Program-made: the position numbers and the translations under genes
Assembly: GCA_016789455.1 (NCBI GenBank)
Contig: JAEUQU010000002.1
Location: 62,001-126,000, forward strand
Direction: 5' to 3'
From: Candidatus Saccharibacteria bacterium
Lineage (GTDB): Bacteria; Patescibacteriota; Saccharimonadia; Saccharimonadales; Saccharimonadaceae
Length of the DNA: 64,000 bases
Part shown: in pieces, positions 1 through 64,000 of the stretch
How the letters are laid out: every line of letters begins with the position of its first letter
Numbering within the stretch: position 1 is the first letter of the stretch
The notes under the pieces: generated by a model
What the model was told of the DNA's origin: nothing
Databases searched by the model: none
What the model saw: only the letters and a program-made list of their open reading frames with translations

Positions 1-320
1 GGCTTGGCACAAGTCGAGCCTGGGGAGTTGCTCAGGTTGAGCGGCGTGCCGGTGAAGGCCGGCCGCGGGTAGGCCGGCAGGTAGCAGTCGCCGGGGCGGG
101 CCTGCTCGTCGCAGCCGCTGGTGCCGCGGGTGTCGACGACCGCCTTGGCGACGACCGTCAGCTCCTTGCTGGCGTCAACCATAGTGGCTGTCACCGCAGG
201 GGGTCCGGGCGTCGCGCTGGCCGTGCCGGAGGCCTCGGAGCCGCCGCCACAGGCCGCGAGGGCCAGGGCGAGAACCAGGGCCAGGCCGGGCAGTAAGCGT
301 GCTAGCACGGTTCGGTTCAC
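1..320 (-). CDS. Lipoprotein of unknown function (3' part off the window)
   Basis: Reading from a GTG at 320, the product starts with a basic stretch and a hydrophobic segment ending in the lipobox LALAAC followed by GGG, so it should be cleaved at that Cys and lipid-anchored. A Ser/Thr/Pro/Ala-rich linker follows, then a domain with further Cys residues (GTSGCDEQARPGDCYLP) that I do not recognise. The start is chosen because an ATG two bases upstream is immediately followed by TGA and because GAGAGG lies just before the GTG. The gene runs out of the window, so its length is unknown. It belongs to the SD-led, GC-rich gene class of this window. Confidence 0.75.
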   Translation of the reverse strand, partial: MNRTVLARLLPGLALVLALALAACGGGSEASGTASATPGPPAVTATMVDASKELTVVAKAVVDTRGTSGCDEQARPGDCYLPAYPRPAFTGTPLNLSNSPGSTCAK

Positions 321-352
321 ATCCTCTCGGGGTTGGGGTGATGCACCGGGTA

Positions 353-381
353 ATTATATAATCATTATTCCGTCGGGGCAA
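353..381 (-). promoter_or_regulatory. Promoter of the lipoprotein gene
   Basis: TTGCCC (376-381) and TATAAT (353-358), read on the minus strand, are separated by exactly 17 bp. This leaves a leader of about 25-30 nt ahead of the GTG start, long enough for a ribosome binding site. Confidence 0.6.
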
Positions 382-500
382 AAAATACTGCGCGACTCAA
401 CATAGGGGAGTCTTATCCAAGCATTTTTTAAAAAGCCTGTGTTTAAATTTACACTTTTACTAAAAAGCATTATATTGAAGACAATAACGTAAGGATAAAT

Positions 501-977
501 ATGGAAAGTCAGCAACCCAACAACAATTACCAACCAGTAAACGCACCAGCTCCTGCACCGGCGCCGGCTGCTCCGGGCGCACCTGCCGCTCCTGGCGAAG
601 GCAAAGATTTTATGGCGGCTTCGCTGCTGTCTGCCTTCGTGGGTGTATTCGGTGTTGACCGTTTTTACCTGGGCTACACCGGCCTTGGCGTATTGAAGCT
701 TCTGACTCTTGGTGGTTGCGGTATCTGGGCTTTGATTGACCTCATTTTGATTCTCACCGGCTCTCTCAAAGATGCCGCCGGCCGGCCACTGGCTAACCGT
801 GAAAAGCATTTCAAGACGGTGTTGATTATCATTGGTGCCTGGTTCGTCCTGCAGACCATCGGTGGTATCGTCTCCTCAGCCACCCTCACCAGCCAGCTCA
901 ACAACGCCATGCAGCAGGAAATGAACAGCCAGCTGGAGAGCAGCGACTACGACTCTGACGAAGTCATGCCATACTAA
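501..977 (+). CDS. TM2 domain-containing membrane protein
   Basis: The first 35 residues are Asn/Gln then Ala/Pro rich and probably disordered. A TM2 domain follows (about residues 36-95): two transmembrane helices joined by a tight turn containing [11 protein letters not shown] and [11 protein letters not shown], the hallmark of the family. A third helix lies near residues 107-128, before an acidic Ser-rich tail. The molecular role of TM2 proteins in bacteria is not known. The leader is A-rich with AAGGA close to the ATG. It is followed 18 bp downstream by another membrane protein gene on the same strand. Confidence 0.85.
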
Positions 978-995
978 TCTCGCTGAATAAGCGTC

Positions 996-1355
996 ATGTC
1001 AGACGGCCGTACCGGCACTGCCCGATCCCAACGCATCCTCATGGAGGCCTTGGGGCTGCAGTCGCCGCGCGGCCGTCTCATGGTATTTACGGTGTTGAGC
1101 GTGGCAGTACTGCTGGCGCCGTATGAGTGGTTGGCGCATCTTTCGATCTGGCAGGCCTTAGGTATCCCGTCGCCCTCCATCGGGCTGACGCGTGCCTATC
1201 ACTTGTTGCTGCACGGCGACGTTGCGGGAGCCTGGCAGCGCAACCCGTTAATTTTTCTGGTGCTGGCCATCGGCCTGCCGATGCTGGCCTTCGACGCTGG
1301 CCGCGTCTTTCAGCAGTGGCGTGCCAGACACAGGCCATACCCGGCCAAAAAGTAA
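996..1355 (+). CDS. DUF2752-like small membrane protein
   Basis: A 119-residue protein with two predicted helices (about 28-50 and 82-102). Between them is SIGLTRAYHLLLHGD followed by AWQRNPL, matching the family pattern in which a CPxCGLTRA-type motif precedes a short loop and NPL. Here both family cysteines are replaced (SPSIGLTRA). The function of DUF2752 is unknown. It probably shares a transcript with the TM2 gene 18 bp upstream, and tRNA-Lys follows 75 bp downstream. Family assignment is by motif only. Confidence 0.65.
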   Translation: MSDGRTGTARSQRILMEALGLQSPRGRLMVFTVLSVAVLLAPYEWLAHLSIWQALGIPSPSIGLTRAYHLLLHGDVAGAWQRNPLIFLVLAIGLPMLAFDAGRVFQQWRARHRPYPAKK

Positions 1356-1430
1356 AATAGCCCTTTTCAAACGTGGCAAAAACTGCTATAGTCTCTCTGT
1401 TAGAACGCATCGCGTTCAAGTTACGCATAC

Positions 1431-1507
1431 GGGCCAGTAGCTCAGCTGGTTAGAGCACCTGCCTCTTAAGCAGGGTGTCGAGAGTTCAAGTCTCTCCTGG
1501 CCCTCCA
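1431..1507 (+). tRNA. tRNA-Lys (anticodon CTT)
   Basis: A complete cloverleaf: acceptor GGGCCAG pairs with CTGGCCC, the D-loop carries AGCTGGTTAG, the anticodon stem CCTGC/GCAGG encloses the loop CTCTTAA (anticodon CTT), and the T-arm is GAGAG-TTCAAGT-CTCTC. CCA is encoded at 1505-1507. The discriminator base is T (1504), unusual for tRNA-Lys, which normally has A73. A terminator hairpin follows directly. Confidence 0.95.
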
Positions 1508-1542
1508 AGAAAAATGCCTCACGCAAGTGGGGCGTTTTTCTT
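1508..1542 (+). terminator. Intrinsic terminator after tRNA-Lys
   Basis: AAGAAAAA-GCC-CAC pairs with GTG-GGC-TTTTTCTT around a gcaa tetraloop. The T-run lies on the plus strand directly after the encoded CCA. Confidence 0.9.
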
Positions 1543-1603
1543 GGCTGGAGACAGGAAGGGCTTGAGCGCAACTCCTTTGCTATAATAGCTACAAGGAGAA
1601 CCT

Positions 1604-1888
1604 ATGTCATTCCAAGCCTACCTAGACAACATCGAAAAGAACACTGGTAAAACCCCGGCTGAATTTATCGCCCTGGCGCAAGTCAAAGGCTTCGGGCCGG
1701 ATACGAAATCGGGAGAAATCGTCACCTGGCTCAAAGAGGAGCATGCGCTCGGCCATGGCCACGCGATGGCGCTCGTGCATGTCATCAAGCATGGCGCAGT
1801 AATAAGCGACAAACACGTCAAGTCCGGCGGTGTGCACGCCGACGAAAGTAATACGCTGCGGCTGGATGGTTTGGAGAAACGCTCATGA
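1604..1888 (+). CDS. DUF4287 domain protein
   Basis: The whole 94-residue protein fits the DUF4287 pattern: N-terminal MSFQAYLDNIEKNTGKTP, then GEIVTWLKEEHALGHGHAMALVHVI. These helical proteins often occur alone or beside DUF1801/DUF5655-type proteins; their function is unknown. A TATAAT box (about 1581-1586) and AAGGAG before the ATG give an ordinary led transcript. The stop overlaps the next start by 4 nt (ATGA), so the two genes are translationally coupled and head the run to 3493. Confidence 0.85.
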   Translation: MSFQAYLDNIEKNTGKTPAEFIALAQVKGFGPDTKSGEIVTWLKEEHALGHGHAMALVHVIKHGAVISDKHVKSGGVHADESNTLRLDGLEKRS

Positions 1889-2433
1889 CACCCCGATTCA
1901 TCTTCATCCACGGCAAAGGCACCACTCATTGGTCGTTCGCCTGGGCGCCATGGCTCAAGCAGGAACTCGAGAAACTTGGTGTGGAAACATTCTTCGAGAC
2001 TATGCCGGATTCTATCATTGCCCGCAGCGAATACTGGCTGCCATTCCTTAAAGACCACGTGCAGGCCGGCGAGAATGATGTCCTCATCGGCTGGTCATCC
2101 GGAGCGGTCGCGGCCATGCGCTATGCCGAGGGCAATACGATTCTGGGCTCCGTGCTGGTGTCCCCGTGCTACACCGACCTTGACGACGAAATGGAAAAGC
2201 AAAGCGGTTACTACGACGCGCCGTGGCAGTGGGAACGCATCAAGGCCAACCAGGACAAGATCGCACTCATCTGGGGTGACGACGACCCATATATCCCGCA
2301 AAGCCAGTTTGAGTTCATTGCAGAGCAGCTGGATGCGGCCCGCATCAAGGTAGCAGGAGGCGAGCACTTCATTGAGCGCGAAACGTTCCCGGAGCTACTG
2401 GATTACGTGAAGCGGACATATCTTGATGCGTAG
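1885..2433 (+). CDS. Small alpha/beta hydrolase (RBBP9/YdeN-like)
   Basis: At 182 residues it has the compact alpha/beta hydrolase plan of the RBBP9/YdeN group. FIHGKG follows strand 1, the nucleophile elbow is GWSSG (Ser71), the acid is in IWGDDDP (Asp132-134) and the His is in GGEHF (His161). The substrate is unknown; the family includes serine hydrolases acting on small esters or peptides. It starts inside the DUF4287 stop codon and probably depends on it for translation. Confidence 0.8.
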   Translation: MTPRFIFIHGKGTTHWSFAWAPWLKQELEKLGVETFFETMPDSIIARSEYWLPFLKDHVQAGENDVLIGWSSGAVAAMRYAEGNTILGSVLVSPCYTDLDDEMEKQSGYYDAPWQWERIKANQDKIALIWGDDDPYIPQSQFEFIAEQLDAARIKVAGGEHFIERETFPELLDYVKRTYLDA

Positions 2434-2450
2434 TCGCTATACCAGATACT

Positions 2451-3008
2451 ATGCATAAGACTCTATTGATAATCATCACCGGCATGCCAGGCACCGGCAA
2501 AACCACCTTGGGCCGGACGCTTTCAGAAAAATATCATTTCCCGCTCATCTCCAAAGATGTGCTGAAGGAACGTATGTTTGACACGCTCGGTTGGGATGAC
2601 AAAGCCTGGTCCTTGAAGGTAAGCGCCGCCGGCCACCGCATCATGGATTATGTAGTTGCAGAAGAACTGCGGACGGGGCACTCCGTCATCGTTGAAAGCA
2701 ACTTCAAGCAAGCGATCGACAGCGAACGCTTCACAAAGACACAGGCTGCGTACGGGTGCGACATCGTGCAGATACTCTGCTGGGCTGATGGCGAAACAGT
2801 GTTTGAACGATTCATGGCGCGCATCGGAACTCCAGAGAGGCACCAGGGTCACGTTGAAGCTATTTCTCCTGAGCAGATCAGGGAAGGGTTCGTGCGTGCC
2901 AACGGTAGGGATGTGCCGCTCGATATCAATGGCACGACCATCGAGCTGGACACGACGGATTTGGACAAGATTAACTACGAAAGCATATACAAGGCAATTG
3001 AAGCATGA
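2451..3008 (+). CDS. P-loop kinase / AAA family ATPase
   Basis: A P-loop GMPGTGKTT (residues 11-19) opens a 185-residue protein of the small-molecule or nucleoside kinase type, with no AAA+ oligomerisation features. ISKDVLKE and VVEESNF-like segments (here VIVESNFK) resemble substrate-binding parts of zeta-toxin or chloramphenicol-phosphotransferase-like kinases, but the substrate cannot be named. TATACC lies 7 nt before the ATG, so leaderless initiation is possible. The end overlaps the next gene by 4 nt. Confidence 0.75.
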   Translation: MHKTLLIIITGMPGTGKTTLGRTLSEKYHFPLISKDVLKERMFDTLGWDDKAWSLKVSAAGHRIMDYVVAEELRTGHSVIVESNFKQAIDSERFTKTQAAYGCDIVQILCWADGETVFERFMARIGTPERHQGHVEAISPEQIREGFVRANGRDVPLDINGTTIELDTTDLDKINYESIYKAIEA

Positions 3009-3493
3009 CCCGGCACTACGATGGCCTTGGCTTTCTCTTGCGCCAAGATGATAAGTGGTGGCTATGCCGATCCGCCAGTGATAATCCCATTGCCTATGTA
3101 AAGCTTGAGGGCAATACAGTCCAAGCGATGAGGGTCGAGGATGAAGATCCTTTCAACCCGTGGCAGCCACTTGCCTTGGGGAGAATCGGCCCCATAGCGG
3201 CCACGACATACACTGAGGGCTTCGCCAGAATCCGTGGCCTGGAATACTTCACTATCTATCATCACAACATCGTAGATGAACAGAAAGACAGGTTTTTCGG
3301 CTCAACCAGCGCCATTGTACTGGCCGATGTCTCGGCTAAGCATGAAGGGGAAGCATTTACCGCCGGAGGCTTTGACTTCTGTCTCTTTGATAGTGAAGCA
3401 ATAAGTGCTATGTACGAAGCCATGGGCGAGGCTGACTATATGAGACGCTATTTTCAGCTTATGCTCGCGCAGGCGCATCGGCAAGACGCCTGA
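3005..3493 (+). CDS. Hypothetical protein, 162 aa
   Basis: I do not recognise a family. The protein is soluble, mixed alpha/beta, rich in aromatic residues (KWWLCR, EYFTIYHHNI, DYMRRYFQLM), with no signal peptide. It is coupled to the upstream kinase by an ATGA overlap, so it may be that enzyme's partner. The coupling and a clean reading frame are the reasons for calling it a gene. Confidence 0.65.
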   Translation: MTRHYDGLGFLLRQDDKWWLCRSASDNPIAYVKLEGNTVQAMRVEDEDPFNPWQPLALGRIGPIAATTYTEGFARIRGLEYFTIYHHNIVDEQKDRFFGSTSAIVLADVSAKHEGEAFTAGGFDFCLFDSEAISAMYEAMGEADYMRRYFQLMLAQAHRQDA

Positions 3494-3548
3494 CACAACG
3501 GAGGGTTGCCGTTTTGATACAATAGAGATAGAAAAGAGGTATAGCATC

Positions 3549-4265
3549 ATGGCAGACGGACGCACCGCTATTTACGAAGATCTGACGGCATTGTTCTTTA
3601 ACGCCACCCTCACCAAATCTCCCGCGCCCAGCCATACCGAAAAACTTATTGCCATCAGCCAGAAGATCATGGAAAAGCAAGGCGTCAAAACCGAGCTGAT
3701 CCGCCCCGTCGACCACGACATCGCCACCGGCGTCTGGCCCGACATGCGTGAACACGGCTGGCAGACTGATGCCTGGCCCGAACTATATAAGAAAGTCATG
3801 GCGGCGGATATCGTGGTGCTGGCCGGCCCTATCTGGCTGGGAGACAACAGCTCGCAGATGAAAAAGCTGATTGAGCGGCTGTATGCCTGTTCCAGCATCC
3901 TCAATGACAAGGGGCAATATGCCTACTACGGCAAGGTGGGCGGCTGTCTGATCACCGGTAACGAAGACGGCCTCAAGCACTGTGCTATGAACGTGCTGTA
4001 TAGCCTGCAGCACCTTGGCTTCACCATCCCACCCCAGGCCGACGCCGGCTGGATCGGCGAAGTCGGGCCGGGGCCCAGCTATGGTGACGATGGCGCCGGC
4101 CTCGACAGCGACTTCACCAACCGCAACACCACTTTCATGACCTGGAACCTTCTGCACATGGCCCGGCTGCTGAAAGATGCCGGCGGCGTACCGGCCCACG
4201 GCAATCAGCGCAGCGAGTGGGATGCGGGGTGCCGGTTTGATTTTGAGAATCCCGAGCACCGTTAA
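3549..4265 (+). CDS. Flavodoxin-like NAD(P)H-dependent oxidoreductase
   Basis: It has the flavodoxin-fold plan of the NADPH-dependent FMN reductase group: an N-terminal LFFNATLTKSPAPSHTE loop in the position that binds the FMN phosphate, then VVLAGPIWLGDNSSQMKKLIER (the flavin isoalloxazine loop), then GGCLITGNEDG. At 238 residues it is slightly longer than typical, with a C-terminal extension ending near a GGVPAHGNQ segment. It probably reduces quinones, azo- or nitro-compounds, or acts in flavin homeostasis. The start has GAGG upstream within an A-rich leader. Confidence 0.8.
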   Translation: MADGRTAIYEDLTALFFNATLTKSPAPSHTEKLIAISQKIMEKQGVKTELIRPVDHDIATGVWPDMREHGWQTDAWPELYKKVMAADIVVLAGPIWLGDNSSQMKKLIERLYACSSILNDKGQYAYYGKVGGCLITGNEDGLKHCAMNVLYSLQHLGFTIPPQADAGWIGEVGPGPSYGDDGAGLDSDFTNRNTTFMTWNLLHMARLLKDAGGVPAHGNQRSEWDAGCRFDFENPEHR

Positions 4266-4285
4266 ACGGTATAATGATGGCAGAT

Positions 4286-4930
4286 ATGTCTAACGTCCTC
4301 TTGCCAGTCCCATTCGTCGAGAATCCTGATGACCGCTGTGTCCCAGCAGTCATGGGCATGGTGCTCGCCTACTTCATGCCGGAGCGCCATTTTTCAATGC
4401 AGGAACTCGAGTCGCTCTGCGGATATATAAAGGGTCAGGGAACGTGGAAGGCGCTATCGATGCTGAACATGGCACGGCTCGGTTTGCAGACGCATTGGAT
4501 CGAAGATTTTGACCATGAGCAATTCATTGCCGACCCAAAGGCGTACTTGCGGACGATCCTTGACGATGAAGCTTACGAATGGCAAGTACGTCATAGCAAT
4601 CTCGAGCTGGAAGCGGCAAGGATGAAGGAATATATCGGCAAGGGCCTGCCGCTTGAGCAACGCCAGTCGACCGCCGATGACATCCGCCATTTCCTGCGTG
4701 ACGGCTGGCTGGTTCATCTAGAGGTGAACGCCATGGCCCTGTACGACAAGCCGGGGTACGACGGGCATTCCATCCTGGTCATCGGCTTTGATGAGGACGG
4801 GGTCGTCATTCATAACCCTGATGGCGGGCATGGGAACAGGCCGTCGCAGCATGTCAGCTGGGAGCAACTTGATCGAGCGTGGAAAGAGTTCGGGGGTTCG
4901 TACTCGCTGTATGCGTTCAGACGTGACTAG
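4286..4930 (+). CDS. C39-like (papain-like) peptidase, cytosolic
   Basis: Cys18 in DDRCVPAVM, His161 in GHSILVIGF and Asn177/Asp179 in HNPDG are placed as in the peptidase C39-like family (Cys-His-Asn/Asp). No ABC transporter domain and no signal peptide are present, so this is a stand-alone enzyme or binding protein. TATAAT (4270-4275) overlaps the first possible ATGs (4274, 4277), so the ATG at 4286, 10 nt after the box, is preferred. The C-terminus overlaps the MazG-like gene by 20 nt. Confidence 0.75.
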   Translation: MSNVLLPVPFVENPDDRCVPAVMGMVLAYFMPERHFSMQELESLCGYIKGQGTWKALSMLNMARLGLQTHWIEDFDHEQFIADPKAYLRTILDDEAYEWQVRHSNLELEAARMKEYIGKGLPLEQRQSTADDIRHFLRDGWLVHLEVNAMALYDKPGYDGHSILVIGFDEDGVVIHNPDGGHGNRPSQHVSWEQLDRAWKEFGGSYSLYAFRRD

Positions 4931-5345
4931 CATATTGCTGCAGATCGTTGCTGCCCTGGAGCGTAAGTTCCCTGAGCATAATCATGGTTTTGCCTATGGC
5001 ACCCGGCTATGCGAAGAGACGGGCGAGCTGGCCGAGGCGCTTATGAATTTCTCTGACAATGCCACGGTGCCCGATGCTAAGCTGCAGCTCGTCAAGGAAT
5101 GTCAGGACGTGTTGAGGGTCGTGCTGGGCATCGCCAAAACGTATGGCGTCCAGCATGACATCGTTATCGATTTTCAATGTGACACCCAAGAGTCGCCTGA
5201 TGTCATGCGACTGGTGGTCCAGCTTGCCGCGGCAGCGGGGAACCTTGCAAATGCCATCAATCATGCCGAAGGCAGCCTGCAGTCCGACATGGAGCGTGAA
5301 ATACATGCAGCGCATCGCCGATACGCCGAGCAACACCTGTTATGA
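4911..5345 (+). CDS. MazG-like nucleotide pyrophosphohydrolase
   Basis: The 144-residue product carries EETGELAEAL followed by KECQDVLRVVLGIAKTYG, the EExxE...ExxD pattern with which all-alpha MazG-type enzymes bind Mg2+ and hydrolyse NTPs to NMP and PPi. It could act in house-cleaning of abnormal nucleotides. The ATG at 4911 lies inside the upstream peptidase gene; a longer upstream reading frame has no family similarity. The stop codon overlaps the TATGAT box that serves the next gene. Confidence 0.7.
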   Translation: MRSDVTSILLQIVAALERKFPEHNHGFAYGTRLCEETGELAEALMNFSDNATVPDAKLQLVKECQDVLRVVLGIAKTYGVQHDIVIDFQCDTQESPDVMRLVVQLAAAAGNLANAINHAEGSLQSDMEREIHAAHRRYAEQHLL

Positions 5346-5352
5346 TTGAATG

Positions 5353-5892
5353 ATGAACCTCATAGTACTCTACGGCCCACCAGCCTCCGGTAAACTGACC
5401 GTCGCCCAAGAGCTGTCCAAACTGACCGGTTACAAAATATTTCATAATCATCTGACGATGGATTTGGCCCGTGAGCTCTATCCTGATTTCAATGAGCTCC
5501 GGTTCAACTTAGTGAGTAAGCTTCGGCTGGAAGTTATTAAGTACGCCAGCGAACTAGGTACAGACCTTATCTTCACTTGCGTGTATGTTGGTGATTTGGA
5601 GGATGAGGCGTATATGGAGAAAGTGGTAAAGATTGTAGAAGAACACGGAGGCGACGTGCGGCTCGTCGAGCTGACCGCGCCGGATGCGACGCTGCTGGAG
5701 CGCGTGGGCAGTGAATCTCGAAAGCGCTTCCACAAACTGAAAGATGCTGAAGTGCTGAGGGTGCAGCTTGAAGACGGACGTTATCAAGTCTCCATGCCGT
5801 ACCCCGACATACTAAAACTTGATACATCCATGCGCCCAGCTTCCGAATCAGCCAGGCTTATCGCTGACCACTTCCAGCTCGGAGTGTCGTAA
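5353..5892 (+). CDS. P-loop kinase (shikimate/gluconate kinase-like AAA protein)
   Basis: GPPASGKLT (8-16) is the Walker A loop. FHNHLTMDLARE and a C-terminal SMPYPDILKLDTS segment fit the small kinase fold seen in several AAA-annotated proteins. The phosphate acceptor is unknown. Two ATGs are possible (5350, 5353); the second lies 6 nt after TATGAT (5341-5346), matching the spacing seen at many genes here, so a leaderless start is preferred. The gene closes the small-enzyme run that begins at 1604. Confidence 0.75.
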   Translation: MNLIVLYGPPASGKLTVAQELSKLTGYKIFHNHLTMDLARELYPDFNELRFNLVSKLRLEVIKYASELGTDLIFTCVYVGDLEDEAYMEKVVKIVEEHGGDVRLVELTAPDATLLERVGSESRKRFHKLKDAEVLRVQLEDGRYQVSMPYPDILKLDTSMRPASESARLIADHFQLGVS

Positions 5893-5932
5893 GGTATACT
5901 AACGACACACAGTATCTAAACAAAAACACATC

Positions 5933-7183
5933 ATGCAAAAACAACATCAGGCTGGCTTTCATATCACCCTCATCCTTTTGGTGGTCGCCGTCGTCGGCGT
6001 CGCCGGTCTGATTGGCTACCGGCTCATCAGCACCCATGATGTCGCCCGCGACGAGCAGGACGCTCCCCGCCAACAGGCGCGGCCCGCTCCTGAGAACGGC
6101 TTCGCTGCCCAGTATAAAGACGCCTGCAAGCCCCGGGACGTCACATTCACCAGCGGCCCGATGCCAGCCGACCAACTGGCCTATATCGAGCCGCTTGGCA
6201 AAGTAGGCGACGGCCACGTCACCCCGACCGATCATGTATACGTGCATCCGCCCGACATGAACGCCGGCGATGTGTACGATGCCGTCATGCCAGCCGATGG
6301 CACGGTAGTGGAGATTGCCGCCATGCCGTCGCAGTATGTCGGTGACCGCGACATCCAGACGTCACCCGAGGATCACCGTCTGGTGGTGGCGCACAACTGC
6401 GAGCTGTACTCGATCTTCATCCATATCCATAAACTGGCACCCAAGCTGGCCGATGCGGTAAAAGGCCTGCAGCCCAACCAGTCCAAGCGGGTGAGCCTGG
6501 AGCTGAAAGCCGGAGACAAGTTAGGAAAAGTCGGCGGCCATGGCTACGACTGGACCTCTGTCGATACGACCAAGCAGCTCAGCGGCTTCATCACACCGGA
6601 TAACTACAAGGGAGAGTCCTGGAAAATCCACACCGTCAGTCCGTTCGATATGTACGAGGGCGCGTTGAAACAGGAGCTCGAGGCCAAAAGCCTGCGTGCC
6701 CGGGCACCACTTGGCGGCAAGATTGACTGGGACCAGCCCGGCAAGCTGATCGGCAACTGGTTCCGCGAGGGGAGCGGCGGCTATGCCGGCACTAATAATA
6801 ACCAGGGTCGGTATTGGGATGCGCATCTCTCCATCGCGCCCGATTTCATCGACGGCGTGACGACCATCGTATCGATTGGCAACTGGGAGGGCAAGGCGGC
6901 CCAGCTCGTGGCAAAGGGCGGTTTCAAGCCAGAAACGGTTACTCCAGCCAATGGTCCCGTCAAGGTCGAGCTGGCGCGGATCAGCTACGTCCTGCCGGAT
7001 GGCAGCCCTTGGTACGGCGGCGCGCCGGTCAAAGGCATGACGGCCAATGCTACCGGGGAGACACTCGGCACCATCATGTTCGAGGTCCAAAAAGGGGAGC
7101 GGCTGAAGGTTGAGAAGTTCGTCGGCAAGACGGCGGCGCAGGTACATGGCTTTACGGCTGAGGCGCAAACCTATACTCGCTAG
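5933..7183 (+). CDS. Membrane-anchored protein with M23-like hybrid motif
   Basis: One N-terminal helix (about 9-30) anchors a 416-residue extracellular protein. The central part (about 85-215) resembles the duplicated hybrid motif of M23/lysostaphin-type domains: MPADGTVVEI, VVAHNCELYSIFIHIHKL, then LKAGDKLGKVGGHGYDW. The HxH-like element (HIHKL) is present, but I cannot assign a complete zinc site, so activity is uncertain. The C-terminal third is a separate beta-rich region ending in repeats of the type TxGExxGTIMFEV. The leader is A/C-rich (about 5901-5932) with no Shine-Dalgarno. Confidence 0.6.
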   Translation: MQKQHQAGFHITLILLVVAVVGVAGLIGYRLISTHDVARDEQDAPRQQARPAPENGFAAQYKDACKPRDVTFTSGPMPADQLAYIEPLGKVGDGHVTPTDHVYVHPPDMNAGDVYDAVMPADGTVVEIAAMPSQYVGDRDIQTSPEDHRLVVAHNCELYSIFIHIHKLAPKLADAVKGLQPNQSKRVSLELKAGDKLGKVGGHGYDWTSVDTTKQLSGFITPDNYKGESWKIHTVSPFDMYEGALKQELEAKSLRARAPLGGKIDWDQPGKLIGNWFREGSGGYAGTNNNQGRYWDAHLSIAPDFIDGVTTIVSIGNWEGKAAQLVAKGGFKPETVTPANGPVKVELARISYVLPDGSPWYGGAPVKGMTANATGETLGTIMFEVQKGERLKVEKFVGKTAAQVHGFTAEAQTYTR

Positions 7184-7197
7184 AGGTACATGGCTAT

Positions 7198-7554
7198 ATG
7201 AAACTGCTACCCCTCACTCATAAGAAAATCATGCTTATAATGGCTGCGGCGTTCCTGCTGACGACGGCGCTCTCGTTGGCTACCGTCTTTAGGACCGTTG
7301 AAAGATACGACCCTTCTATCGCATCCGATGACCAGATCGTCACCACCACCTATACCTACGGGCTTTTTGCGCCGATCTATACCACCAAGCAGGCAAGTTG
7401 CTTCTGTGGCGAGCAGCCGGTTCACACTACTTTTTCTCAGAGCGGCATCATGACTAATCTCGGCGTGGCGGCGGCCGTCGGTCTAGCGGCGGGTCTGTTG
7501 GCGCTGGTCGTGCGCAGTGTCATGCCGGCAGGCAGCCGGATCAGAAACGGATAG
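7198..7554 (+). CDS. Small membrane protein, two helices
   Basis: The 118-residue protein has helices near 10-30 and 85-107, with an extracytoplasmic loop between them that carries a CFC pair (ASCFCGEQP). I recognise no family. It follows the M23-like gene by 14 bp and probably shares its transcript. Its 3' end overlaps the convergent gene 7541-7774 by 14 nt. Confidence 0.6.
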   Translation: MKLLPLTHKKIMLIMAAAFLLTTALSLATVFRTVERYDPSIASDDQIVTTTYTYGLFAPIYTTKQASCFCGEQPVHTTFSQSGIMTNLGVAAAVGLAAGLLALVVRSVMPAGSRIRNG

Positions 7555-7774
7555 TCTGCCGCAGCTCGGCAAGCGCTTCCTGCGGGGTGGCGCCCCGGGC
7601 GATGTCGATGGCTAGCGATCCGAGACCGAACGACACCACTTCGATCAGGAAAAACGCGATTGTCTTCATGTCGAGCAATGCGCCGGGGAGAAAATAGAAA
7701 AGTGCCGCAGCGGTCAGCGCCAGACTGGCGATGCCGGCAAGCAGGGCAGTGATGATACGCGGAGTGGTGCTCAT
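7541..7774 (-). CDS. Small membrane protein, 77 aa
   Basis: Two hydrophobic helices (about 7-30 and 37-58) and a short amphipathic C-terminus (GATPQEALAELRQTIRF). No family is recognised. On the minus strand TACAAT lies 11 nt before the ATG. It overlaps the 3' end of the convergent neighbour. Confidence 0.6.
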   Translation of the reverse strand: MSTTPRIITALLAGIASLALTAAALFYFLPGALLDMKTIAFFLIEVVSFGLGSLAIDIARGATPQEALAELRQTIRF

Positions 7775-7818
7775 AAGCTGGCTTTATTGTAGCAGCAAAC
7801 AGGCGGCGTGCGGCACAG

Positions 7819-7881
7819 AAAAGCCCACCCCGAAGGGCCAGGGCAGGCGAGGGGTCGCGCTGCGGGCTCTTCTGGGTGGGC
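7819..7881 (-). terminator. GC-rich hairpin terminator of 7903-8229
   Basis: GCCCACCC (7823-7830) pairs with GGGTGGGC (7874-7881); on the minus strand the second arm is followed by TTTTC. The long loop contains a smaller GC-rich hairpin. Confidence 0.6.
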
Positions 7882-7902
7882 GGTTGGGCCCTCCGGTGGC
7901 CG

Positions 7903-8229
7903 TCAGGCCTTGGGTGCATCGATGCGGCGCATCCGGTCCGTGCCGTCCTTGGTGATGGAAGGCAGCGCCCACTCGACGAAGGTGGCGCGAAGGATGGCGT
8001 TGGTAACAAAGCGCCGTCCCACGTCCAGCACGATCAGGTGCAGGCCGGCCAGGACCTTGTCGAAGGACGTCTGGTCCCACAGCACGATGTCGCCGGGTTC
8101 AGCCTGCTTGGCGGACTTCCGGGTGACGTCGTACTCCCACTCGTTGTCGGGAACCGGGGTGATGCACACCCGCCGCTTGACGGACCTGATGAAGTACCAC
8201 GTACCCGTTTGCTCCTGTGATTCGGTCAC
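7903..8229 (-). CDS. Hypothetical protein, 108 aa (GC-rich SD-led class)
   Basis: A soluble protein with no family I recognise; GDIVLWDQTSFDKVLAGLHLIVLDVG suggests a small beta-rich fold. The GTG start is set by AAGGAG six bases upstream. It has its own promoter (8269-8297) and a large GC-rich hairpin downstream, the signature shared with 1-320, 16945-18069, 41520-42719, 48639-49268 and 56428-57090. The base composition is GC-richer than its neighbours. Confidence 0.7.
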   Translation of the reverse strand: MTESQEQTGTWYFIRSVKRRVCITPVPDNEWEYDVTRKSAKQAEPGDIVLWDQTSFDKVLAGLHLIVLDVGRRFVTNAILRATFVEWALPSITKDGTDRMRRIDAPKA

Positions 8230-8268
8230 CGTGTGCTCCTTGCACAGAGTAGGAATGGGCTACCTTTT

Positions 8269-8297
8269 ATTATATCACAAATCGTATTAAAAAGCAA
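8269..8297 (-). promoter_or_regulatory. Promoter of 7903-8229
   Basis: TTGCTT (8292-8297), 17 bp, TATAAT (8269-8274) on the minus strand, with TTTGTGA directly before the -10 box. The leader is about 35 nt and holds AAGGAG. Confidence 0.7.
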
Positions 8298-8317
8298 GTT
8301 GTGGCATACTGATACAC

Positions 8318-9163
8318 ATGTTTGCCGTGGCTATCATCGCCGTTTCCACCTTTTTGCAGGAAGTGTCCGACTCGCTGGGCAAGGGGGCGGTCCGCCGCCA
8401 CCTGACGACTGCCTACGGGCTGGCGTTTTTGGGCCAGTTCTGGAGTACGGTCTTTTTGATTGGCACTATGGCGCTCGGGGCGGAGTTTGTCTTTAGTGTG
8501 GAATCGTTGCCGACGTTCCTGCTGCGCCTTGGTCTGGCCGTCGGCACGGCACTGGTAGGCGCCATGGCGGTCATCACGGCCGACCGCAGCACGGTCGGTT
8601 TTCTGCGCTCGCTGACCATCCCGATGCTGTTGGGCGTGGATATCTTCCTGGGCTACGCCATGAGCGGCTGGCAGATCGCCGGTGTCTTTCTGATGTTCGT
8701 CGGCCTGGCCTGGGGCTTCCGCGGCAATCCGCGCAGTAAGAACGGTGCCAAGCTGGTGCTGATGAGTGCGGTGCTGGGCGTCATTACGGCGTCGCTGTAT
8801 AAGTGGAATATCACGCATTACAACTCGGTGGTGGGCGAACAGGTGGTGCTGCACGGCTGCCTGTTGCTGCTGTTCTTTGTACTGACGACCCGTCAGTCCG
8901 GACTGCCGCTGCATATGCTGGTCAAGCCGTGGACGGGCAGCCAATCAATGGCGAACGGGCTAAGTTCGACGGTGGAAAGCTTTGCGTATGTGTATGCGCC
9001 GGCGTCGGTCATCATTGCGCTTAAGCGCAGCTTCGCGCTGTTCTGGTCAGTGATGTTCGGCAAGCGCTACTTCGGTGAGCAGCGCATCCGGCAGAAGGCG
9101 GCGGCCGGGGTTGTGGTGGTGGCGGGGCTGGCATTGTTGGCGTTGCCGTATCTGCAGTTATAG
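8318..9163 (+). CDS. EamA/DMT-type membrane transporter
   Basis: About ten hydrophobic segments over 281 residues fit the EamA (drug/metabolite transporter) plan of two five-helix halves. The C-terminal half has the typical IIALKRSFALFWSVMFGKRYFGE element followed by a final helix. The substrate is unknown. CATACT lies 7 nt before the ATG, so the mRNA may be leaderless. It is divergent from the GC-rich gene 7903-8229. Confidence 0.75.
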   Translation: MFAVAIIAVSTFLQEVSDSLGKGAVRRHLTTAYGLAFLGQFWSTVFLIGTMALGAEFVFSVESLPTFLLRLGLAVGTALVGAMAVITADRSTVGFLRSLTIPMLLGVDIFLGYAMSGWQIAGVFLMFVGLAWGFRGNPRSKNGAKLVLMSAVLGVITASLYKWNITHYNSVVGEQVVLHGCLLLLFFVLTTRQSGLPLHMLVKPWTGSQSMANGLSSTVESFAYVYAPASVIIALKRSFALFWSVMFGKRYFGEQRIRQKAAAGVVVVAGLALLALPYLQL

Positions 9164-9184
9164 CCGCTTTGTTACAATGAGGCT

Positions 9185-9790
9185 ATGCATACCAACCCCA
9201 CCATCGAAGCCTATAACCAGTACGCGCACAATTATGATGAAGGGGTGACGACGTTCTGGGATAATTTTCCGCGGACGTTCATCATGGCTTTCGTGGAGCG
9301 CACGCCGGGGCGGCGGGTGCTGGATGTCGGCAGTGGCAGCGGTCGTGACGCGGTGCTGCTGCGTGAGCAGGGCCTGGAGGTGGTCTGTCTGGATGGTTCG
9401 CAGACGATGATCGATATGACGACCCGGCTTGGTTTTGAGTCGGTGCTGTCAGATTTTGCCTATATTGATTTTCCGGCAGCCTCATTTGACGGCATCTGGG
9501 CATATACCTCATTGATTCATATTCCTAAGGCTGAAGCGCAGACTATCATCGGGCGGCTGCACGGCCTGCTGAAGCCGGGTGGCAGTTTCGTGATGGGTGC
9601 CATCGAGGGTGAAAGCGAAGGTATGGTGCAACATTCTTCCATGCCCGGCGCCGCCCGCTACTTCAAGCGGTATGGCAAGGAAGAATTGCGCCAGATGATT
9701 GAGCCGCTCGGCTTTGAGCTGGTGCATGCCGAGGATTACCAGCCGCACAACAGCGTCTACGTGAATCAACTCTATATAAAGTCTAGTTGA
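9185..9790 (+). CDS. Class I SAM-dependent methyltransferase
   Basis: VLDVGSGSGRD (residues 46-56) is motif I for S-adenosylmethionine binding, and VVCLDGSQTMI supplies the acidic residue of motif II. FDGIWAYTSLIHI and LHGLLKPGGSFVMG are motifs typical of the Methyltransf_11/25 group. The substrate cannot be told. TACAAT lies 6 nt before the ATG (leaderless). The 3' end overlaps the convergent gene by 8 nt. Confidence 0.85.
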   Translation: MHTNPTIEAYNQYAHNYDEGVTTFWDNFPRTFIMAFVERTPGRRVLDVGSGSGRDAVLLREQGLEVVCLDGSQTMIDMTTRLGFESVLSDFAYIDFPAASFDGIWAYTSLIHIPKAEAQTIIGRLHGLLKPGGSFVMGAIEGESEGMVQHSSMPGAARYFKRYGKEELRQMIEPLGFELVHAEDYQPHNSVYVNQLYIKSS

Positions 9791-10385
9791 AGGACCCGGT
9801 CCGCACCTCGCCATCACGTTTGTACGAAGCGACGATGACGCCCGACGGCGTAACGAGCGAATCAGTCAGCGTATAAGCGGCTGGCACCGTACCTTCGCCG
9901 AACAGCCGCTTGCCCTTGCCAAGGGTAATGGGGAAGATCTTCAGCCATAGCTCGTCGGCCAAGTCGCCCCGCAGCAGGGTCTGGATGAGGTTGCTGCTGC
10001 CGTGTACCTGCAGGTCGGGGCCGTCCTGGTCCTTGAGGGCCTGGATTTCGCTGGCGACGTCACCGCTGATCTGGACGGTCTTGTCCCAGCTGGTGTCTAC
10101 GTCGCCGTTGGAGACCACGTACTTGGTGGCTTTGTTGAAAGCGTCAGACGTCTCGTTCTGCTGCTGTGGCCAGTAGCCGGCAAAGATGTCGTAGGTCTTG
10201 CGGCCCAAGAGCAGGTCAAAGGGCGGAGTCATCTGCTTGTCCATGACCTGGCCGGCCACGTCGTCGAAGTAAGGCACGGTCCAGCCCTCCAGGTTGAAGC
10301 CGCCAGAAGGATCCTCGCCCTTGCCGCCAGGGGCCTGCATGACGCCGTCGAGTGATATGAATGTAAGGATAATCAATTTGCGCAT
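9783..10385 (-). CDS. Dihydrofolate reductase family protein (RibD C-terminal type)
   Basis: MRKLIILTFISLDGVMQAPGG is the typical N-terminus of the RibD C-terminal/YyaP-YwjB group, with later DLLLGRKTYDIF, the NADPH-binding VHGSSNLIQTLL, and KIFPITLGKGKRLFGEG. These are DHFR-fold reductases of mostly unknown substrate, distinct from FolA. TACTAT lies 6 nt before the ATG. It is convergent with the methyltransferase. Confidence 0.88.
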   Translation of the reverse strand: MRKLIILTFISLDGVMQAPGGKGEDPSGGFNLEGWTVPYFDDVAGQVMDKQMTPPFDLLLGRKTYDIFAGYWPQQQNETSDAFNKATKYVVSNGDVDTSWDKTVQISGDVASEIQALKDQDGPDLQVHGSSNLIQTLLRGDLADELWLKIFPITLGKGKRLFGEGTVPAAYTLTDSLVTPSGVIVASYKRDGEVRTGSFN

Positions 10386-10424
10386 ACTCTTATAGTAGCA
10401 GTTTGGGGGCTGAATGATAGTCTG

Positions 10425-11687
10425 TCATACAGCACGGAAGCTACGACGCAGCACCAAGAGCCCAAGCAGTCCACTGAGGACTGAAGCTATAACTATGCTA
10501 AGCTTGGCAACCGCCACCAACTGATCGCTCTCGAAGGCCAGCCCGGTGATGAAGATTGAAACGGTAAAGCCGATACCCGCCAGCAGCCCCACGCCGCCGA
10601 TATGATGCCAATTGACTCCGTTGGGCAGGTGGGCCAGTCCAAAACGCACCATCAGCCAGCTGGCGGCGGTGATGCCCGCGACCTTGCCAATGAAAAGACC
10701 GCCGATGATGCCAAGGGCAAGCGGCAGCGCTGCGATATGCTCCAGATTGCCGGCAGAAAGGATGATGCCGGTATTGGCGAACGCAAAGAGTGGGATGACA
10801 AAAAGGGTCGAGATGGGAATCAGGAAACGTTCTGTGCGCTCGGCGATGGAAGGGCCGCTCCCGGCCAGCGGCGCGATGACGCCCATGACAATGCCGGCGA
10901 TGCTGGGGTGGACACCGGAGGCGTTGATTGCCAGCCATATAAGGACGCAGCCCGCAATGTAGAGGGACATGTTCAGCCGCCCAAGCTGACCTAGCAGCAG
11001 GATGATAAGGCTGGCTACGGCCGCGATTGCCAGCATCGGCAGGCTGATTCCCGAGCTATAGAAGAGGGCGATGACAAGTACTGCGCCGATATCATCGACA
11101 ATAGCCAGGGTGAGCAGGAACAGGCGAAGCGATGCTGGTACCCGGCGCCCGAGCAGCGCCAGGACGCCCACGGCAAAGGCGATGTCGGTCGCCATGGGGA
11201 TGGCCCAGCCGCCCGCCGCTTCGGTGCCGGTATTGAGCGACAGGAAGATCAGGGCTGGTACGACCATGCCGCCGATGGCTGCTGCGAAGGGCAGGGCGGC
11301 CGTTTTGAGTTTGCGCAGCTCGCCGCGGAGACATTCGCGCTTGATTTCCAGCCCGACTACCAGAAAGAAGATGGCCATCAGGGCATCGTTGATCCAGTGC
11401 CGCAGGTCCTTGTGCAGGACCAGGTTGCCGATACCGGCGCTGGCATCAAGGTGCAGTATCGATTGGTACAGTCCTGCCAGGGGCGAGTTGGCTGCGATCA
11501 GTGCCAGGACGGTCGCGCCTATGATGAATTTGCCGCTGATTGCCTCGTCCTTCAGCAGGGTGGTCAGAAGCTGCGGGACCCGCGCCGGATGTAATTTTTT
11601 CAGTATCGCTTTTGTATGTTGCACAATAAATATCCAATCAACTTTAACTAGTGCGCCGACCAGACTTCCCAGCTCTCCTTCCTCCAT
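10425..11687 (-). CDS. nhaA: Na+/H+ antiporter NhaA
   Basis: A full-length NhaA with eleven to twelve helices. The invariant motifs are present: FFLVVGLEIKRE, ATDIAFAVGVLALLG, and the ion-binding Asp pair in LAIVDDIGA. It exchanges protons for Na+ or Li+ across the membrane and serves pH and sodium homeostasis. The start is unsure: the ATG at 11687 overlaps a TACAAT box, and a GTG at 11624 would give a more usual N-terminus (about 24 residues before DEAISGKF). It is divergent from the GC-rich gene 11787-13025. Confidence 0.93.
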   Translation of the reverse strand: MEEGELGSLVGALVKVDWIFIVQHTKAILKKLHPARVPQLLTTLLKDEAISGKFIIGATVLALIAANSPLAGLYQSILHLDASAGIGNLVLHKDLRHWINDALMAIFFLVVGLEIKRECLRGELRKLKTAALPFAAAIGGMVVPALIFLSLNTGTEAAGGWAIPMATDIAFAVGVLALLGRRVPASLRLFLLTLAIVDDIGAVLVIALFYSSGISLPMLAIAAVASLIILLLGQLGRLNMSLYIAGCVLIWLAINASGVHPSIAGIVMGVIAPLAGSGPSIAERTERFLIPISTLFVIPLFAFANTGIILSAGNLEHIAALPLALGIIGGLFIGKVAGITAASWLMVRFGLAHLPNGVNWHHIGGVGLLAGIGFTVSIFITGLAFESDQLVAVAKLSIVIASVLSGLLGLLVLRRSFRAV

Positions 11688-11786
11688 TGTAAATAAATAT
11701 TTACATATGCACAAAAACATTGCATCATACAGTAGGTGTCAATCTGACAATCGTGCACCACAGCGCACCGACCAAAGGAGAAAACG

Positions 11787-13025
11787 ATGCTGGGCATACC
11801 GTCCCGCGCCGAGGCCGTGGAGCAGTACCCGGATTACGCCGAGGCTGTCCGCCGCGATGACCTGGCCTTGCAGTTGCTGGGTCTGCGGCAGATCTTCCTG
11901 CGGGTGTCGGCCCACAACCACGTGGCCGAGGCATACCGCGACGCCGGCCTGATTGAACGGTTCATGGCGGCCGGCGAGATTACCCGGATCAACCCCAAGC
12001 GGGTGCCGAAACGGGTGGCCGAGCGGCTCAATCCCCGCTGGGTGCTCGAACGGTACGTGGCCGCCATCGGGCGGTACCGCACCGTCCTGCAACAGGCCCG
12101 CGACCTGCTGGACGTGCCGACCGTGACCGTCATCCAGACGACGGCGCACCTGCCGCTCGGCGGCCTGTATGACTGCGTCGCCGTCGAAGAGGTGGTGACC
12201 GACCAGGTCATCGGTGCCGCCGGCATCTCTGTCGAGCCGGGCCGGGGCAGGGGATGGCAGTACTCGTTCAACCTCTACGAGCTGGCCATGCGGCTGCTTG
12301 ATGAATTCGAGCAGCAGCTCGGCCTGCAACTGGAGCGGGCACTGACACCTTTCGAGCAGATCGTGGCCATGGTGCGGGTGGCCACCGGCATGGAGGAGGA
12401 GGGCAACTTCCAGTTGGTCGACGGGCGGCTTCCCGCACTCTACTCTGCCCGCAGCGGCAGCATGGAGATCGCTGAGGGCCACCCGGTGCAGCAGCTATTC
12501 CTGCGGCACGCCGCCCTGACGGCGGAGAGCGACATTGCACTGCGGTTCGACGACCAGTACTTCGCCCTTGGCCGTGGTGCCGGGCGGGGCATGGTGCCGT
12601 CCGGGTGTCTGCTGACGGACGAGCAGCGCTTCCACCATCAGCAGCTCGGGCATCGGATGGCGCTCCGGCGGCAGGTCGTCCAGGCGGTGGCCGAAAGCGG
12701 CCAGGCTGTCATCCACGGCGTTGCCTACCGGCCGGAAGCCATCGTGATGGAGGACGGCGTGACAAGCGGCTATGCCGCCGATGGCACGGTCCACCAGGAA
12801 ATCGTCAATCTCCTGGGCGTGCCCGTCCGCCAGCAGGACGGCACGGTCGTGCTGCCCGATGCATGGGCGGAAGAAGAAGTCGAACTGGTCACCGCCTATC
12901 TGGACGGTGACGAAGAGGCGGTAGAAGTCCTGCTGTCGGTCTACGACCTCGATGCCTCGTCCGGCCACTCCTCGCGCGGCAAGCGGCTGGCACAGCTGGC
13001 GTACGTGACGCGGCCGCGCGACTGA
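11787..13025 (+). CDS. Hypothetical protein, 412 aa (GC-rich SD-led class)
   Basis: No family is recognised. The product is soluble, acidic and rich in Arg, Val, Leu and Glu, with a helical N-terminal half (VRRDDLALQLLGLRQIF, RFMAAGEITR) and a C-terminal part rich in short strands. AAAGGAG 6-7 nt before the ATG decides the start. The gene stands alone between NhaA (divergent) and a convergent peptidase, and ends at a strong GC hairpin. Codon use is clearly more G/C-biased than that of NhaA. Confidence 0.7.
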   Translation: MLGIPSRAEAVEQYPDYAEAVRRDDLALQLLGLRQIFLRVSAHNHVAEAYRDAGLIERFMAAGEITRINPKRVPKRVAERLNPRWVLERYVAAIGRYRTVLQQARDLLDVPTVTVIQTTAHLPLGGLYDCVAVEEVVTDQVIGAAGISVEPGRGRGWQYSFNLYELAMRLLDEFEQQLGLQLERALTPFEQIVAMVRVATGMEEEGNFQLVDGRLPALYSARSGSMEIAEGHPVQQLFLRHAALTAESDIALRFDDQYFALGRGAGRGMVPSGCLLTDEQRFHHQQLGHRMALRRQVVQAVAESGQAVIHGVAYRPEAIVMEDGVTSGYAADGTVHQEIVNLLGVPVRQQDGTVVLPDAWAEEEVELVTAYLDGDEEAVEVLLSVYDLDASSGHSSRGKRLAQLAYVTRPRD

Positions 13026-13042
13026 CGGCCGTACTGGCAACC

Positions 13043-13088
13043 CGGGTGGTTGCGCTGGGAGATGTTCCCGGCGCAACCACCCGCTTTT
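13043..13088 (+). terminator. Terminator of 11787-13025
   Basis: CGGGTGGTTGCGC (13043-13055) pairs perfectly with GCGCAACCACCCG (13071-13083), and CTTTTC follows. The loop has an inner GGG/CCC pair. Confidence 0.85.
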
Positions 13089-13103
13089 CATGAGAAGCAA
13101 ATA

Positions 13104-13841
13104 TCAGGAGGCTGGCTGGATAAGGCTGCGCAGCAGCTGCGCGCGGTTGGTGAACATCGATGTGTCGCCGCCAAGCGCCATGATGGCGAATGTCTCGGCA
13201 AAGTCCTCGTGGGGCATCTCGGCGGCGAAGCGCGTGGGGGCAAGTGCCTTGTCCTTCTCCTCCAGCCGCCATGTATTGTGCGCAAGCTTGCCGTCTCCGA
13301 TGACGCGGTGGCGCCAGCCAAGACCTTGTTGGAAATACGAAAAACTATTCGTCCGGCCGTTGATGGCGAACCAGGCGTGGTGCTTTATATCAATACCAAG
13401 GCTTACCGCTTCTGCGAGCGTGCCGATGTCCATGGCATGCGCCATCTCGTGCGCCAGGGTAAGATCGAACAGACTGACGCCTGGACGCCCGGTGAAGTAG
13501 GGCGCGTAGTCCCCAAGGTCGGGCTTTTTCAGCCTGCGCAGGCCGGCCAGATTGACGCGCACCACGCGCGAATACGGGTTGTATGTGCCGCCCCATTGGA
13601 GGGCTTCGCCCATATCGACCAGGTCGATACCCTCCAGCCGCTGCACGATCCGCTCCCGCGTAAAGGCGGCCACGGTATGGCAGGCGCCCTCGATAGCCAG
13701 CCGCTCATCAGTGCTCAGCAGCCTGCCCGTGAGGTTACGAATGGTGATGCTGCCGGTATCGCGCTGAAAGGTCAGGGTCTGGCGGACCTTTTCCTGCACA
13801 GGAAGATCGCTCAGCCTGACCGGTGCTGATTTCGTAGTCAT
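13104..13841 (-). CDS. Zinc metallopeptidase-like protein (HEMAH)
   Basis: LAHEMAHAMD places an HExxH motif at residues 131-135, and HEDFAETFAIMA (about 211-222) supplies the Glu expected as third ligand in gluzincin-type peptidases. There is no signal peptide. The fold resembles anthrax-lethal-factor or Mlc titration factor-like gluzincins, but the family cannot be named firmly. TATAAT lies 9 nt before the ATG, so the mRNA is probably nearly leaderless. Confidence 0.7.
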   Translation of the reverse strand: MTTKSAPVRLSDLPVQEKVRQTLTFQRDTGSITIRNLTGRLLSTDERLAIEGACHTVAAFTRERIVQRLEGIDLVDMGEALQWGGTYNPYSRVVRVNLAGLRRLKKPDLGDYAPYFTGRPGVSLFDLTLAHEMAHAMDIGTLAEAVSLGIDIKHHAWFAINGRTNSFSYFQQGLGWRHRVIGDGKLAHNTWRLEEKDKALAPTRFAAEMPHEDFAETFAIMALGGDTSMFTNRAQLLRSLIQPAS

Positions 13842-13920
13842 GGTACCGCTATTATAACGTGAGGCTGCTCAAGCCAAAAGCGCTATAGGCAGGCGGCACT
13901 ATTTTATATACACTATCAGT

Positions 13921-14640
13921 ATGAAGAAGGGGCAGCGGGGCTTTAGTGCAGTTGAAGGGGTGCTTATTGCTGCCTCGGTCATGGCTGTCGGTGTCATCGG
14001 CTGGTCTTTCTACAATAACAGCGCGTTCAAACCAGTGGCAGGCCAGGCGGCAGAGCCCGGTCCGCGCAGCCAGGCCAAGGAGCGCACGGTGCCCGGCCCC
14101 GTCGCCGAGCCCGAGCCGACCGTCAAGCACAAGCACAAAGAGACAGGCATTGCTTTTACTTATCCCAAGGACTGGAAGGTGGCCGAGCCGGCCGTCGATA
14201 ACGGCGCGGTGGTCTACCGTTTTCAGGTTTCCAGGCAGGTCACGGCTGAGACGGCCAAGCAGGACGAAACGAATATCGGGCGCTATAAGCACAATCTCCT
14301 GCTCGATTTCGAACTCCTCTCCAGCGGCTTTTATGACGGCTTCGCCAAAGATAACCAGTTCGCGCCTGATGACAACAAGCAGCTGCTGGGCGATATCATC
14401 GTGGCGGGCAAACGCCTGAAGCTGGTCGCCTACATGGCGGACGAGAAAATCAGTAGCGTCAATGTCGTCGAGTGCCGCTCGGATGACCTGTGCGACCTGT
14501 ACGTCAGTTTTGGCCGCGGCAAATATGCGCTCATCAGCATCGGCTCGCTGGTAGGACAGCAGGCCCCGGATGTGACCATAGACCCTGACTCAAAAGAGTA
14601 CAAGGCACTGCTGCAAGTAGCCGAATCAATCAAACTATAG
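13921..14640 (+). CDS. Prepilin-like secreted protein, 239 aa
   Basis: The N-terminus KKGQRGFSAVEGVLIAASV has the prepilin peptidase pattern (G/F cleavage, Glu at position +5) followed by one hydrophobic helix. A Pro/Glu/Lys-rich linker leads to a beta-rich C-terminal domain with IAFTYPKDWKV, reminiscent of PsbP-like domains. It may be a minor pseudopilin or simply a surface protein using the pilin export route. TACACT lies 6 nt before the ATG. Confidence 0.7.
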   Translation: MKKGQRGFSAVEGVLIAASVMAVGVIGWSFYNNSAFKPVAGQAAEPGPRSQAKERTVPGPVAEPEPTVKHKHKETGIAFTYPKDWKVAEPAVDNGAVVYRFQVSRQVTAETAKQDETNIGRYKHNLLLDFELLSSGFYDGFAKDNQFAPDDNKQLLGDIIVAGKRLKLVAYMADEKISSVNVVECRSDDLCDLYVSFGRGKYALISIGSLVGQQAPDVTIDPDSKEYKALLQVAESIKL

Positions 14641-14642
14641 TT

Positions 14643-16298
14643 TCAGGCATTCGGCGGTGTCGTGCGGATATGCGCCACCCGCTTGTGCTGCATGCGGCCG
14701 TCGTGGTCGACGTCGTATATAAGGATGCTGCCAAACAGCATTTCTATGCCACCGATGCCCTCATCAGAGATATCCTCGATGTATTTCACCAGGGCGCGGA
14801 TGGCATTGCCGTGCGATACCACTAGTACGTTCTTGCCGGACAGCAGCTCCGGCAGGATGACCTGGCGGTAAAAGGGCACTGCCCGTTCATACACCATCCG
14901 CAGGCTCTCGCCGCCCGGCACGGGATAGTCCCAGTCGCGGCGCAGATGCCTAAAGACATCCTCGCCAAGTTTTTCCTTGACCTGCCACTTGTTGAGGCCG
15001 GTGTATTCACCGTAGTCGCGTTCGTTAAGGGCGGTGTCGCGCCGGTAGGGCACGTCGAACTGCTGGATGGAATCAAGCATGCCGGACATCGTCTCAAAAG
15101 TACGGATCTGCTGTGAAGTGAAGGCGATGTCAAATTGGATATCGCTGACGGCCTGTCCGAGCAGAGCGGCTTCATGGAAGCCTTTCTCACTGAGGTGGAC
15201 ATCCCGCGTGCCCGACCATCTGCCCTCGGCATTCCATTCCGATTCGCCGTGGCGGGCGATGACCAGCTTGCCGGGCCTAGTATCCGGAGCGCTGACAGCG
15301 TTGGGTGTTTCGCCGTACCAGAAGCGGATCATGTTATCGGCAGTGGTACGGTTGATGCGTTCCAGTGCCTCGATGGTATTGAAGGCGTTGTGCGGCGTAA
15401 TGATGACATTGGCAAAGCGCTTCAGTACATCCAGCTGCAAACTTTGGGCGGAGGTCTTGCCGCTGAGCGTATCTTTGTTAAGCACCTGCAGCTCCTTGTC
15501 CAGCTTCAGCAACTGTTCGCCTTCCAGCACATCCAGGCCGGCACCGGCAAGGCGTCCGGTGCGCAGGGCATCGATGAGGGCACGGGTGTCTACCAGTTCG
15601 TCGCGGGCGGTGTTGATAAGTATCGCGCCAGACTTGGCTTTGGAAAGGAAGGCGTCATTAATGAGGTGATGGTTGTCGCCGGTGTACGGGCTGTGCAGGC
15701 TGATGATGTCGCTGCGCCCGGCCAATTCGTCCAGGCTGACCAGCTCGACACTCAACTCCCGGGCAGCTGTCTCATCGGGGTAAGGGTCGTAGACCAGCAC
15801 TTCCATGCCGAAAGCTCGGGCGATGCCGGCCACATGCCGCCCGATCCGTCCCATGCCGATGATGCCCATGGTCTTACCGGCCAGGTCGGTGCCCATGATG
15901 GCAGCCTGGTCATATGTGGCGGCCTGGACGGCCTGGGTCGTCGCCTGCAGTTTGCGTGTCAGGCTGAGCAGTAAGGCGAACGTGTATTCGGCCACGGTCC
16001 GCTCGCCGTAGCTGGGGACGTTGACGACGGTGATGCCATGCTCGCGTGCTGCCGCCATATCGATGTTGTTGTAGCCGGTCGAACGGCAGGCAATCAGCCG
16101 CAAGCGGGGCAGCCGCTCGATGATCTCCCGCGTGACGGTGCTGCCGATGAATACCGAGATGATTTCTGACTCGGGGTGCAGATTATCAAGGGCAATCTGA
16201 TCCCGGCAGTATGTCCAGTAATGGTCGGTGGGCTGCAATAAGGCGGTCAGCTGATGTTCGTCCAGCGGCGTCGCGTCATAAATAGAGATATAAGCCAT
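14643..16298 (-). CDS. Fusion: D-2-hydroxyacid dehydrogenase + phosphoglycerate mutase
   Basis: Residues 1-330 form a D-isomer-specific 2-hydroxyacid dehydrogenase of the D-lactate type: NAD motif GMGRIG (148-153), catalytic Arg232 (NTARDE), a Glu in LEGE (259-261) and His303 (TPHNAF). Residues 343-551 form a histidine phosphatase of the 2,3-BPG-dependent mutase type: RHG (349-351), Arg399, the LNERDYGEYTG segment (Glu426) and SHG (His496). Both active sites look intact. One polypeptide could thus serve lower glycolysis and NADH reoxidation to D-lactate. TATAAT lies 8 nt before the ATG. Confidence 0.88.
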   Translation of the reverse strand: MAYISIYDATPLDEHQLTALLQPTDHYWTYCRDQIALDNLHPESEIISVFIGSTVTREIIERLPRLRLIACRSTGYNNIDMAAAREHGITVVNVPSYGERTVAEYTFALLLSLTRKLQATTQAVQAATYDQAAIMGTDLAGKTMGIIGMGRIGRHVAGIARAFGMEVLVYDPYPDETAARELSVELVSLDELAGRSDIISLHSPYTGDNHHLINDAFLSKAKSGAILINTARDELVDTRALIDALRTGRLAGAGLDVLEGEQLLKLDKELQVLNKDTLSGKTSAQSLQLDVLKRFANVIITPHNAFNTIEALERINRTTADNMIRFWYGETPNAVSAPDTRPGKLVIARHGESEWNAEGRWSGTRDVHLSEKGFHEAALLGQAVSDIQFDIAFTSQQIRTFETMSGMLDSIQQFDVPYRRDTALNERDYGEYTGLNKWQVKEKLGEDVFRHLRRDWDYPVPGGESLRMVYERAVPFYRQVILPELLSGKNVLVVSHGNAIRALVKYIEDISDEGIGGIEMLFGSILIYDVDHDGRMQHKRVAHIRTTPPNA

Positions 16299-16383
16299 GC
16301 ATAAGCATTATACGGGCTGGAGGCCGTCCGGCTCAAGGGCCGCGCCCCGTCTGTTATGATTGAGTCATATGTAAGGAATATCA

Positions 16384-16863
16384 ATGAAATCTCGCGTCCT
16401 GTCCCTGCTTGACGAACTTGCCGTACCATACCGCTGGGTCGACCACCCCGCGGTATTCACCGTGGCCGAATCACAGGCCGTCCTTGACGAGCACCTGCCT
16501 GTCAAGAACCTGTTGCTCTGCGAGCAGAACGGGCCGCGCCGGATACTGGTAGTGATGGCCGGCGAGCGGCGGCTGGACCTGAAGGCACTGCGCGGACAGC
16601 TAGACAGTAAGAAGCTGCAGTTCGCCAAGCCGGAGCTGCTGTTGGCGTCGCTTGGCGTGACACCGGGTTCCGTCTCGTTGTTCAGCTTGCTGCATGAGGG
16701 GGCCGGCGAGGTGGAACTGGTGGTCGACGAACGGCTGGTAGTGCACGAGGGTGAGGTGGGCTTCCATCCCAGTGACAACACTGCTACTATCTTTTTCCCG
16801 GCGGCCAAGTTGCGGCGGGTGGCCGAGGCGCTACGACAGAGGGTCCGATTTATCAGTTTGTAG
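16384..16863 (+). CDS. YbaK/ProX-type aminoacyl-tRNA deacylase
   Basis: The 159-residue protein is of the prolyl-tRNA synthetase-associated (YbaK/ProX) domain group: YRWVDHPAVFTVAES at the N-terminus, VKNLLLCEQNG, GERRLDLKALRGQL, and GSVSLFSLLHEG. Such free-standing domains hydrolyse Ala-tRNA(Pro) or related mischarged tRNAs. A TATGAT box lies about 25 nt upstream and TAAGGA precedes the ATG. Confidence 0.88.
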   Translation: MKSRVLSLLDELAVPYRWVDHPAVFTVAESQAVLDEHLPVKNLLLCEQNGPRRILVVMAGERRLDLKALRGQLDSKKLQFAKPELLLASLGVTPGSVSLFSLLHEGAGEVELVVDERLVVHEGEVGFHPSDNTATIFFPAAKLRRVAEALRQRVRFISL

Positions 16864-16878
16864 ACAGGCGTCGTGGCA

Positions 16879-16907
16879 TTGTTATTTCACGTGAAACATT
16901 TTATGAT
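16879..16907 (+). promoter_or_regulatory. Promoter of 16945-18069 with parS-like palindrome in the spacer
   Basis: TTGTTA (16879-16884), 17 bp, TATGAT (16902-16907). The sequence TATTTCACGTGAAACA (16883-16898) lies across the spacer and matches the B. subtilis-type parS consensus TGTTTCACGTGAAACA at 15 of 16 positions. It may be a ParB loading site, an operator for this promoter, or both. Confidence 0.65.
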
Positions 16908-16944
16908 ACTGTGCAGCCCATCCTAACGACAGAAATGAGGCACG

Positions 16945-18069
16945 GTGGTGTTATTCGGACCGGCCAGCCCGACATGGCGGTCACGCGGCGCGGTAGCCGC
17001 CGCACTTCTGGTAGTGCTGATGCTGGTGGCCGGCCTCGTGCTGGCCAGCCGGACATCACCGTTCGACGACAGGGACAACCGCACCAGTACCGGTGCAATG
17101 CGCACGGATGTGCGGTACGAGGGTCATGAAAGCATCATCCTCAATGGCAGCACGCCGATCGCCGACCGGAAGCTCCTGGTGTCACTGGTGACCACAAGGT
17201 GGCAGGAAGGCCCGCCGGAGCATACTCTCGACGGTTTCATCGGCAAGACGGCGCCAAGCCGGCCGATCATCGTCGATACCGGGTCGCAGCCAGCGGTCCG
17301 GCTGCAACTGCCGTTGGAACAGCGGGCCATCGAGGATATCGCCGGCCGTTTTGCAGCCGCGCCCACCAGCGAGCTGATCCCCGGTGTCAACATCATGCCG
17401 GGCAGCTTCAGTATGCTGGCGGCGGCGAACGCCGACGATTTGGTGGCGGGGCGCTTCGACGCTGACGCACTCAGCGGACACCTGTACGAGCACCCGCTGC
17501 TTTACCTGGAGCGCGGCGACGAACTGCGGGCGGTGCTGGTGACGACGGCCGCCGACGTCTCGCCGGAGCAGGCAGAGGGGTGCCGCAGCAAGTACGGCGC
17601 CCAGCCCGGCCAGTACTTTTGGACGCCGCGGGGCCTGATGAGGTACGAGCGGGTTGAGGGGTCGTACGTCGCCGAAGACACGCAGTACCGCACCTGGACG
17701 GCCCGGCCGATCAGCCAATCCTGCACCTGGAGTACGCTGAAGGGCAACTGCCTGCACAAGGCCGCACCGCGCCCGGGCGAGTCGCAACTGCTGGGCCAGG
17801 CGGCGGCCATCGCCGTGCTGCCGTCAGCGATGCTGCAACTCGACCGGGAGAAGCCGGGCGGCGGCGGAGCGCGTGACATCCGCACCGTGCCGACGGTGAC
17901 GGGAGCGGGCGGGCAGGTGGCCGAGTATATCGCCCTGGGCTATAGCTCCGGCGTCAACCCGTCCAGTCCGACATCCTTCGCCGAGCTCATGTTCCGGCAG
18001 ATGCGGTCGGGCGGCAGCGTGTTCGGCGTGGATACGCTGGTCAAGCTGCCGACGGTGGAGATGGCGTAG
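16945..18069 (+). CDS. Membrane-anchored hypothetical protein, 374 aa (GC-rich SD-led class)
   Basis: After a basic N-terminus (SPTWRSRG) one helix (about 15-35) anchors an extracytoplasmic domain of about 330 residues with several Cys (EGCRSKYG, QSCTWSTLKGNC). No family is recognised. GTG codons at 16945 and 16948 are both possible; GAGG lies 4-7 nt upstream. It has its own promoter with a palindromic site and a strong 3' hairpin. Confidence 0.7.
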   Translation: MVLFGPASPTWRSRGAVAAALLVVLMLVAGLVLASRTSPFDDRDNRTSTGAMRTDVRYEGHESIILNGSTPIADRKLLVSLVTTRWQEGPPEHTLDGFIGKTAPSRPIIVDTGSQPAVRLQLPLEQRAIEDIAGRFAAAPTSELIPGVNIMPGSFSMLAAANADDLVAGRFDADALSGHLYEHPLLYLERGDELRAVLVTTAADVSPEQAEGCRSKYGAQPGQYFWTPRGLMRYERVEGSYVAEDTQYRTWTARPISQSCTWSTLKGNCLHKAAPRPGESQLLGQAAAIAVLPSAMLQLDREKPGGGGARDIRTVPTVTGAGGQVAEYIALGYSSGVNPSSPTSFAELMFRQMRSGGSVFGVDTLVKLPTVEMA

Positions 18070-18082
18070 TGCGGCGCCAAAA

Positions 18083-18122
18083 GCCGGGAGGCGGGTGGTG
18101 TGCGCACCGTCCGCCTCCCGGC
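18083..18122 (+). terminator. Hairpin after 16945-18069
   Basis: GCCGGGAGGCGG pairs with CCGCCTCCCGGC, with an inner GGTG/CACC stem; GTTATTTATT follows. It is also the 3' boundary of the convergent gene at 18128. Confidence 0.8.
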
Positions 18123-18127
18123 GTTAT

Positions 18128-18961
18128 TTATTCAAACGTATTGCAGCTGGTCGGCGCGCCGCTGTCGTAGCCGCGGTTGAACCAGGTGGCCCGCTGCTCT
18201 GATGAGCCATGCGTCCAGGTCTCCGGGCTGACCTGTCCTTGCGTTTTTTGCTGGATGCGGTCGTCGCCGACGGCTTCGGCGGCATCGATGGCTTCGCGGA
18301 TTTCGCCCGGCTCAAGCACGCCGGCCTTGGCGACCGAACGGCTCCAGATGCCGGCAAAACAATCCGCTTGCAGCTCCAGGCGGACTGACTGCTCATTGCT
18401 GTTACCGGCGGCCTGCACCTCCTGCATGACGCCCAGTTGCTGCTGCACATGATGGCCAACCTCATGGGCGATGACATACGCTTCGGCCACATCACCGCCG
18501 CTAGCGCCGAAGCGGTTTTTTAATTCGTCAAAGAACGTCTCGTCAAGGTATATGGTCTGGTCCGCAGGGCAGTAATGCGGCCCGACGGCCGAGGTGGCGG
18601 CGCCGCACCCGGATGAGGTGGCGCCGCGGAAGAGCACGAGGCGCGGCTCCTGGTACGACAAGTTATTACGGCTGAATATACCGTTCCACAACTCATTGTT
18701 TGATCCAAGCACCTTGGTGGCGAATGTTTCATAACTGTCCTCACCGGCAAACTCGCCGGATTCAGCCTGCTGGCTTTGGCCTGGCACGGTCTGCAGCTGC
18801 TCCAGGGCATTCTGTACCACCGCCGGGTCGCCGCCCAGCAGGCTGACGGCGAGCGAGATGATGATTCCCAGTGCGCCCAGGCCGCCACCAATAAGGCCGG
18901 GACCCAGGCTGCGCCGATCCTCAACGTTGCCCCGACTGGTTATCTTATCCCAATAGGCCAT
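18128..18961 (-). CDS. ypfJ: Neutral zinc metallopeptidase, YpfJ family
   Basis: The family signature is complete: an N-terminal RRSLGPGLIGGGLGALG segment with one helix, the FFDELKNRFGASGGDVAEAYVIAHEVGHH zinc motif (HExxHH), then LELQADCFAGIWS, which supplies the Glu ligand, and a C-terminal GSSEQRATWFNRGYDSG. These are membrane-anchored peptidases of unknown substrate. Length (277) is normal. GGAG precedes the ATG within a leader of about 25 nt after TACTAT. Confidence 0.92.
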   Translation of the reverse strand: MAYWDKITSRGNVEDRRSLGPGLIGGGLGALGIIISLAVSLLGGDPAVVQNALEQLQTVPGQSQQAESGEFAGEDSYETFATKVLGSNNELWNGIFSRNNLSYQEPRLVLFRGATSSGCGAATSAVGPHYCPADQTIYLDETFFDELKNRFGASGGDVAEAYVIAHEVGHHVQQQLGVMQEVQAAGNSNEQSVRLELQADCFAGIWSRSVAKAGVLEPGEIREAIDAAEAVGDDRIQQKTQGQVSPETWTHGSSEQRATWFNRGYDSGAPTSCNTFE

Positions 18962-19024
18962 GTCTTTTCTCCACGTTTACTGGCCTCATAGTACCTGCAG
19001 CCTTGCGATACAGTATGTAAGAAT

Positions 19025-19645
19025 TCATATAGTGTCATGAGCGCGCCGGCGGTGTGTCCATAGCCGCCACAGCAGACTGCCGGCAATGGCGATGCCGATA
19101 CAGGCGGTGATGGCACTGGCGGTGTTGTTGATCAGGTTCTGGATTTCATCGTAGCGGTTGGCCGCCAGGTAGCCGATGGTCGCCAGCAGGAGCACGTCGA
19201 TGGCGCTGCCGAGGATAGTCAGTCCGGCAAACGCACCGAGCGGCATACGCCGGAACCCGGCCGGCACCGACACCGCCGTCCTGATGCCCGGAATGAAACG
19301 GCCGAAAAAGACGGTCATACCGGCGTGGCGGTCGAACCAGCGGCCGGCCCGTTCGATGTTGCTACGGGTCAGGCCAAGCCATTTGCCGCGGGTGTCGATG
19401 AAGCGGTAGACGGTCTCCTGGCTGGCCTGGCGCGCCAACAGATAGACGGCGATTGATCCGGCGGACGTGCCGATGGTGCCGGCCACGACCGCCGCCGGCA
19501 GCGACAGATGTCCGAACGAGGCCGCCGAACCGACGAACGGCATGATTGATTCGGAAGGGAAGAGGGCCATGACAATGGTGATGCCAAGGTATTTGAGTGA
19601 AATGATAAGTTCGACGGCGTATTCGTACATGCAAGGGTATTCCAC
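19025..19645 (-). CDS. DedA family membrane protein
   Basis: FPSESIMPFVGSAASFG, a Gly-rich helix, RAGRWFDRHAGMTVFFGRFIPGIRTAVSVPAGFRRM and a C-terminal helix pair are the DedA/SNARE-associated pattern. DedA proteins take part in undecaprenyl phosphate or phospholipid recycling across the membrane. The GTG at 19645 lies 5 nt after TATACT, so initiation on a leaderless GTG mRNA is likely; an ATG at 19630 is the alternative. Confidence 0.9.
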   Translation of the reverse strand: MEYPCMYEYAVELIISLKYLGITIVMALFPSESIMPFVGSAASFGHLSLPAAVVAGTIGTSAGSIAVYLLARQASQETVYRFIDTRGKWLGLTRSNIERAGRWFDRHAGMTVFFGRFIPGIRTAVSVPAGFRRMPLGAFAGLTILGSAIDVLLLATIGYLAANRYDEIQNLINNTASAITACIGIAIAGSLLWRLWTHRRRAHDTI

Positions 19646-19717
19646 CTACCAGTATAGCGCGAAAGCCGGCGTGGCAGTTATGCCGTCCCGCCGCAAGGTT
19701 TCTGCTATCATGTGGGT

Positions 19718-20275
19718 ATGATTTCCCACAAAAAGAAAACAGCAAGCAAGACTCCACACAAGACAGCCGGCGGAGCATTTCCCGCCCGGGAGCTGCTCGT
19801 CGGTATCGCTGCCATCCTGGTCGTGTCGGCTGCGGCTATGGCATATGCCATCGGTCAGGCGCAGGATCAGACGGAACCGGCCGGCGAAGCGATCATCGAT
19901 GTCGGCAACGGCCAGACGCATGACGGCAGCCAATCCGTCAAGAAGCCGGCAGACGGCGACCTGACCCAGTTGAGTCAGGTCTCGATGGACATAAAGGATG
20001 ACGGCTACAGCTTGCCGGACATCACCATCAAGCAGGGTACTACCGTCACCTGGACCAACGTCGGCACGCCAGGCCATAACGTCATGCAGGAGCACGGCGG
20101 CGATGGCCATGCCCACGATGCGCCAGTGCTCAGTGAAGTCCGGCCCTATATCCTTGCCGGCGCGGCACTGGGCAAGGGCGAGACGTACAGCTTCACCTTT
20201 GAAGAGACGGGGACATTCCGCTACCACTCCGCGGATAACCACGCGCTGCAGGGCGTGGTGACGGTCGTCGAATAG
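19718..20275 (+). CDS. Membrane-anchored cupredoxin-like protein
   Basis: After a basic N-terminus, one helix (about 24-44) anchors a cupredoxin domain (about 85-185): DITIKQGTTVTWTNVGTPGHNVMQEHG and FEETGTFRYHSADNHALQGVVTV. In blue copper proteins the second element reads YxCxxHxxxM; here Ser replaces Cys and the His is shifted, so the type 1 copper site is incomplete. Extra His residues (EHGGDGHAHD) could bind metal another way. TATCAT lies 6 nt before the ATG. Confidence 0.75.
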   Translation: MISHKKKTASKTPHKTAGGAFPARELLVGIAAILVVSAAAMAYAIGQAQDQTEPAGEAIIDVGNGQTHDGSQSVKKPADGDLTQLSQVSMDIKDDGYSLPDITIKQGTTVTWTNVGTPGHNVMQEHGGDGHAHDAPVLSEVRPYILAGAALGKGETYSFTFEETGTFRYHSADNHALQGVVTVVE

Positions 20276-20287
20276 CTATCGGCAGTA

Positions 20288-20320
20288 TGAAAAAACAGCT
20301 CTGGGATATCCTAGAGCTGT
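20288..20320 (-). terminator. Terminator of 20311-20454
   Basis: On the minus strand ACAGCTCT-GGATATCC-AGAGCTGT forms a long palindrome followed by TTTTTT. The stop codon of the small gene lies inside the first arm. Confidence 0.8.
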
Positions 20321-20454
20321 TTCAGTTCCGCCAGCAGGTCGATGGCGCCGCCGGTCTGGTGCCGGCGCAGGAAGGCATCGATCTCGGCCTCGGCCCGGCG
20401 CTCGGCATTGCTGCGGTAGCGGAAGATGGTCTTTTTGGTCTGATGCTTTTTCAT
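20311..20454 (-). CDS. Small basic protein, 47 aa
   Basis: A short clean frame starting ATG AAA AAG CAT CAG and ending LLAELKQL then TAG. The product is strongly helical and basic at the N-terminus (MKKHQTKKTIFRYRSNAERR), then amphipathic. No family is recognised. It has its own terminator directly on the stop, and an AT-rich box (TTTAAT) about 7 nt before the ATG, which together support a real gene. Confidence 0.6.
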   Translation of the reverse strand: MKKHQTKKTIFRYRSNAERRAEAEIDAFLRRHQTGGAIDLLAELKQL

Positions 20455-20551
20455 AATCACTATTAAACACGTTTGCGGCGCCCGTGCCAGTGAATTTTCT
20501 TACCATAGCCTGCTGACGTGATAGAATAGGGGAAGATTATCAGACACAAAC

Positions 20552-21496
20552 ATGCATATGAATATCGCTGAAAAGGGCATCAGTATACGGCGGCACGGGG
20601 CAGGCTTCACCATTGTGGAGCTGCTTATCGTCATCGTCATTATCGGTATCCTGGCAGTCATCGCCATCGGCGCCTTCAGCCGCGCCCAGGATCAGGCGCG
20701 TACCGCCACCATCCAGTCCGACCTTAAATCCGCCGCCAAGCAGCTGGAGCAGGCTAAAGCCGACACCGGTAATTATCCTGCCACCGGCAGCGGCTTGCCC
20801 GCCAGCCCCAACACTACGTACCAGTACACCTACAACGCCGGCAGTGACACCTATTGCCTGACGGGCCTGAACGGTTCATCGGTCTACCGGGTCAGTAGCG
20901 AGAACCGCAGCCCGGTCAGTGGGAACTGTGCCGTGCCGTTGACCAATCTGGTAGCCAACCCGAGCTATAGCGTCAACTCGACCAACTGGACGACCGGTGG
21001 CTATGGCACTGGCGGCGTGGGATCCACGGTCCGGACGGCAGGTATCGGGCCGACCGGGGGCTATGCCATGCGCAGCACCTGGACGACGGCTTCGACCGCC
21101 GCCGGCCACTCCAGCGGCGTGACGACTAACACGGCTCTTACCAACGGTGCAGTCTATACGGCGTCGTGTTATGTACGGTCCAATCAGGCTATCACGTCGG
21201 CCATGGTTCGGACGCAGGCGGGCTCCTCTACCTACGATTCGCCCGCCGCGACGCTAGTGCCCAACTCATACGCCCGCCTCTCGCATACCTTTACCGTCAA
21301 CTCGGCCAACACATCGTTCACCGTCTCCGGCCGCATCAACAACCTGGCAGGCACCAGCGACGGCCTGACCTTCGACGTCTCCAACTGCATGCTCACCGCC
21401 GGCCCTACACTATACACCTATGCCGACGGCGATTCGCCCGGCTGGACATGGAGCGGTACGGCGGGCGGCTCGGCTTCGAGCGGGCCCTCACTCTGA
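20552..21496 (+). CDS. Type IV prepilin-like protein fused to a beta-sandwich (CBM-like) domain
   Basis: GAGFTIVELLIVIVIIGILAVIAIGAF is a canonical type III signal (cleavage after Gly, Glu at +5), followed by a pilin head with DLKSAAKQLEQAKADTGNYPATGS. From about residue 130 a second domain begins (LVANPSYSVNSTNWTTGG), with a Ser/Thr/Asn-rich beta pattern like CenC/CBM4-type carbohydrate-binding modules. The product could be a surface adhesin tip. The stop TGA overlaps the next ATG by one base. Confidence 0.78.
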   Translation: MHMNIAEKGISIRRHGAGFTIVELLIVIVIIGILAVIAIGAFSRAQDQARTATIQSDLKSAAKQLEQAKADTGNYPATGSGLPASPNTTYQYTYNAGSDTYCLTGLNGSSVYRVSSENRSPVSGNCAVPLTNLVANPSYSVNSTNWTTGGYGTGGVGSTVRTAGIGPTGGYAMRSTWTTASTAAGHSSGVTTNTALTNGAVYTASCYVRSNQAITSAMVRTQAGSSTYDSPAATLVPNSYARLSHTFTVNSANTSFTVSGRINNLAGTSDGLTFDVSNCMLTAGPTLYTYADGDSPGWTWSGTAGGSASSGPSL

Positions 21497-22422
21497 TGGC
21501 CAAGACCCTGAGCGATACCCGTGTCGTCGGCACTTCTTTGCTCGTCAGTATCTCTGATGTCGTCCTTAACCTGTTGGTGGCTGCGGCCACCGGCAGTACG
21601 GTGCTGATATCCCAGGCACTCCAAGGGCTTTCCGATCTGCTGACCGGCGGCCTGTTGCTGCTCGGTGTCAAGCGCTCCAAGCGGGCGGCCGACCGGGCGC
21701 ATCAGTTCGGTTATGGCCGCGAAGTCTTCTTTTGGGTGCTGATGGCCGGCGTGCTGATGTTCTTGGGCACCGGCGGGCTTTCGGTGTACTTCGGGGTGCG
21801 GCAGTTTATCGATCCGGCACCGATTTATAACGTAGCACTGGCCTTCATCATGCTGACCCTCGGCCTGGTATCCAATTTCTATTCCTTCAGCCTGAGTGTC
21901 CGGCGTTTACACCAGACCAACACCCATTCCGGCTGGTGGTGGCAGCTGCGCCATTCCAGCATCGTCGAAACCAAGGCGACGCTGCTCATCGACTTCTTGG
22001 GCACTGTGGCCGCGCTACTGGGTCTGTTGGCCATGACCTGCTACCTTGCCACGGGCGATTCGCGGTTGGACGGGCTGGGCAGTATCGCCATCGGCCTGGT
22101 GATGATGGTGGCCTCGTTCTATCTCATCCGTGATGTCCGCGACCTGATCGTCGGCCGTTCCGTCGACCCGATGCTGGCCGGACGCATCATCGGCACCGTC
22201 GAGTCGGTCAGCGGCGTGCACTCGGTGCTGGACTTGCGGACGATGTATCTGGGCTCAGGCAAGCTGCTGATCATCCTGGAAGTCCACATCCATGATGGCC
22301 TGAGCACGGATCAGATTGAAAAAATCATGGACGATGTCAAGCGCCAGGTCCGGGATGAGATTCCCGAGGCGCATCATATCCAAGTTGAAGTAGAGACGCC
22401 GGACAGTGAATTATATAAGTGA
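21496..22422 (+). CDS. Cation diffusion facilitator (CDF) metal transporter
   Basis: Six helices with the CDF signature: SLLVSISDVVLNLLVAAATGSTVLISQALQGLSDLLTGG, in which Asp and Ser residues form metal site A, HQFGYGREVFFW, the SSIVETKATLLIDF region, and a cytosolic C-terminal domain (RIIGTVESVSGVHSV...LEVHIHDG). CDF proteins export Zn, Mn or Fe in exchange for protons. Site A is altered in places, so the metal cannot be told. Translation is coupled to the pilin gene upstream by TGATG. Confidence 0.85.
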   Translation: MAKTLSDTRVVGTSLLVSISDVVLNLLVAAATGSTVLISQALQGLSDLLTGGLLLLGVKRSKRAADRAHQFGYGREVFFWVLMAGVLMFLGTGGLSVYFGVRQFIDPAPIYNVALAFIMLTLGLVSNFYSFSLSVRRLHQTNTHSGWWWQLRHSSIVETKATLLIDFLGTVAALLGLLAMTCYLATGDSRLDGLGSIAIGLVMMVASFYLIRDVRDLIVGRSVDPMLAGRIIGTVESVSGVHSVLDLRTMYLGSGKLLIILEVHIHDGLSTDQIEKIMDDVKRQVRDEIPEAHHIQVEVETPDSELYK

Positions 22423-22488
22423 TATAGCATACTTCTTATGTTTTGTCAAGGGGTTTAGCTTACACCCGAGCCTGCTACAATAATGCCA

Positions 22489-22824
22489 ATGAGTCATCCG
22501 CATCACCATCAAGCACTGCGCAGGCGGCGCACTGCCCGGCGGGCCAAGAAGACTGCGTCCGGGCGGGGATTGGCGCTGCTTGATAAGGCCATTATCGTGC
22601 TGGGCCTGCTTAATACTGTCGCGACGTTGCCGCAGGTGCTGCAGATCTGGATCGGGCGGGATGCCAGCGGCGTGTCGTTATTTTCGTGGGCATATTACGT
22701 CGTGTTTGCGGTACTGCTGCTGATATATGGCATCGCCCACCGCGAGAAACCGATCATCGTCACGTATTCCGGTGGTGTCGTCTGCTATTCATTAATCGTC
22801 GTCGGTATCGTATTGTATAGCTAA
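22489..22824 (+). CDS. SemiSWEET-type PQ-loop transporter
   Basis: Three helices with the PQ-loop TVATLPQVLQIW and the SGVSLFSWAYYVV element that define SemiSWEET sugar transporters; these work as homodimers. The N-terminus is His/Arg-rich. TACAAT (22476-22481) is followed by ATG at +1 and +7 nt; the second ATG (22489) fits the usual spacing here. Confidence 0.85.
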   Translation: MSHPHHHQALRRRRTARRAKKTASGRGLALLDKAIIVLGLLNTVATLPQVLQIWIGRDASGVSLFSWAYYVVFAVLLLIYGIAHREKPIIVTYSGGVVCYSLIVVGIVLYS

Positions 22825-22862
22825 GTAAAGCGGGTTCGGTGGGCGCCTGAAAGGGAGGCCAT

Positions 22863-23894
22863 ATGAACAGATTGCCGGTATGGAGTGAGCGTGAGCGGCC
22901 GACGACGGTTCTTATTGACCACCCCGAGGATGGGCGGGACATCTACACTTTGCCGCCGGGGGATGAGGAAAAGCATCCTGACTATCTGGCGTGGGTCAAT
23001 GGGCACCGGCAACATCTACAGGGGCTGTTTGCTGCTATTCATCCGCAGACAGCCGAGCGGCTGGCGGCACGCGGCATCGAGCTAAGCGATGTCAATGATA
23101 CGGTGGCTGACATTACCGGCCGGCTGCCGTATCCGGAGCGCCGCATCATCACTGCATCTGACGCGCGTGGTAACGGCTATTACCGTGAGGCGGCGGCACA
23201 GGGCTTTTATGACCTTAATATGAAAGAGGGTGACTGGGAGGCATACGCCCAATTCCAGCACGTACTGCAGTTTATCCGCCTGCGGGGTGGCTATATCAAC
23301 CGGGCGCCAGTGCCGGATGTGGTTGATACGGTGGCGAACATGCTTGGCCGTGCGGCGCTGTGCACGCATGTGTACACGCACATCGACTACACAGGCGAGC
23401 GGCCGGCGGTATATAACTGGAACGGCTATGCCTGGCGGTATGATGATGAGTATGTGGGCCAGTGGATAGAAAATGCCTCGGCGGCCAAGGTGGCGGCGGT
23501 AACGCGGGCGCGGCTTGGCGTCGGTGGCGGGCGGGTAGACCTGGGGGAGTCCCTGGCGGCACCGTACCAGGAGCGGCGGGGCTTCGGGGCGGGGGCTGTC
23601 GGCGCAATGACGCTCGATGTACTGAATACGGCCGGCGGTCACGGTAGCTCGGCTGGTCTTTATGAGCCGATCTGGCGCTTCATGGCGAGTGGACAGGATG
23701 AGGGGCACCGGGATGAATTGGCGGTCATGGTGGCACAGGCGACTGATCTGGCCATGAGCTTGGAGGAGCTGGAATCACAGATTGAGACAGTGGATGGCCT
23801 GCCGCTGGAGTTTTTGGAACGCGTGGAAGAAGTCTGCGGCGTTGAAGCAAGCCGGCGCCCGTCAGGGGCGGTGCGCCAGCTGGGGGTGTACTGA
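22863..23894 (+). CDS. Hypothetical protein, 343 aa
   Basis: A soluble acidic protein with no family I recognise; it is helical, with aromatic-rich segments (EGDWEAYAQFQHVL, YNWNGYAWRYDDEYVG). AGGGAGG before the ATG sets the start. It shares compositional style, including AAD/ERR-rich helices, with the protein at 59111-59980 (SLRVLMAMQRRPG there), but I see no firm alignment. The stop overlaps a following ATG by one base. Confidence 0.65.
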   Translation: MNRLPVWSERERPTTVLIDHPEDGRDIYTLPPGDEEKHPDYLAWVNGHRQHLQGLFAAIHPQTAERLAARGIELSDVNDTVADITGRLPYPERRIITASDARGNGYYREAAAQGFYDLNMKEGDWEAYAQFQHVLQFIRLRGGYINRAPVPDVVDTVANMLGRAALCTHVYTHIDYTGERPAVYNWNGYAWRYDDEYVGQWIENASAAKVAAVTRARLGVGGGRVDLGESLAAPYQERRGFGAGAVGAMTLDVLNTAGGHGSSAGLYEPIWRFMASGQDEGHRDELAVMVAQATDLAMSLEELESQIETVDGLPLEFLERVEEVCGVEASRRPSGAVRQLGVY

Positions 23895-24268
23895 TGGTGA
23901 GGGCCGGGGTCGAAGGGCGGCTGCTGCAGGCGCTCTCGTTGCCGAATGAGCATGACCGGCTGATTCCGCGGCATGGCTTGCCGGCAGATACTGATTACGC
24001 GCGCCGGATCGTGGCAAGTTTCGCGCTGTTCACCGTCATGGCGGCCCGCGAGACAGCTGGTCACAGTGCCGCATCCTACCGTAAGTTTGATGTCGGGGCG
24101 GAGAGGTCCCGGGCGTCAGTTTCCAACTGGGGCGGGAAGCGGCAGCGTGGGATGCAACGGTTGTTCCGTATCTTTCAGCGCACTATATGCACCCTCAGGT
24201 CTATGATGGAGAATCTATCCCTGATTCATCCGTGCCGTCCTCATCATCTTCGTAGCGATCAGTGTTGA
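23894..24268 (+). CDS. Possible short coupled gene, 124 aa
   Basis: It begins in the stop codon of the previous gene (TGATG), and the first 90 residues look protein-like (PADTDYARRIVASFALFTVMAARE). The last third has low-quality composition and overlaps the minus-strand gene 24201-24371, so the real end may be earlier (frameshift) or the frame may be spurious. Confidence 0.4.
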   Translation: MVRAGVEGRLLQALSLPNEHDRLIPRHGLPADTDYARRIVASFALFTVMAARETAGHSAASYRKFDVGAERSRASVSNWGGKRQRGMQRLFRIFQRTICTLRSMMENLSLIHPCRPHHLRSDQC

Positions 24269-24371
24269 GTGGCGTGCTGTCGTCCGCCTGCGGGTTATCG
24301 GTATCAAACTCACCACTGACGGGCAGGTGGCCATCGGCGTGCGGGTTGGATGCGGTATCGTCATCTGTCAT
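24201..24371 (-). CDS. Small acidic protein, 56 aa
   Basis: Read on the minus strand, AAGGAG then seven bases then ATG starts MTDDDTASNPHADGH and the frame ends DESGIDSPS TAG. About a third of the residues are Asp or Glu and there is no predicted fold, so it is probably disordered. It lies immediately downstream (21 bp) of the SDR gene on the same strand and may be the last gene of the stress-type operon 26496-24201. Confidence 0.6.
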   Translation of the reverse strand: MTDDDTASNPHADGHLPVSGEFDTDNPQADDSTPLNTDRYEDDEDGTDESGIDSPS

Positions 24372-24392
24372 GAACATACTCCTTTTTAATGG

Positions 24393-25451
24393 TTACTTAC
24401 CGGTCATGGGGTGTGTACGGTGCTGCCGCCAAAGCATCAGCCCGGCACCGGCCAACGCTACCAGGCCTGCCGTCGCGACGCCGACCATCTTATTGAGCTG
24501 GTCGGCCCGGATGCGCCGGTCGCGCCAGCCGCCAGCAACGCCCGTGTTGCCGATGAGCGGGGCAAAGAGGTTGCCGGCGGTCTTGTCTTCGGCATGTTCG
24601 CCAAGGTGGTCGCGGTCGTAAAAGGCGGCCATCTTCTGCTCGTAACGGCCAGGCATCAGGGCGTACTCCAATGCCATCAGTTTGCCGGCAGGGCCGATGA
24701 TGGCTTCGCGCCTGGGGTGCTTGGCCAGCTTGACGATGTGTTTGGCCACATACCCCGCATCGTAGACCGGTTCCAATGCTACGACTTCGCGGTCGGTGTG
24801 GTTGGCGGCGTTCTGGAATAGGTTAGTATCGACCGAGGCCGGCATGACGGTGGTGACATGGATCGCATCAGCCAATCCGTCCAGCTGCAGTTCCATGCGC
24901 AAACTGGCCGAGAGGCCGCGGATGGCGTATTTACTGGCCACATAAGCGCTGGTGTAGGGCTGGGGTGCCTGGGCGGTGACCGAGCTGACGTTGATCAGGG
25001 TGCCATGCCCCTGGTGCTTGAACTGTTTGATAGCGGTACGGGCGCCATGGATGTAGCCAAAGAGATTGGTCTCGATGACCCGGCGGTACTCGTCGGACGG
25101 GGCGGTCTCGAATTTGGCAAAAAGCGAGACGGCGGCGTTGTTGACCCAGATGTCGATATGGCCAAAGGCCCGGATGGCCATTTCGGCCGCTTTCTGCACG
25201 GCGGTCTCGTCGGTGACGTCGGCGACGGCGATGACGGCACGGACGCCCTGCTCCTCGCACTCTTTAGCAATGGCGTGCAGCTCGGCCTGGCGCCGGGCCA
25301 GCAGCGCCACGTCGTATCCCTGGCGTGCAAATTCCAGCGCCGTCGCCCGGCCGATGCCGCTGGTGGCGCCGGTGATGAGGGCTACCCTGTCCGGGCGTTC
25401 CCGGGGCACGGTGTCCTGGGCATGTTCTGTGATGGTGTCTTTCTGAGCCAT
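24393..25451 (-). CDS. Short-chain dehydrogenase/reductase with C-terminal membrane helix
   Basis: ALITGATSGIGRATALEF binds the cofactor, NNAAVSLF is the structural motif, and YVASKYAIRG provides the catalytic Tyr and Lys. The protein is long for the family (352 residues): an extension of about 90 residues ends in a hydrophobic helix (MVGVATAGLVALAGAGLMLW), suggesting membrane attachment. This layout is like the DltE/YqjQ-type SDRs found in general-stress islands. AGGAGG precedes the ATG. It is 16 bp from the P450-like gene. Confidence 0.88.
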   Translation of the reverse strand: MAQKDTITEHAQDTVPRERPDRVALITGATSGIGRATALEFARQGYDVALLARRQAELHAIAKECEEQGVRAVIAVADVTDETAVQKAAEMAIRAFGHIDIWVNNAAVSLFAKFETAPSDEYRRVIETNLFGYIHGARTAIKQFKHQGHGTLINVSSVTAQAPQPYTSAYVASKYAIRGLSASLRMELQLDGLADAIHVTTVMPASVDTNLFQNAANHTDREVVALEPVYDAGYVAKHIVKLAKHPRREAIIGPAGKLMALEYALMPGRYEQKMAAFYDRDHLGEHAEDKTAGNLFAPLIGNTGVAGGWRDRRIRADQLNKMVGVATAGLVALAGAGLMLWRQHRTHPMTGK

Positions 25452-25467
25452 ATGCGACCTCCTCTGA

Positions 25468-26496
25468 TTATTTACGTATCCTGACCGGCTCGACGTCGAA
25501 CCGCAGCCGCTGGACCTCCAATGCCGGTGGCAGCGGCCTGGCGGGTGCTAGCCGGTAAGCATGCTGTAGATTGAAGTGATGCGTCTCGAGCAGATTGCCC
25601 AGCATGGCACTGGCCAGTAGTAGAATCAGCTGTTTATCGGGGCTGTCAACGGGTTCTGCCGTGAATGTTGCCAGCTGCCAGCGGCTGGCAGGCCGGCGGT
25701 GCAGCCAGCGTTCAGGGGCGAAGCGGGCGTCACGCGCCGCTGAGGCGGCGGTGTGTATATCGAGCGGCAGGGGCGTGGTCGGCCAAAGCCGCATGGTCTC
25801 GACGACGCAGGCCTTGATGAAGGAGAGGGCGGTGCGGCCCGTACGGTCGGCGGCCAGTTCCTGGCGGGCGTCGGCCGCATGCGCCGGGTGGGTCGACAAC
25901 AGGGCAAGGGTGCGGTAGACGGTGACGCCGACCGGGTCGAACGAGGCCAGCCACTCTGGTGAGTGGTCATGGGTGGCAGAAGCACTACCTGACCGCTGAA
26001 CGGCCATGAACCGTGCCAAGCTGCCTGGTTCGGCCTGTTGCAGGTAGAGCTGGATGCGTTGCTGCAGCTGCTGATGGCTGTCCTTGCGGCGTAAAAGCAC
26101 CATCAGGCGGCTGGTGCGGCTGCGCAGTCGCGATAGCGTGTCAGAGATCTCGTGGTTATCCCGGGCGGACTGGCCGAATGCCACGCGACGCATCATGCGG
26201 TCCCAGCTTTCAGAAAAATCATCCCAGCCCAGTTCGCCACGCCGTTCGACCCGGCCTAAAAGTCCGGTGGCCTCCTCGCGGACGGCGGGAAGCAGCGTCC
26301 GGGCCAGATGATGGCTGGGGTTGTGCATGGTCCAGCGCAATAACGCAAGGGCCGGCACGACGGCTGTGCGACGGAATGGCAGACGTAAAGAGCGCCGGTA
26401 CATAGCCAGGCGCTCCAAGCTGAGGCGTTCGGTAATCGCTACCGCTCCCAGTGTCCGTTTCAGTGCTGGTAGGTGGTGAGTGGCCTGCTGTGCCAT
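25468..26496 (-). CDS. Cytochrome P450-like protein lacking the heme-ligand Cys
   Basis: The K-helix motif ExxR (ETMR, 233-236), preceding WP and followed by FAPERW (259-264), and an I-helix-like region (VGVTVYRTLALLSTHP) are in P450 order. The segment expected to hold FxxGxxxC(x)G reads ATFTAEPVDSPDKQ, with no Cys, but the following L-helix (LILLLASAMLGNLLETHHF) is kept. Either the protein does not bind heme through thiolate or it has another role. It is in one operon with the SDR. GAGGAG precedes the ATG. Confidence 0.7.
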   Translation of the reverse strand: MAQQATHHLPALKRTLGAVAITERLSLERLAMYRRSLRLPFRRTAVVPALALLRWTMHNPSHHLARTLLPAVREEATGLLGRVERRGELGWDDFSESWDRMMRRVAFGQSARDNHEISDTLSRLRSRTSRLMVLLRRKDSHQQLQQRIQLYLQQAEPGSLARFMAVQRSGSASATHDHSPEWLASFDPVGVTVYRTLALLSTHPAHAADARQELAADRTGRTALSFIKACVVETMRLWPTTPLPLDIHTAASAARDARFAPERWLHRRPASRWQLATFTAEPVDSPDKQLILLLASAMLGNLLETHHFNLQHAYRLAPARPLPPALEVQRLRFDVEPVRIRK

Positions 26497-26601
26497 GGAT
26501 ACTCCTCGTTAAAGCCTCTCATCTCAATATAGGCGGGCAGCAGTTGCCCGGCAGTAAAAATTTTCACGCAGGGCGCCGATGGACCACCGGCAGCGTATAA
26601 G

Positions 26602-26633
26602 AAAAAGGACCGCCAGGGGGTGCGGTCCTTTTT
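26602..26633. terminator. Bidirectional terminator
   Basis: AAAAAGGACCGC pairs with GCGGTCCTTTTT around an eight-base loop. It works on either strand and separates the KGG gene (ending 26675) from the P450-like gene (starting 26496). Confidence 0.85.
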
Positions 26634-26674
26634 ATAGGGTGTAGGGTCAGAGCGACAAGTTGTAAGATAAACTG

Positions 26675-26896
26675 CTAAGTGTTATCGCTGCCGCGGTGGC
26701 TATTCTTGCCACCCTTGGCCTTGGCGGCGGTCGGCTGGTTCTTGCCGCCCTTGGCACCGGCGGCAGCGGCCTTCTTGCGGTCGTTGGCAAAATTAGCCGG
26801 GTTATTTTCCTTGCCTTGAGCGTGTCCGCCCATGCTTGCAATCTCTTTCTGCCGTTTTTCGTCCATGGATGCAAAACCTCTGTCTGATGTAGCCAT
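26675..26896 (-). CDS. KGG-repeat stress protein (YciG/GsiB-like)
   Basis: A 73-residue hydrophilic protein made of short repeats: GFASMDEKRQKEIASMGG, NNPANFANDRKKAAAAGAKGG, and two KGGKN units. This is the KGG/con-10 motif set of general-stress proteins that are disordered and thought to protect against desiccation or osmotic stress. AAGGAGG lies 7 nt before the ATG. Confidence 0.88.
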   Translation of the reverse strand: MATSDRGFASMDEKRQKEIASMGGHAQGKENNPANFANDRKKAAAAGAKGGKNQPTAAKAKGGKNSHRGSDNT

Positions 26897-27074
26897 ATCA
26901 TGACCTCCTTAATCGTTAGTTTGCATGGACTATAGTAGCCATTCTGCCGGGCTGTCACTATAAGATATCTAATCGCTTATGTGTAATGCCGAGCCGCAGC
27001 CTGGTAGTGAGAAAAATTATTGCCGGGTCAGCTTCCAGCTGTCAGGCTGGGGGCAGATAAGAGGTATCACACAT

Positions 27075-27650
27075 ATGTCCATGAACGCCCAGGTATATCA
27101 TAAAGTTTCTACCGACGCACTGACGTCCATATTCAAAGAGGGGCTGCAGCACGGCAGTAAGGGCGAGCACAGCCATGAAGACCACGCCGAGAAGACCAAT
27201 GCCTATCTTGATGAGCGCATGCCGGTCGAGTTTAAGGACACCGGCCTGAGCCGCCGCGATAATCTGTACTGCTACCTGTTGCTGGACGGCCACGTGTCCG
27301 ATGTGGAAACCGGCGCGGCAGTACCCACTGACACTTGGCGGCCGGAAGAGGGCAAGGCCGTTCTAAGACTCGACATCGATCCGACCGCTGCCTATGTCGG
27401 TGATCTTGATGTCTACGACGGTCTGGCCGAAGCCATCGAGGCCGGCCGCCCGGAGGCGGAGCTCGAAGCCCAGGCGCACTGGTACTGGCAGACCGTCCTG
27501 CGGCTCGACAAGATCCTCAAATATTACGAACTGGCTGATCGCGGGCTACAGGTCATGCCCGGTGCTCTGCCCGGTCTGCCGCGGCTACTGGGGCGCGTCG
27601 AGGTGTTGCTGACCCGGAGCGTGCCGCCAGAGTGTATCCAGCGGGTCTAG
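27075..27650 (+). CDS. Hypothetical protein, 191 aa
   Basis: No family is recognised. The protein is soluble with an N-terminal VYHKVSTDALTSIFKEGLQHGSKGEHS, which resembles the entry of ART-like or RNA 2'-phosphotransferase-type folds (H...S...I...GL), followed by an acidic middle and a helical C-terminus. The ATG at 27075 or 27081 can be used; AGAGG lies about 11 nt upstream. Confidence 0.55.
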   Translation: MSMNAQVYHKVSTDALTSIFKEGLQHGSKGEHSHEDHAEKTNAYLDERMPVEFKDTGLSRRDNLYCYLLLDGHVSDVETGAAVPTDTWRPEEGKAVLRLDIDPTAAYVGDLDVYDGLAEAIEAGRPEAELEAQAHWYWQTVLRLDKILKYYELADRGLQVMPGALPGLPRLLGRVEVLLTRSVPPECIQRV

Positions 27651-27710
27651 CCGGCTTCCTGGCGGTGTGGTACCGTAAGGGAAAGTATTAACACACAAAC
27701 ACAACACAGC

Positions 27711-28436
27711 ATGGAATTCCAGCAGGATCAGAAGAACCTTTCATCGTTATGGTGGTACATACCGCTCTGGGGGTTCTTCGTATATATGTTCATCAGCATC
27801 CTGTCCTTCGGCCCACAGGGAACGGACAACATCGCCGTCAATGTGATGCAGACTATCGATTTCGGTATCCACGAGACCTCACACCTGGCGGTCGGCTTCT
27901 TTCCGCCCATCATCGTGGCGCTGGCGGGGTCGATGGGGGAAATCATGGTCGGTGGTCTGATGACCTTTGCCGGTTTTCACAGCAAGAACCGCTTTGCCGG
28001 TATCTTCGGCATGCTCTGGTTGATGCTGGCCTGTCATTCTGTCGGCACCTATATCGCTGACGCACGGGCACAGCAGTTGCAGCTGGTCGGCCCAGGCGCC
28101 GACCCTAAGCACGATTGGCATTTCATTCTGGAGCAGTGGAACATGCTGCCGGCCGACACGGCCATCGGCGCATCCGTCCGTGGCCTCGGCAGCCTAATTG
28201 GGCTGGCTGGCCTGTTGCTTGGACTCTGGATCATCATTCAGATGGTCAGACGGGCCTTCGCGGCAACGGCATCAGAAGAGGAGGCGGCAGCCAATGCTGC
28301 GCTTGACCCGAAGAAAGACATCAATCCGTATATCTACCAGCCGCAGTCTCAGCGCAAACAGCTGCCAGGCCTGTTCGACTACGCCGATAAGGCCGAACAG
28401 CAGCCCGTTGACGCCGCGCATGGAGAGCGGAAATGA
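27711..28436 (+). CDS. Multi-pass membrane protein with HETSH motif (putative M50-like peptidase)
   Basis: Four to five helices over 241 residues. GIHETSHLAVGFF at about residues 53-65 lies in a helix and has the HExxH form; later residues ACHSVGTY and KHDWHF could supply a third ligand. This resembles membrane-embedded M50-type peptidases, but the family NPDG motif is not visible, so catalysis is unproven. The C-terminus is a cytosolic Gln/Pro-rich tail. The leader is A/C-rich without Shine-Dalgarno. It is convergent with 28443-29093, 6 bp apart. Confidence 0.6.
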   Translation: MEFQQDQKNLSSLWWYIPLWGFFVYMFISILSFGPQGTDNIAVNVMQTIDFGIHETSHLAVGFFPPIIVALAGSMGEIMVGGLMTFAGFHSKNRFAGIFGMLWLMLACHSVGTYIADARAQQLQLVGPGADPKHDWHFILEQWNMLPADTAIGASVRGLGSLIGLAGLLLGLWIIIQMVRRAFAATASEEEAAANAALDPKKDINPYIYQPQSQRKQLPGLFDYADKAEQQPVDAAHGERK

Positions 28437-28442
28437 CATCGC

Positions 28443-29093
28443 TTAGCTAATGCGGCCAGCCCGGTCAACCTTGTGATGATAGCCCTCACCGACGCGGCCG
28501 CCGGCGATGGCTGCCATCAAGGTCAGCAGCAGCGTGACAATCAAGGCTAGGATGCCACCGTCGGAATAGGTGACGCCGTTGACCGGGATGTTGGGGAGAT
28601 TAATCTGCTGCAACAGGTTGTACTGGGCGCCCAGGACGGTGCCAAGCAGCGCGGAGGCTATGATAGCCAACAGCCCGATGACCCAGACGCCGGCCCCTTG
28701 CCGCCCACCGTCAAAGCGTGACATGCGGCCAGCCACATAACCGCCGGCAAAGTACGCCAACGTCAAGGCCAGGGCGAGCAGGATGCCGCCTACCAGCCCG
28801 ATGGTCTGAACCGCTTCGGGTTGCTGACCCAGATCCTCGATGGCGGTGTTCGTGGTCAGCGCGATGACCGTGCCGCCAGCCGAGATCAGTGCCAGTAGCA
28901 GTACTGAAATAGCCACGGCCACCAGCCAGCCGTAAAAGGCGGCGCCACCGTTAAAGCCGCCGAACTGAGCTCGTTGCTGCGTCTCGTCCACTGTCTGGGT
29001 CCGGATGCGGTGGTTCGGGCGGGCCGGCCGTTTGTGGGTCCGTTCGCCATCGTGTGCATCCCTGTCGTGATCGTGCTGTCGTTCGTCTGCCAT
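28443..29093 (-). CDS. Four-helix membrane protein (YrzE-like)
   Basis: A His/Arg/Asp-rich cytosolic N-terminus (about 45 residues) precedes four helices with small-residue motifs (YFAGGYVAGRMSRFDGGRQGAGVWVIGLL, IAGGRVGEGYHHKVDRAG). This is the layout of YrzE/TIGR04086-type proteins of unknown function, often found near stress genes. The start is taken at 29093 because AGAAGGAG lies just upstream; a longer frame to 29258 lacks a ribosome binding site. Confidence 0.7.
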   Translation of the reverse strand: MADERQHDHDRDAHDGERTHKRPARPNHRIRTQTVDETQQRAQFGGFNGGAAFYGWLVAVAISVLLLALISAGGTVIALTTNTAIEDLGQQPEAVQTIGLVGGILLALALTLAYFAGGYVAGRMSRFDGGRQGAGVWVIGLLAIIASALLGTVLGAQYNLLQQINLPNIPVNGVTYSDGGILALIVTLLLTLMAAIAGGRVGEGYHHKVDRAGRIS

Positions 29094-29226
29094 GCCTACT
29101 CCTTCTGTCGTATTAGCGGTACTGCCGGGCGGCAGGCCGATGTACGTCTTAGTGTAGGCGGAAGCGCGCGGTACTTCAGTAAAAAATTTTACAACATAAG
29201 ACGTACGTGACGCAGCCGTTTGAGGG

Positions 29227-29595
29227 TCAGAGGTTGTCGCGCACCAGCGTGATGACATCGTTGGGAGTCAGTGATGCCTTGAGTTTGTAGCCGTGGATGC
29301 CCAGCTCCATGACTTCTGATATTTCCTCGCCGCTGGACAGATTGCTCAGCACAAAGACCTTTGTGCCGGGCGCGGTCTTGGGTAGGTTGGCAGATTTTAG
29401 AAAGCCGACACCATCCAGCACGGGCATCATCAGGTCGAGCAATATGAGGTCGTAGGGTGGTGCGGAACGCTGTACCTTATCGAGCGCCTCCTGTCCGTTG
29501 GCAGCCGTATCGACATTGAACTTCTCGGCCATCAGCGCGATAGTGAAAGCTTCGCGCAACATGGCTTCATCTTCAACCAGCAGGATGCGGCTCAT
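29227..29595 (-). CDS. Single-domain response regulator
   Basis: A stand-alone receiver domain: acidic pocket VEDEA, phospho-acceptor Asp54 in LILLDLMMP, Ser/Thr switch in VFVLSNLSS. No output domain follows, so it acts through protein contacts. The start overlaps the stop of the upstream histidine kinase gene by 4 nt, so the two are a coupled pair. Confidence 0.92.
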   Translation of the reverse strand: MSRILLVEDEAMLREAFTIALMAEKFNVDTAANGQEALDKVQRSAPPYDLILLDLMMPVLDGVGFLKSANLPKTAPGTKVFVLSNLSSGEEISEVMELGIHGYKLKASLTPNDVITLVRDNL

Positions 29596-30782
29596 CGGAC
29601 TGCGCCTTTCTTTTGCGGGTGCAGCGGCAGGCGTACCTCGAACGTCGAGCCGGCTTGTGGTGCCGATTCAACGCTGATAGTACCGCCATGCAGCTTGATG
29701 ATCTCGGCCGCCCAGTACAGACCCAGGCCGCTGCCGCCGACACTGTCACTCAGGGCATTGGGGATGCGCGAGAACTTCTCGTAGAGCTTGGGCATGTCAT
29801 CAGCATGGATGCCGACCCCGGAATCAGCTATGGTAATCACCACGAAGTCATCCTGTCTGGCCAGCGTGACATGGATCTTACCGCCGTCGGGCGTGTATTT
29901 ACTGGCGTTGTCTATCAGGTTCTCCAGCACCATCCGCAGCCGCAGCGGGTCGACGGCGGCTTCTATGACGCCGGCATGTTTCTCGTAAGTCAGGGTCTGG
30001 CAGCGGCGTTTGAAGGTGTCGACGGTCTCGTCTATGACGTCGCCCACCAGGCTATCAATATCACTGGTCTCATGGCGCAGCACTACTTTGCCCGCATCGA
30101 GCTGGGCGGTGTGCAGCAGGCTGTTGACCATGTCGATCTGGCGGTCGTTGCTGTCGTAGGCTTTCTGAATGTAGTCGAACTGCTGCTCGGTCAGCGGGCC
30201 GGCGTAGCCCTGTAGGAGCAATCCTAAAAACTGCTTGACGCCGGTCGCGGGTGTCCGCAGCTGGTGTGACGCCAGCGAGACGAACTCATCTTTAATGGTA
30301 TTAAGACGCTCCAGCTCGGCACGCTGTGCCTCCAATTTGTGGTTGGCGCGGAGTAGGCGGTCGGCCTGCTGCTTGCGGTCGGTGACGTCACGGGTCACCT
30401 TGGCAAAACCGACGTGCTTGCCATCGGCATCAAACAGGGCGGTGATGACGACGTTGGCCCAGAAGCGGCTGCCATCCTTGCGGACGCGCCAGTCCTCGTC
30501 CTCGATACGGCCATGCTTGATGGCATCGACAAGTTCACGGGCCGGCTTGCCGGCGTCAAGGTCTTTCTTGGGGTAAAAAATAGAGAAATGCTGTCCGAGA
30601 ATATCCGTCTTGGTGTATCCCTTGAGATTCTGGGCGCCGATATTCCAGCTGATGATATGGCCGGTGGAGTCAAGCAGGAAGATGGCGTAATCACGGACAC
30701 TCTCAACCAGCAGCCGGTAGCGTTCGGCTTCCAGGGCGGCTTTGACGGTGGGTCGAGGGGTTGATTTATCGGGTACTGCCAT
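29592..30782 (-). CDS. PAS-containing soluble histidine kinase
   Basis: A PAS domain (about 22-137, with SWNIGAQNLKGYT and WRVRKDGSRFWANVVI) and a PAC segment (VTRDVTDRK) lead through a coiled coil to HisKA with His173 in ASHQLRTP, then a HATPase with DNASKYTPDGG and GVGIHADDM / GSGLGLYW boxes. No membrane helix is present. Its partner is the receiver overlapping its 3' end. The signal sensed by the PAS domain is unknown. Confidence 0.93.
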   Translation of the reverse strand: MAVPDKSTPRPTVKAALEAERYRLLVESVRDYAIFLLDSTGHIISWNIGAQNLKGYTKTDILGQHFSIFYPKKDLDAGKPARELVDAIKHGRIEDEDWRVRKDGSRFWANVVITALFDADGKHVGFAKVTRDVTDRKQQADRLLRANHKLEAQRAELERLNTIKDEFVSLASHQLRTPATGVKQFLGLLLQGYAGPLTEQQFDYIQKAYDSNDRQIDMVNSLLHTAQLDAGKVVLRHETSDIDSLVGDVIDETVDTFKRRCQTLTYEKHAGVIEAAVDPLRLRMVLENLIDNASKYTPDGGKIHVTLARQDDFVVITIADSGVGIHADDMPKLYEKFSRIPNALSDSVGGSGLGLYWAAEIIKLHGGTISVESAPQAGSTFEVRLPLHPQKKGAVR

Positions 30783-30865
30783 ACACTTTCTTTGCTGCCC
30801 TTATTAAAGCAGAAGGGGCAGCCGATTGATACGGCAGCAGGACAAATTGCACCATACGGCGGCGT

Positions 30866-32242
30866 TTACGGTGCGTACTGATAGATAGAAACCCAGTCGA
30901 CCAGCAGATTGCCATCGTTGTTGCCAAAGCCACGGGTGTCGGCCTGCAGCTGCCAGCGCATCGGGGTCTGCGGTACCCACTTGGTACTTTCCAGGACGAC
31001 GGTATCGTCGAGCAGGAAGGTCATCTTCTCCGGTGTCCATTCGATGGTGTAGGTGTGCCACTCCGTGAAGCGGGCACCGACCTCGCGGACCTGTTCCTGA
31101 CAGTCATAGCACGAGCCCTCGCCGGCATAGTGGTGGAAGCCGCTGACCGTGCCGTCAAGGTAGCCTTCGGGAAAGTCGGCTTCGCCATCGGCCGGCCACC
31201 GTTCGGATTGCGGCCAGAGGACGCCGGCGAAGTAATATTCACGCAGGTGCGGGTTGTCAACCTTGAGCCGGACGGAATAGCGACCGTACAGCTGGTGTTG
31301 ATCCATCAATGCCGGGTTGATGATAGGCGACGGGTTGGCGCCTGCCGGCTGCCCGTCGACAGTATGCAGATGGAAGCGCAGCAGGCCGTTCTTAACGCTC
31401 AGGACCTGGTCGGCCCGATAGGGACGCTTGCCGTAGAGATCGTTGGCACACATCGGGCTGGAGCGCCACTGCTGCCCCTCGGCGCCGGTGTAGGCGACGC
31501 GGTAGAAATCACACGGGCTGCCCCAGTCGCCGGGGTCGGTGTCTTTATTGAAGTCGTCAAAGAAGACATGCTTCCATCCGGGCAGGTCGCTCTTCGGTAC
31601 GGCCTGGCCGGAAGGGTTATTGACCTTCGGAGCCGGCGCGGGCGCAGGAGCTGCCGCTGGTTGTTTGACCTGCTGCTGAGCGCCCGGCGCGACAGTCTCG
31701 GTCACGGCGACGGGAAGATCCCATTTCTGTTTCTGGGTAGTGTTGCAGGTGGAGGTGTGGACGGGGTTGCCGTTGGTGGCCAGTCCGTTGCGGTTCTCGA
31801 GGCATAGCCGGGTGGCGACGTTGACGATAGTGCCGTTCGTCTTTGTCATCCACTGCTGGGAGGCGGCGGCGGTGCACTCGGCAACGACGGCCGGTGTGTT
31901 AGAGGTCCGTTCACCGTCGCGAGGCATCAGGCACTTGTCCTGGACGCGGATAGTGCCATCACCGGGCAATGACCACTGTTGGGCGCGGGTGCCGTTGCAG
32001 GTGTAGAGCTGAAGGGCGTTGTTGTCGGTGGTAGACGCGCCTTTGTTGTCGAGGCATTTGCCGTTGGCATTGCGGATAGGGCCGCTGGCAGTAGAGGCAA
32101 ACGTCAGCACGACGAACGAAAGACTGGCGGCAGTCACGATGCAGGCGAGGGCGGCCAGGAACAGATTGCGGCGGTGCCGCATGGCGCGTGCCCGGGCTTT
32201 CTTGCCGACGGTGGGTGCGCCATTGTAGGTAATGATGGGCAT
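30866..32242 (-). CDS. Exported ricin-B lectin + GH16 glucanase-like protein
   Basis: A basic N-terminus and one helix (about 25-50) give export or anchoring. Residues about 55-180 form a ricin-type beta-trefoil (repeated QxW units, NALQLYTCNGTRAQQW). A Pro/Ala/Gln linker leads to a GH16 domain (about 215-458) with Glu354, Asp356 and Glu359 in GEADFPEG, the family catalytic ExDxxE pattern. Likely substrates are beta-1,3-glucans or related polymers. GGAG lies 5 nt before the ATG. Confidence 0.88.
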   Translation of the reverse strand: MPIITYNGAPTVGKKARARAMRHRRNLFLAALACIVTAASLSFVVLTFASTASGPIRNANGKCLDNKGASTTDNNALQLYTCNGTRAQQWSLPGDGTIRVQDKCLMPRDGERTSNTPAVVAECTAAASQQWMTKTNGTIVNVATRLCLENRNGLATNGNPVHTSTCNTTQKQKWDLPVAVTETVAPGAQQQVKQPAAAPAPAPAPKVNNPSGQAVPKSDLPGWKHVFFDDFNKDTDPGDWGSPCDFYRVAYTGAEGQQWRSSPMCANDLYGKRPYRADQVLSVKNGLLRFHLHTVDGQPAGANPSPIINPALMDQHQLYGRYSVRLKVDNPHLREYYFAGVLWPQSERWPADGEADFPEGYLDGTVSGFHHYAGEGSCYDCQEQVREVGARFTEWHTYTIEWTPEKMTFLLDDTVVLESTKWVPQTPMRWQLQADTRGFGNNDGNLLVDWVSIYQYAP

Positions 32243-32319
32243 GTGGGCTCCGGTGTTTGTTTTCTTTGGGCTTTACCTCAGTTAACCACGCAAGGTGGCA
32301 ATTGGCAAGCCTGTCAACC

Positions 32320-32493
32320 TTATGAAGCGGCCGGTTTTGACTTTGGTGCCAGCAGTATCGTCTGGCGTGGACGGCGGATGCGCTGGCTGGCCAGCCGCAC
32401 GGGAGCCGCGGCAGCTTTGGCGCGGGACCATAGCAGCATCTTCTTGCTGGTGCTGCAGGTGGCGGACAGGCTGAACGATGCGATCTTTGGCAT
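32320..32493 (-). CDS. Small basic protein, 57 aa
   Basis: AAGGGAG eight bases before the ATG at 32493 opens a frame for MPKIASFSLSATCSTSKKMLLW followed by an Arg/Lys/Ala-rich tail. The frame continues open upstream but without a ribosome binding site. No family is recognised. The strong RBS and separate position between GH16 and the Crp-type gene support a gene. Confidence 0.5.
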   Translation of the reverse strand: MPKIASFSLSATCSTSKKMLLWSRAKAAAAPVRLASQRIRRPRQTILLAPKSKPAAS

Positions 32494-32645
32494 GGCAGTA
32501 ACTCCCTTGATAATGATGTGCTCATCATACGGCTGTGTACTGCGGCCCGCAGTAAGGTTTTTTATAGTCACGACTATTTCATCACAGCCGATATGTGAGC
32601 CAGCTAACATCTCCGCCGCATCCAAGAGGTGATAATAGAAAATGT

Positions 32646-33359
32646 ATGATGCACAGTGTCCAAACCGCCATTAAGAAATACAACAGAACAATGCATCTTT
32701 CGCGCGGCCAGGCGCCGTTCGGACCGCTGCTCGAGCACGCACATCTGCGCTCATACGCCAAAGGCCAGACGGTGCTATATCCGGGAGATTATATCAATTA
32801 TGTCTTCGTGCTGGACGATGGTGCCGTCAAGGCGCATGAGTACGACGAGCAGGGCAATCAGAAAGTCCTCACCATCCTCAGCAAGCCGCAGACCGTCTTT
32901 CCACTGGTTAATTTCGATCATAACAAGCCGCTGGTGGCCTGGTTCTATACCGCCCTGACGGATATCAGGGCATACGCCGTCCCGTACGCTGATTTTCAGG
33001 CCTATCTGAACCGGCCGGAAGGGGCGGCGCTGTGCCGGTTCATCCTGCGGCAGTCCGTCGGCGAGCTGCAGCAGCTGATGGCCCGACTCGATAGCCTGGG
33101 CAAAAGCAGCAGCACGCGCAAGCTGGTGGCCGCCCTGCAGTATCTGGCGCGGCGGCATGCCCGGCGTAGCGCTTCCGCTTTGACGAGCTGGCGGCGCATC
33201 AAATTTCCGGTCAGTCATCAGCTATTGGCGGATATTACCGGCCTGACGCGTGAAAGCGTCACCATCGCCATGCATCAGCTGCGTGACACCAAGATGGTGC
33301 GCTGTCCGCACCCTGCGCTGCTGGAGGTCAACCGCAGGCTGCTCGACAAGCATCAGTAG
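32646..33359 (+). CDS. Crp/Fnr family transcription regulator
   Basis: An N-terminal cyclic-nucleotide-binding-type beta-roll (LRSYAKGQTVLYPGDYINYVFVLDDGAVKAHEYDEQGNQKVLTIL) and a C-terminal winged helix with LLADITGLTRESVTIAMHQLRD, the Crp recognition helix pattern. Residues for cAMP binding are not conserved, and no Cys cluster for Fe-S is present, so the ligand is unknown. GATAAT lies 9 nt before the ATG at 32646. Confidence 0.9.
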   Translation: MMHSVQTAIKKYNRTMHLSRGQAPFGPLLEHAHLRSYAKGQTVLYPGDYINYVFVLDDGAVKAHEYDEQGNQKVLTILSKPQTVFPLVNFDHNKPLVAWFYTALTDIRAYAVPYADFQAYLNRPEGAALCRFILRQSVGELQQLMARLDSLGKSSSTRKLVAALQYLARRHARRSASALTSWRRIKFPVSHQLLADITGLTRESVTIAMHQLRDTKMVRCPHPALLEVNRRLLDKHQ

Positions 33360-33413
33360 CCAGGGCTGACCCGCGCGGTTTACAGCCAGGCTTACTCTGG
33401 TACAATGTAGCCC

Positions 33414-34238
33414 ATGAAACTACTCGACGGCAAAGAGTTGGCCGGCTATATCCAAGAGCGCCAGGCCCGGCAGGTGCGTGCCTTGCGCCAGGCAGCGCGT
33501 ATCTTTCCGCGCCTCGCCATCGTGCAGACGCTTGACGACCCGGTCATCAACAGCTACATCCGCCTGAAGCGGCGCTATGCCGAAGAGACCCTGGTAGAGC
33601 TGGAGCATCACCTGGTGCCGCAGTCCGAGGCCGAAGCCGTCATCCGCCGCCTGAACGATGATGATGCGGTCCATGGCATCATCATCCAGCTGCCGTTGAC
33701 TGATCCGGCTGACACAGAGCGTTTCATCAACCTGGTGGCGCCGCACAAGGATATTGACGGTCTGGGTGCTGCGACCGAGTTCACGCCCGCCACGGCCATG
33801 GCTATCAACTGGCTGTTGGCCGGATACAATATCGCACTGGAACGTAAGCAGCTGCTGATCGTCGGCCGCGGCAAACTGGTGGGCGGGCCGCTTGAGCGGC
33901 TCTGGCAGCAGTCCGGGTTGTCGCCGGTCGTCGTCGATGACCAGACGCCGGAAGCGGATTTTCTCCAACAGGTACGTGGCGCCGAGGTCATCGTGACCGC
34001 TACCGGTACGGCCGGGCTTATCACCAGCCAGATGCTTTCACCCGGCACCGTGGTGGTAGATGCCGGCGTGGCCAGCGAGGCCGGCAGGCTGGTAGGTGAT
34101 GTCGCCTCTGATGTGCGCCTGCGTGACGACCTGATTATCACGCCGGAAAAAGGTGGCGTCGGGCCATTGACGGTCTGCGCACTGTTCGATAACGTCATCC
34201 AGGCCGCCCGGCGCGTCGCGGACGCCGCCGGGCAATAA
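33414..34238 (+). CDS. folD: Methylenetetrahydrofolate dehydrogenase/cyclohydrolase FolD
   Basis: The catalytic Lys52 lies in SYIRLKRR, the substrate region in GIIIQLPLTDPADTE, DIDG in KDIDGLGAATEF, the nucleotide loop in IVGRGKLVGGPL, and the signature PEKGGVGPLTV near the C-terminus. FolD interconverts methylene-, methenyl- and formyl-tetrahydrofolate. Length (274) is normal. A TTTACA / 16 bp / TACAAT promoter ends 7 nt before the ATG. Confidence 0.94.
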   Translation: MKLLDGKELAGYIQERQARQVRALRQAARIFPRLAIVQTLDDPVINSYIRLKRRYAEETLVELEHHLVPQSEAEAVIRRLNDDDAVHGIIIQLPLTDPADTERFINLVAPHKDIDGLGAATEFTPATAMAINWLLAGYNIALERKQLLIVGRGKLVGGPLERLWQQSGLSPVVVDDQTPEADFLQQVRGAEVIVTATGTAGLITSQMLSPGTVVVDAGVASEAGRLVGDVASDVRLRDDLIITPEKGGVGPLTVCALFDNVIQAARRVADAAGQ

Positions 34239-34251
34239 AAGCCGTCATGCA

Positions 34252-34277
34252 ATAAAAAGACCGGCGGACGCCGGCCT
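34252..34277 (-). terminator. Terminator of the receiver gene 34295-34672
   Basis: On the minus strand AGGCCGGCG-TCC-CGCCGGTCT forms a tight hairpin followed by TTTTTATT. Confidence 0.85.
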
Positions 34278-34294
34278 GTCAGACGTTGCGATAC

Positions 34295-34672
34295 TTACTT
34301 CTTATATTTTGCCAAGACTTCTTTGGCCCGCTCCACCACCTTGCTCGGTGTCAGCTCTGCCTTGACGATATAGCTCTCAACCCGCAGCTCGTGCAGCGAA
34401 TCCGGCGCCTCTTCCTCGCCCGTGTTGGTCAGGATGAGCACCGGCACATCCCGGCCCCACTCCTGCGCGCGGATGATGCCCAGCGCCTCAGCCCCACCCA
34501 TCTCCGGCATCTGCAGATCCATCAGTATCAGATCCGGACTGATTTCTTCGACCATCTGGACGCCCAGGCGGCCGTCGCTGGCAACCTCGACATCAAAGCC
34601 TTCCAGCTCAAACTTCATGCGGTACATTTCGGCAATTACGGAATCGTCTTCGATGATGGCTATTTTTTGCAT
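34295..34672 (-). CDS. Single-domain response regulator
   Basis: A 125-residue receiver domain with acidic residues IIEDD, Asp52 in LILMDLQMPEMGG, switch Thr in LILTNTG, and Lys in YIVKAELTP. No output domain. TACAAT lies 6 nt before this ATG (leaderless); an upstream ATG at 34726 would place the -10 box inside the gene and is rejected. Confidence 0.92.
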   Translation of the reverse strand: MQKIAIIEDDSVIAEMYRMKFELEGFDVEVASDGRLGVQMVEEISPDLILMDLQMPEMGGAEALGIIRAQEWGRDVPVLILTNTGEEEAPDSLHELRVESYIVKAELTPSKVVERAKEVLAKYKK

Positions 34673-34785
34673 GGTTTTATTGTAGCATGTACTTGAAAAG
34701 CGGGAGAACGTCTGCATACTTGACAATACAGCTTATGTAGTGTATAGTTTTAGGGTACGAAAGGTACACATTATCATACACGCCT

Positions 34786-35583
34786 ATGAGCGCACTACAA
34801 GAACGCGTCGAACACCGTAAGGATGTTCTGACGCGGCCTCCCCTGCAGCCTGTTACTACCGAGAATTCCCCAGAGATTGTTTTAGAGTGTGGCCGACTGG
34901 TGGCCGAGCGCTACCTGCGCAAAGGCTTCATAGGGCCCGATGACATTGATGACGACGGCCGCATCAGTCGTGATGCCGATCCTGACCGCGATAACTCACA
35001 TTATTTTTTTCACGTTGATGAGGCGACCGGCGAGATTGTCGCGACAACCAGACAGATTTACATACCCGAAGGGGCAGAGCCCGCCGAGTGGCAATTTCCG
35101 CTCGAGCGGGATTTTGATCTTATGCCCGATGCCCAAAGTTTGATTGAAGCAATCAAAGTTGCGGAGCCTCGGGCAGTCGTTGAAATTTCAGGCCTAGCCA
35201 AAAAGAACGGCCAGAACTTCGCAGCAGTGCTGAGCCTGTATCGGGAATCATGGCAGTTCTCGCGCTATGCCGGACACAAAGTCTGCGTCATGCGCTCGGA
35301 GCGTGGCCTGACCGAAAACCTGCAAGCCATGTTCGGTGAAGGTATCATCAGGGCTGGAGAGCGTAAGCGCTATGAGGGCGGCGTCTCCGACCCCATGCTG
35401 CTGTTCCCGGACCGTTGTGCCGGCGCGATGGCCGACAATTATCGCCGGCTTGTTGAGGAGAAGGGCGAAGAGGCGGCCGAGGGCTACCTCGATCTTGTCA
35501 GGTTCTTCTTGGAGGATATGGACACATCGTTTTTGAGTGATGAGGAAGTGGCGGAGCTGACGGATATCGGCGCGCTTCGCTGA
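34786..35583 (+). CDS. GNAT-fold protein (acyl-amino-acid/AHL synthase-like)
   Basis: The centre reads HYFFHVDEATGEIVATTRQIYIPEG, DFDLMPDAQ, AVVEISGLAKKNGQNFAAVLSLYRESWQFSRYAGHKVCVM, an arrangement resembling LuxI/FeeM-type N-acyltransferases, in which a strand carrying substrate-binding Arg precedes E-[IL]-[GS]-R/G. The family call is tentative. The C-terminus is acidic and helical. TATCAT lies 8 nt before the ATG. Confidence 0.55.
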   Translation: MSALQERVEHRKDVLTRPPLQPVTTENSPEIVLECGRLVAERYLRKGFIGPDDIDDDGRISRDADPDRDNSHYFFHVDEATGEIVATTRQIYIPEGAEPAEWQFPLERDFDLMPDAQSLIEAIKVAEPRAVVEISGLAKKNGQNFAAVLSLYRESWQFSRYAGHKVCVMRSERGLTENLQAMFGEGIIRAGERKRYEGGVSDPMLLFPDRCAGAMADNYRRLVEEKGEEAAEGYLDLVRFFLEDMDTSFLSDEEVAELTDIGALR

Positions 35584-35589
35584 CACCTA

Positions 35590-35618
35590 TTGCATGATTT
35601 AGCTTTTAGTTTTATAAA
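35590..35618 (+). promoter_or_regulatory. Promoter of 35661-36080
   Basis: TTGCAT (35590-35595), 17 bp, TATAAA (35613-35618), giving a leader of about 37 nt. The spacing matches the other members of the GC-rich gene class. Confidence 0.5.
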
Positions 35619-35660
35619 ATAGACAGACCACGATCAATCATCGAAGGGTGGGCTGTTCTG

Positions 35661-36080
35661 ATGGATACTGCGAGTGATATGGGGTCCGGAACGTGGCAGA
35701 CGAGCGGCTGGTGGCGTCTCGTCAAGGCGACATTCGGCACGTCGGTCATCATCGTCACGCTGGTGCGCGCCGCGGCTGTGTTCTGGCTCGACGGCGTCAA
35801 CCCGTGGCTGTTCCTGGCTATCGACGTCGTAACGGCTGTGCCGTATGCCGTGGCGGTGCCGCGGACGTTCGAGGAGATTTTCCGAAGACCGCGCCGTCCG
35901 TTCCGGCTGACGGGCTGGTTTCTGACCGCGCTCCTGTCATTCGCTGCGCCGTACCTGTACGTGCTACTGGCGGCAGGGCGCTCGATGCCGTCCTGGGTGC
36001 TTACGGTCATCCTTGGCTGGGTGACGGTGGTGCTGACCGGCATCATCTGGAGCAACATCAGGAGCAGACGGGCCGGGTGA
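35661..36080 (+). CDS. Membrane protein, 139 aa
   Basis: Four probable helices (about 19-42, 48-64, 85-103, 110-130) separated by an Arg-rich cytosolic loop (FEEIFRRPRRPFR). No family is recognised. The ribosome binding site is weak (GAAGGG, about 14 nt upstream). It resembles the GC-rich gene class in its promoter and in the palindromic hairpin beyond its stop. Confidence 0.65.
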   Translation: MDTASDMGSGTWQTSGWWRLVKATFGTSVIIVTLVRAAAVFWLDGVNPWLFLAIDVVTAVPYAVAVPRTFEEIFRRPRRPFRLTGWFLTALLSFAAPYLYVLLAAGRSMPSWVLTVILGWVTVVLTGIIWSNIRSRRAG

Positions 36081-36096
36081 CCGGCATGACCGTGGT

Positions 36097-36130
36097 ATCG
36101 GCCATCCTGCCATGCAGCAGGGTGGCCGAT
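36097..36130 (+). terminator. Palindromic hairpin after 35661-36080
   Basis: ATCGGCCA-CCTGC pairs with GCAGG-TGGCCGAT around a short loop; only TTTCC follows, so termination is probable but not certain. Confidence 0.55.
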
Positions 36131-36193
36131 TTCCATCTTCTGATTGTCCTGAGGGACGGGGCGTATTATGCTTAAGGCAGGCACAATCGTCGT

Positions 36194-38398
36194 ATGCTTT
36201 TCTTCCTTCAAGTCATTTCCATCATCTTCCTGATCGCATTGGGTCTGGCGGTGCTGCTTAGGAATCCGACGGCGCCGTCACGGCGGGCACTGCTGGCATT
36301 CCTGGTTTCTATCAGTCTGTGGATCATGGCAGGCATACTCGGGGAGATGGATGCGCTCGGGATGTCGTTATTATGGAGCCGGCTGGCATTTGTCTTTCCT
36401 GTGGCGGCAGTGTACAGCTGCTATGTGTTGGTGGTGAAAATGATACACGGCACACTGTATGCACGGGAGCATCGCTTTTATCTCAGAACACTGGCGCTTA
36501 TCTGTTTGGGGGTTATGCTGTACGCGCTTATCGGCAACGGGGTTGTAGCTGACATTCAGCTGCGACAGGGGCTGGCTGGAAACATCGGTTACGACGTCGT
36601 GCGCGGACCGGGCTACATAGCCTATATGGCTATACTGGTAGCCGTCGGCATCTTATCGCTGTCGGTGATGGTGAATACTGCCCGGCATATCAAGGGCCAG
36701 ATTGGTCAGCAGTTGCTGATTATGTTCTATGGGCTGTTGTTGACCTTGGCGGTCGGGCTGGTGGTCGGCTCGGTATTACCCAGCCTGATCGGCAACTCCG
36801 AGCCGGCGGGCTATGCTTTTTTGGCGGGCTATATTTCGGTAGCAGCGTTCACGTATGTCATCTTAAAGCATAAATTATTCGATCTTAGGCTGGTAGTAGC
36901 ACGTTCGGTCGCCTATGTATTTGTTCTGTTGACGTTCGCCGTGCTCTACGGCTTGGCGACTTTCGGTATCATCCAGTATTTCTTTAAAGACGAACGGGTT
37001 TCGCTGTTGCAGAATGCTGTCTATATCGGTCTGGCAATAGCACTGGCGGTGACGTACGGCCCGCTTAAGCGGTTCTTCGACAAGGTGACCGACAAGCTGT
37101 TTTTCCGTCACGATTACAATATGCCTGATATTATCAGCCGGCTCGGTGACGTTGCGATCAATGAGACGGCCATTGATACGCTGGCGTTACGGGCGCGCGT
37201 CATTCTGATGGAGGCCATCAGGCCTGAGCGGATGAGCTTTTTAATCATGAGGCCAGGCGAAAGTACGCCTCGTCTGTTGGCAGCGGAAGGGGGAATGCAG
37301 CTGCCATTCATGCCCAAACTGGTCAGTCAGCTTGAGCGGCACACTAAATCAGGAGCGCAACGCAGCTCCATGGCACTGAGCCGTGAGGAACTGCCGGCAA
37401 CGAGCGAGTTGCGCCGGCTCATGAGCAAACTTGATATAGATGTAGTAGTGGCGCTGAAGGCAACGAACGATCTGAAGGGCTATATTCTTTCCGGCCTCAA
37501 GCAGAACGGCTCAATCTACACCCAGAAAGATATGCAGTTACTTTCGACCGCTGCCGATGAATTGGCCCTCGGCTTCCAAAACGCCATGCGCTTCGAGGAA
37601 ATCAGACAGTTCAACGTGACGCTGCAGCAAAAAGTCGACGAGGCCACCGCCCGCCTCCGCCGCTCCAACGCCAAGCTGCGGCAGCTGGATGAGGCCAAGG
37701 ATGAGTTCGTCAGTATGGCGTCACATCAGCTACGGACGCCGTTGACCAGTGTCAAGGGATATCTGAGCCTGGTGCTGGAGGGGGATGCCGGCCCGATCAA
37801 CGAGACGCAGCACAAGATGCTGACCGAGGCTTTCAACAGCTCGCAGCGCATGGTGTACCTGATTGCCGACTTCCTGAACGTCTCGCGCCTCAAGACCGGC
37901 AAGTTCATGCTGGAATATGGTGAAGTCGATATGGCGGCCGTGGTCGCCCAGGAGATACAGCAGCTGCGCACCGTGGCCCAGGGCCGTGGGCTGAAGCTGC
38001 AGTACGAGCCGCCAGCGCACATCCCGCGGTTGCGGCTGGATGAGACGAAGATGCGGCAGGTCATCATGAACCTGACGGACAACGCCATTTATTACTCGCG
38101 GCCGGGTACCACGGTGACGGTGGAACTGTATGTGCGGTCCGGGCAGCTGGTGTTCAAAGTCAAGGACAAGGGTATCGGCGTGCCTGTCGCCGAGCAGCAT
38201 GACCTGTTCGAAAAGTTCTTTAGGGCCAGCAATGCCCGCAAGACGCGGCCAGACGGTACGGGTATCGGCCTGTATATGATCAAGAAAGTGGTGACGGCGC
38301 ATGGCGGCAGTATCATCTTCTCGTCAGTCGAGGGTAAGGGCAGCACGTTTGGCTTCAGCCTGCCGCTGCCAGTCAAGCCTGATACGTCTACAAAATAG
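36194..38398 (+). CDS. Multi-pass histidine kinase with GAF domain
   Basis: About eight N-terminal helices (residues 1-290) form a membrane sensor like the 7TM histidine-kinase N-terminal (MASE-like) domains. A GAF-type domain (about 310-465), a coiled coil, HisKA with His511 (MASHQLRTP) and a HATPase domain (Asn630 in TDNAIYY, GIGVP, GTGIGLYMI) follow. No receiver gene adjoins it, so its partner may be one of the orphan receivers at 29227 or 34295. CACAAT lies 6 nt before the ATG. Confidence 0.93.
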   Translation: MLFFLQVISIIFLIALGLAVLLRNPTAPSRRALLAFLVSISLWIMAGILGEMDALGMSLLWSRLAFVFPVAAVYSCYVLVVKMIHGTLYAREHRFYLRTLALICLGVMLYALIGNGVVADIQLRQGLAGNIGYDVVRGPGYIAYMAILVAVGILSLSVMVNTARHIKGQIGQQLLIMFYGLLLTLAVGLVVGSVLPSLIGNSEPAGYAFLAGYISVAAFTYVILKHKLFDLRLVVARSVAYVFVLLTFAVLYGLATFGIIQYFFKDERVSLLQNAVYIGLAIALAVTYGPLKRFFDKVTDKLFFRHDYNMPDIISRLGDVAINETAIDTLALRARVILMEAIRPERMSFLIMRPGESTPRLLAAEGGMQLPFMPKLVSQLERHTKSGAQRSSMALSREELPATSELRRLMSKLDIDVVVALKATNDLKGYILSGLKQNGSIYTQKDMQLLSTAADELALGFQNAMRFEEIRQFNVTLQQKVDEATARLRRSNAKLRQLDEAKDEFVSMASHQLRTPLTSVKGYLSLVLEGDAGPINETQHKMLTEAFNSSQRMVYLIADFLNVSRLKTGKFMLEYGEVDMAAVVAQEIQQLRTVAQGRGLKLQYEPPAHIPRLRLDETKMRQVIMNLTDNAIYYSRPGTTVTVELYVRSGQLVFKVKDKGIGVPVAEQHDLFEKFFRASNARKTRPDGTGIGLYMIKKVVTAHGGSIIFSSVEGKGSTFGFSLPLPVKPDTSTK

Positions 38399-38603
38399 AG
38401 ATAATGGCATCAATCAGTAGCCAGACGGCTACGGCGCCACCGACGCCATAGAGAAGAATGCGTCGCAGCATGGTGCGCCGCTCATGGATCCACTGGCCGG
38501 CGCGGCCGCGGTCGACGGCGGTATATCGGTGGACGGTAGGTTTGGCCGAGGCTTTGGCGTCGGCGCCGGTGTAGGCTTTGGTGCGCTTCTTCTTTTGGCT
38601 CAT
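38388..38603 (-). CDS. Small basic membrane protein, 71 aa
   Basis: A Lys/Arg/Ala-rich N-terminus (SQKKKRTKAYTGADAKASAK) and one C-terminal helix (ILLYGVGGAVAVWLLIDAIISIL). No family is recognised. TATAAT lies 6 nt before the ATG at 38603; an upstream in-frame ATG (38621) is rejected because the -10 box would follow it. It overlaps the 3' end of the kinase gene by 11 nt. Confidence 0.65.
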   Translation of the reverse strand: MSQKKKRTKAYTGADAKASAKPTVHRYTAVDRGRAGQWIHERRTMLRRILLYGVGGAVAVWLLIDAIISIL

Positions 38604-38659
38604 AAACTTATTATAACACATATTGAGGTGTAACTTGCTGAGAGTAGTATAGTATGAAC

Positions 38660-39505
38660 ATGCAACCGACCATTACCCGGCATGAAGGCCGTTTCCGTTA
38701 TGACACCAAAGATATGCCCTTCCAGTTCTGGTCGTGTACTACCGATATGGTAAGGGCTATCGATACGGTCATCTTTCTTGGCTCAGCTCAGCGAGGAAAA
38801 GTTGTCCGATGGGTTGCTGAAAGCGCGCCCGCAGGCACAGTTGTCGTCGAGGGTCTGCCGCATAGGGAAGCGGATCGCAGTGCTCGTAACTTGGAGGATT
38901 TTGCGTCCAGTTTCACCCGGACTGCACTACAAGCAGTGCGCCGTACGTACAAGTCTAAAGAACTGAACATCGTGGCTGAGTCGCAGGCCGTACCTGGCGT
39001 GGTGTTCGCGGCATTGGAGAGTCCGGAGCTGATCGGTAATGTCATATTGGCAATGCCGCTGGGGTTCACGGCCGATGCCTTGGGAGATACGCCCAGGCGG
39101 CGGCTCCGTACGTTAAAGTGGCGCGCCTTCCTCTCGGCGCTCCAGGCCCTGCAGACTCCTGCACTGGACCGACGGACACTCCATCTGACATTCCTTGCCG
39201 CACATGCATTGCTCATCGACTCGCACTGGAGGCTGTCGGGCCAGAAGTATGCATACGGTGTCTCCAGGGACTTGAGGCCGGAGTGCCGTCAGCTTGCCGG
39301 GGCAATCGGTCGTCGAGGCAAGAAACTTACATTGTTGCTTGGTGAAAGGGACAAGATCTTCCCAGAGTCAGAGGTTCGCCGGTCTCTAGAAGAAGCGGCA
39401 ATCAATACCATAGCCGTAGAGATGGTGGACGCGCCACATGTGTCCCTGGCCATACGGGGCGGAGAACGTGTACTGAAACGTGCGGTTGCTATCGCACGGG
39501 CCTAA
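38660..39505 (+). CDS. Alpha/beta hydrolase-fold protein
   Basis: The nucleophile position reads VAESQAVPG, with Ser in a non-Gly elbow, the acid is in LLLGERDKIFPESEV and the His in VDAPHVSLA, the order of alpha/beta hydrolases. The lid region (about 150-200) is helical and Arg/Leu rich. The altered elbow (AESQA instead of GxSxG) makes activity uncertain. TATAGT lies 6 nt before the ATG at 38660; an earlier ATG at 38654 abuts the -10 box. Confidence 0.7.
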   Translation: MQPTITRHEGRFRYDTKDMPFQFWSCTTDMVRAIDTVIFLGSAQRGKVVRWVAESAPAGTVVVEGLPHREADRSARNLEDFASSFTRTALQAVRRTYKSKELNIVAESQAVPGVVFAALESPELIGNVILAMPLGFTADALGDTPRRRLRTLKWRAFLSALQALQTPALDRRTLHLTFLAAHALLIDSHWRLSGQKYAYGVSRDLRPECRQLAGAIGRRGKKLTLLLGERDKIFPESEVRRSLEEAAINTIAVEMVDAPHVSLAIRGGERVLKRAVAIARA

Positions 39506-39512
39506 GGTTGGG

Positions 39513-39552
39513 AATTAAAAAACCGCTTCGTGAGTGAAGCGGTTTTTTAATT
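39513..39552. terminator. Bidirectional terminator
   Basis: AATTAAAAAACCGCTTC pairs perfectly with GAAGCGGTTTTTTAATT around a six-base loop, between two convergent genes. Confidence 0.95.
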
Positions 39553-39564
39553 GCGATTCAGCGC

Positions 39565-41220
39565 TTACTTGCGCAGAGCGCTCACCAGCTGCTGGCGGCT
39601 GCGGCGGTACGCGTGCAGGCCGTAGCCGATGACACCAGTGCCGAACAGGCCGCTCATGGCCATTTCGGCAGGGCCGGTGCTTGGCAGGGTGGTGACAGGT
39701 GTCGCCTTGGTCGGCTCGTTGACCTTGATGGTCACGGCGCAGGCGTTGCTGGTGACGTTGGTAACGGTGCGGCCTTCGGCGGCAACCGTTACGTTGACGC
39801 GGGCGGTGTAGGTACCCGGCTGGGTGTAGGTGTGCGGCTGGCGCTCGCTGCCGACACCGGCGATCATGCTCTTGCCGTCGCCGAAGTCAAAGCGATACTC
39901 CTTGATGGTGGCGCCATTGCTGGCCAGGCCGCGGGCTTCCAGGACGACGCTGTCGCGGGAAGGCGTCTCGACGATGCGCAGGTAGTCACAGCTGTAGGCC
40001 GGGGCCGGTGCGGGGGTAGGGGTCGGGACGGGGGTAGGAACCGGAGTTGGAGTCGGTGTTGGTGTAGGTGTAGGAACAGGGGTCGGTGTCGGGGTGGGGG
40101 TAGGAGTTGGAGTCGGGGTTGGGGTCGGCTGCTCACACTTCTTCTCAACGGTGACCGTAGCGCTGCTGTCCTTCTGGCCATCGCCGGTCTCGACGCTGGC
40201 TTTGTTGGTCAGGGTATTGGTGCCGCAGGTCAGGCTGCTGGCAGCCGGTACCTTGGCGCTGATGATCATCCAGGCGTTGCTGCCCGGCTGGTAGTCGCCG
40301 ACGTTCAGGCCGCTGGTGGTGACGCCGTCGTTGGTCTTGACGCCACCCGGGTTGGTGGCGTTGCCCAGGACGCTGCTGCCGGCAACGTAGGTCATGCCGC
40401 TCGGCAGGTCGTCAGTCAGGGTGACGTCATCCTGCAGGGTGTTACCGGTGTTCTTGTACTCCAGCAGGTAATCGACGGTTTCGCCGGGCTGGGCGGTGTA
40501 GTTCTTGGTCCACTGGTCGGCACCTTGCTTGCTGACGCGCTTTTCGAAGGTGAAGCTAGGAGCGGCATTGTCCTTTACCTTGATTTTGAAGCTGACGGCA
40601 CCGGCATACTCGATACAGCCGCGCCAGTTGCCGCTCAGGTCGGCGTCGCCGACACGGGCACCGGTGGTGATGACGCTGTCGGCCAGCTTGGTCTGCTGGG
40701 CGTGGGTGTGCAGCATGGCAGAGCCGTTGACGAACTCGAGTTCGACGTTGCCGGTGCTGGTCAGGGCTGCGGTGTCAAAGACTTCCTGGGGCTTGGCATT
40801 GCTGGCAGTGATGAAACCGTCAACTGTGTCCTGGCCGTTGACGCTGGAAGGCAGCTGGGCGCGGACGGTGACGTCCTTTGCAACACCAGCGCCGCTGGCG
40901 TTCAGGTTGGCAGCCGCGTCGTTGTGGATGTACATCTGTACCTGATATTCGTGGCCAGGCACCAGGTTGGCGCTGTTGGTCAGGCCGCCGCCGGCGGTCA
41001 GATCCTTGATGGTCACAAATTCACGCTCATCACCGTAGTTGGGGTTGTCGGTGATGGAGTTGAACGTGACGTGCGGGGCGGGGTTCGCCATGGTGTAAGT
41101 GGTCCGTTCCGGACCCCAGGCCATCAGGGCTGACGGGACGGCGACGGCCAGCAGGACGGCCAGAACCGGGATGAACCGTTTCGGGACGTACTGCAGCATA
41201 TTGCGTACATTGGTAATCAT
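39565..41220 (-). CDS. LPXTG-type surface protein with DUF11/PKD-like domains
   Basis: Residues 1-40 give a signal helix ([22 protein letters not shown]). Two beta domains follow; the second (about 230-360) has the DUF11-like [30 protein letters not shown] Pro-Thr repeat (about 365-405) leads to a PKD-like domain ([10 protein letters not shown]...[13 protein letters not shown]). The C-terminus LPSTG (from about 512) plus hydrophobic helix plus Arg/Lys tail is a sortase signal. AAAGGAG upstream selects the ATG at 41220. No sortase gene lies in the window. Confidence 0.9.
40010..40130 (-). repeat. Pro-Thr (PT) coding microsatellite-like repeat
   Basis: A six-base unit (GGNGTN on the plus strand) repeated about 18 times encodes alternating Pro and Thr with scattered Val and Ala in the surface protein. 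It is a flexible spacer and could vary in length between strains. Confidence 0.85.
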
Positions 41221-41344
41221 ATACTGTTCCTCTCCTTTACTCTCTTGGAAAAATCTTAAATGACTGTATCGTGTAACTATATAATTTTTGTGACGTTCTG
41301 GCAATGTGATTTCTTATAGCCACCATGCCATCTGGTGCACTGAC

Positions 41345-41363
41345 AATAAACCGGTTTGTGCAA
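41345..41363 (-). repeat. 19-bp inverted repeat, copy 1 (AAACCGGTTT core)
   Basis: Read on the minus strand: TTGCACAAACCGGTTTATT. It matches the copy at 43003-43021 in 18 of 19 positions, in opposite orientation. It lies 125 bp upstream of the LPSTG gene and 111 bp beyond the 3' end of the Thr-rich gene terminator. Confidence 0.75.
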
Positions 41364-41473
41364 AGAAATATGAACCTGGAGATTGAGAGGAGCCTCAACC
41401 TCGGTTCCAGCCTCTCGGCTGGCTCGACGTGGATGGACTCCTCTCGTCATGTGTCATCTATTGTGGATGGGCC

Positions 41474-41511
41474 GCCCCGCCCGGCGCCGCGTCGTGCGGG
41501 CCGGGCGGGGC
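41474..41511 (-). terminator. Hairpin after 41520-42719
   Basis: GCCCCGCCCGG (41474-41484) pairs with CCGGGCGGGGC (41501-41511). No T-run follows. A second, larger stem (GAGAGGAG / CTCCTCTC) encloses CCAGCC/GGCTGG further downstream, around 41382-41447. Confidence 0.6.
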
Positions 41512-41519
41512 GTACTGCC

Positions 41520-42719
41520 TCAGCAGCTGCTGCCCGGAGCGGGCACACAGCCGCTGACGCTGCCGTTCTGGGCGCCGACCGCCTCGGGGGCGCCGGCACC
41601 AGACCGACCGGCATCGCTGCCGGATGTACCGGCACTGGTGTTGGAACGCACCACGGCGGACGTAGTCGTCGTCGTGGTGGTCGTGACCGGGTTGGGCACC
41701 AGGGCGTTGGCCTTGGCACCCGGCCGTGTCTCGGCCGTGGTGACGACCGTGTTGCCGTTGCCGGCCGGACGCTCGACCCCCGGAGGGTTCGTGACGCCCG
41801 TGTTCTTGGACTCCAGCGACGTGGTGGTCGTGGTCGTACTGGTGGTGGTGCTGGACGACGGGCGCTCCACGCCCGACGGGTTGGTGGCGGTCGTGGACTT
41901 GCCCGTGCTGGGGGTGGTCGTCGGTGCCGGAGTGGTGACCGGAGTCGTCTCCTTGACCGGCGGCACACCGTACCACCACAGGTTCCAGCAGTCGACGAAG
42001 ACGCCGGACCTGCTGCTGCGGCGGTCCTTGCAGGTGACCTTCCACTCGCCGTCCACCTTGATGAGGGGGGACAGCGAGACGCGCAGCTGGGCCTCAGTGT
42101 CGAGGAAGACCTTGGCGGTTCCCTCCTTGAGGCCCATGGTGTTGTTGAAGTCGCCCTTGTCCGAGCACACCGGGAGGTCATCGACGTCGTCGCCGATGAC
42201 GCCACGGAGCTTGTCGCGGATCTCGTCGAAGCTGGCGTCCTCCAGGGTGTTGAACGCCTGAATCGTGCGGGCGTCGACGTTGCCCAGTTTGGCCCATTCC
42301 AGGACGTCGTCCCAGGTGAAGCCCGTATCCTTGGCGTTGGCGTTGATCACTTCACGGATGTAGTGATCACGCTGCGCACGAGGCAGGGCGTTGACCTTCC
42401 GGACCTGCTCGGCCCAGGTGGTCGCCCATTCACTGGGGTCTGTCTTGGCGGTCGAGACGACGGGCTCCACGTGCTTGGTGGAGTCGCCGATGATCCGCAG
42501 CGAGGCCAGTTGGACGTTGTCGCTGGGTGCCGGCGGCTCGTCCGGAGACGAACCGCTGTAGCTGGCGGGGTCGCCGGGGCCCATGGCGCTGCTGATGATG
42601 AGGCCGAAGATCGCGAAGATCGCGACGACGACCACACCGATGGTGGCTCCCAGTGCCGGGAACCCCCGCGTACGCGATGAGGGGCTCGTGTAGTCCCCGA
42701 TGGGACGAGGTCCAGCCAT
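41520..42719 (-). CDS. Thr-rich membrane-anchored protein, 399 aa (GC-rich SD-led class)
   Basis: One helix (about 23-46) follows a basic N-terminus, so most of the protein is outside the cell. Residues 55-255 form a Cys-containing domain (DLPVCSDKGDF, VTCKDRRSS, VDCWNLWWYG) without a known family. The last 140 residues are Thr/Ser/Pro/Asn-rich with the repeat TNPSGVERP / TNPPGVERP and long Thr runs, ending in a Cys pair (SGCVPAPGSSC). AAAGGAG lies upstream of the ATG. Confidence 0.72.
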   Translation of the reverse strand: MAGPRPIGDYTSPSSRTRGFPALGATIGVVVVAIFAIFGLIISSAMGPGDPASYSGSSPDEPPAPSDNVQLASLRIIGDSTKHVEPVVSTAKTDPSEWATTWAEQVRKVNALPRAQRDHYIREVINANAKDTGFTWDDVLEWAKLGNVDARTIQAFNTLEDASFDEIRDKLRGVIGDDVDDLPVCSDKGDFNNTMGLKEGTAKVFLDTEAQLRVSLSPLIKVDGEWKVTCKDRRSSRSGVFVDCWNLWWYGVPPVKETTPVTTPAPTTTPSTGKSTTATNPSGVERPSSSTTTSTTTTTTSLESKNTGVTNPPGVERPAGNGNTVVTTAETRPGAKANALVPNPVTTTTTTTTSAVVRSNTSAGTSGSDAGRSGAGAPEAVGAQNGSVSGCVPAPGSSC

Positions 42720-43174
42720 GTTCCTTTTCTCCTTTCCCCGAAGGGATCAGTTCGCACCGGACGATCCGGCGCGGCTGCCCTCCGGGAGAGGGGCAGCGCG
42801 CCAAGCGTGAAAACAGGTGGTTTTCACAGCTGGCGGGCTGCTCCTCGGGAGATAGAACGGAGATTGCTTGATAGTGACACATGACACTGCACATCAGTGC
42901 AGCCAGGCACCCGCATCCCGCGTTCACGCTATGTTTTGCGGCAGGCGTGAAGGCAGGAGGGACGGGCGCATGGCCACACTGAAGGTGCAGGCCTATGCTT
43001 CCTTGCATAAACCGGTTTATTAACGTGCCTCACCATGCGTTTTGGCGGCTTTAATCACAAGGTATTAGGATACACGTTGTTGAGAATCGCCGCAAAACGA
43101 TGATACTTTAATAATAGCACAAACTTGAAAAAAAGTCAATAGTCTTAAGCATAATGACAGGGTAGGCGGGCTAT
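42720..43174 (-). promoter_or_regulatory. Long leader and promoter of 41520-42719
   Basis: The promoter is TTGACT (43134-43139), 17 bp, TATTAT (43111-43116) on the minus strand, preceded by TTTGTGC before the -10 box. The transcript would have a leader of almost 390 nt. It contains the 14-bp palindrome ATAAACCGGTTTAT and several GC hairpins near the ATG. I see no convincing gene in it, although a 5' frame of weak quality exists. Confidence 0.55.
43003..43021 (+). repeat. 19-bp inverted repeat, copy 2 (AAACCGGTTT core)
   Basis: TTGCATAAACCGGTTTATT on the plus strand, opposed to copy 1 at 41345-41363; together they bracket a 1.68-kb segment that holds only the Thr-rich gene and its leader. Confidence 0.75.
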
Positions 43175-44329
43175 TTACGCAGTTTTGACAGCGCCGCAGC
43201 CTGCCCGGACTGCGCCGAGTACCCGGTCGACTTCCTGAGGGGTCAACTCAGGGTAGATTGGCAGACACAGCAGCCGGTGGACGGTATCCTCTGCCACTGT
43301 GAGGTCTGTCAGGCGGTGAGGCAGGCCCGAGCGGGTGTAGGCCGGCTGGGAACAGACCAGTTCGGGATAGATGCGCTCGGGCTGGATGTTCGCCTCGTAC
43401 ATCACCTGCTCTATGGCCTGGCGATGCTCTGGCGACTTGGTGAGGACGGTGTACTTATAATACACATGGTTCTCGGGGTGCGCCGGACGGGGAAGCTGAA
43501 GCGGCAGGTCCGCGAAGCTTTCGGTGTAGCGGGCGGCGATGGCGCGGCGCTGCTCCAGCCATTCATCAAGCCGGTCCATCTCCAGCTGGATGACACGGGC
43601 GGTAAATTCGCCCATGCGGCCACGCAGGCCCCAGGAGATATGCGTGTAGCGGTCGCCCGGCAGCCGGCCGATGTCACGGAGCTGTTGCAGGACGAAGCGG
43701 CTTTCGGGCTGGCGGGCCAGCACGAAACCGGCGTCTTCCAGCCCGCCGGCAATCTTGCCGACCCAGAACGAGAAGCTGCCAAAATCACCCATGGCTCCTG
43801 CGAACCGGTCTCCCAACCTGGCGCCGTGCGCCTGGGCGCAGTCTTCTATTACTTTCAGGTTGTGCGCCTTGGCAATCTGCAGCAGGCTGTCCATATCGGC
43901 TACCTGGCCGTAGAGGTGGACGGGCATGATAGCAGCAGTCTTGTCGGTGATGGCTTTTTCGACGGCCGCCGGGCTGAGCGTCAGCGTGACGGGATCGATA
44001 TCGGCGAATACCGGCGTCGCACCGACCGCATTGACGGCGAAGGAGGTGGAAGGGAAGGTCAGGGCAGGCACGATGACCTCGGCGCCGGCACCCACTTTGG
44101 CGGCCGCCAGGGCCAGCTGCAGCGCGGTGGTGCCCGAGCTGGTGGCGACGGCAAGCGGCGACGACCAGCGTTCGCTTATGTGCTGCTCGAGGGCTTCTAC
44201 CTGGTCGCCAAGCAAATACTGGCCGGAATGGATGGTGTCGCGCAGGGCCCCGATGATCTCTTCCTCGATATTCATCAGGCGACGCTGGGCGGCCTCGGCA
44301 GGGATTGGGGTGATGATAGAGCGGGTCAT
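43175..44329 (-). CDS. DegT/DnrJ/EryC1 family aminotransferase
   Basis: The order is typical: SGQYLLGDQVEALEQHISERW near the N-terminus, VATSSGTTALQLALAA, VIVPALTFPSTSFAVNAVGATPVFADID, the EDCAQAHGAR pyridoxal phosphate Asp region, and Lys in SFSFWVGKIAGGLEDAGFV. These enzymes transaminate 3- or 4-keto sugars for surface polysaccharides. The start at 44329 is chosen by family alignment; the frame continues upstream. No sugar-nucleotide genes adjoin it. Confidence 0.92.
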   Translation of the reverse strand: MTRSIITPIPAEAAQRRLMNIEEEIIGALRDTIHSGQYLLGDQVEALEQHISERWSSPLAVATSSGTTALQLALAAAKVGAGAEVIVPALTFPSTSFAVNAVGATPVFADIDPVTLTLSPAAVEKAITDKTAAIMPVHLYGQVADMDSLLQIAKAHNLKVIEDCAQAHGARLGDRFAGAMGDFGSFSFWVGKIAGGLEDAGFVLARQPESRFVLQQLRDIGRLPGDRYTHISWGLRGRMGEFTARVIQLEMDRLDEWLEQRRAIAARYTESFADLPLQLPRPAHPENHVYYKYTVLTKSPEHRQAIEQVMYEANIQPERIYPELVCSQPAYTRSGLPHRLTDLTVAEDTVHRLLCLPIYPELTPQEVDRVLGAVRAGCGAVKTA

Positions 44330-44398
44330 GAGGTGCCCTGGCTTTCGCGGGTCAATACGAGAATTGTAAACATAAGCATAGTATAGCAGATAATGGAT

Positions 44399-44426
44399 TT
44401 GATTATGGGGAGTTTTCTGATATAAT
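44399..44426 (+). promoter_or_regulatory. Promoter of the tRNA-Glu transcript
   Basis: TTGATT (44399-44404), 16 bp, TATAAT (44421-44426). Transcription from here would give a leader of about 200 nt before tRNA-Glu, containing the duplicated hairpin segment. Confidence 0.55.
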
Positions 44427-44494
44427 CGGCGCTGTTGCTGCGTGGCTTTGTGCCGGGTGGCAGCCAAAGGGTACTGCAAATCAATGATTTGTAG

Positions 44495-44639
44495 CCAATC
44501 GCTCGGAAAAAGCTTAGACGTGCAAGCACGTCACGCATTCTCCTCGCTCATGGCCCCATATTTACAATATGGAACCAATCGCTCGGAATATACTTAGACA
44601 TGCAAGCATGTCACGTACATTCCTCGCTCATGGCCCCAT
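44495..44639 (+). repeat. Tandem duplication of the tRNA-Glu 5' flank (period 80 bp)
   Basis: Two 65-nt copies (44495-44559, 44575-44639) begin CCAATCGCTCGGA and end CTCGCTCATGGCCCCAT; the last eight bases are the first bases of tRNA-Glu, so copy 1 ends in an orphan tRNA 5' tip. Each copy holds a palindrome that differs by a compensating pair: GACGTGCAAGCACGTC and GACATGCAAGCATGTC. Confidence 0.85.
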
Positions 44640-44706
44640 CGTCTATCGGTTAGGACACCGGGTTTTCATCCCGGCAAGAGGAGTTCGACTCTCCTTGGGG
44701 TCACCA
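44632..44706 (+). tRNA. tRNA-Glu (anticodon TTC)
   Basis: Acceptor GGCCCCA pairs with TGGGGTC (one G-U), the D-arm holds CTATCGGTTAGG, the anticodon stem CCGGG/CCCGG encloses TTTTCAT (anticodon TTC), and the T-arm is GAGGA-GTTCGAC-TCTCC. The discriminator is A and CCA is encoded (44704-44706). The 3' half overlaps the recombinase remnant on the other strand. Confidence 0.95.
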
Positions 44707-45247
44707 TAAGAGACTTTTCTTCGGAAAGGTCTTTTTTGTTGTCTTCGTCTCGGCGTTCCATATCTGTTGTTTGTTTCAAAATTGGACTGAGTTTGACGGT
44801 TCCAAATGTTTTATCTGGGTTTACGACAATTCCGGCTTCGCAAATGGCATTTTGGAACCGCTGTTGGTCACTGAGCTCCGCATGACGCCATGCGCCTGAC
44901 AAATTGACTAAAAAGTTAACAGCCTGATCGATTACTTGTTCATTCCTTGATTCCGTATCCTTCAAATCATTTCGTGCCAACTCTAGCTCTACCCGCTGAA
45001 TAGCCAGACGACCTTCTTGTTCCTGATATGTTTCATTGGTGATAAGATCCTTTAAAAATTTGTCCATAAGCCGATTTTTCATATCCTCTGCGTCCTTCAG
45101 CTTTTGGTCAATTCTCCTACGTTCTTCTTGAGTATTGAGATAATCTTCATTCCAACGGCGCAGAACTACTTGTTTGAAAACGTCCGGCACCCATCCGGCC
45201 GGCTCAACTTTCTTCAGTAGCTCTTCAAATTGCTGATGTGCTTTGAC
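44666..45247 (-). pseudogene. C-terminal remnant of a large serine recombinase (integrase)
   Basis: The frame encodes VKAHQQFEELLKKVEPAGW, then an acidic/basic coiled coil (NTQEERRRIDQKLKDAED, IQRVELELARNDLKD) as in the C-terminal part of large serine recombinases. The catalytic resolvase domain is absent; a TAA closes the frame at its 5' end (about 45248). The last codons run through the tRNA-Glu terminator and into the tRNA, ending VTPRRVELLLPG. This shows that the element used tRNA-Glu as its attachment site. Confidence 0.8.
44708..44737 (+). terminator. Terminator of tRNA-Glu
   Basis: AGAC-TTTC-ttcg-GAAA-GTCT followed by TTTTTTG on the plus strand. The same bases encode DNKKDLSEEK in the recombinase remnant on the other strand. 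Confidence 0.85.
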
Positions 45248-45468
45248 TTAGTAGTAGAAATTTTTCCACTGGCTGTCGCCGCTTTATTAACATCCGGAAA
45301 GTCTACTGTCATTGAGCTGACCCGTACTGCCTGGCCATGTATCGGGTCGTTTTCAGGCAAAATTTGAAAATGTTCATCACAGACAAAAGCGCAAAAACCA
45401 TCTTCTGCTTCGGCTTCAATCGTCCATGGCCGGTTACAAGCTGGAAAACGGCAAAGGTTATAGTCCAT
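45214..45468 (-). CDS. Small four-Cys (zinc ribbon-like) protein, 84 aa
   Basis: NLCRFPACNRPW and GFCAFVCDEHF give a CxxxxC...CxxxC arrangement suited to one zinc ion. The C-terminal half is polar. No family is recognised. TAAAAT lies 6 nt before the ATG, the leaderless spacing, and GAGG overlaps that gap. It partly overlaps the 5' part of the recombinase remnant in another frame and may be what replaced its upstream region. Confidence 0.55.
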   Translation of the reverse strand: MDYNLCRFPACNRPWTIEAEAEDGFCAFVCDEHFQILPENDPIHGQAVRVSSMTVDFPDVNKAATASGKISTTKSKHISNLKSY

Positions 45469-45725
45469 GGCCTCATTTTAATTTTGAGAATTACTTTTTT
45501 TCAAGACTAAGAAGGTGGGCTTAAATATAAATGCTTGTTTGTGTTGGATGCCACTGCCAGTAGTTTCTCAATGCCTGATTTCAGCCACTGTAACTGGTGG
45601 GCCAATATCACATAGCCTGTCCCGTAGGCACATAGGAATAAGCGTAAAAGGCTGTTATTGAGGCGTTATTCCATGCTCTGACAGGACACCTTGTTAAAGG
45701 CTAATGAGGTAGCTATGATGAAGTA

Positions 45726-46316
45726 ATGTATAGAACCAGCGAATTAAGATTCACAAAAGTTACTGAAACGGTTCCCGATTTGACCCCCGCAAGGATTGCG
45801 AAACTTTCTACTGAGAAACGTGTCGACATTGACTCCAGGATAGAGATACTGCAAGCCATGGCTGGTTATAAATGGGTTGGTGAAGCAGCGCATGTTATTA
45901 GTTCTAGCAAGCCCAACGCTGCAACCCAGGAACAAGAACTTGCCTGTCAACTTTTGAATAATATGGGACTAGCGTATCAATTTGACTGGATAGAGCGACC
46001 AGGACGATATTTTTCCTGGATACAATTTGCAATCAACGCTTCTATGCTCGATATGTTCATGGACAAAGAAAATCCTTTTACTGTTGTTGAACAGGGCGCT
46101 GTCTATGGCTACCCTGTATCCTCAACACTTGCGTATGCGGGCGTAATTCCAGCGCGGCGTGAAGATAAGAAGAGCGTTGCAAATGCATTCTTAAGCGGTG
46201 TCAACTCAGAGGCATACTATGAACGTGAAGTTGAGTATGCTGAAAAGATTTGGGGTTATCTGCGGCAACTTGCCCCAGAGCTTATAAAAGAAGCGGAAGA
46301 AGACTATAAGAAGTAG
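45726..46316 (+). CDS. Hypothetical protein, 196 aa (island gene)
   Basis: A soluble protein with a helical C-terminus (YEREVEYAEKIWGYLRQLAPELIKEAEEDYKK) and FDWIERPGRYFSWIQFAINASMLDMF in the centre. No family is recognised. The A+T content is higher than in the flanking chromosome. TATGAT lies 6 nt before the ATG. It is convergent with the Cys-rich peptide gene and shares its hairpin. Confidence 0.6.
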   Translation: MYRTSELRFTKVTETVPDLTPARIAKLSTEKRVDIDSRIEILQAMAGYKWVGEAAHVISSSKPNAATQEQELACQLLNNMGLAYQFDWIERPGRYFSWIQFAINASMLDMFMDKENPFTVVEQGAVYGYPVSSTLAYAGVIPARREDKKSVANAFLSGVNSEAYYEREVEYAEKIWGYLRQLAPELIKEAEEDYKK

Positions 46317-46320
46317 AAGG

Positions 46321-46354
46321 CCCACCTCCCGCGCATGTTCGCACGGGAGGTGGG
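46321..46354. terminator. Shared hairpin between 45726-46316 and 46366-46464
   Basis: CCCACCTCCCG (46321-46331) pairs perfectly with CGGGAGGTGGG (46344-46354). On the minus strand CCTTCTACTTCTT follows. It lies 4 bp from one stop codon and 11 bp from the other. Confidence 0.75.
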
Positions 46355-46365
46355 AGTGTCGATCG

Positions 46366-46464
46366 CTACTGGAGGCAGCGACGGCCGTGGCAGTGATCGT
46401 ATCTAGCGCACCGATCACAGCCACATGAGCAGAATAAGCTCGGCATCCTTTGCAGGAGTGTCAT
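46366..46464 (-). CDS. Cys-rich mini-protein, 32 aa
   Basis: AGGAGG eight bases before the ATG at 46464 opens MTLLQRMPSLFCSCGC and the frame continues DRCARYDHCHGRRCLQ, TAG. Six Cys (12, 14, 16, 19, 25, 30) and two His (24, 26) in 32 residues suggest metal binding or disulfides. A promoter with perfect 17-bp spacing lies upstream and a strong hairpin downstream, so this tiny frame has a complete set of expression signals. No known family is recognised. Confidence 0.65.
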   Translation of the reverse strand: MTLLQRMPSLFCSCGCDRCARYDHCHGRRCLQ

Positions 46465-46497
46465 TCTCATCACCTCCTCGGCTTTGACACAATAATT

Positions 46498-46526
46498 ATT
46501 TTAACATAAAATATATTAAAATACAA
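46498..46526 (-). promoter_or_regulatory. Promoter of the Cys-rich mini-protein
   Basis: TTGTAT (46521-46526), 17 bp, TAAAAT (46498-46503) on the minus strand, within a very AT-rich stretch. The leader of about 27 nt carries AGGAGG. Confidence 0.6.
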
Positions 46527-46536
46527 ATATATGTTT

Positions 46537-46746
46537 TATAATAGAATATATGTAAGCCTGGCAAGTAATCAGTTGAGGTTCGATGCAATGTGGTTAGTAG
46601 CTGCCTATATAACAGGGGATGATAAGGATTTGTCGTTAAACAGTTTGCCCCAGCGCAACAGCTCGGATTTGAGCTGGTTCCAATTTAGAATACGATAGGT
46701 CACCAAGAAAATAGCCTCAGTGTTCGCGCTGGGGCTATTTTCTTGG
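46537..46746 (+). ncRNA. Candidate small RNA with terminator
   Basis: TATAAT (46537-46542) is followed by about 150 nt without a convincing frame, with an internal stem (CAGCTC / GAGCTG), then a strong hairpin (46703-46746: CCAAGAAAATAGCC pairs with GGCTATTTTCTTGG). It could also be a divergent promoter region plus a bidirectional terminator. Known RNAs (SRP, 6S, tmRNA, RNase P) are not recognised in it. Confidence 0.35.
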
Positions 46747-46803
46747 TTATTCCAACGAGGGTCACCCGACATATAGTTCAGTCGTAAATTATTATAAAAA
46801 AAG

Positions 46804-46820
46804 CTTGAAAAATTTTCAAG
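46804..46820. promoter_or_regulatory. Palindrome upstream of 46840 (operator candidate)
   Basis: CTTGAAAAATTTTCAAG, extended by one more pair on each side, lies 20 bp before the ATG of the AlbA_2 regulator gene. The same sequence with one change lies at 48292-48308, just after that gene. Confidence 0.6.
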
Positions 46821-46839
46821 CTAATGATAAGCTCCACAT

Positions 46840-48273
46840 ATGAATACCCGAGATATCGATGTGCAAGAACTGAAACTACTTTCTGAAAAGAGGCGCATTA
46901 CTTTCTTGCGCGATCAAAAAGAAGATCAGTGGCTGGACCGGAAGAGTGCAAAGGTATCGGCTCTAAAAATTGCTAATGCCATGGTGGGCTTTGCAAATGC
47001 AGAAGGCGGAATTATCGTAATTGGGATACATGATGGCAAGATCGAGGGGATTAAAAGCGCTGGCAAGGGCAACGATTGGCGACAAGCATCCCTGGATTTT
47101 ACAATACCTCCCGTGCGACATAAGTTTGAATATATAGAATGTATCAATGAGGCTGGTGAAAAGGATGAAATCGCAATCATTGAAGTAGAGGCAGGCGAGA
47201 GGGTGCACACTAATCAGCGTGGCGAAACCTTTTTGCGTGTGGGGGATGAAAATCGCAAGCTGAACCCGCGGGAAGCCCTTGAGCTTATGTATGACAAAGG
47301 CGAATCGACCTACGATGGTACGCCAATTAAAGACGCCGCCCTAGATGATTTGGACGGCGAACTGATAAAACTTTACATCAAAAATGTGGGAGCCGATGAA
47401 AAACATGCAACCACTGTCTTAAAAGCACGCGGACTTGCCAAGGAAGTTGGAGGTGAGGTAAAACCTACAATCGCTGGCATGCTTACATTGGGCAAAAACC
47501 CTCATATGTTTTTGCCACAGGCGACCCTAAGAGTGCTTGTCTATAAGGGTTCTTCAAGAGAGACCGGTTCGCGTGCCAATGTCATTTACGATCGTAGAAT
47601 AGAGGGGCCGCTTAGCTATCAGATTGAACAGGCAAGAAGCGAACTGCAAAAAATTTTACCTCGTGCAATTCGGCTTGGATCTGAAAGTCGGTTTGGAGAA
47701 TCTACGCTAGTGCCCGAGTATGTATGGATAGAAGCTATTGTGAATGCTGCCATACATAGATCCTATAGTATAGGCGGCGACCATACGCGTATTGAAATTT
47801 TTGATGACCGCATAGAAGTTAAAAGTCCGGGTCGGCTGCCAGGTCTGGTGCGCCTAGAAAATATACGCTCGACACGCTTTGCTCGCAATCCCCGTGTTGC
47901 ACGAGCACTCAGTGATATTCGGTATGGCCGAGAACTTGGAGAGGGCGTCAACCGTATGTTCGAGGAAATGGGTATTGCCGGCCTGCCAGATCCAATCTAT
48001 ACACAAGGATCGGCATTTGTGCAGGTCGTGCTTCTTGAAGACCCATTGGCTGGTAGAATATTGCGACATCTGCCTCCTGGATCGGAACGATTTGTGGAAT
48101 TTATAAGCCGAGAGGGCCGAATTACGACAAACGAGGCTGCTTCGCTGTTGGGTGTCACGCGTCCTACGGCTCGAAAACATCTGCATGGTCTTGCTGAAAA
48201 AAAACTAATCGAACATATTGGCACTTCTGTTATGGATCCCCGTGGGTACTGGAAAATCAAAACTGGTAACTAA
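46840..48273 (+). CDS. AlbA_2 (Schlafen-like) ATP-binding transcription regulator
   Basis: Residues about 15-140 form an AlbA_2/Schlafen-type domain (QWLDRKSAKVSALKIANAMVGFANAEGGIIVIGI). About 285-400 is an ATP-binding HATPase_c_4 domain (WIEAIVNAAIHRSYSIGGDHTRIEIFDDRIEVKSPGRLPG). A C-terminal winged helix (EGRITTNEAASLLGVTRPTARKHLHGL) could bind DNA. Such proteins are common on mobile and defence islands and are often autoregulatory; flanking palindromes support that. Confidence 0.88.
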   Translation: MNTRDIDVQELKLLSEKRRITFLRDQKEDQWLDRKSAKVSALKIANAMVGFANAEGGIIVIGIHDGKIEGIKSAGKGNDWRQASLDFTIPPVRHKFEYIECINEAGEKDEIAIIEVEAGERVHTNQRGETFLRVGDENRKLNPREALELMYDKGESTYDGTPIKDAALDDLDGELIKLYIKNVGADEKHATTVLKARGLAKEVGGEVKPTIAGMLTLGKNPHMFLPQATLRVLVYKGSSRETGSRANVIYDRRIEGPLSYQIEQARSELQKILPRAIRLGSESRFGESTLVPEYVWIEAIVNAAIHRSYSIGGDHTRIEIFDDRIEVKSPGRLPGLVRLENIRSTRFARNPRVARALSDIRYGRELGEGVNRMFEEMGIAGLPDPIYTQGSAFVQVVLLEDPLAGRILRHLPPGSERFVEFISREGRITTNEAASLLGVTRPTARKHLHGLAEKKLIEHIGTSVMDPRGYWKIKTGN

Positions 48274-48291
48274 AAGATAGCATGTAGATAA

Positions 48292-48308
48292 CTTGAAAAA
48301 TTTTCGAG
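48292..48308. promoter_or_regulatory. Second copy of the CTTGAAAAATTTTC palindrome
   Basis: CTTGAAAAATTTTCGAG, one base different from the copy at 46804-46820. It lies 18 bp after the stop codon of the AlbA_2 gene. Confidence 0.5.
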
Positions 48309-48345
48309 TAACATACAAGCTGGCAACTCATTGAGATAGCCCTAA

Positions 48346-48638
48346 GATGAAAATACGGCCGCCGAAGCGACCGCTTTCCCTTAACCCAAGAAAGACGGGT
48401 CGTGACCATATGCAGGTGCCACGAAACCTGTGCCGACGGGTCGGCCCAGCAAGGCTGGTGTATCGGAAATTGCGATACTGCTATCCAAGGGAGTGCGGGT
48501 GCAAGACGCCAAAGCGGCGACAACACGTGCGGTGGAGCGATACTGCGCCAACCATGTCCCGGCTTAACCGAGACAGGATAACCGGTGCATTACCGGGTCA
48601 TGCCTATCGTGCTACCGCTGTACCTGAACCGCTCGGGA
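48346..48638. other. Hairpin-dense noncoding stretch (ncRNA or 3' UTR)
   Basis: No gene is visible. At least seven stems follow each other: CAGGT/ACCTG, CCGA/TCGG, CCAGC/GCTGG, GTATCG/CGATAC, GCG/CGC within GGT/ACC, GTC-CGG/CCG-GAC, CCGGT/ACCGG. At the low-coordinate end CGGTCGC/GGCGGCCG with TATTTTC reads as a terminator on the minus strand, so it may be the 3' UTR of 48639-49268 or a separate RNA. Confidence 0.4.
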
Positions 48639-49268
48639 TCAGATGTACATGCGGTCCGTGCGCAGGGAGACCTTGATGTCGGTCACCTGCAGCCGGTATT
48701 CTCCGTAGACGTACTCGACGTCCAGGATGTACCGGTTGTTGTCGAAGGACTGGTAACGCTTGCCGAAGTCCATTCGGAAGCCGTTTTCGGTCCTGTCGAA
48801 GAGCGTAATCAGGTGATCGGTGGCGGCGATGTCCTCAAAGATCCGGGTGATACCCGAACCCCTGCGGACAAAGCGGTCGCCGAGCGGACCTCCGTGGAAG
48901 ATACAACCATCCACGGCACTACCCTTCTCGGAGTTGGTGCTGATGGTGAGCAGGCGAGCCCAGATGTCCTTCTGGAGGACGTACTCCTCGTCGCCCATGT
49001 AGTCGTCCCGCTGGTTGGCGGCCAACATCACTGTGGTGCGGTAGCCGAAGCTGTCTGCCTCGTTCGCCCACAGGACGCGCTGGCCATCGAACTCGTTGTC
49101 GTAGTAGTCGAAGACAGTGGTGTCCAGGACGGCACGAAGCATGAGCACGATGGTGTAGGCGAGCTGGGGGATGGTGACCCCGTGCTTGCGCTCACTGTCG
49201 TAGATGAACTGCTGCAGATCGGCGGGGACCAAGTTGAGGTCGGCCGGGGTGACTGCAAGCTTGCGCAT
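48639..49268 (-). CDS. Hypothetical protein, 209 aa (GC-rich SD-led class)
   Basis: No family is recognised. The product is soluble and acidic, with a helical N-terminal half (LQQFIYDSERKHGVTIPQLAYTIVLMLRAVLD) and a beta-rich C-terminal half (YILDVEYVYGEYRLQVTDIKVSL). AAGGAG 5 nt before the ATG at 49268 decides the start; an upstream in-frame ATG (49289) precedes that site. It is a GC-rich gene inside an AT-richer island. Confidence 0.7.
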   Translation of the reverse strand: MRKLAVTPADLNLVPADLQQFIYDSERKHGVTIPQLAYTIVLMLRAVLDTTVFDYYDNEFDGQRVLWANEADSFGYRTTVMLAANQRDDYMGDEEYVLQKDIWARLLTISTNSEKGSAVDGCIFHGGPLGDRFVRRGSGITRIFEDIAATDHLITLFDRTENGFRMDFGKRYQSFDNNRYILDVEYVYGEYRLQVTDIKVSLRTDRMYI

Positions 49269-49315
49269 CGGTACTCCTTGGTTCGCCACCGGGCGGATCC
49301 CAGTGGAATAGTGCT

Positions 49316-49344
49316 ATAATATCACATTATATATAAAAAGTCAA
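49316..49344 (-). promoter_or_regulatory. Promoter of 48639-49268
   Basis: TTGACT (49339-49344), 17 bp, TATTAT (49316-49321) on the minus strand, with TTTTT after the -35 and AATGTGA before the -10 box, almost the same as the promoters at 43111 and 57239. Confidence 0.75.
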
Positions 49345-49387
49345 TGATATTTTGTCTTTATGCTTTTACTTGTATAATAGAGACATT

Positions 49388-50479
49388 ATGCAAACAAAAA
49401 GTGCAGCGTCTAACATCAAAAAATTAACTTCAAACCGTTCCGGTCTGCGCGCCATCCTGGTGGGCGCTGTGGTGTTTCTCAGTTTGGCCGGTATCATCCT
49501 GGCCGTGCAGGCGGCTGGCCCGAGTGCGGCTTCTGAGGCAGAGGACGGTCAGCTGACCCGCCAGGAAATGCTTATCTCGGATGCGACGGCCTCGCAAAGC
49601 GAAGCTATCATGTTTGGCGATGCGCCTGTTGACGGCGGTCCTGATCCAGATCCCGATCCCGGCCCTCAGCCCGGCACTCAGACGCTTGGCGTCGGCGGCG
49701 TCGCCACACCGGCCGGAGCTATTCTCAGCTCGGCCGATTCGACCGAGGAGCTCAAGATCGAGGAATCCGGCACGGCTGGTAATCCCAAGGTCTACGACGG
49801 CCAGGGCCACACCGTCGGAACCATCACCATCCGCGCCGATTATGTCACCGTGCAGAACTTCAACATCCGCGCCACCAGCCAGGACGGCGTCAACTTCGAA
49901 GGCACCGGCATCACGGTGCAGAACAACGACATCAAAGGGGTGAGCGCAGCCGGCGACGGCGACATGAACGCTATTGAGTTCTTTGGCAATGACAGCAAGA
50001 TCCTGTACAACACGGCGATTGACTTTGTGGAGGGCGACCCGGGCGGCAGCCACACCGATGCCATCCAGACCTGGGTATCCGATTCACACCCCACGCCCAG
50101 CAAGAACGTCATCATCAAGGGCAACAAGTTCAGCGGACCGGACAACCCGGGCCGCGATAACGCCATTCCCAGCATCCACCAGTGCATCATGGCTGAAGGT
50201 CTGGGCCGCGGCGGCAACAGCGGCGGCGACGGCGACCCGAGCAACTGGCTGATTGCTGATAACTATTTTAAGGACAGCTGGAACCAGTGCATCAAGCTTG
50301 ACGGCATTGACGATGTGACGATTACCCGCAACGAGTTCGCCGGTGACTCCGGGCGAGTCATTGAGGTGACCAGCGCATCCAGCAACGTCAAATTCTACTC
50401 GGACAATAAGATTACCGGCGGCTATGGCCAGACGGGCGTCGAGATTGTAGCCGGTGCTGGCCCTGATGCCTTGCAATAA
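49388..50479 (+). CDS. Surface-anchored right-handed beta-helix protein (pectate lyase-like)
   Basis: An N-terminal helix (about 25-45) is followed by the module ASEAEDGQLTRQEMLISDATASQSEAIMFGDAP, shared with the alginate lyase-like protein at 60072, then a Pro/Asp linker. From about residue 110 the sequence has right-handed beta-helix repeats (VTVQNFNIR, ITVQNNDIKGV, VIIKGNKFSG, VTITRNEFAG) of pectate lyase type. The substrate is unknown. TATAAT lies 9 nt before the ATG. Confidence 0.82.
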   Translation: MQTKSAASNIKKLTSNRSGLRAILVGAVVFLSLAGIILAVQAAGPSAASEAEDGQLTRQEMLISDATASQSEAIMFGDAPVDGGPDPDPDPGPQPGTQTLGVGGVATPAGAILSSADSTEELKIEESGTAGNPKVYDGQGHTVGTITIRADYVTVQNFNIRATSQDGVNFEGTGITVQNNDIKGVSAAGDGDMNAIEFFGNDSKILYNTAIDFVEGDPGGSHTDAIQTWVSDSHPTPSKNVIIKGNKFSGPDNPGRDNAIPSIHQCIMAEGLGRGGNSGGDGDPSNWLIADNYFKDSWNQCIKLDGIDDVTITRNEFAGDSGRVIEVTSASSNVKFYSDNKITGGYGQTGVEIVAGAGPDALQ

Positions 50480-50526
50480 ATCATAATAAGTGCAATCATT
50501 ACCCTACTGCGTCACTCAGCAAGCGC

Positions 50527-50789
50527 GAGGCAAAAGCCTCTCATACGCGTTTTCCCAAGGTGTGCGGAGGAGTTTCTGGACGGCGGACTGCCGTCACTCC
50601 ATCCGCCGCCGCCGGCACCGCGATTGGCTGCCGCGGTGCCATCGATGCCCTGGGTGTCCCCGGGGTGTCGCCGTGTTCCGGGTGACACTGGAACACGATA
50701 GGGTGCCCGCCGGACCGCGGGCATCCTGGGGCCGTCGTTCGCGGCGGCCCCACTTCTAACATCGGCCCAGCCTTACCGGCTGGGTTTTT
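50527..50789 (+). ncRNA. Candidate structured RNA with terminator
   Basis: No gene is visible between 50480 and 50871. Six perfect or near-perfect stems follow: 50527/50540; a nested pair 50564-50573 with 50596-50606 enclosing GACGGC/GCCGTC; 50614-50622 with 50632-50640; 50673-50679 with 50690-50696; 50704-50710 with 50717-50723; 50728-50737 with 50742-50751. A terminator (GCCCAGCC/GGCTGGG, TTTTT at 50785-50789) closes it on the plus strand. I do not recognise the RNA family. It may instead be a 3' UTR of the beta-helix gene. Confidence 0.45.
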
Positions 50790-50871
50790 GATTGTCGTCA
50801 GTCATGAGGGTAGTGCTTATCAATATGATAGAATTGATTTAATACACTACAAATAAAAAGTACTTAGAATA

Positions 50872-51459
50872 ATGACTAAACTACCAGGTGTAAAAGATCG
50901 TGAAATTCGGTCAACACTAAAAGACTGTTTGAGATTAGAGTATTGCTTTGATGAAAAAATGCAAATACTTGACGAATTTGGTATTAATTATGGCGAGGTT
51001 AGGGCTGACGTAGTTGCCGTGGGAGATGTAATGCACGGCTATGAAATAAAAAGCGATTACGATAGCTTAAATAGGTTGCCTAATCAGATAAAAGCTTACA
51101 ATGCCGTTTTTGATAAGGTTACGATTGTAACAGGTGCCTCACATATATATTCAGTCATAGAGATAGTGCCAGAATGGTGGGGAATACTGGTGGTGCGAGC
51201 GAACGACACAGGTGAAATTACGCTTCATTGCATACGAGAGGCGGAAGCCAATAAAAACTTAGATACACATGCATTGGCGAGGCTATTGTGGCGAGACGAG
51301 GCAATGCAAATACTTGAAGGCATTAATGCAGCACATGGAGTAAGGACAAAGCCGAAGAGTATATTGTGCGATAGGCTTACCGACAGTCTTGAGCAAGAAT
51401 CATTAAGACGCAAGGTTGTGGAAAAAATTCACTTTAGGTCAGCTTTGAGAGCTGGCTAG
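50872..51459 (+). CDS. sce7726-like protein with PD-(D/E)XK nuclease motif
   Basis: A 195-residue protein resembling the sce7726 family. Asp46 in VRADVVAV and Glu58-Ile-Lys60 in HGYEIKSDYDSLNRL form a PD-(D/E)XK nuclease-like site, with Gln72 in the next helix (PNQIKAYNAVF), so DNA cleavage or binding is likely. Its 3' end overlaps that of the convergent beta-family gene by 26 nt. The family is usually found beside a beta-family (sce7725) protein, as here. AT-rich relative to the chromosome. Confidence 0.75.
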   Translation: MTKLPGVKDREIRSTLKDCLRLEYCFDEKMQILDEFGINYGEVRADVVAVGDVMHGYEIKSDYDSLNRLPNQIKAYNAVFDKVTIVTGASHIYSVIEIVPEWWGILVVRANDTGEITLHCIREAEANKNLDTHALARLLWRDEAMQILEGINAAHGVRTKPKSILCDRLTDSLEQESLRRKVVEKIHFRSALRAG

Positions 51460-52558
51460 TCACTACTGCCAAGTGGTGGCTAACGCCTACTTCAATCCAT
51501 GTTGTAGCATTGCCGGTGCCGTCTGCTTTTGTAGGGTTATTATTTTTCTTTTGAATGTATATTGGAAAATACTCTCCTTTTTCTCGAATTATATAGTCCC
51601 CCCTGCTAAACTCTTCGCCATAGAAGTAATCATCGTCCATTAAAGAGTTTGCATGAGCTAGATAGTGGTCAAAACGTAGAACCTCACCTTTCATAACTAG
51701 CCACTCAAGCTCCAGGGTATATTTAAGGCTACAGGATGGGTGATGCCGTGAGGCTTCTTCGCTAAAAATTGGATGACGAATTGTATAATCACCGTATGTT
51801 GGTATGCGGATCATGCCTGGCATCTGTGTCATTGTTATCCACCCAAGCCAGTCATTTCTCTTGACTAAATTTTCCTCATCCTGCTTGCAGTGCATTAAAC
51901 TTGACGGGAAAGCCCCACTTGCCAAAACGAAAGATCGCCACTCATTCAGATGAGTGATTGACTGTATTTGCAGAGAGATTCGTCGGTATACTTTTCGAGA
52001 TGGGGTAAATTTTAGGTCAATTACTAAATCTATATCTACATAGTCCACTTTAATTTTTTCGACAAAGGCTTCCAGTTGCTTGTTGAGAAGATCAAAATCT
52101 AAAAGGTCGTTAGGCGTTAACCGTATACATATACCATTGTCATACGATTTGTGTAGCGACGACAGAAGACTTATGTAAGTAGAGGTGTCACGTATGTTGA
52201 CTACAGGAATAATGCTTAAGTCATATTCATGTGCAGCTGAAATTATCTCGTTAGTGCCAAAAGCCTTTGCATCTCCAGATGCGGCTAAACTTAGGTCTAC
52301 GAGTATAGGTTTTGAGCCCCAAAAGTTTTTTATATCCCTGACGGCCTTCGTTAAGTAACTCTCACTTGACGTGGATAGTGAAGTTCTTGAATTAAAGTCA
52401 GATGACATAGGATTTGATGATGTATCTAATTCGGGCAAGACAATCTCTATAAGAGGCAAAATGTTCTCTTTTGCATCCATGGCTAGGCTGGCAAGAGCCT
52501 TTTTCTCTCCCCCGCGCCACTTGAGAAATGGCATGTAATTTCGAGGTATTACAGGCAT
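51434..52558 (-). CDS. Beta family protein (sce7725-like)
   Basis: The N-terminus YMPFLKWRGGEKKALASLAMDAKENILPLIEIV is the signature of the phage-type Beta protein family, with a TIM-barrel-like order later (PILVDLSLAA, DLSIIPVVNI, CIRLTPNDLL, DLVIDLKF). The function is unknown; it occurs in phages and defence islands, commonly with sce7726-type proteins. It follows the HTH-peptidase gene by 5 bp and is probably in its operon. Confidence 0.8.
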   Translation of the reverse strand: MPVIPRNYMPFLKWRGGEKKALASLAMDAKENILPLIEIVLPELDTSSNPMSSDFNSRTSLSTSSESYLTKAVRDIKNFWGSKPILVDLSLAASGDAKAFGTNEIISAAHEYDLSIIPVVNIRDTSTYISLLSSLHKSYDNGICIRLTPNDLLDFDLLNKQLEAFVEKIKVDYVDIDLVIDLKFTPSRKVYRRISLQIQSITHLNEWRSFVLASGAFPSSLMHCKQDEENLVKRNDWLGWITMTQMPGMIRIPTYGDYTIRHPIFSEEASRHHPSCSLKYTLELEWLVMKGEVLRFDHYLAHANSLMDDDYFYGEEFSRGDYIIREKGEYFPIYIQKKNNNPTKADGTGNATTWIEVGVSHHLAVVTSQLSKLT

Positions 52559-52563
52559 TTATG

Positions 52564-53775
52564 TTAACCCCTGTAATAGGTTGGGAAGAAGTGGCGAACC
52601 TTAGCCTCCTCGACTACATTGCTTAAGATATGCCACTCGCCTGTTTCATATCTTATTTTGCCAGCGACGATTGCCATGTGGACGCTCAGTGTTTTGGCAA
52701 GTTTCCGAGCGGCCATAGGGGATGGCAAAAATTTTGCAGGGCTAATATCCCATATGACTGAGGGAATAAGGGCTTCGCTAGCTAGGCGATCCGCATCTTC
52801 TTCATGGGCGCTGACTTGCATTCCCTTTAGGCCATCTAGCTCATCAAAGAAAAAGTTAATATCTTCATGCTCTGAGTGCAGGGAAATATGGGCTAGTTCA
52901 TGCATCAGTGTGAACCAAAAGTTGTCTAAACGATCAAGCCTGAGGGTTAAACCGATGACAGGTGCCTTGGTGGACGTAAAGAGTACCGCGCCATCAAGAC
53001 GAGTTTTTGGTAACTCTGGTTCGATAATTACAGCAATTCCTTTCTGTCGGAGTGCATTTATTGCCAGCACGGGACTGTCTTCGCTGGTGGTGAGCTTGGC
53101 AAGCTCCCGCATGAAATCAATAGTTATGCTTCCAGGCACAAAGGGCTGCTGTATTGCTTCGGTTTCTGCACGCGCCAAAACTTGAGTGGCCCATGCAAAC
53201 AATGCCTTGCGATCGGTAGTGGGGGCAGATCTATAGCTAGACTGCCTAAGTAGTATAGGGGCAGCAACTGGTGCTTCTATGGCAGAGAAAAAGCTTGACA
53301 ATATTGTACTTGGCTCTGAATCATCTTGGACATCTGCAAAGTAATTCCGGTTTCGCATGATGGTAAACAGTTTCTTATCCCAATCTCCGAAAAAACTTTC
53401 TTGAAATGGTTGTGATTGTTTTAAAAGGGAATCAGAAGGAATCCCTAATCCTTCTGACAATGCACGAATCATAGAAACAGTAAGCTGTCGTTTTCCCGAT
53501 AGAATTTCGGACACACGGCTTTTGCTACCAATGTATGGAATGAGGTCGGCAGGACGAAGGCTGAGTTGGTCCATGCGGAATCGAATCGCTTCAATTGCGC
53601 TAGGTAGTTGTTTTGGAAAGTTCTTTTGCTCGTAAGCACTCAGTAGGGTTGAGAGAATACTTAGTCGATCACCTTCCTCGCTATCAGGTGCGGGGTCAAG
53701 TAAAAGGATTTCTTCAAGTAATGCGAGAGCTTCCTCGTAGTCCTTCTCCGTACGTATTGCTTTAATTTTACTCAT
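52564..53775 (-). CDS. HigA-type HTH antitoxin fused to ImmA/IrrE metallopeptidase
   Basis: Residues 1-60 match the N-terminal region of COG5499 HigA-type antitoxins. An HTH follows (about 74-112: LRPADLIPYIGSKSRVSEILSGKRQ). The C-terminal part is an ImmA/IrrE peptidase with HELAH (292-296) and a later EEDADRLASEALIP. Such proteins repress their operon and are removed by self- or trans-cleavage. The 5' end overlaps the HigB-like gene by 8 nt. Confidence 0.88.
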   Translation of the reverse strand: MSKIKAIRTEKDYEEALALLEEILLLDPAPDSEEGDRLSILSTLLSAYEQKNFPKQLPSAIEAIRFRMDQLSLRPADLIPYIGSKSRVSEILSGKRQLTVSMIRALSEGLGIPSDSLLKQSQPFQESFFGDWDKKLFTIMRNRNYFADVQDDSEPSTILSSFFSAIEAPVAAPILLRQSSYRSAPTTDRKALFAWATQVLARAETEAIQQPFVPGSITIDFMRELAKLTTSEDSPVLAINALRQKGIAVIIEPELPKTRLDGAVLFTSTKAPVIGLTLRLDRLDNFWFTLMHELAHISLHSEHEDINFFFDELDGLKGMQVSAHEEDADRLASEALIPSVIWDISPAKFLPSPMAARKLAKTLSVHMAIVAGKIRYETGEWHILSNVVEEAKVRHFFPTYYRG

Positions 53776-54070
53776 GACTGTATTTTCCTATATCCCATTT
53801 ATCATATTCCCTGTGAGTGCCCGCTTTAATTACTTTGACTATGCGGTTTAAGTAACTTATCAGTACCCAAATTCGATATTTATTACCACTTATGTTAAAG
53901 ACGATTTCCCTACGATTGATAATGCTTGCATGACTATAACGTTCCTTGACTCGATGGGAACTTTGCCAGTCGGCAGCTTCGACTTCAGCTTCCCAGGCAT
54001 TTATCTGGCCTACTGCATCAGGGTGTTTGCGCTTAAAGCTCGCCAGCTCTTCTTTATTATGTAAAGTCAT
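53768..54070 (-). CDS. HigB-type toxin (mRNA interferase-like)
   Basis: A 100-residue protein of the HigB_toxin type: KRKHPDAVGQINAWEAEVEAADW, YSHASIINRREIVFNISGNKYRIWVLISYLNRIVKVIKAGTHREYDKWD. Proteins of this kind cut mRNA on the ribosome. As first gene of the operon it is followed by its probable antitoxin, the usual higBA order. Confidence 0.88.
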   Translation of the reverse strand: MTLHNKEELASFKRKHPDAVGQINAWEAEVEAADWQSSHRVKERYSHASIINRREIVFNISGNKYRIWVLISYLNRIVKVIKAGTHREYDKWDIGKYSHE

Positions 54071-54301
54071 ATCCCGGTCGCTGTATTAATTGGTTCCCAT
54101 ATTGGGAACAATTGTAAGGCATGGTTTTGTTCTAGTCAAGGCCTTGTTCGGGATGAGGCTGGCGCGACCTACTATATAAAAAGCGGGTCACGATACATAA
54201 GAGGCATAGGTGAACCATTATTATGCTTATAAACTTTAAGGAACACTTCTGTCCGTGATACTCTAGTAACAAGCAACTGCCCAACATAAAAAGAGACATC
54301 C

Positions 54302-55351
54302 GTGGAAGCCCTCATCGTCATCCTCGCCATCGCCGGCGCCCTCATCAATTCCGGAGGGATGGTGCCGTATGCCCTGCAGACGATGCGCGGCCGCACCAAG
54401 CCGCGGCTGGTGACCTGGAGTGTCTGGACGGTGCTGGCGACCATCGCGGCTATCGCCTCGGGAATGACGGGCGATTTGCAGAGTTCGTTCTTTGCCGGCA
54501 TGACCGCTCTGACATGCGGCATGGTGGCGGCAGCCGGTATGCGCTATGGTGACCGCTCTGTTGAAATCATCGACTGGGTGTCAATCGTGCTGGTGGCAAT
54601 CGGGCTGGTCCTTTGGTACATCTTCAACTCGCCGGCCGTGGCGGTCATCGCGGTCATCATCATCGACCTCATCGGCTATATCCCAACCTACCGGCATGCC
54701 TGGCGCCGGCCGTTCGAAGAGACGATTTCGACATATTTTTATATCGCCATCGGCGGCATCATGGCAACCGGCGCGGCCTTGCTGGCGGGCGGTTTTTCTG
54801 TCACGGGCATCGCCTATCCGCTGTATTGCGCCATCGCAGCGGGTATCTGCGGTGGTATCATCGTGCTGCGGCGGGATGAGATGGTGCCGCCCGAGCAGCT
54901 TGCTGCCACAGAGGCGGCTCCGCAGCCCGCACTGGCGCCCAACACTACCTATGCCACGACTGGCGCCGCCTATGCCGCCCCGACGCCGCCGACCGAGCGT
55001 CCCGTCATGCAGATGGGCGCCCTGCCTGGCCCGCCGCCCGGCGTCACCCCAAAGCTCTATCAGTATGGCGGACTTTATTTCACTGCCGAACAGCTGTACG
55101 AAGCCCAGGTGCGCACCGCCTGGGCACAGTATGCCCAGCGGGCCTATGCCAACGGCTACGATCCGGTGACGCGCCAGCGTTTTGAGGTAGTACAGACCGA
55201 AGCGGCCGGGGTGCCGGTGCCGCCACCACCTGTCCGGCAGGCGCCAGTGCCGCCAGGGCCGGTGCAACAGGTGGCGCCACCGGTTGCGCCGGTGCAGGCG
55301 CCGCCTCCGCCTCCGCCGCCGATGCCTCCGGCACCGCTGTATCCGCGTTAA
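54302..55351 (+). CDS. PQ-loop-like membrane protein with Pro-rich tail
   Basis: Six to seven helices (1-210) in two halves; MVPYALQTMRGRTKPRLVTWSVWTVL and DLIGYIPTYRHAWRRPFEETISTYFYIA are PQ-loop-like elements. The last 140 residues are Ala/Pro/Gln-rich and end in a poly-Pro stretch with a YGGLYFTAEQLYEAQVRTAWAQYAQ segment between. The start is a GTG (54302). The substrate is unknown. Confidence 0.7.
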   Translation: MEALIVILAIAGALINSGGMVPYALQTMRGRTKPRLVTWSVWTVLATIAAIASGMTGDLQSSFFAGMTALTCGMVAAAGMRYGDRSVEIIDWVSIVLVAIGLVLWYIFNSPAVAVIAVIIIDLIGYIPTYRHAWRRPFEETISTYFYIAIGGIMATGAALLAGGFSVTGIAYPLYCAIAAGICGGIIVLRRDEMVPPEQLAATEAAPQPALAPNTTYATTGAAYAAPTPPTERPVMQMGALPGPPPGVTPKLYQYGGLYFTAEQLYEAQVRTAWAQYAQRAYANGYDPVTRQRFEVVQTEAAGVPVPPPPVRQAPVPPGPVQQVAPPVAPVQAPPPPPPPMPPAPLYPR

Positions 55352-55461
55352 TCATTTGACTGTAACTGCATGTAAATTTAAAGTTTAACTGTCATTTCAA
55401 ACCGCTACCCAGGGGAGCTGCAACGATGCCGGCGGGGTGCTTTCCTTATTTCTCACAACGG

Positions 55462-55543
55462 GCCCGGCCTGAAGCTTCATGCTCTGAAGACTCGGGTCGG
55501 GCTGGCACCCGCCTCCGCTCCAGGCCAGGAGGGAGGGGGTGCC
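55462..55543. repeat. Twin-hairpin element, copy 1 (downstream of 55556-56203)
   Basis: Hairpin 1: CCGGCCTGA-GCTTCA pairs with TGAAG-CTCGGGTCGG. Hairpin 2: GGCACCC pairs with GGGTGCC around a CT/GA-rich loop. The same two hairpins, with compatible base changes, follow the paralogous gene at 56341-56418. They probably end transcription of the minus-strand gene. Confidence 0.75.
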
Positions 55544-55555
55544 GGGGGGGGCTGG

Positions 55556-56203
55556 TCAGGATGTGCCGGCCAGCCTGTCGGTCGTCTGCTGCAGACCGAG
55601 CCGCCGGAAGGCCTCACGCACGTGAGGTTCGTCCGCATACGCCGGGTCGTCCTTGGCGGCGACGAGCATGGTGCCGTTCGCGGCGACGAAGTGCACCACC
55701 CGTACGGCGGAACCGTCGGTCCGGGCCCACAGGTCCACCTGGTTCAGCGCCGGTGTGCCGGGGCTGACGCTCTGCGACTCGGTCAGTGGCAGGTGGGCGT
55801 GGTCGCGCCGCATGCGCCCCAGGAATATCCACTCGTCCGTGTCCTTGCCGCCGAAGCGGGCGACGGTCGACAGCTGTTCGCGCAGGGTTGCCAGAATGAT
55901 GGCTGCTGCCAGCGGCCGGAAGTAGTCACCGGACATCGAGCGGCCACCCGCGGCCACCGTCTGGTTGATCCAGGCGACCAGTTCATCGGTGAGATGCGTG
56001 GAGTGAGCGATCAGTGCGTGCAGACGCGCCGCAGTGACGCCCATCAGCTGGACGAGCAGCTCTTGCAACAGGTCGTCACAGAAGACGCGGGCGTAGGGGA
56101 CGCTTGCCTCGCGGAAGCAGTGCCAGGCGAAGTCTTCCGGCGTGACAACCGTTTCCGGGATGTCCTTGATGACCCGGTAATTGCCGGGCGTGCCATCGGT
56201 CAT
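55556..56203 (-). CDS. Hypothetical protein, 215 aa (paralogue of 56428-57090)
   Basis: No known family. It shares with the next gene FLGRMRRDHAHLPLTESQ, NQVDLWARTDGS, EPHVREAFRRLGL and an N-terminal WHCFREASVPYARV region. The product is soluble and helical. AAGGAG 6 nt before the ATG at 56203 sets the start; the frame continues upstream without such a site. It belongs to the GC-rich SD-led class. Confidence 0.75.
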   Translation of the reverse strand: MTDGTPGNYRVIKDIPETVVTPEDFAWHCFREASVPYARVFCDDLLQELLVQLMGVTAARLHALIAHSTHLTDELVAWINQTVAAGGRSMSGDYFRPLAAAIILATLREQLSTVARFGGKDTDEWIFLGRMRRDHAHLPLTESQSVSPGTPALNQVDLWARTDGSAVRVVHFVAANGTMLVAAKDDPAYADEPHVREAFRRLGLQQTTDRLAGTS

Positions 56204-56340
56204 GGTGAACTCCTTGGTGGCGTGGGCCGCGGATGCTGTCATCCTCGGCGTCGGACACGTTCACGGCAGTACAAATACGTTTATAACACGAAAACAATCA
56301 AAAACAATTAAAAACAATGGGGAGACTGTCGTTATAAAGT

Positions 56341-56418
56341 CCGGCCTGAAGCTTCAAACTTTGAAGACTCAGGTCGGGCCGGCACCCGCTCCCGCTCCAG
56401 GCGGAGGGGAGGGGTGCC
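56341..56418. repeat. Twin-hairpin element, copy 2 (downstream of 56428-57090)
   Basis: CCGGCCTGAAGCTTCA pairs with TTGAAG-CTCAGGTCGG, then GGCACCC (56381-56387) pairs with GGGTGCC (56412-56418). Compared with copy 1 the outer arm has an A for a G (T-A instead of T-G pair), keeping the stem. Confidence 0.75.
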
Positions 56419-56427
56419 GGGACATGG

Positions 56428-57090
56428 TCAGGGCCGGGGATCACTGCGGCGGGTCCGCAGCATGTGCAGCCGCCGCAGTGCCTCGCGCACGTGCGGGTCG
56501 GCGCTGGGGCTGGCGGGTCCGCTGCATGACAGGTGGCTGGCGCGGTAGTTGGGCTCGAAGTTCACCCAGACCGAGCCGTCGGCCACGCAGCCCCAGAGGT
56601 CGACCTCCAGGAGGCGCACCGACTGACGGGTGCCGGTCAGCTGCTGGTGGCTGGTGAGCGGCAGGGCCTTGTGGTCGCGCCGGTACCGTCCCAGGAACAC
56701 CCAGGTGCTGTCGCCGTGCCCGCCGAAGAGCGGAATGCGGGCGCAGATCTGGCGCATCTCCTGGACGACCGCCGCCGCCAGCTGGTAGACGGCGTAGGCA
56801 TGCAGCGTCGGCTGCCGCCCGGCCGTGACCTGGTTGTTGGCCCAGCGGGCCAGCCGCTCCCAGAGGAGAATCGGCTGGGCGCTGAGGGCCGCGGCGAGCT
56901 GCCACTCCGGCATGGTTGTCACCTGGGCCACCACCTCGTCCAGCAGCTGGCCGTCGCCATAGGCCACGGAATTGCCGCTGGGGTTGGTGTTGGCGCAGTG
57001 CCAGGCGAGGGTGCCCACGGTCGCGATGTTGCTGGGGACGGTGGACACGACCTCGAGGCTGGTGGTGCTAGTGCTGGTGTCGACGCTCAC
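56428..57090 (-). CDS. Hypothetical protein, 220 aa (paralogue of 55556-56203)
   Basis: Conserved with the neighbour over most of its length: TWVFLGRYRRDHKALPLTSHQ, LLEVDLWGCVADGS, DPHVREALRRLHM. A Thr/Ser-rich N-terminus precedes the shared domain (WHCANTN...). The GTG start is set by AAGGAG six bases upstream. It has a classical promoter and its own twin-hairpin 3' end, so the pair are two separately transcribed copies. Confidence 0.75.
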   Translation of the reverse strand: MSVDTSTSTTSLEVVSTVPSNIATVGTLAWHCANTNPSGNSVAYGDGQLLDEVVAQVTTMPEWQLAAALSAQPILLWERLARWANNQVTAGRQPTLHAYAVYQLAAAVVQEMRQICARIPLFGGHGDSTWVFLGRYRRDHKALPLTSHQQLTGTRQSVRLLEVDLWGCVADGSVWVNFEPNYRASHLSCSGPASPSADPHVREALRRLHMLRTRRSDPRP

Positions 57091-57238
57091 GCCGATCTCC
57101 TTATCTCAATGGGCCGGGATCCTGATATCCCGGCCGGCTCGCCGTCTCCGCCGCACCAGAAGCACACTGGGCAGGGCGGGGAAGGGGGGCCGGGCGGGAG
57201 CCATGTAAAACTGCACTTGAAAGACATCAAGTTATTTA

Positions 57239-57267
57239 ATTATAGCACAAAAGACTCAAAAAGTCAA
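57239..57267 (-). promoter_or_regulatory. Promoter of 56428-57090
   Basis: TTGACT (57262-57267), 17 bp, TATAAT (57239-57244) on the minus strand, with TTTTT after the -35 and TTTTGTGC before the -10 box. The leader is nearly 150 nt. Confidence 0.75.
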
Positions 57268-57299
57268 TTACATAGCCACTGTCTGGACGGATGTTCGGC

Positions 57300-59054
57300 C
57301 TAGTCGTGCGCCTTTTCGAGAGCCAGCCGTCCCTGGCGCGGCACCATGCCACATGGCGGCAGTTTGACGTAAAAGGTGGTGCCGCGGTTCTTCTTGCTCT
57401 CAAACCAGGTTTCAGCACCGATGGTGTCGCAGATCAGCTTTATGAGGTAGAGGCCGAGGCCGGTGCCTTCGCTGTCGAAGTTGACGGCATTATCGGCGCG
57501 GTAAAAGCGGCTGAAGATGTAGGGCCGGGCGGCGGCGGGAATGCCGATGCCGTTATCGCGGACGGCCAGCACGTAGCAGCCCTTCTCGTCGCAGTTGAAG
57601 CTGACGCTGACACGCCCCTCGTCCTGGCGGGTGTAGCGGACCGCATTGGCCAAAAGGTTCTCGACGATGAGGTTGAAGACGTCGCTGTCGATCGGGATGA
57701 GCGGCAGGTCGGTATCGGGCGTGAACTCGAGCCTGACACCTTTTTCCCTGGCCAGCGGGGTCAGCTCTTTGAGATGGATCTGGATGAAACGGTTGATGTC
57801 GGTCGGCACAGGCTGCACCTTGATGCGGTCCAGTTCGACGCGCGAGATGTTGAGAATCTCGCTGACCAGATGGATCATGCGGACGCTGGCGCCGGTGATG
57901 CGGCTGACGTAAGCCTGCTGATCCGGTGTGATGGGGCCGGCAACACCGCTGGAAAGCATCTCGCTGTAAAGGCGGGTGACGGTCAGCGGCGTGCGCAACT
58001 GGTGTGAAACGAGCGACAGGAATTCGTCCTTGGCGTGCTCCAGCTGTTTCTGGGCAGTGATGTCCAGCAGGGAGCCGATGATGCGCTCCGGCTCGCCGGC
58101 CTGATCATAGAGGACGAAGGCGCGGTTGCGAACCACTACGTACTTCTTGTCGGCTTTTTGGAAGCGGAATTCAGACTGCCACTGCTGGTCGCGCCGGGTG
58201 CGGACGTTGAGAATTTCGTGGCGGATAGACGGCAGGTCATCGGGGTGGATGCGCCGTGCCCACCAGTCGAAACTGTTATCTATCTCGCCCTGGATGTAGC
58301 CGTAATCGTTGTGGATGGCCTCGTTGAACCAGATGGTACGGCTGGCCAGGTCGAGGTCGTAGACCAGGTCGTGGGTGGCCTTGGTGACGGTGCGGAAGCG
58401 CTCGTCGCTTTTCTGCAGGGCCTGCTGGGCGGCCTCGCGGTCGGTGATGTCCTGCGAGGTGCCGAGCATGCGCAGCGGCGTGCCCTCCCCGTCCCTCACT
58501 ACCTTGCCGATGCCGCGCAGGGTGCGGACCTGGCCGTCAGGGTGGATGACGCGGTGGACGAAGTTGAAGGCGGAGCCGGATTGAAAGACTTCGTAGATGG
58601 TGGATTGGATGCGTTCGCGGTCATCGGGGTGGATGAAGCCGATGAACTCGTCAAAGCTGACCTGGCGCTCCTGCGGGCGCAGGCCGTAGATGCGGTACAG
58701 CTCGTCGGACCAGGTGATGACGTTGCTGGCGACATCCCACTGCCAACTGCCCAGATGGGTGAGGGCCTGGGCCTCCTCCAGGGCTGCCGAGCGCTCGCGG
58801 GCGCGTTCCTCGAGTGTCTGGTTGAGTTCGCGTAGCTCGCTCATCTGCGTGCGGATGACCTCGACCATGTTCTGGACGCCGCGGAAGAGTTCGGTGAAAT
58901 CGTCGTCGGCATCGGGGATAGTCAGATTTTTAGAGAAGTCGCCTTCGATGGCGCTGGCCAGGACGGGACGGAGCTCGGCCAGGTGGTGCTGGACGAGCCG
59001 GGAGTAGGGCTGGCCGGGAGCATGACGGGGCGACTGTTTCTGTGGCACAGCCAT
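57300..59054 (-). CDS. Soluble histidine kinase with two PAS domains
   Basis: A charged N-terminal region (about 1-95, coiled coil LRELNQTLEERARERSAALEE), two PAS/PAC domains (about 95-205 and 215-335), HisKA with His351 (VSHQLRTP), and a HATPase domain with NAVRYTRQDEG, DNGIGIPAA and GTGLGLYLI. No membrane helix. There is no receiver next to it. TAAAAT abuts the ATG at 59054; a GTG six bases downstream would fit the leaderless spacing. Confidence 0.92.
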   Translation of the reverse strand: MAVPQKQSPRHAPGQPYSRLVQHHLAELRPVLASAIEGDFSKNLTIPDADDDFTELFRGVQNMVEVIRTQMSELRELNQTLEERARERSAALEEAQALTHLGSWQWDVASNVITWSDELYRIYGLRPQERQVSFDEFIGFIHPDDRERIQSTIYEVFQSGSAFNFVHRVIHPDGQVRTLRGIGKVVRDGEGTPLRMLGTSQDITDREAAQQALQKSDERFRTVTKATHDLVYDLDLASRTIWFNEAIHNDYGYIQGEIDNSFDWWARRIHPDDLPSIRHEILNVRTRRDQQWQSEFRFQKADKKYVVVRNRAFVLYDQAGEPERIIGSLLDITAQKQLEHAKDEFLSLVSHQLRTPLTVTRLYSEMLSSGVAGPITPDQQAYVSRITGASVRMIHLVSEILNISRVELDRIKVQPVPTDINRFIQIHLKELTPLAREKGVRLEFTPDTDLPLIPIDSDVFNLIVENLLANAVRYTRQDEGRVSVSFNCDEKGCYVLAVRDNGIGIPAAARPYIFSRFYRADNAVNFDSEGTGLGLYLIKLICDTIGAETWFESKKNRGTTFYVKLPPCGMVPRQGRLALEKAHD

Positions 59055-59110
59055 ATTTTAACACCTCACCATAAAACGGCACAAAACATAAGCGTGGTAT
59101 AATGTTCCTT

Positions 59111-59980
59111 GTGATTCCGCAAGAGAACCGCCGTCAAATTCCTGATTTCTCTGGTGCAAACGTCTTGCCGCTGCGCCGGGCGCTTGGTGACCCGGAGCCG
59201 GTGCGTGACATGGAAAAGTTCGTTGATAAGCTTGGCGGTGTCGGGCGGACGCTCGAGGAGGCCCGCTTGCCGCCGGGATTCAATTATGTGTACTGGGGGC
59301 TATCGCTCAGGGTGCTGATGGCTATGCAGCGCCGGCCGGGCGATAGTGCCGATGATTTTCCCCGTATCAGCAATGCCGATCAGGTGGAGCACACCGCCGG
59401 CATCTTTGGTGAGTATTACTTTGCGCCGCTGCGCGACATCGCCGAGTATATCGATTACGCCGACGCGCAGCCGGAGCGGGCGGAGGAGGCGCTGGGGCGC
59501 GTGACACCACCCTGGGAGGTGGCTCTGCTCGATGACCGGATCCGCGGCGGCTACAGCGGCCAGCAGTTCGTGTCCGGTATGGTGTCGCATATCCTGGGGC
59601 GGGATCTGCCAGGCAGCCTGTACGCGTCGGAAGCCGGAGAGGCATACTACGCCGACTATTCGCACGAGGTGAATGACCTGATCGCCATCACCACCAACAG
59701 CCTGGCGCCGGAACTGATTCCCGGCCATCCGGTGGTGCGGCGGCGGCAGATCACGCCGGTCGTCATGGCGATCGCCGGCATGCGCGAGGTGGCCTGGCAG
59801 CGCAGCCAGCGGCTGAAGGCTATACCGTCCGAAGATGAGCGCGAGGCCGAACTGGCAGCCTACGACCTGGGTGCCGCCCGCATCAACCGGGGAATCGCCA
59901 GGTTCGGGCGCCGGGCACTTGATGTGCTGGCGACTACGGAGCGGCTGGGAAGCGCCGACGGCATGCAGGCGGCCGCCTGA
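59111..59980 (+). CDS. Hypothetical protein, 289 aa
   Basis: No family is recognised. The product is soluble and mostly helical, with WGLSLRVLMAMQRRPGD, FPRISNADQVEHTAGIFGEYYFAPL and a C-terminal RFGRRALDVLATTERLG. A TATAAT box (59098-59103) overlaps the first ATG (59102), so the GTG at 59111, seven bases after the box, is preferred as a leaderless start. Confidence 0.6.
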   Translation: MIPQENRRQIPDFSGANVLPLRRALGDPEPVRDMEKFVDKLGGVGRTLEEARLPPGFNYVYWGLSLRVLMAMQRRPGDSADDFPRISNADQVEHTAGIFGEYYFAPLRDIAEYIDYADAQPERAEEALGRVTPPWEVALLDDRIRGGYSGQQFVSGMVSHILGRDLPGSLYASEAGEAYYADYSHEVNDLIAITTNSLAPELIPGHPVVRRRQITPVVMAIAGMREVAWQRSQRLKAIPSEDEREAELAAYDLGAARINRGIARFGRRALDVLATTERLGSADGMQAAA

Positions 59981-60071
59981 TGCCACCTCTATGATACTTC
60001 GATGGCAATTCTGTCAATAAAAGTCGCGTCCCGGCTATTCCCTATCGTGCTTATAGTTGTATAATGGACGC

Positions 60072-61055
60072 ATGCAAAAAAGTAACGCCGCCTCCAAACT
60101 TCACAAAAAATTATTCTCTAACAACAAATCAAAAGCCTTCCTGGTGTCAGCCGTGGTCTTCCTTAGTCTGGCAGGCATCATCCTGGCCGTGCAGGCTGCC
60201 GGCCCGGCCGTGGCCTCCGAGGCCGAAGACGGCGAGGTGACGCGCGAAGAAATGATCATTGCTGACGCGACCGCTTCACAGAGCAGCGCCATCCTCTTTG
60301 GTGACGCGCCGGCTGGCGGCGATGACGGGGGCGACGACGACGGCGGCGATGACGGCGGTACTGACAATCCCGGCAACCCGAATGCTTCGGTGCCGAATGA
60401 CATCATCGACCTGACGATGTGGAAGGTGACGCTGCCGATTGCCGGTGATGGTGACGGTCCGCTGGAAATCAAGCAGCCGGAACTGGCCACCTACTCGCTC
60501 GACCCATACTTCAAGGTAAACGACGCCAAGAACGCCATTGTCTTCCGGGCCGTCCATGGCGGCAACACTACACAGAACTCAAAGAACCCACGGAGCGAGC
60601 TGCGCGAGATGAACGCCGACGGTTCTGACGAAGCCTCCTGGTCTACCTCGTCCGGTACGCACATCATGGAGGTAAAGACCAAGGTGACGCACCTGACGAC
60701 CGTCAAGCCGCATGTAGTCATCGCACAGATTCACGGTGGCGGTGACGACCTGACCGTCTTCCGCCTTGAAGGCAAATCATTGTGGATTACTGATGGTGAC
60801 AATACCCATGGCTACCTCGTCAAGGACAACTACGAGCTGGGCACGCCGATCAGCGTTAAGTTTGAGGCGGGCGGCGGCAAGGTGCTCTACTATGTGGATG
60901 GGCAGAAGGTAGATTATGAGTTATCGGCGAATGCTGACGGGTGTTACTTCAAGGCGGGGAATTACTTGCAGTCGAATCCGACTTCGGCGCCGGATGAGCA
61001 GGATGGGGCGTATTCCGAGGTTGAGCTGTCGGATGTCAAGGTGACGCACAGCTAG
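60072..61055 (+). CDS. Surface-anchored alginate lyase-like protein (PL7)
   Basis: An N-terminal helix (23-43) and the EAEDG...DATASQS...FGDAP module (49-80) are shared with the beta-helix protein at 49388. A Gly/Asp linker leads to a PL7 domain (about 107-327) with the three family motifs: RSELRE (174-179), QIH (219-221) and YFKAGNY (292-298). The catalytic His and Tyr are therefore in place and beta-elimination of alginate or a related polyuronate is likely. TATAAT lies 6 nt before the ATG. Confidence 0.9.
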   Translation: MQKSNAASKLHKKLFSNNKSKAFLVSAVVFLSLAGIILAVQAAGPAVASEAEDGEVTREEMIIADATASQSSAILFGDAPAGGDDGGDDDGGDDGGTDNPGNPNASVPNDIIDLTMWKVTLPIAGDGDGPLEIKQPELATYSLDPYFKVNDAKNAIVFRAVHGGNTTQNSKNPRSELREMNADGSDEASWSTSSGTHIMEVKTKVTHLTTVKPHVVIAQIHGGGDDLTVFRLEGKSLWITDGDNTHGYLVKDNYELGTPISVKFEAGGGKVLYYVDGQKVDYELSANADGCYFKAGNYLQSNPTSAPDEQDGAYSEVELSDVKVTHS

Positions 61056-61089
61056 TTGCTGACGCAGAACTCTGCCACTCATCATAGTG

Positions 61090-61220
61090 CACGGCTACTG
61101 AAGCGCACTGCACCGGGGCACTTTCTAAAGGGACTTCCACTGGAAGTCCCTTTAGGCGTTAGGCTGAAATCGGTATAGACCGATTTCACATACCCGGAGC
61201 AGTACACTTCAGTAGCCGTG
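61090..61220 (+). repeat. Cruciform repeat, copy A
   Basis: Outer stem CACGGCTACTGAAG / CTTCAGTAGCCGTG, then CGGG/CCCG, then two inner stems: CTAAAGGGACTTCCA / TGGAAGTCCCTTTAG and GAAATCGGT / ACCGATTTC, joined by GCGTTAGGCT and ending CATACCC. It lies 35 bp after the alginate lyase-like gene. 61056-61484 holds no gene, only copies A and B and about 100 bp between them. Confidence 0.9.
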
Positions 61221-61323
61221 CCCGCGTCATCCGGGCCGGTGCTGCGACCACACTAGCATGTGGTTGGTGGCGGTTTCCTGCGACATCCGTCTCGGTTCGC
61301 AGCTCAACGGCGCATGGACTCCC

Positions 61324-61485
61324 GTGTATCGTAGCGCTGCGTTTCCTGAAAACCCCTGTGTCGGGGTATGTGAAATCGGTCTATACCGATTTCAGCCTAA
61401 CGCTTTAAAAGACTTCCAGTGGAAGTCTTTTAAAAAAGTGCCCCCGGCACAGGGGTTTTCAGGAAACGCGTATGCCGCGATACAC
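61324..61485 (-). repeat. Cruciform repeat, copy B (opposite orientation)
   Basis: Read on the minus strand it has the same core as copies A and C: GACTTCCACTGGAAGTC, GCGTTAGGCTGAAATCGG and CATACCCCG. The outer stem is quite different and longer (GTGTATCG...CGTTTCCTGAAAACCCC with the complements). The inner stem flank TTTTAAAA/TTTTAAAG also differs but still pairs. Its last base is the first base of the pilin stop codon. Confidence 0.9.
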
Positions 61486-62075
61486 TAATTAGCCCTAAAG
61501 TCACTCGACTGCGTGCCGAGCCGATACACGACACAGGAAAACGCCGCCGAACACTGCGCCACCTTGCCGCATTGACCATCACCTTTATCGACAGTGGCAT
61601 CAATATACGCAAAATACTCCTTAGCATTAGAAATCTGCAAATTCACCCCACCATCCACATCCGTACACGGATCTGTATTGCTATCCGCATCATTGTCATA
61701 GCGCATCTGCCCGATGCTCCGCGCCGGCAGCTCATTCATATTGAGAAAGTTGCGCAGGTCGAGAGTAGAGGGTGCGCCGGCACCACTCAGCAGGTAATCA
61801 AAACGGATGTTGTCGGTCAGAGAAGGATAGGTGGCGTTTGGAAAGCCCAGCTGGTTTTCGGTCTGCCAGGTGGACCAGCTCTGCTTGACGTGCCAGTTCA
61901 AAAAAGCGCCCTCGGCTGTTCGGAACGAGGTGACGACATCGGCGGCTTTGGCGCGGCGGCTGGCCTCCTGGCTCCCCCATGCCACAAATACAGTAAGGAT
62001 GGCCATAACGACAATCACCACAGCGATTTCGACCACCGTGAAGCCGTCGCGTCGCTTGGCCCTGATTCGTTTCAT
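61485..62075 (-). CDS. Type IV prepilin-like protein (tandem paralogue 1)
   Basis: RRDGFTVVEIAVVIVVMAIL is a canonical prepilin signal (G/F, Glu at +5) and helix. The head domain is shared nearly whole with 62265-62861: NWHVKQSWSTWQTENQLGFPN, LPARSIGQMRYDND, DPCTDVDGGVNLQISNAKEYF, DKGDGQCGKVAQC, YRLGTQSSDF. Four Cys could form two disulfides. The start at 62075 is 7 nt after TACACT (leaderless). Confidence 0.85.
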   Translation of the reverse strand: MKRIRAKRRDGFTVVEIAVVIVVMAILTVFVAWGSQEASRRAKAADVVTSFRTAEGAFLNWHVKQSWSTWQTENQLGFPNATYPSLTDNIRFDYLLSGAGAPSTLDLRNFLNMNELPARSIGQMRYDNDADSNTDPCTDVDGGVNLQISNAKEYFAYIDATVDKGDGQCGKVAQCSAAFSCVVYRLGTQSSDFRAN

Positions 62076-62120
62076 AACCATAAGTGTAATGGCCTCAAGG
62101 CAAATGGTCAAACAGCACAA

Positions 62121-62251
62121 GCCTTCCACTTTTCCCCTTGGCCGGGGTCGCTTTTTGCAGAGACTTCCACTGGAAGTCCTCGCAAGCGCTAGGCTGAAAT
62201 CTGTCTAGAAACAGATTTCACATACCCCGGCCAAGGGGAAAAGTGGAAGGC
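62121..62251 (+). repeat. Cruciform repeat, copy C
   Basis: Outer stem GCCTTCCACTTTTCCCC / GGGGAAAAGTGGAAGGC continues into TTGGCCGGGG / CCCCGGCCAA. Inner stems: GACTTCCA/TGGAAGTC with flanks TTGC-GAG / CTC-GCAA, and GAAATCTGT / ACAGATTTC. The linker reads GCGCTAGGCT. It lies between the tandem pilin genes, 14 bp from the stop of 62265-62861. Confidence 0.9.
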
Positions 62252-62264
62252 CCGACGCTGGTCG

Positions 62265-62861
62265 CTAATTTGCCTTGAAGTCGGTGGATTGAGTGCCGAG
62301 ACGATACAAGATGCACGTGAACGAGGTGTCACAGAGGGCGACCTTACCGCATTGGCCATCGCCTTTGTCGATGATATTGTCGACCTCAGTGAAGAACTGC
62401 TTGGTGTTAGAGATCTGGAGGTTGACACCGTTGGAAACATCGGTACAGGGATCGCCAAGCACATCGCCATCGTTGTCGTAGCGGATCTGGCCGAGGCTGC
62501 GGGCGGGCAGGTCGTTTATATTCAGGTATTCGCGCAGGCCGTTGTTCTCGGGGATGCCGGTGTTGCCTAAGAGCCAGTCAATCTGGACGTTGGCGGTGGC
62601 GCTGGGATAGGTGGCGTTGGGGAAACCGAGCTCGTTCTCTGTCTTCCAGGTAGACCAGGCCTGCTTGATGTGCCAGTTGGTCAGGGCACCTTCAACGGTC
62701 TGAAAGGCTTTAGCAACATCAGTGGCCTTGGCACGGTGGATGGCTTGGGAATTGGCCATGTTCACGACGACGCCGATAACGCCGATGACGACGATGACCA
62801 CGACGATTTCGACGATGGTGAAGCCTTTTTGGCGACGTGGGGCGTGTCTGTTGTTAAGCAT
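62265..62861 (-). CDS. Type IV prepilin-like protein (tandem paralogue 2)
   Basis: KGFTIVEIVVVIVVIGVIGVVV is the prepilin signal and helix; the head matches paralogue 1 over its length (NWHIKQAWSTWKTENELGFPN, LPARSLGQIRYDND, NLQISNTKQFF, YRLGTQSTDF). The two are a recent tandem duplication with clear divergence in the helix and the loop after position 95. TATACT lies 4 nt before the ATG. Confidence 0.87.
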   Translation of the reverse strand: MLNNRHAPRRQKGFTIVEIVVVIVVIGVIGVVVNMANSQAIHRAKATDVAKAFQTVEGALTNWHIKQAWSTWKTENELGFPNATYPSATANVQIDWLLGNTGIPENNGLREYLNINDLPARSLGQIRYDNDGDVLGDPCTDVSNGVNLQISNTKQFFTEVDNIIDKGDGQCGKVALCDTSFTCILYRLGTQSTDFKAN

Positions 62862-62974
62862 ATACAGTATAGTGTAAGCCGATGCGGCCGGAAAATCAAA
62901 TGTCGCGGTACTGGCGATGTGAAGCTGGCGGCACTTGTGCCGACGCTTGCATAAGCGCTATACTGACAACTATC

Positions 62975-63535
62975 ATGCGCGTTGAACGTCAACACCACGG
63001 GTTCTCAATCGTTGAGCTTATCATCGTCATCACCATCATTGCCGTCCTGGCCTCTGCGGTGGCTTTTGCCATGTTTGATGGGCCGCGCCGGGCGCGGAAT
63101 GCCGAGCGGCTGAAAGCGGCTGACGTCTACATCACCTTATTATCTAATTTCTATACGTCCAAAGGCTACTATCCCACCAGATCCGGTGCCGTCAATTATG
63201 TTTGCCTTGGCGAAGGGTACCCCGACTTTGATGGCGACACCACCAGGGACTGCTACGACCTGACCAACGCCGGACCGCCCTATAACACGGCTGACGAAGA
63301 CGCGACGTTCACCACTGAGCTCAAGGCATATAACAATGGTCGTCTGCCACTTAACATCAAGACGCCCGTTGTCGACCGGCTCGGCGTGAGTCGGGTGGGG
63401 CCGGTCCTGAATTACGGTGGCATGGAAGTCATTTTCTTCCTGGAGGGCGATAACGAGAAATGCGCCGTACAAAAACTGGTGCTTGCGTATTCGAGCAACG
63501 GCACCACGTACTGCTACGCCCAGCTCGAGCAATAG
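62975..63535 (+). CDS. Type IV prepilin-like protein
   Basis: HHGFSIVELIIVITIIAVLASAVAF is the prepilin signal and helix (G/F, Glu at +5). The head is different from the tandem pair but keeps Cys pairs (YVCLGEGYPDFDGDTTRDCYD; EKCAVQ...TTYCYA) and an acidic loop DFDGDTTRD that could bind calcium. It is divergent from paralogue 2. The ATG at 62975 is favoured because it lies just before the prepilin signal. Confidence 0.85.
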   Translation: MRVERQHHGFSIVELIIVITIIAVLASAVAFAMFDGPRRARNAERLKAADVYITLLSNFYTSKGYYPTRSGAVNYVCLGEGYPDFDGDTTRDCYDLTNAGPPYNTADEDATFTTELKAYNNGRLPLNIKTPVVDRLGVSRVGPVLNYGGMEVIFFLEGDNEKCAVQKLVLAYSSNGTTYCYAQLEQ

Positions 63536-63612
63536 CACTGCCCTCGACAGCGGCGGCATGCGTACGGTAAAATAAGCGTAATCACATCACAACAACAAAC
63601 ACCAAGGACAGC

Positions 63613-64000
63613 ATGTACCCGAACCAAGGCTACCCCTATCAATACCCGCAGGATAACCAGATGCCGCCAATGGCACCGCCACCGCGCAAGACCGGTCTGA
63701 AGGTGCTCGGCGTACTTATCGGCTTCATGGTGGTGGCGGCCTCCTTTGCCGGGGGCGCGGCCTTTTGGCAGGCGACACACCCAGTCGGGCAGTCGGCGCA
63801 GCCGGCCACAGAAGAGAAAGACGAAGACGAAGGCGAAGCCAAGACTGAGACCATCACGGTCAACCTGCTTTCCTCGCCACCGGACGCCAAAGCTGGCGAC
63901 CCGGTTGCTACGCGCTACCTGAGCCTGACCGCTCCGACGGCCTGGCGCACCATTGATAATGTGCCCGATCTAAAGCCCGATGCGTATGGCGCCGATTTCA
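63613..64000 (+). CDS. Membrane-anchored protein (3' part off the window)
   Basis: A Pro/Gln/Tyr-rich cytosolic N-terminus (NQGYPYQYPQDNQMPPMAPP) precedes one helix (about 36-58), an acidic Glu/Lys linker (EEKDEDEGEAKTE) and the beginning of an extracytoplasmic domain. The frame is open to the window end. The leader is A/C-rich with AAGGA seven bases before the ATG. No family can be named from this part. Confidence 0.7.
   Translation, partial: MYPNQGYPYQYPQDNQMPPMAPPPRKTGLKVLGVLIGFMVVAASFAGGAAFWQATHPVGQSAQPATEEKDEDEGEAKTETITVNLLSSPPDAKAGDPVATRYLSLTAPTAWRTIDNVPDLKPDAYGADF

Follow-up and report, generated by a model that had tools for sequence, protein, structure and literature searches.

The 64,000-nt stretch of Candidatus Saccharibacteria DNA analysed here (the window; contig JAEUQU010000002.1, positions 62,001 to 126,000) carries a block of four genes, HigB, HTH-ImmA, beta and a converging sce7726-family gene (cII). 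This block is probably a horizontally acquired abortive-infection system, a four-gene, cII-containing variant of PD-lambda-2 in which HigB would be the effector, HTH-ImmA its antitoxin, and beta and cII the components that respond to infection. The role in phage defence proposed in the first-pass annotation gains strong support from two homologous systems that have been tested, PD-lambda-2 (PMC9519451) and gop-beta-cII (PMC9122126). The locus combines parts of these two systems, both already shown to block phage, and is not categorically new.

Three of the genes are tightly packed on the minus strand. The first encodes a HigB-like, PD-lambda-2A-like toxin of 100 aa (53768..54070) which retains R66, H86 and Y89. 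It overlaps by 8 nt the gene for a HigA-like, PD-lambda-2B-like HTH-ImmA/IrrE metallopeptidase of 403 aa with an intact HExxH (52564..53775), and a gap of 5 nt precedes the intact ORF of the 374-aa, PD-lambda-2C-like beta protein, predicted to adopt a TIM-barrel-like fold (51434..52558). On the plus strand, the likewise intact ORF of a 195-aa sce7726/cII-family PD-(D/E)XK nuclease-like protein (50872..51459) converges on beta, and the two coding sequences overlap tail-to-tail by 26 nt (51434..51459). When re-read from the sequence, the four ORFs agreed with the first-pass annotation in coordinates, strands and spacing.

Profile searches placed each product in a family. HigB matches HigB_toxin (PF09907, 2.9e-21) and the PADLOC model PD-Lambda-2_A (4.6e-31). 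HTH-ImmA matches Peptidase_M78 (PF06114, 3.4e-7), HTH_3 (5e-5) and PD-Lambda-2_B (1.3e-130); its N-terminal part matches HigA structures (1e-13), and HExxH was found in every full-length homologue. Beta matches Beta_protein (PF14350, 1.9e-55) and PD-Lambda-2_C (2.9e-38). That all three minus-strand genes match PADLOC PD-lambda-2 models had been missed in the first-pass annotation. The fourth product matches the sce7726 model NF033832 at 8.3e-51 (172.5 bits, compared to a curated cut-off of 70) and the PADLOC model 'cll' at 4.5e-25. Since cII of satellite phage P4 also matches 'cll' (3.2e-113) and carries the annotation 'sce7726 family protein', 'cll' corresponds to the cII of gop-beta-cII.

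The block is AT-richer than its surroundings, as had been proposed, with a GC content of 43-44% at 51-54 kb compared to about 58-60% for the chromosome. Its placement on an island starting at tRNA-Glu is not supported, however: that island is a separate AT-rich patch (about 44.7-48.3 kb, 43-48% GC), about 2.5 kb of host-like sequence (54-58% GC) lies in between, and a search for a duplicated tRNA 3′ end or an att repeat as right border found none. A same-genus genome (G380) lacks the genes flanking the block and gave no island boundaries. Full-length HTH-ImmA was found in the window genome only, among 151 relatives, and the four-gene block therefore looks horizontally acquired. An integrase remnant lies about 5.7 kb from the block.

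To place the block in a wider context, we searched 84,980 species genomes with an HTH-ImmA profile, which yielded at least 578 relatives, and scanned the neighbourhoods of the best 80; this set favours sequences near the query, so that the counts given below are not census frequencies. Three architectures were observed: HigB, HTH-ImmA and beta with a convergent sce7726; the same three genes with no sce7726 beside them, seen in Proteobacteria, E. coli C among them; and HigB with HTH-ImmA but no beta. The complete block occurs in a single gene order at 14 loci (from the best 80 of at least 578 relatives, the window and the loci of a phylum search), and one further locus of this type is broken off by a contig end. 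The four families thus co-occur elsewhere in conserved order, as the neighbourhood survey proposed in the first-pass annotation was meant to establish. The hosts are mostly Patescibacteria (Saccharibacteria, Parcubacteria, Falkowbacteria, Komeilibacteria and WWE3), with others in Omnitrophota, a Bacteroidetes MAG and Neomarinimicrobiota. Within the phylum sample, 4 of 362 genomes contain beta and 5 of 380 contain sce7726. All four beta genomes have sce7726 and hold the complete block, so that the association of beta with sce7726 is more than chance.

The closest tested relative, PD-lambda-2, blocks lambda-vir by abortive infection (PMC9519451). Unexpectedly, in the E. coli system B is the toxic component and is rescued by A (Vassallo et al. 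2022, PMC9519451), while the beta-type C is required for defence and not for neutralisation (PMC9519451). The window locus resembles PD-lambda-2 in the adjacency, order and strand of A (HigB-like), B (HTH-ImmA) and C (beta), and in a common operator. It differs in three respects: the additional convergent cII nuclease, clades of their own for beta and HTH-ImmA, and the state of HigB, whose R66, H86 and Y89 have been lost in the PD-lambda-2 clade, a proteobacterial one to which the E. coli system belongs. These residues correspond to R68, H88 and Y91 of E. coli K-12 HigB and are, by analogy with the RelE/HigB superfamily, presumably catalytic. Among the matches listed, all three are retained in 14 of 14 four-gene loci and in nearly all beta-less loci. 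H86 and Y89 are gone in 15 of 16 three-gene loci of the same set, and R66 is changed too in nearly all of them; the sole exception with H86 and Y89 (L080) is placed outside the PD-lambda-2 clade. As judged by sequence, the window HigB looks catalytically intact, and a role reversal of the PD-lambda-2 kind should therefore not be assumed in the window, where by analogy it could still apply. A natural reading is that HigB decay in the PD-lambda-2 clade may lie behind the exchanged roles of A and B.

The distribution of cII separates the two types in the same way. Among the matches listed, cII accompanies every one of the 14 four-gene loci. When only loci with at least 2.5 kb of sequence beyond the B gene are considered, sce7726 is present in 10 four-gene loci and in none of the 11 assessable three-gene loci, and it is absent genome-wide from 12 of 13 three-gene genomes. 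In phylogenies, four-gene-type beta and HTH-ImmA each formed a clade of 14 (SH-aLRT 97-99; 100/99 for beta in a careful tree), separate from the PD-lambda-2 clade, with the Neomarinimicrobiota locus L081 just outside the four-gene clade. A constraint holding both types as one clade was not rejected (p-AU 0.62 for HTH-ImmA and 0.32 for beta).

These comparisons bear on whether the locus is simply an ordinary PD-lambda-2, in which HTH-ImmA would be toxic and restrained by the HigB-like protein as in E. coli, with cII as a passenger. Such a view would fit the PADLOC names of the three genes, the operator and HExxH common to both types, and the single clade that the trees do not reject. We nevertheless consider it unlikely: the HigB residues kept in one type and lost in the other mean that the reversal need not apply, cII follows one type almost exclusively, and each type forms its own clade, a few outlying rows aside. 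In view of the cII census and the comparison of HigB residues, the label 'PD-lambda-2, already known' is incomplete and was rejected. An independent proposal, that HigBA-ImmA met beta twice, was also dropped: its p-AU of 1e-5 was driven by long-branch rows and disappeared once these were removed, and beta gave no rejection.

The second tested relative is gop-beta-cII of satellite phage P4 (Rousset et al. 2022, PMC9122126), which blocks lambda and P1 and whose gop is toxic without beta (PMC9122126). In both loci a toxin precedes beta on the same strand and an sce7726-family cII converges on it. The first-pass annotation had described beta/sce7726 pairs as being of unknown role only; the P4 beta-cII is that very pair and is anti-phage (PMC9122126), and PD-lambda-2C is itself a beta protein. 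The differences concern the toxin module (Gop in P4, HigB with HTH-ImmA in the window), the length of cII (264 aa in P4, 195 aa in the window) and the beta/cII junction (a 27-nt gap in P4, an overlap in the window), and the sequences are very distant. Upstream of the window beta lie HTH-ImmA and, before it, HigB, with no gop gene; consistently, the PADLOC 'gop' model matches P4 gop (4.8e-70) and no window protein.

Beta and cII behave as a pair. In 58 of 59 loci with convergent beta and sce7726 the stop codons overlap; in the remaining one the genes are 27 nt apart, consistent with P4. Tallied by hand, 50 of the 59, and all four-gene loci, have an overlap length of 2 mod 3. Over 55 loci, the distances of beta and sce7726 are correlated (r = 0.73, Mantel p 0.0005), and so are those of HTH-ImmA and sce7726 over 16 HTH-ImmA-beta-cII loci (r = 0.83). 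At the level of sequence distances, these correlations show co-inheritance rather than interaction, and common ancestry contributes to them. Phages and prophages carry beta-cII pairs, with no HigB or HigA-ImmA detected alongside. In the sce7726 searches, a closer alignment (A4) served as query, a 12-row alignment (A2) being too diverged; the window sce7726 protein alone as query gave no match among viral contigs.

The structural model supports a nuclease-like fold for cII. The AF2 single-chain model is confident (pLDDT 96) and displays the alpha-beta-beta-beta-alpha-beta core of PD-(D/E)XK proteins, with D on strand 2 (D46, strand 43-50), ExK on strand 3 (E58 and K60, strand 54-60) and Q in the next helix (Q72, helix 69-79). 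Structure prediction had been suggested in the first-pass annotation as a check of the EIK motif, which indeed falls on the strands expected for such a site. E35, D46, E58, K60 and Q72 are invariant across 39 homologues. The top structural match in the PDB is 3dnx (E 2e-5); Bax1 and tRNA-splicing endonucleases come next and match weakly. A single-sequence search of the PDB found no relative of sce7726, nor of HigB.

The invariant residues and the confident predicted fold are what could make cII the main effector, cleaving phage or host DNA once licensed by beta and the toxin-antitoxin pair, as in the nuclease-effector model of the first-pass annotation. Beta-cII pairs in phages and prophages, where HigB and HigA-ImmA were not detected, would also agree with the pair being a unit of its own. 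Such a DNA-directed mechanism is quite improbable in our view, given that PD-lambda-2 defends without cII and that the known toxic part of gop-beta-cII is gop, not cII (PMC9122126).

The beta protein was likewise modelled as a single chain (AF2, pLDDT 91.8), with alternating strands and helices of the TIM-barrel type. Comparison with PDB structures gave weak matches only (TM at most about 0.4 on query length) and no close solved relative, and a search of the PDB by sequence also gave weak matches. The conserved residues E18, D88, R146, D181, R234, D257 and H362, several of them at or near strand ends in the model, suggest a possible active or binding site.

A palindromic operator, GTTCCCA-N3-TGGGAAC, the predicted HigA site, lies just upstream of HigB (54093..54109, minus strand). 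Among the matches listed, 13 of 14 four-gene loci and all 16 PD-lambda-2 loci have TTCCCA-N3-TGGGAA, with no more than 2 mismatches, 5′ of HigB; shuffled sequences average 4.5-4.8 mismatches. A sigma-70-like promoter for the HigB operon, TTGACT-17-TACAAT (54111..54139, minus strand), abuts the operator; it is a consensus match only (10 of 12 positions), and such matches in the region are no more numerous than in shuffles. The operator is absent upstream of sce7726 in the window, so that cII appears, as judged by this motif, to be expressed apart from the HigB operon.

How would the four products act together in an abortive-infection system of this kind? The genes and their families, the gene order, the operator, the retained HigB residues and the co-inheritance are observed. 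Two further points, activity against phage and a requirement for beta in defence, come from tested homologues and would hold here by analogy; the direction of toxicity, the trigger and the role of cII are what we infer. HTH-ImmA would bind and neutralise HigB and repress the operon at TTCCCA-N3-TGGGAA. The co-inherited pair of TIM-barrel-like, enzyme-like beta and cII would respond to infection. The first-pass annotation had put a plausible trigger in the toxin-antitoxin pair; because the tested PD-lambda-2 homologue does not defend without beta, the triggering component may instead be beta, which would destabilise the HigB/HTH-ImmA complex, possibly via the ImmA domain. HigB thus freed, as an effector of the ribosome-dependent mRNA interferase type, would stop translation. 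As an accessory nuclease or sensor, cII would cut or sense nucleic acid; because PD-lambda-2 works without it, cII may be dispensable.

Beyond the window, the first gene of ImmA-beta-cII loci is variable. DUF6932 occupies this position in L284 (7e-30), from a Gammaproteobacteria-centred sample, and on a viral contig (L113, 7e-31). GNAT-like first genes occur on two further viral contigs (L019, 4e-5; L020, 3e-6), and L286 and L287 begin with a small protein that appears to have a membrane segment. In P4 the toxin is Gop, and there is no ImmA. It is thus conceivable, at somewhat less than even chances, that PD-lambda-2 and gop-beta-cII form one modular family: a beta core that senses infection, usually with an overlapping cII and often with an ImmA metallopeptidase, would be combined with varying toxins (HigB, Gop, DUF6932, GNAT-like or small membrane proteins), the window form being the fuller one from which PD-lambda-2 derived by cII loss and HigB decay. 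The window locus connects two anti-phage systems, validated by experiment but mechanistically unexplained, through one shared core. It suggests HigB decay as a sequence-level reason for the PD-lambda-2 role reversal, and it offers a naturally occurring form for experiments in which every component looks intact. With it, a recurrent toxin-antitoxin-based defence module is placed in Patescibacteria; given the reduced genomes of this group, the retention of any block of four defence genes is notable.

Toxin exchange is already known for RosmerTA (RmrT-RmrA), whose ImmA-domain antitoxins occur with varied toxins (PMC10440598). As described there, RosmerTA shares with the window locus an HTH-ImmA antitoxin adjoining a toxin, exchangeable toxins and anti-phage activity, and differs in that neither beta nor cII is described for it in the part of the source consulted (PMC10440598). 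The window HTH-ImmA matches RmrA models weakly (1.7e-4, compared to 1.3e-130 for PD-Lambda-2_B), RmrA not being its best match. With the classical higBA of E. coli K-12, the locus shares the HigB family, the equivalents of R68, H88 and Y91 and a HigA-like N-terminal part; it differs by the fusion of HigA to a metallopeptidase and by two attached genes.

HigBA pairs are classic addiction modules, and the pair, the AT-rich patch, the sporadic distribution and the integrase remnant about 5.7 kb away would suit a selfish or stabilising module that is carried by a mobile island and lacks a specific phage trigger; this is very improbable, since a toxin-antitoxin pair suffices for addiction, which leaves co-inherited beta and cII without a role, and two homologous systems proved anti-phage when tested. 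In the neighbourhood scan, some beta-less HigB/HTH-ImmA cassettes directly precede type I (HsdR-like) or type III-like restriction proteins, or GmrSD.

The coding sequences of sce7726 and beta overlap tail to tail in 58 of the 59 pairs from the loci compared, which include the window (51434-51459). The phase of this overlap is strongly biased, being 2 mod 3 in 50/59. The two genes form an overlapping pair of unusual persistence.

The position of the toxin gene can be taken by another protein. In L284, a locus from the Gammaproteobacteria-centred sample, and in the viral contig L113, a DUF6932 protein (L284:3930-4409 and L113:4890-5426, respectively) occupies the toxin position before HTH-ImmA-beta-cII. 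Both proteins carry, as judged by eye, a nucleotidyltransferase-looking motif of the G-S/D-x-D type, and DUF6932 is here a candidate for an uncharacterised toxin family. In five loci (L049, L050, L087, L088 and L089), a HigB/HTH-ImmA cassette devoid of beta directly precedes a restriction protein (HsdR-like, type III-like or GmrSD), which suggests that defence systems of several types are guarded or regulated by such cassettes. On the Acinetobacter pittii plasmid pNDM-AP_882 (L008), the HTH-ImmA gene is followed by a short beta fragment, with an IS30-family element and Tn7-like genes as neighbours; this is apparently a decayed relative.

At tRNA-Glu, a 174-aa ORF (44666-45190, minus strand), the end of which overlaps the tRNA 3′ end in antisense, resembles the C-terminal region of an integrase, probably a large serine recombinase; the match (1.6e-6) covers positions 444-578 of the 651 in phrog_95. 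The ORF is probably the remnant of a disrupted integrase and a trace of an old insertion event at this tRNA. Two 73-nt direct repeats (44487-44639), 84% identical and spaced by 80 nt, lie immediately 5′ of tRNA-Glu and extend into it. The adjoining AT-rich patch carries a plus-strand gene (46840-48273) for a Schlafen AlbA_2 and RecG-C-type ATPase-like regulator (PF04326, PF13749; phrog_12156, 2.7e-119), possibly a second defence-type gene in the window; it also gave partial matches to pAgo-type PADLOC models.
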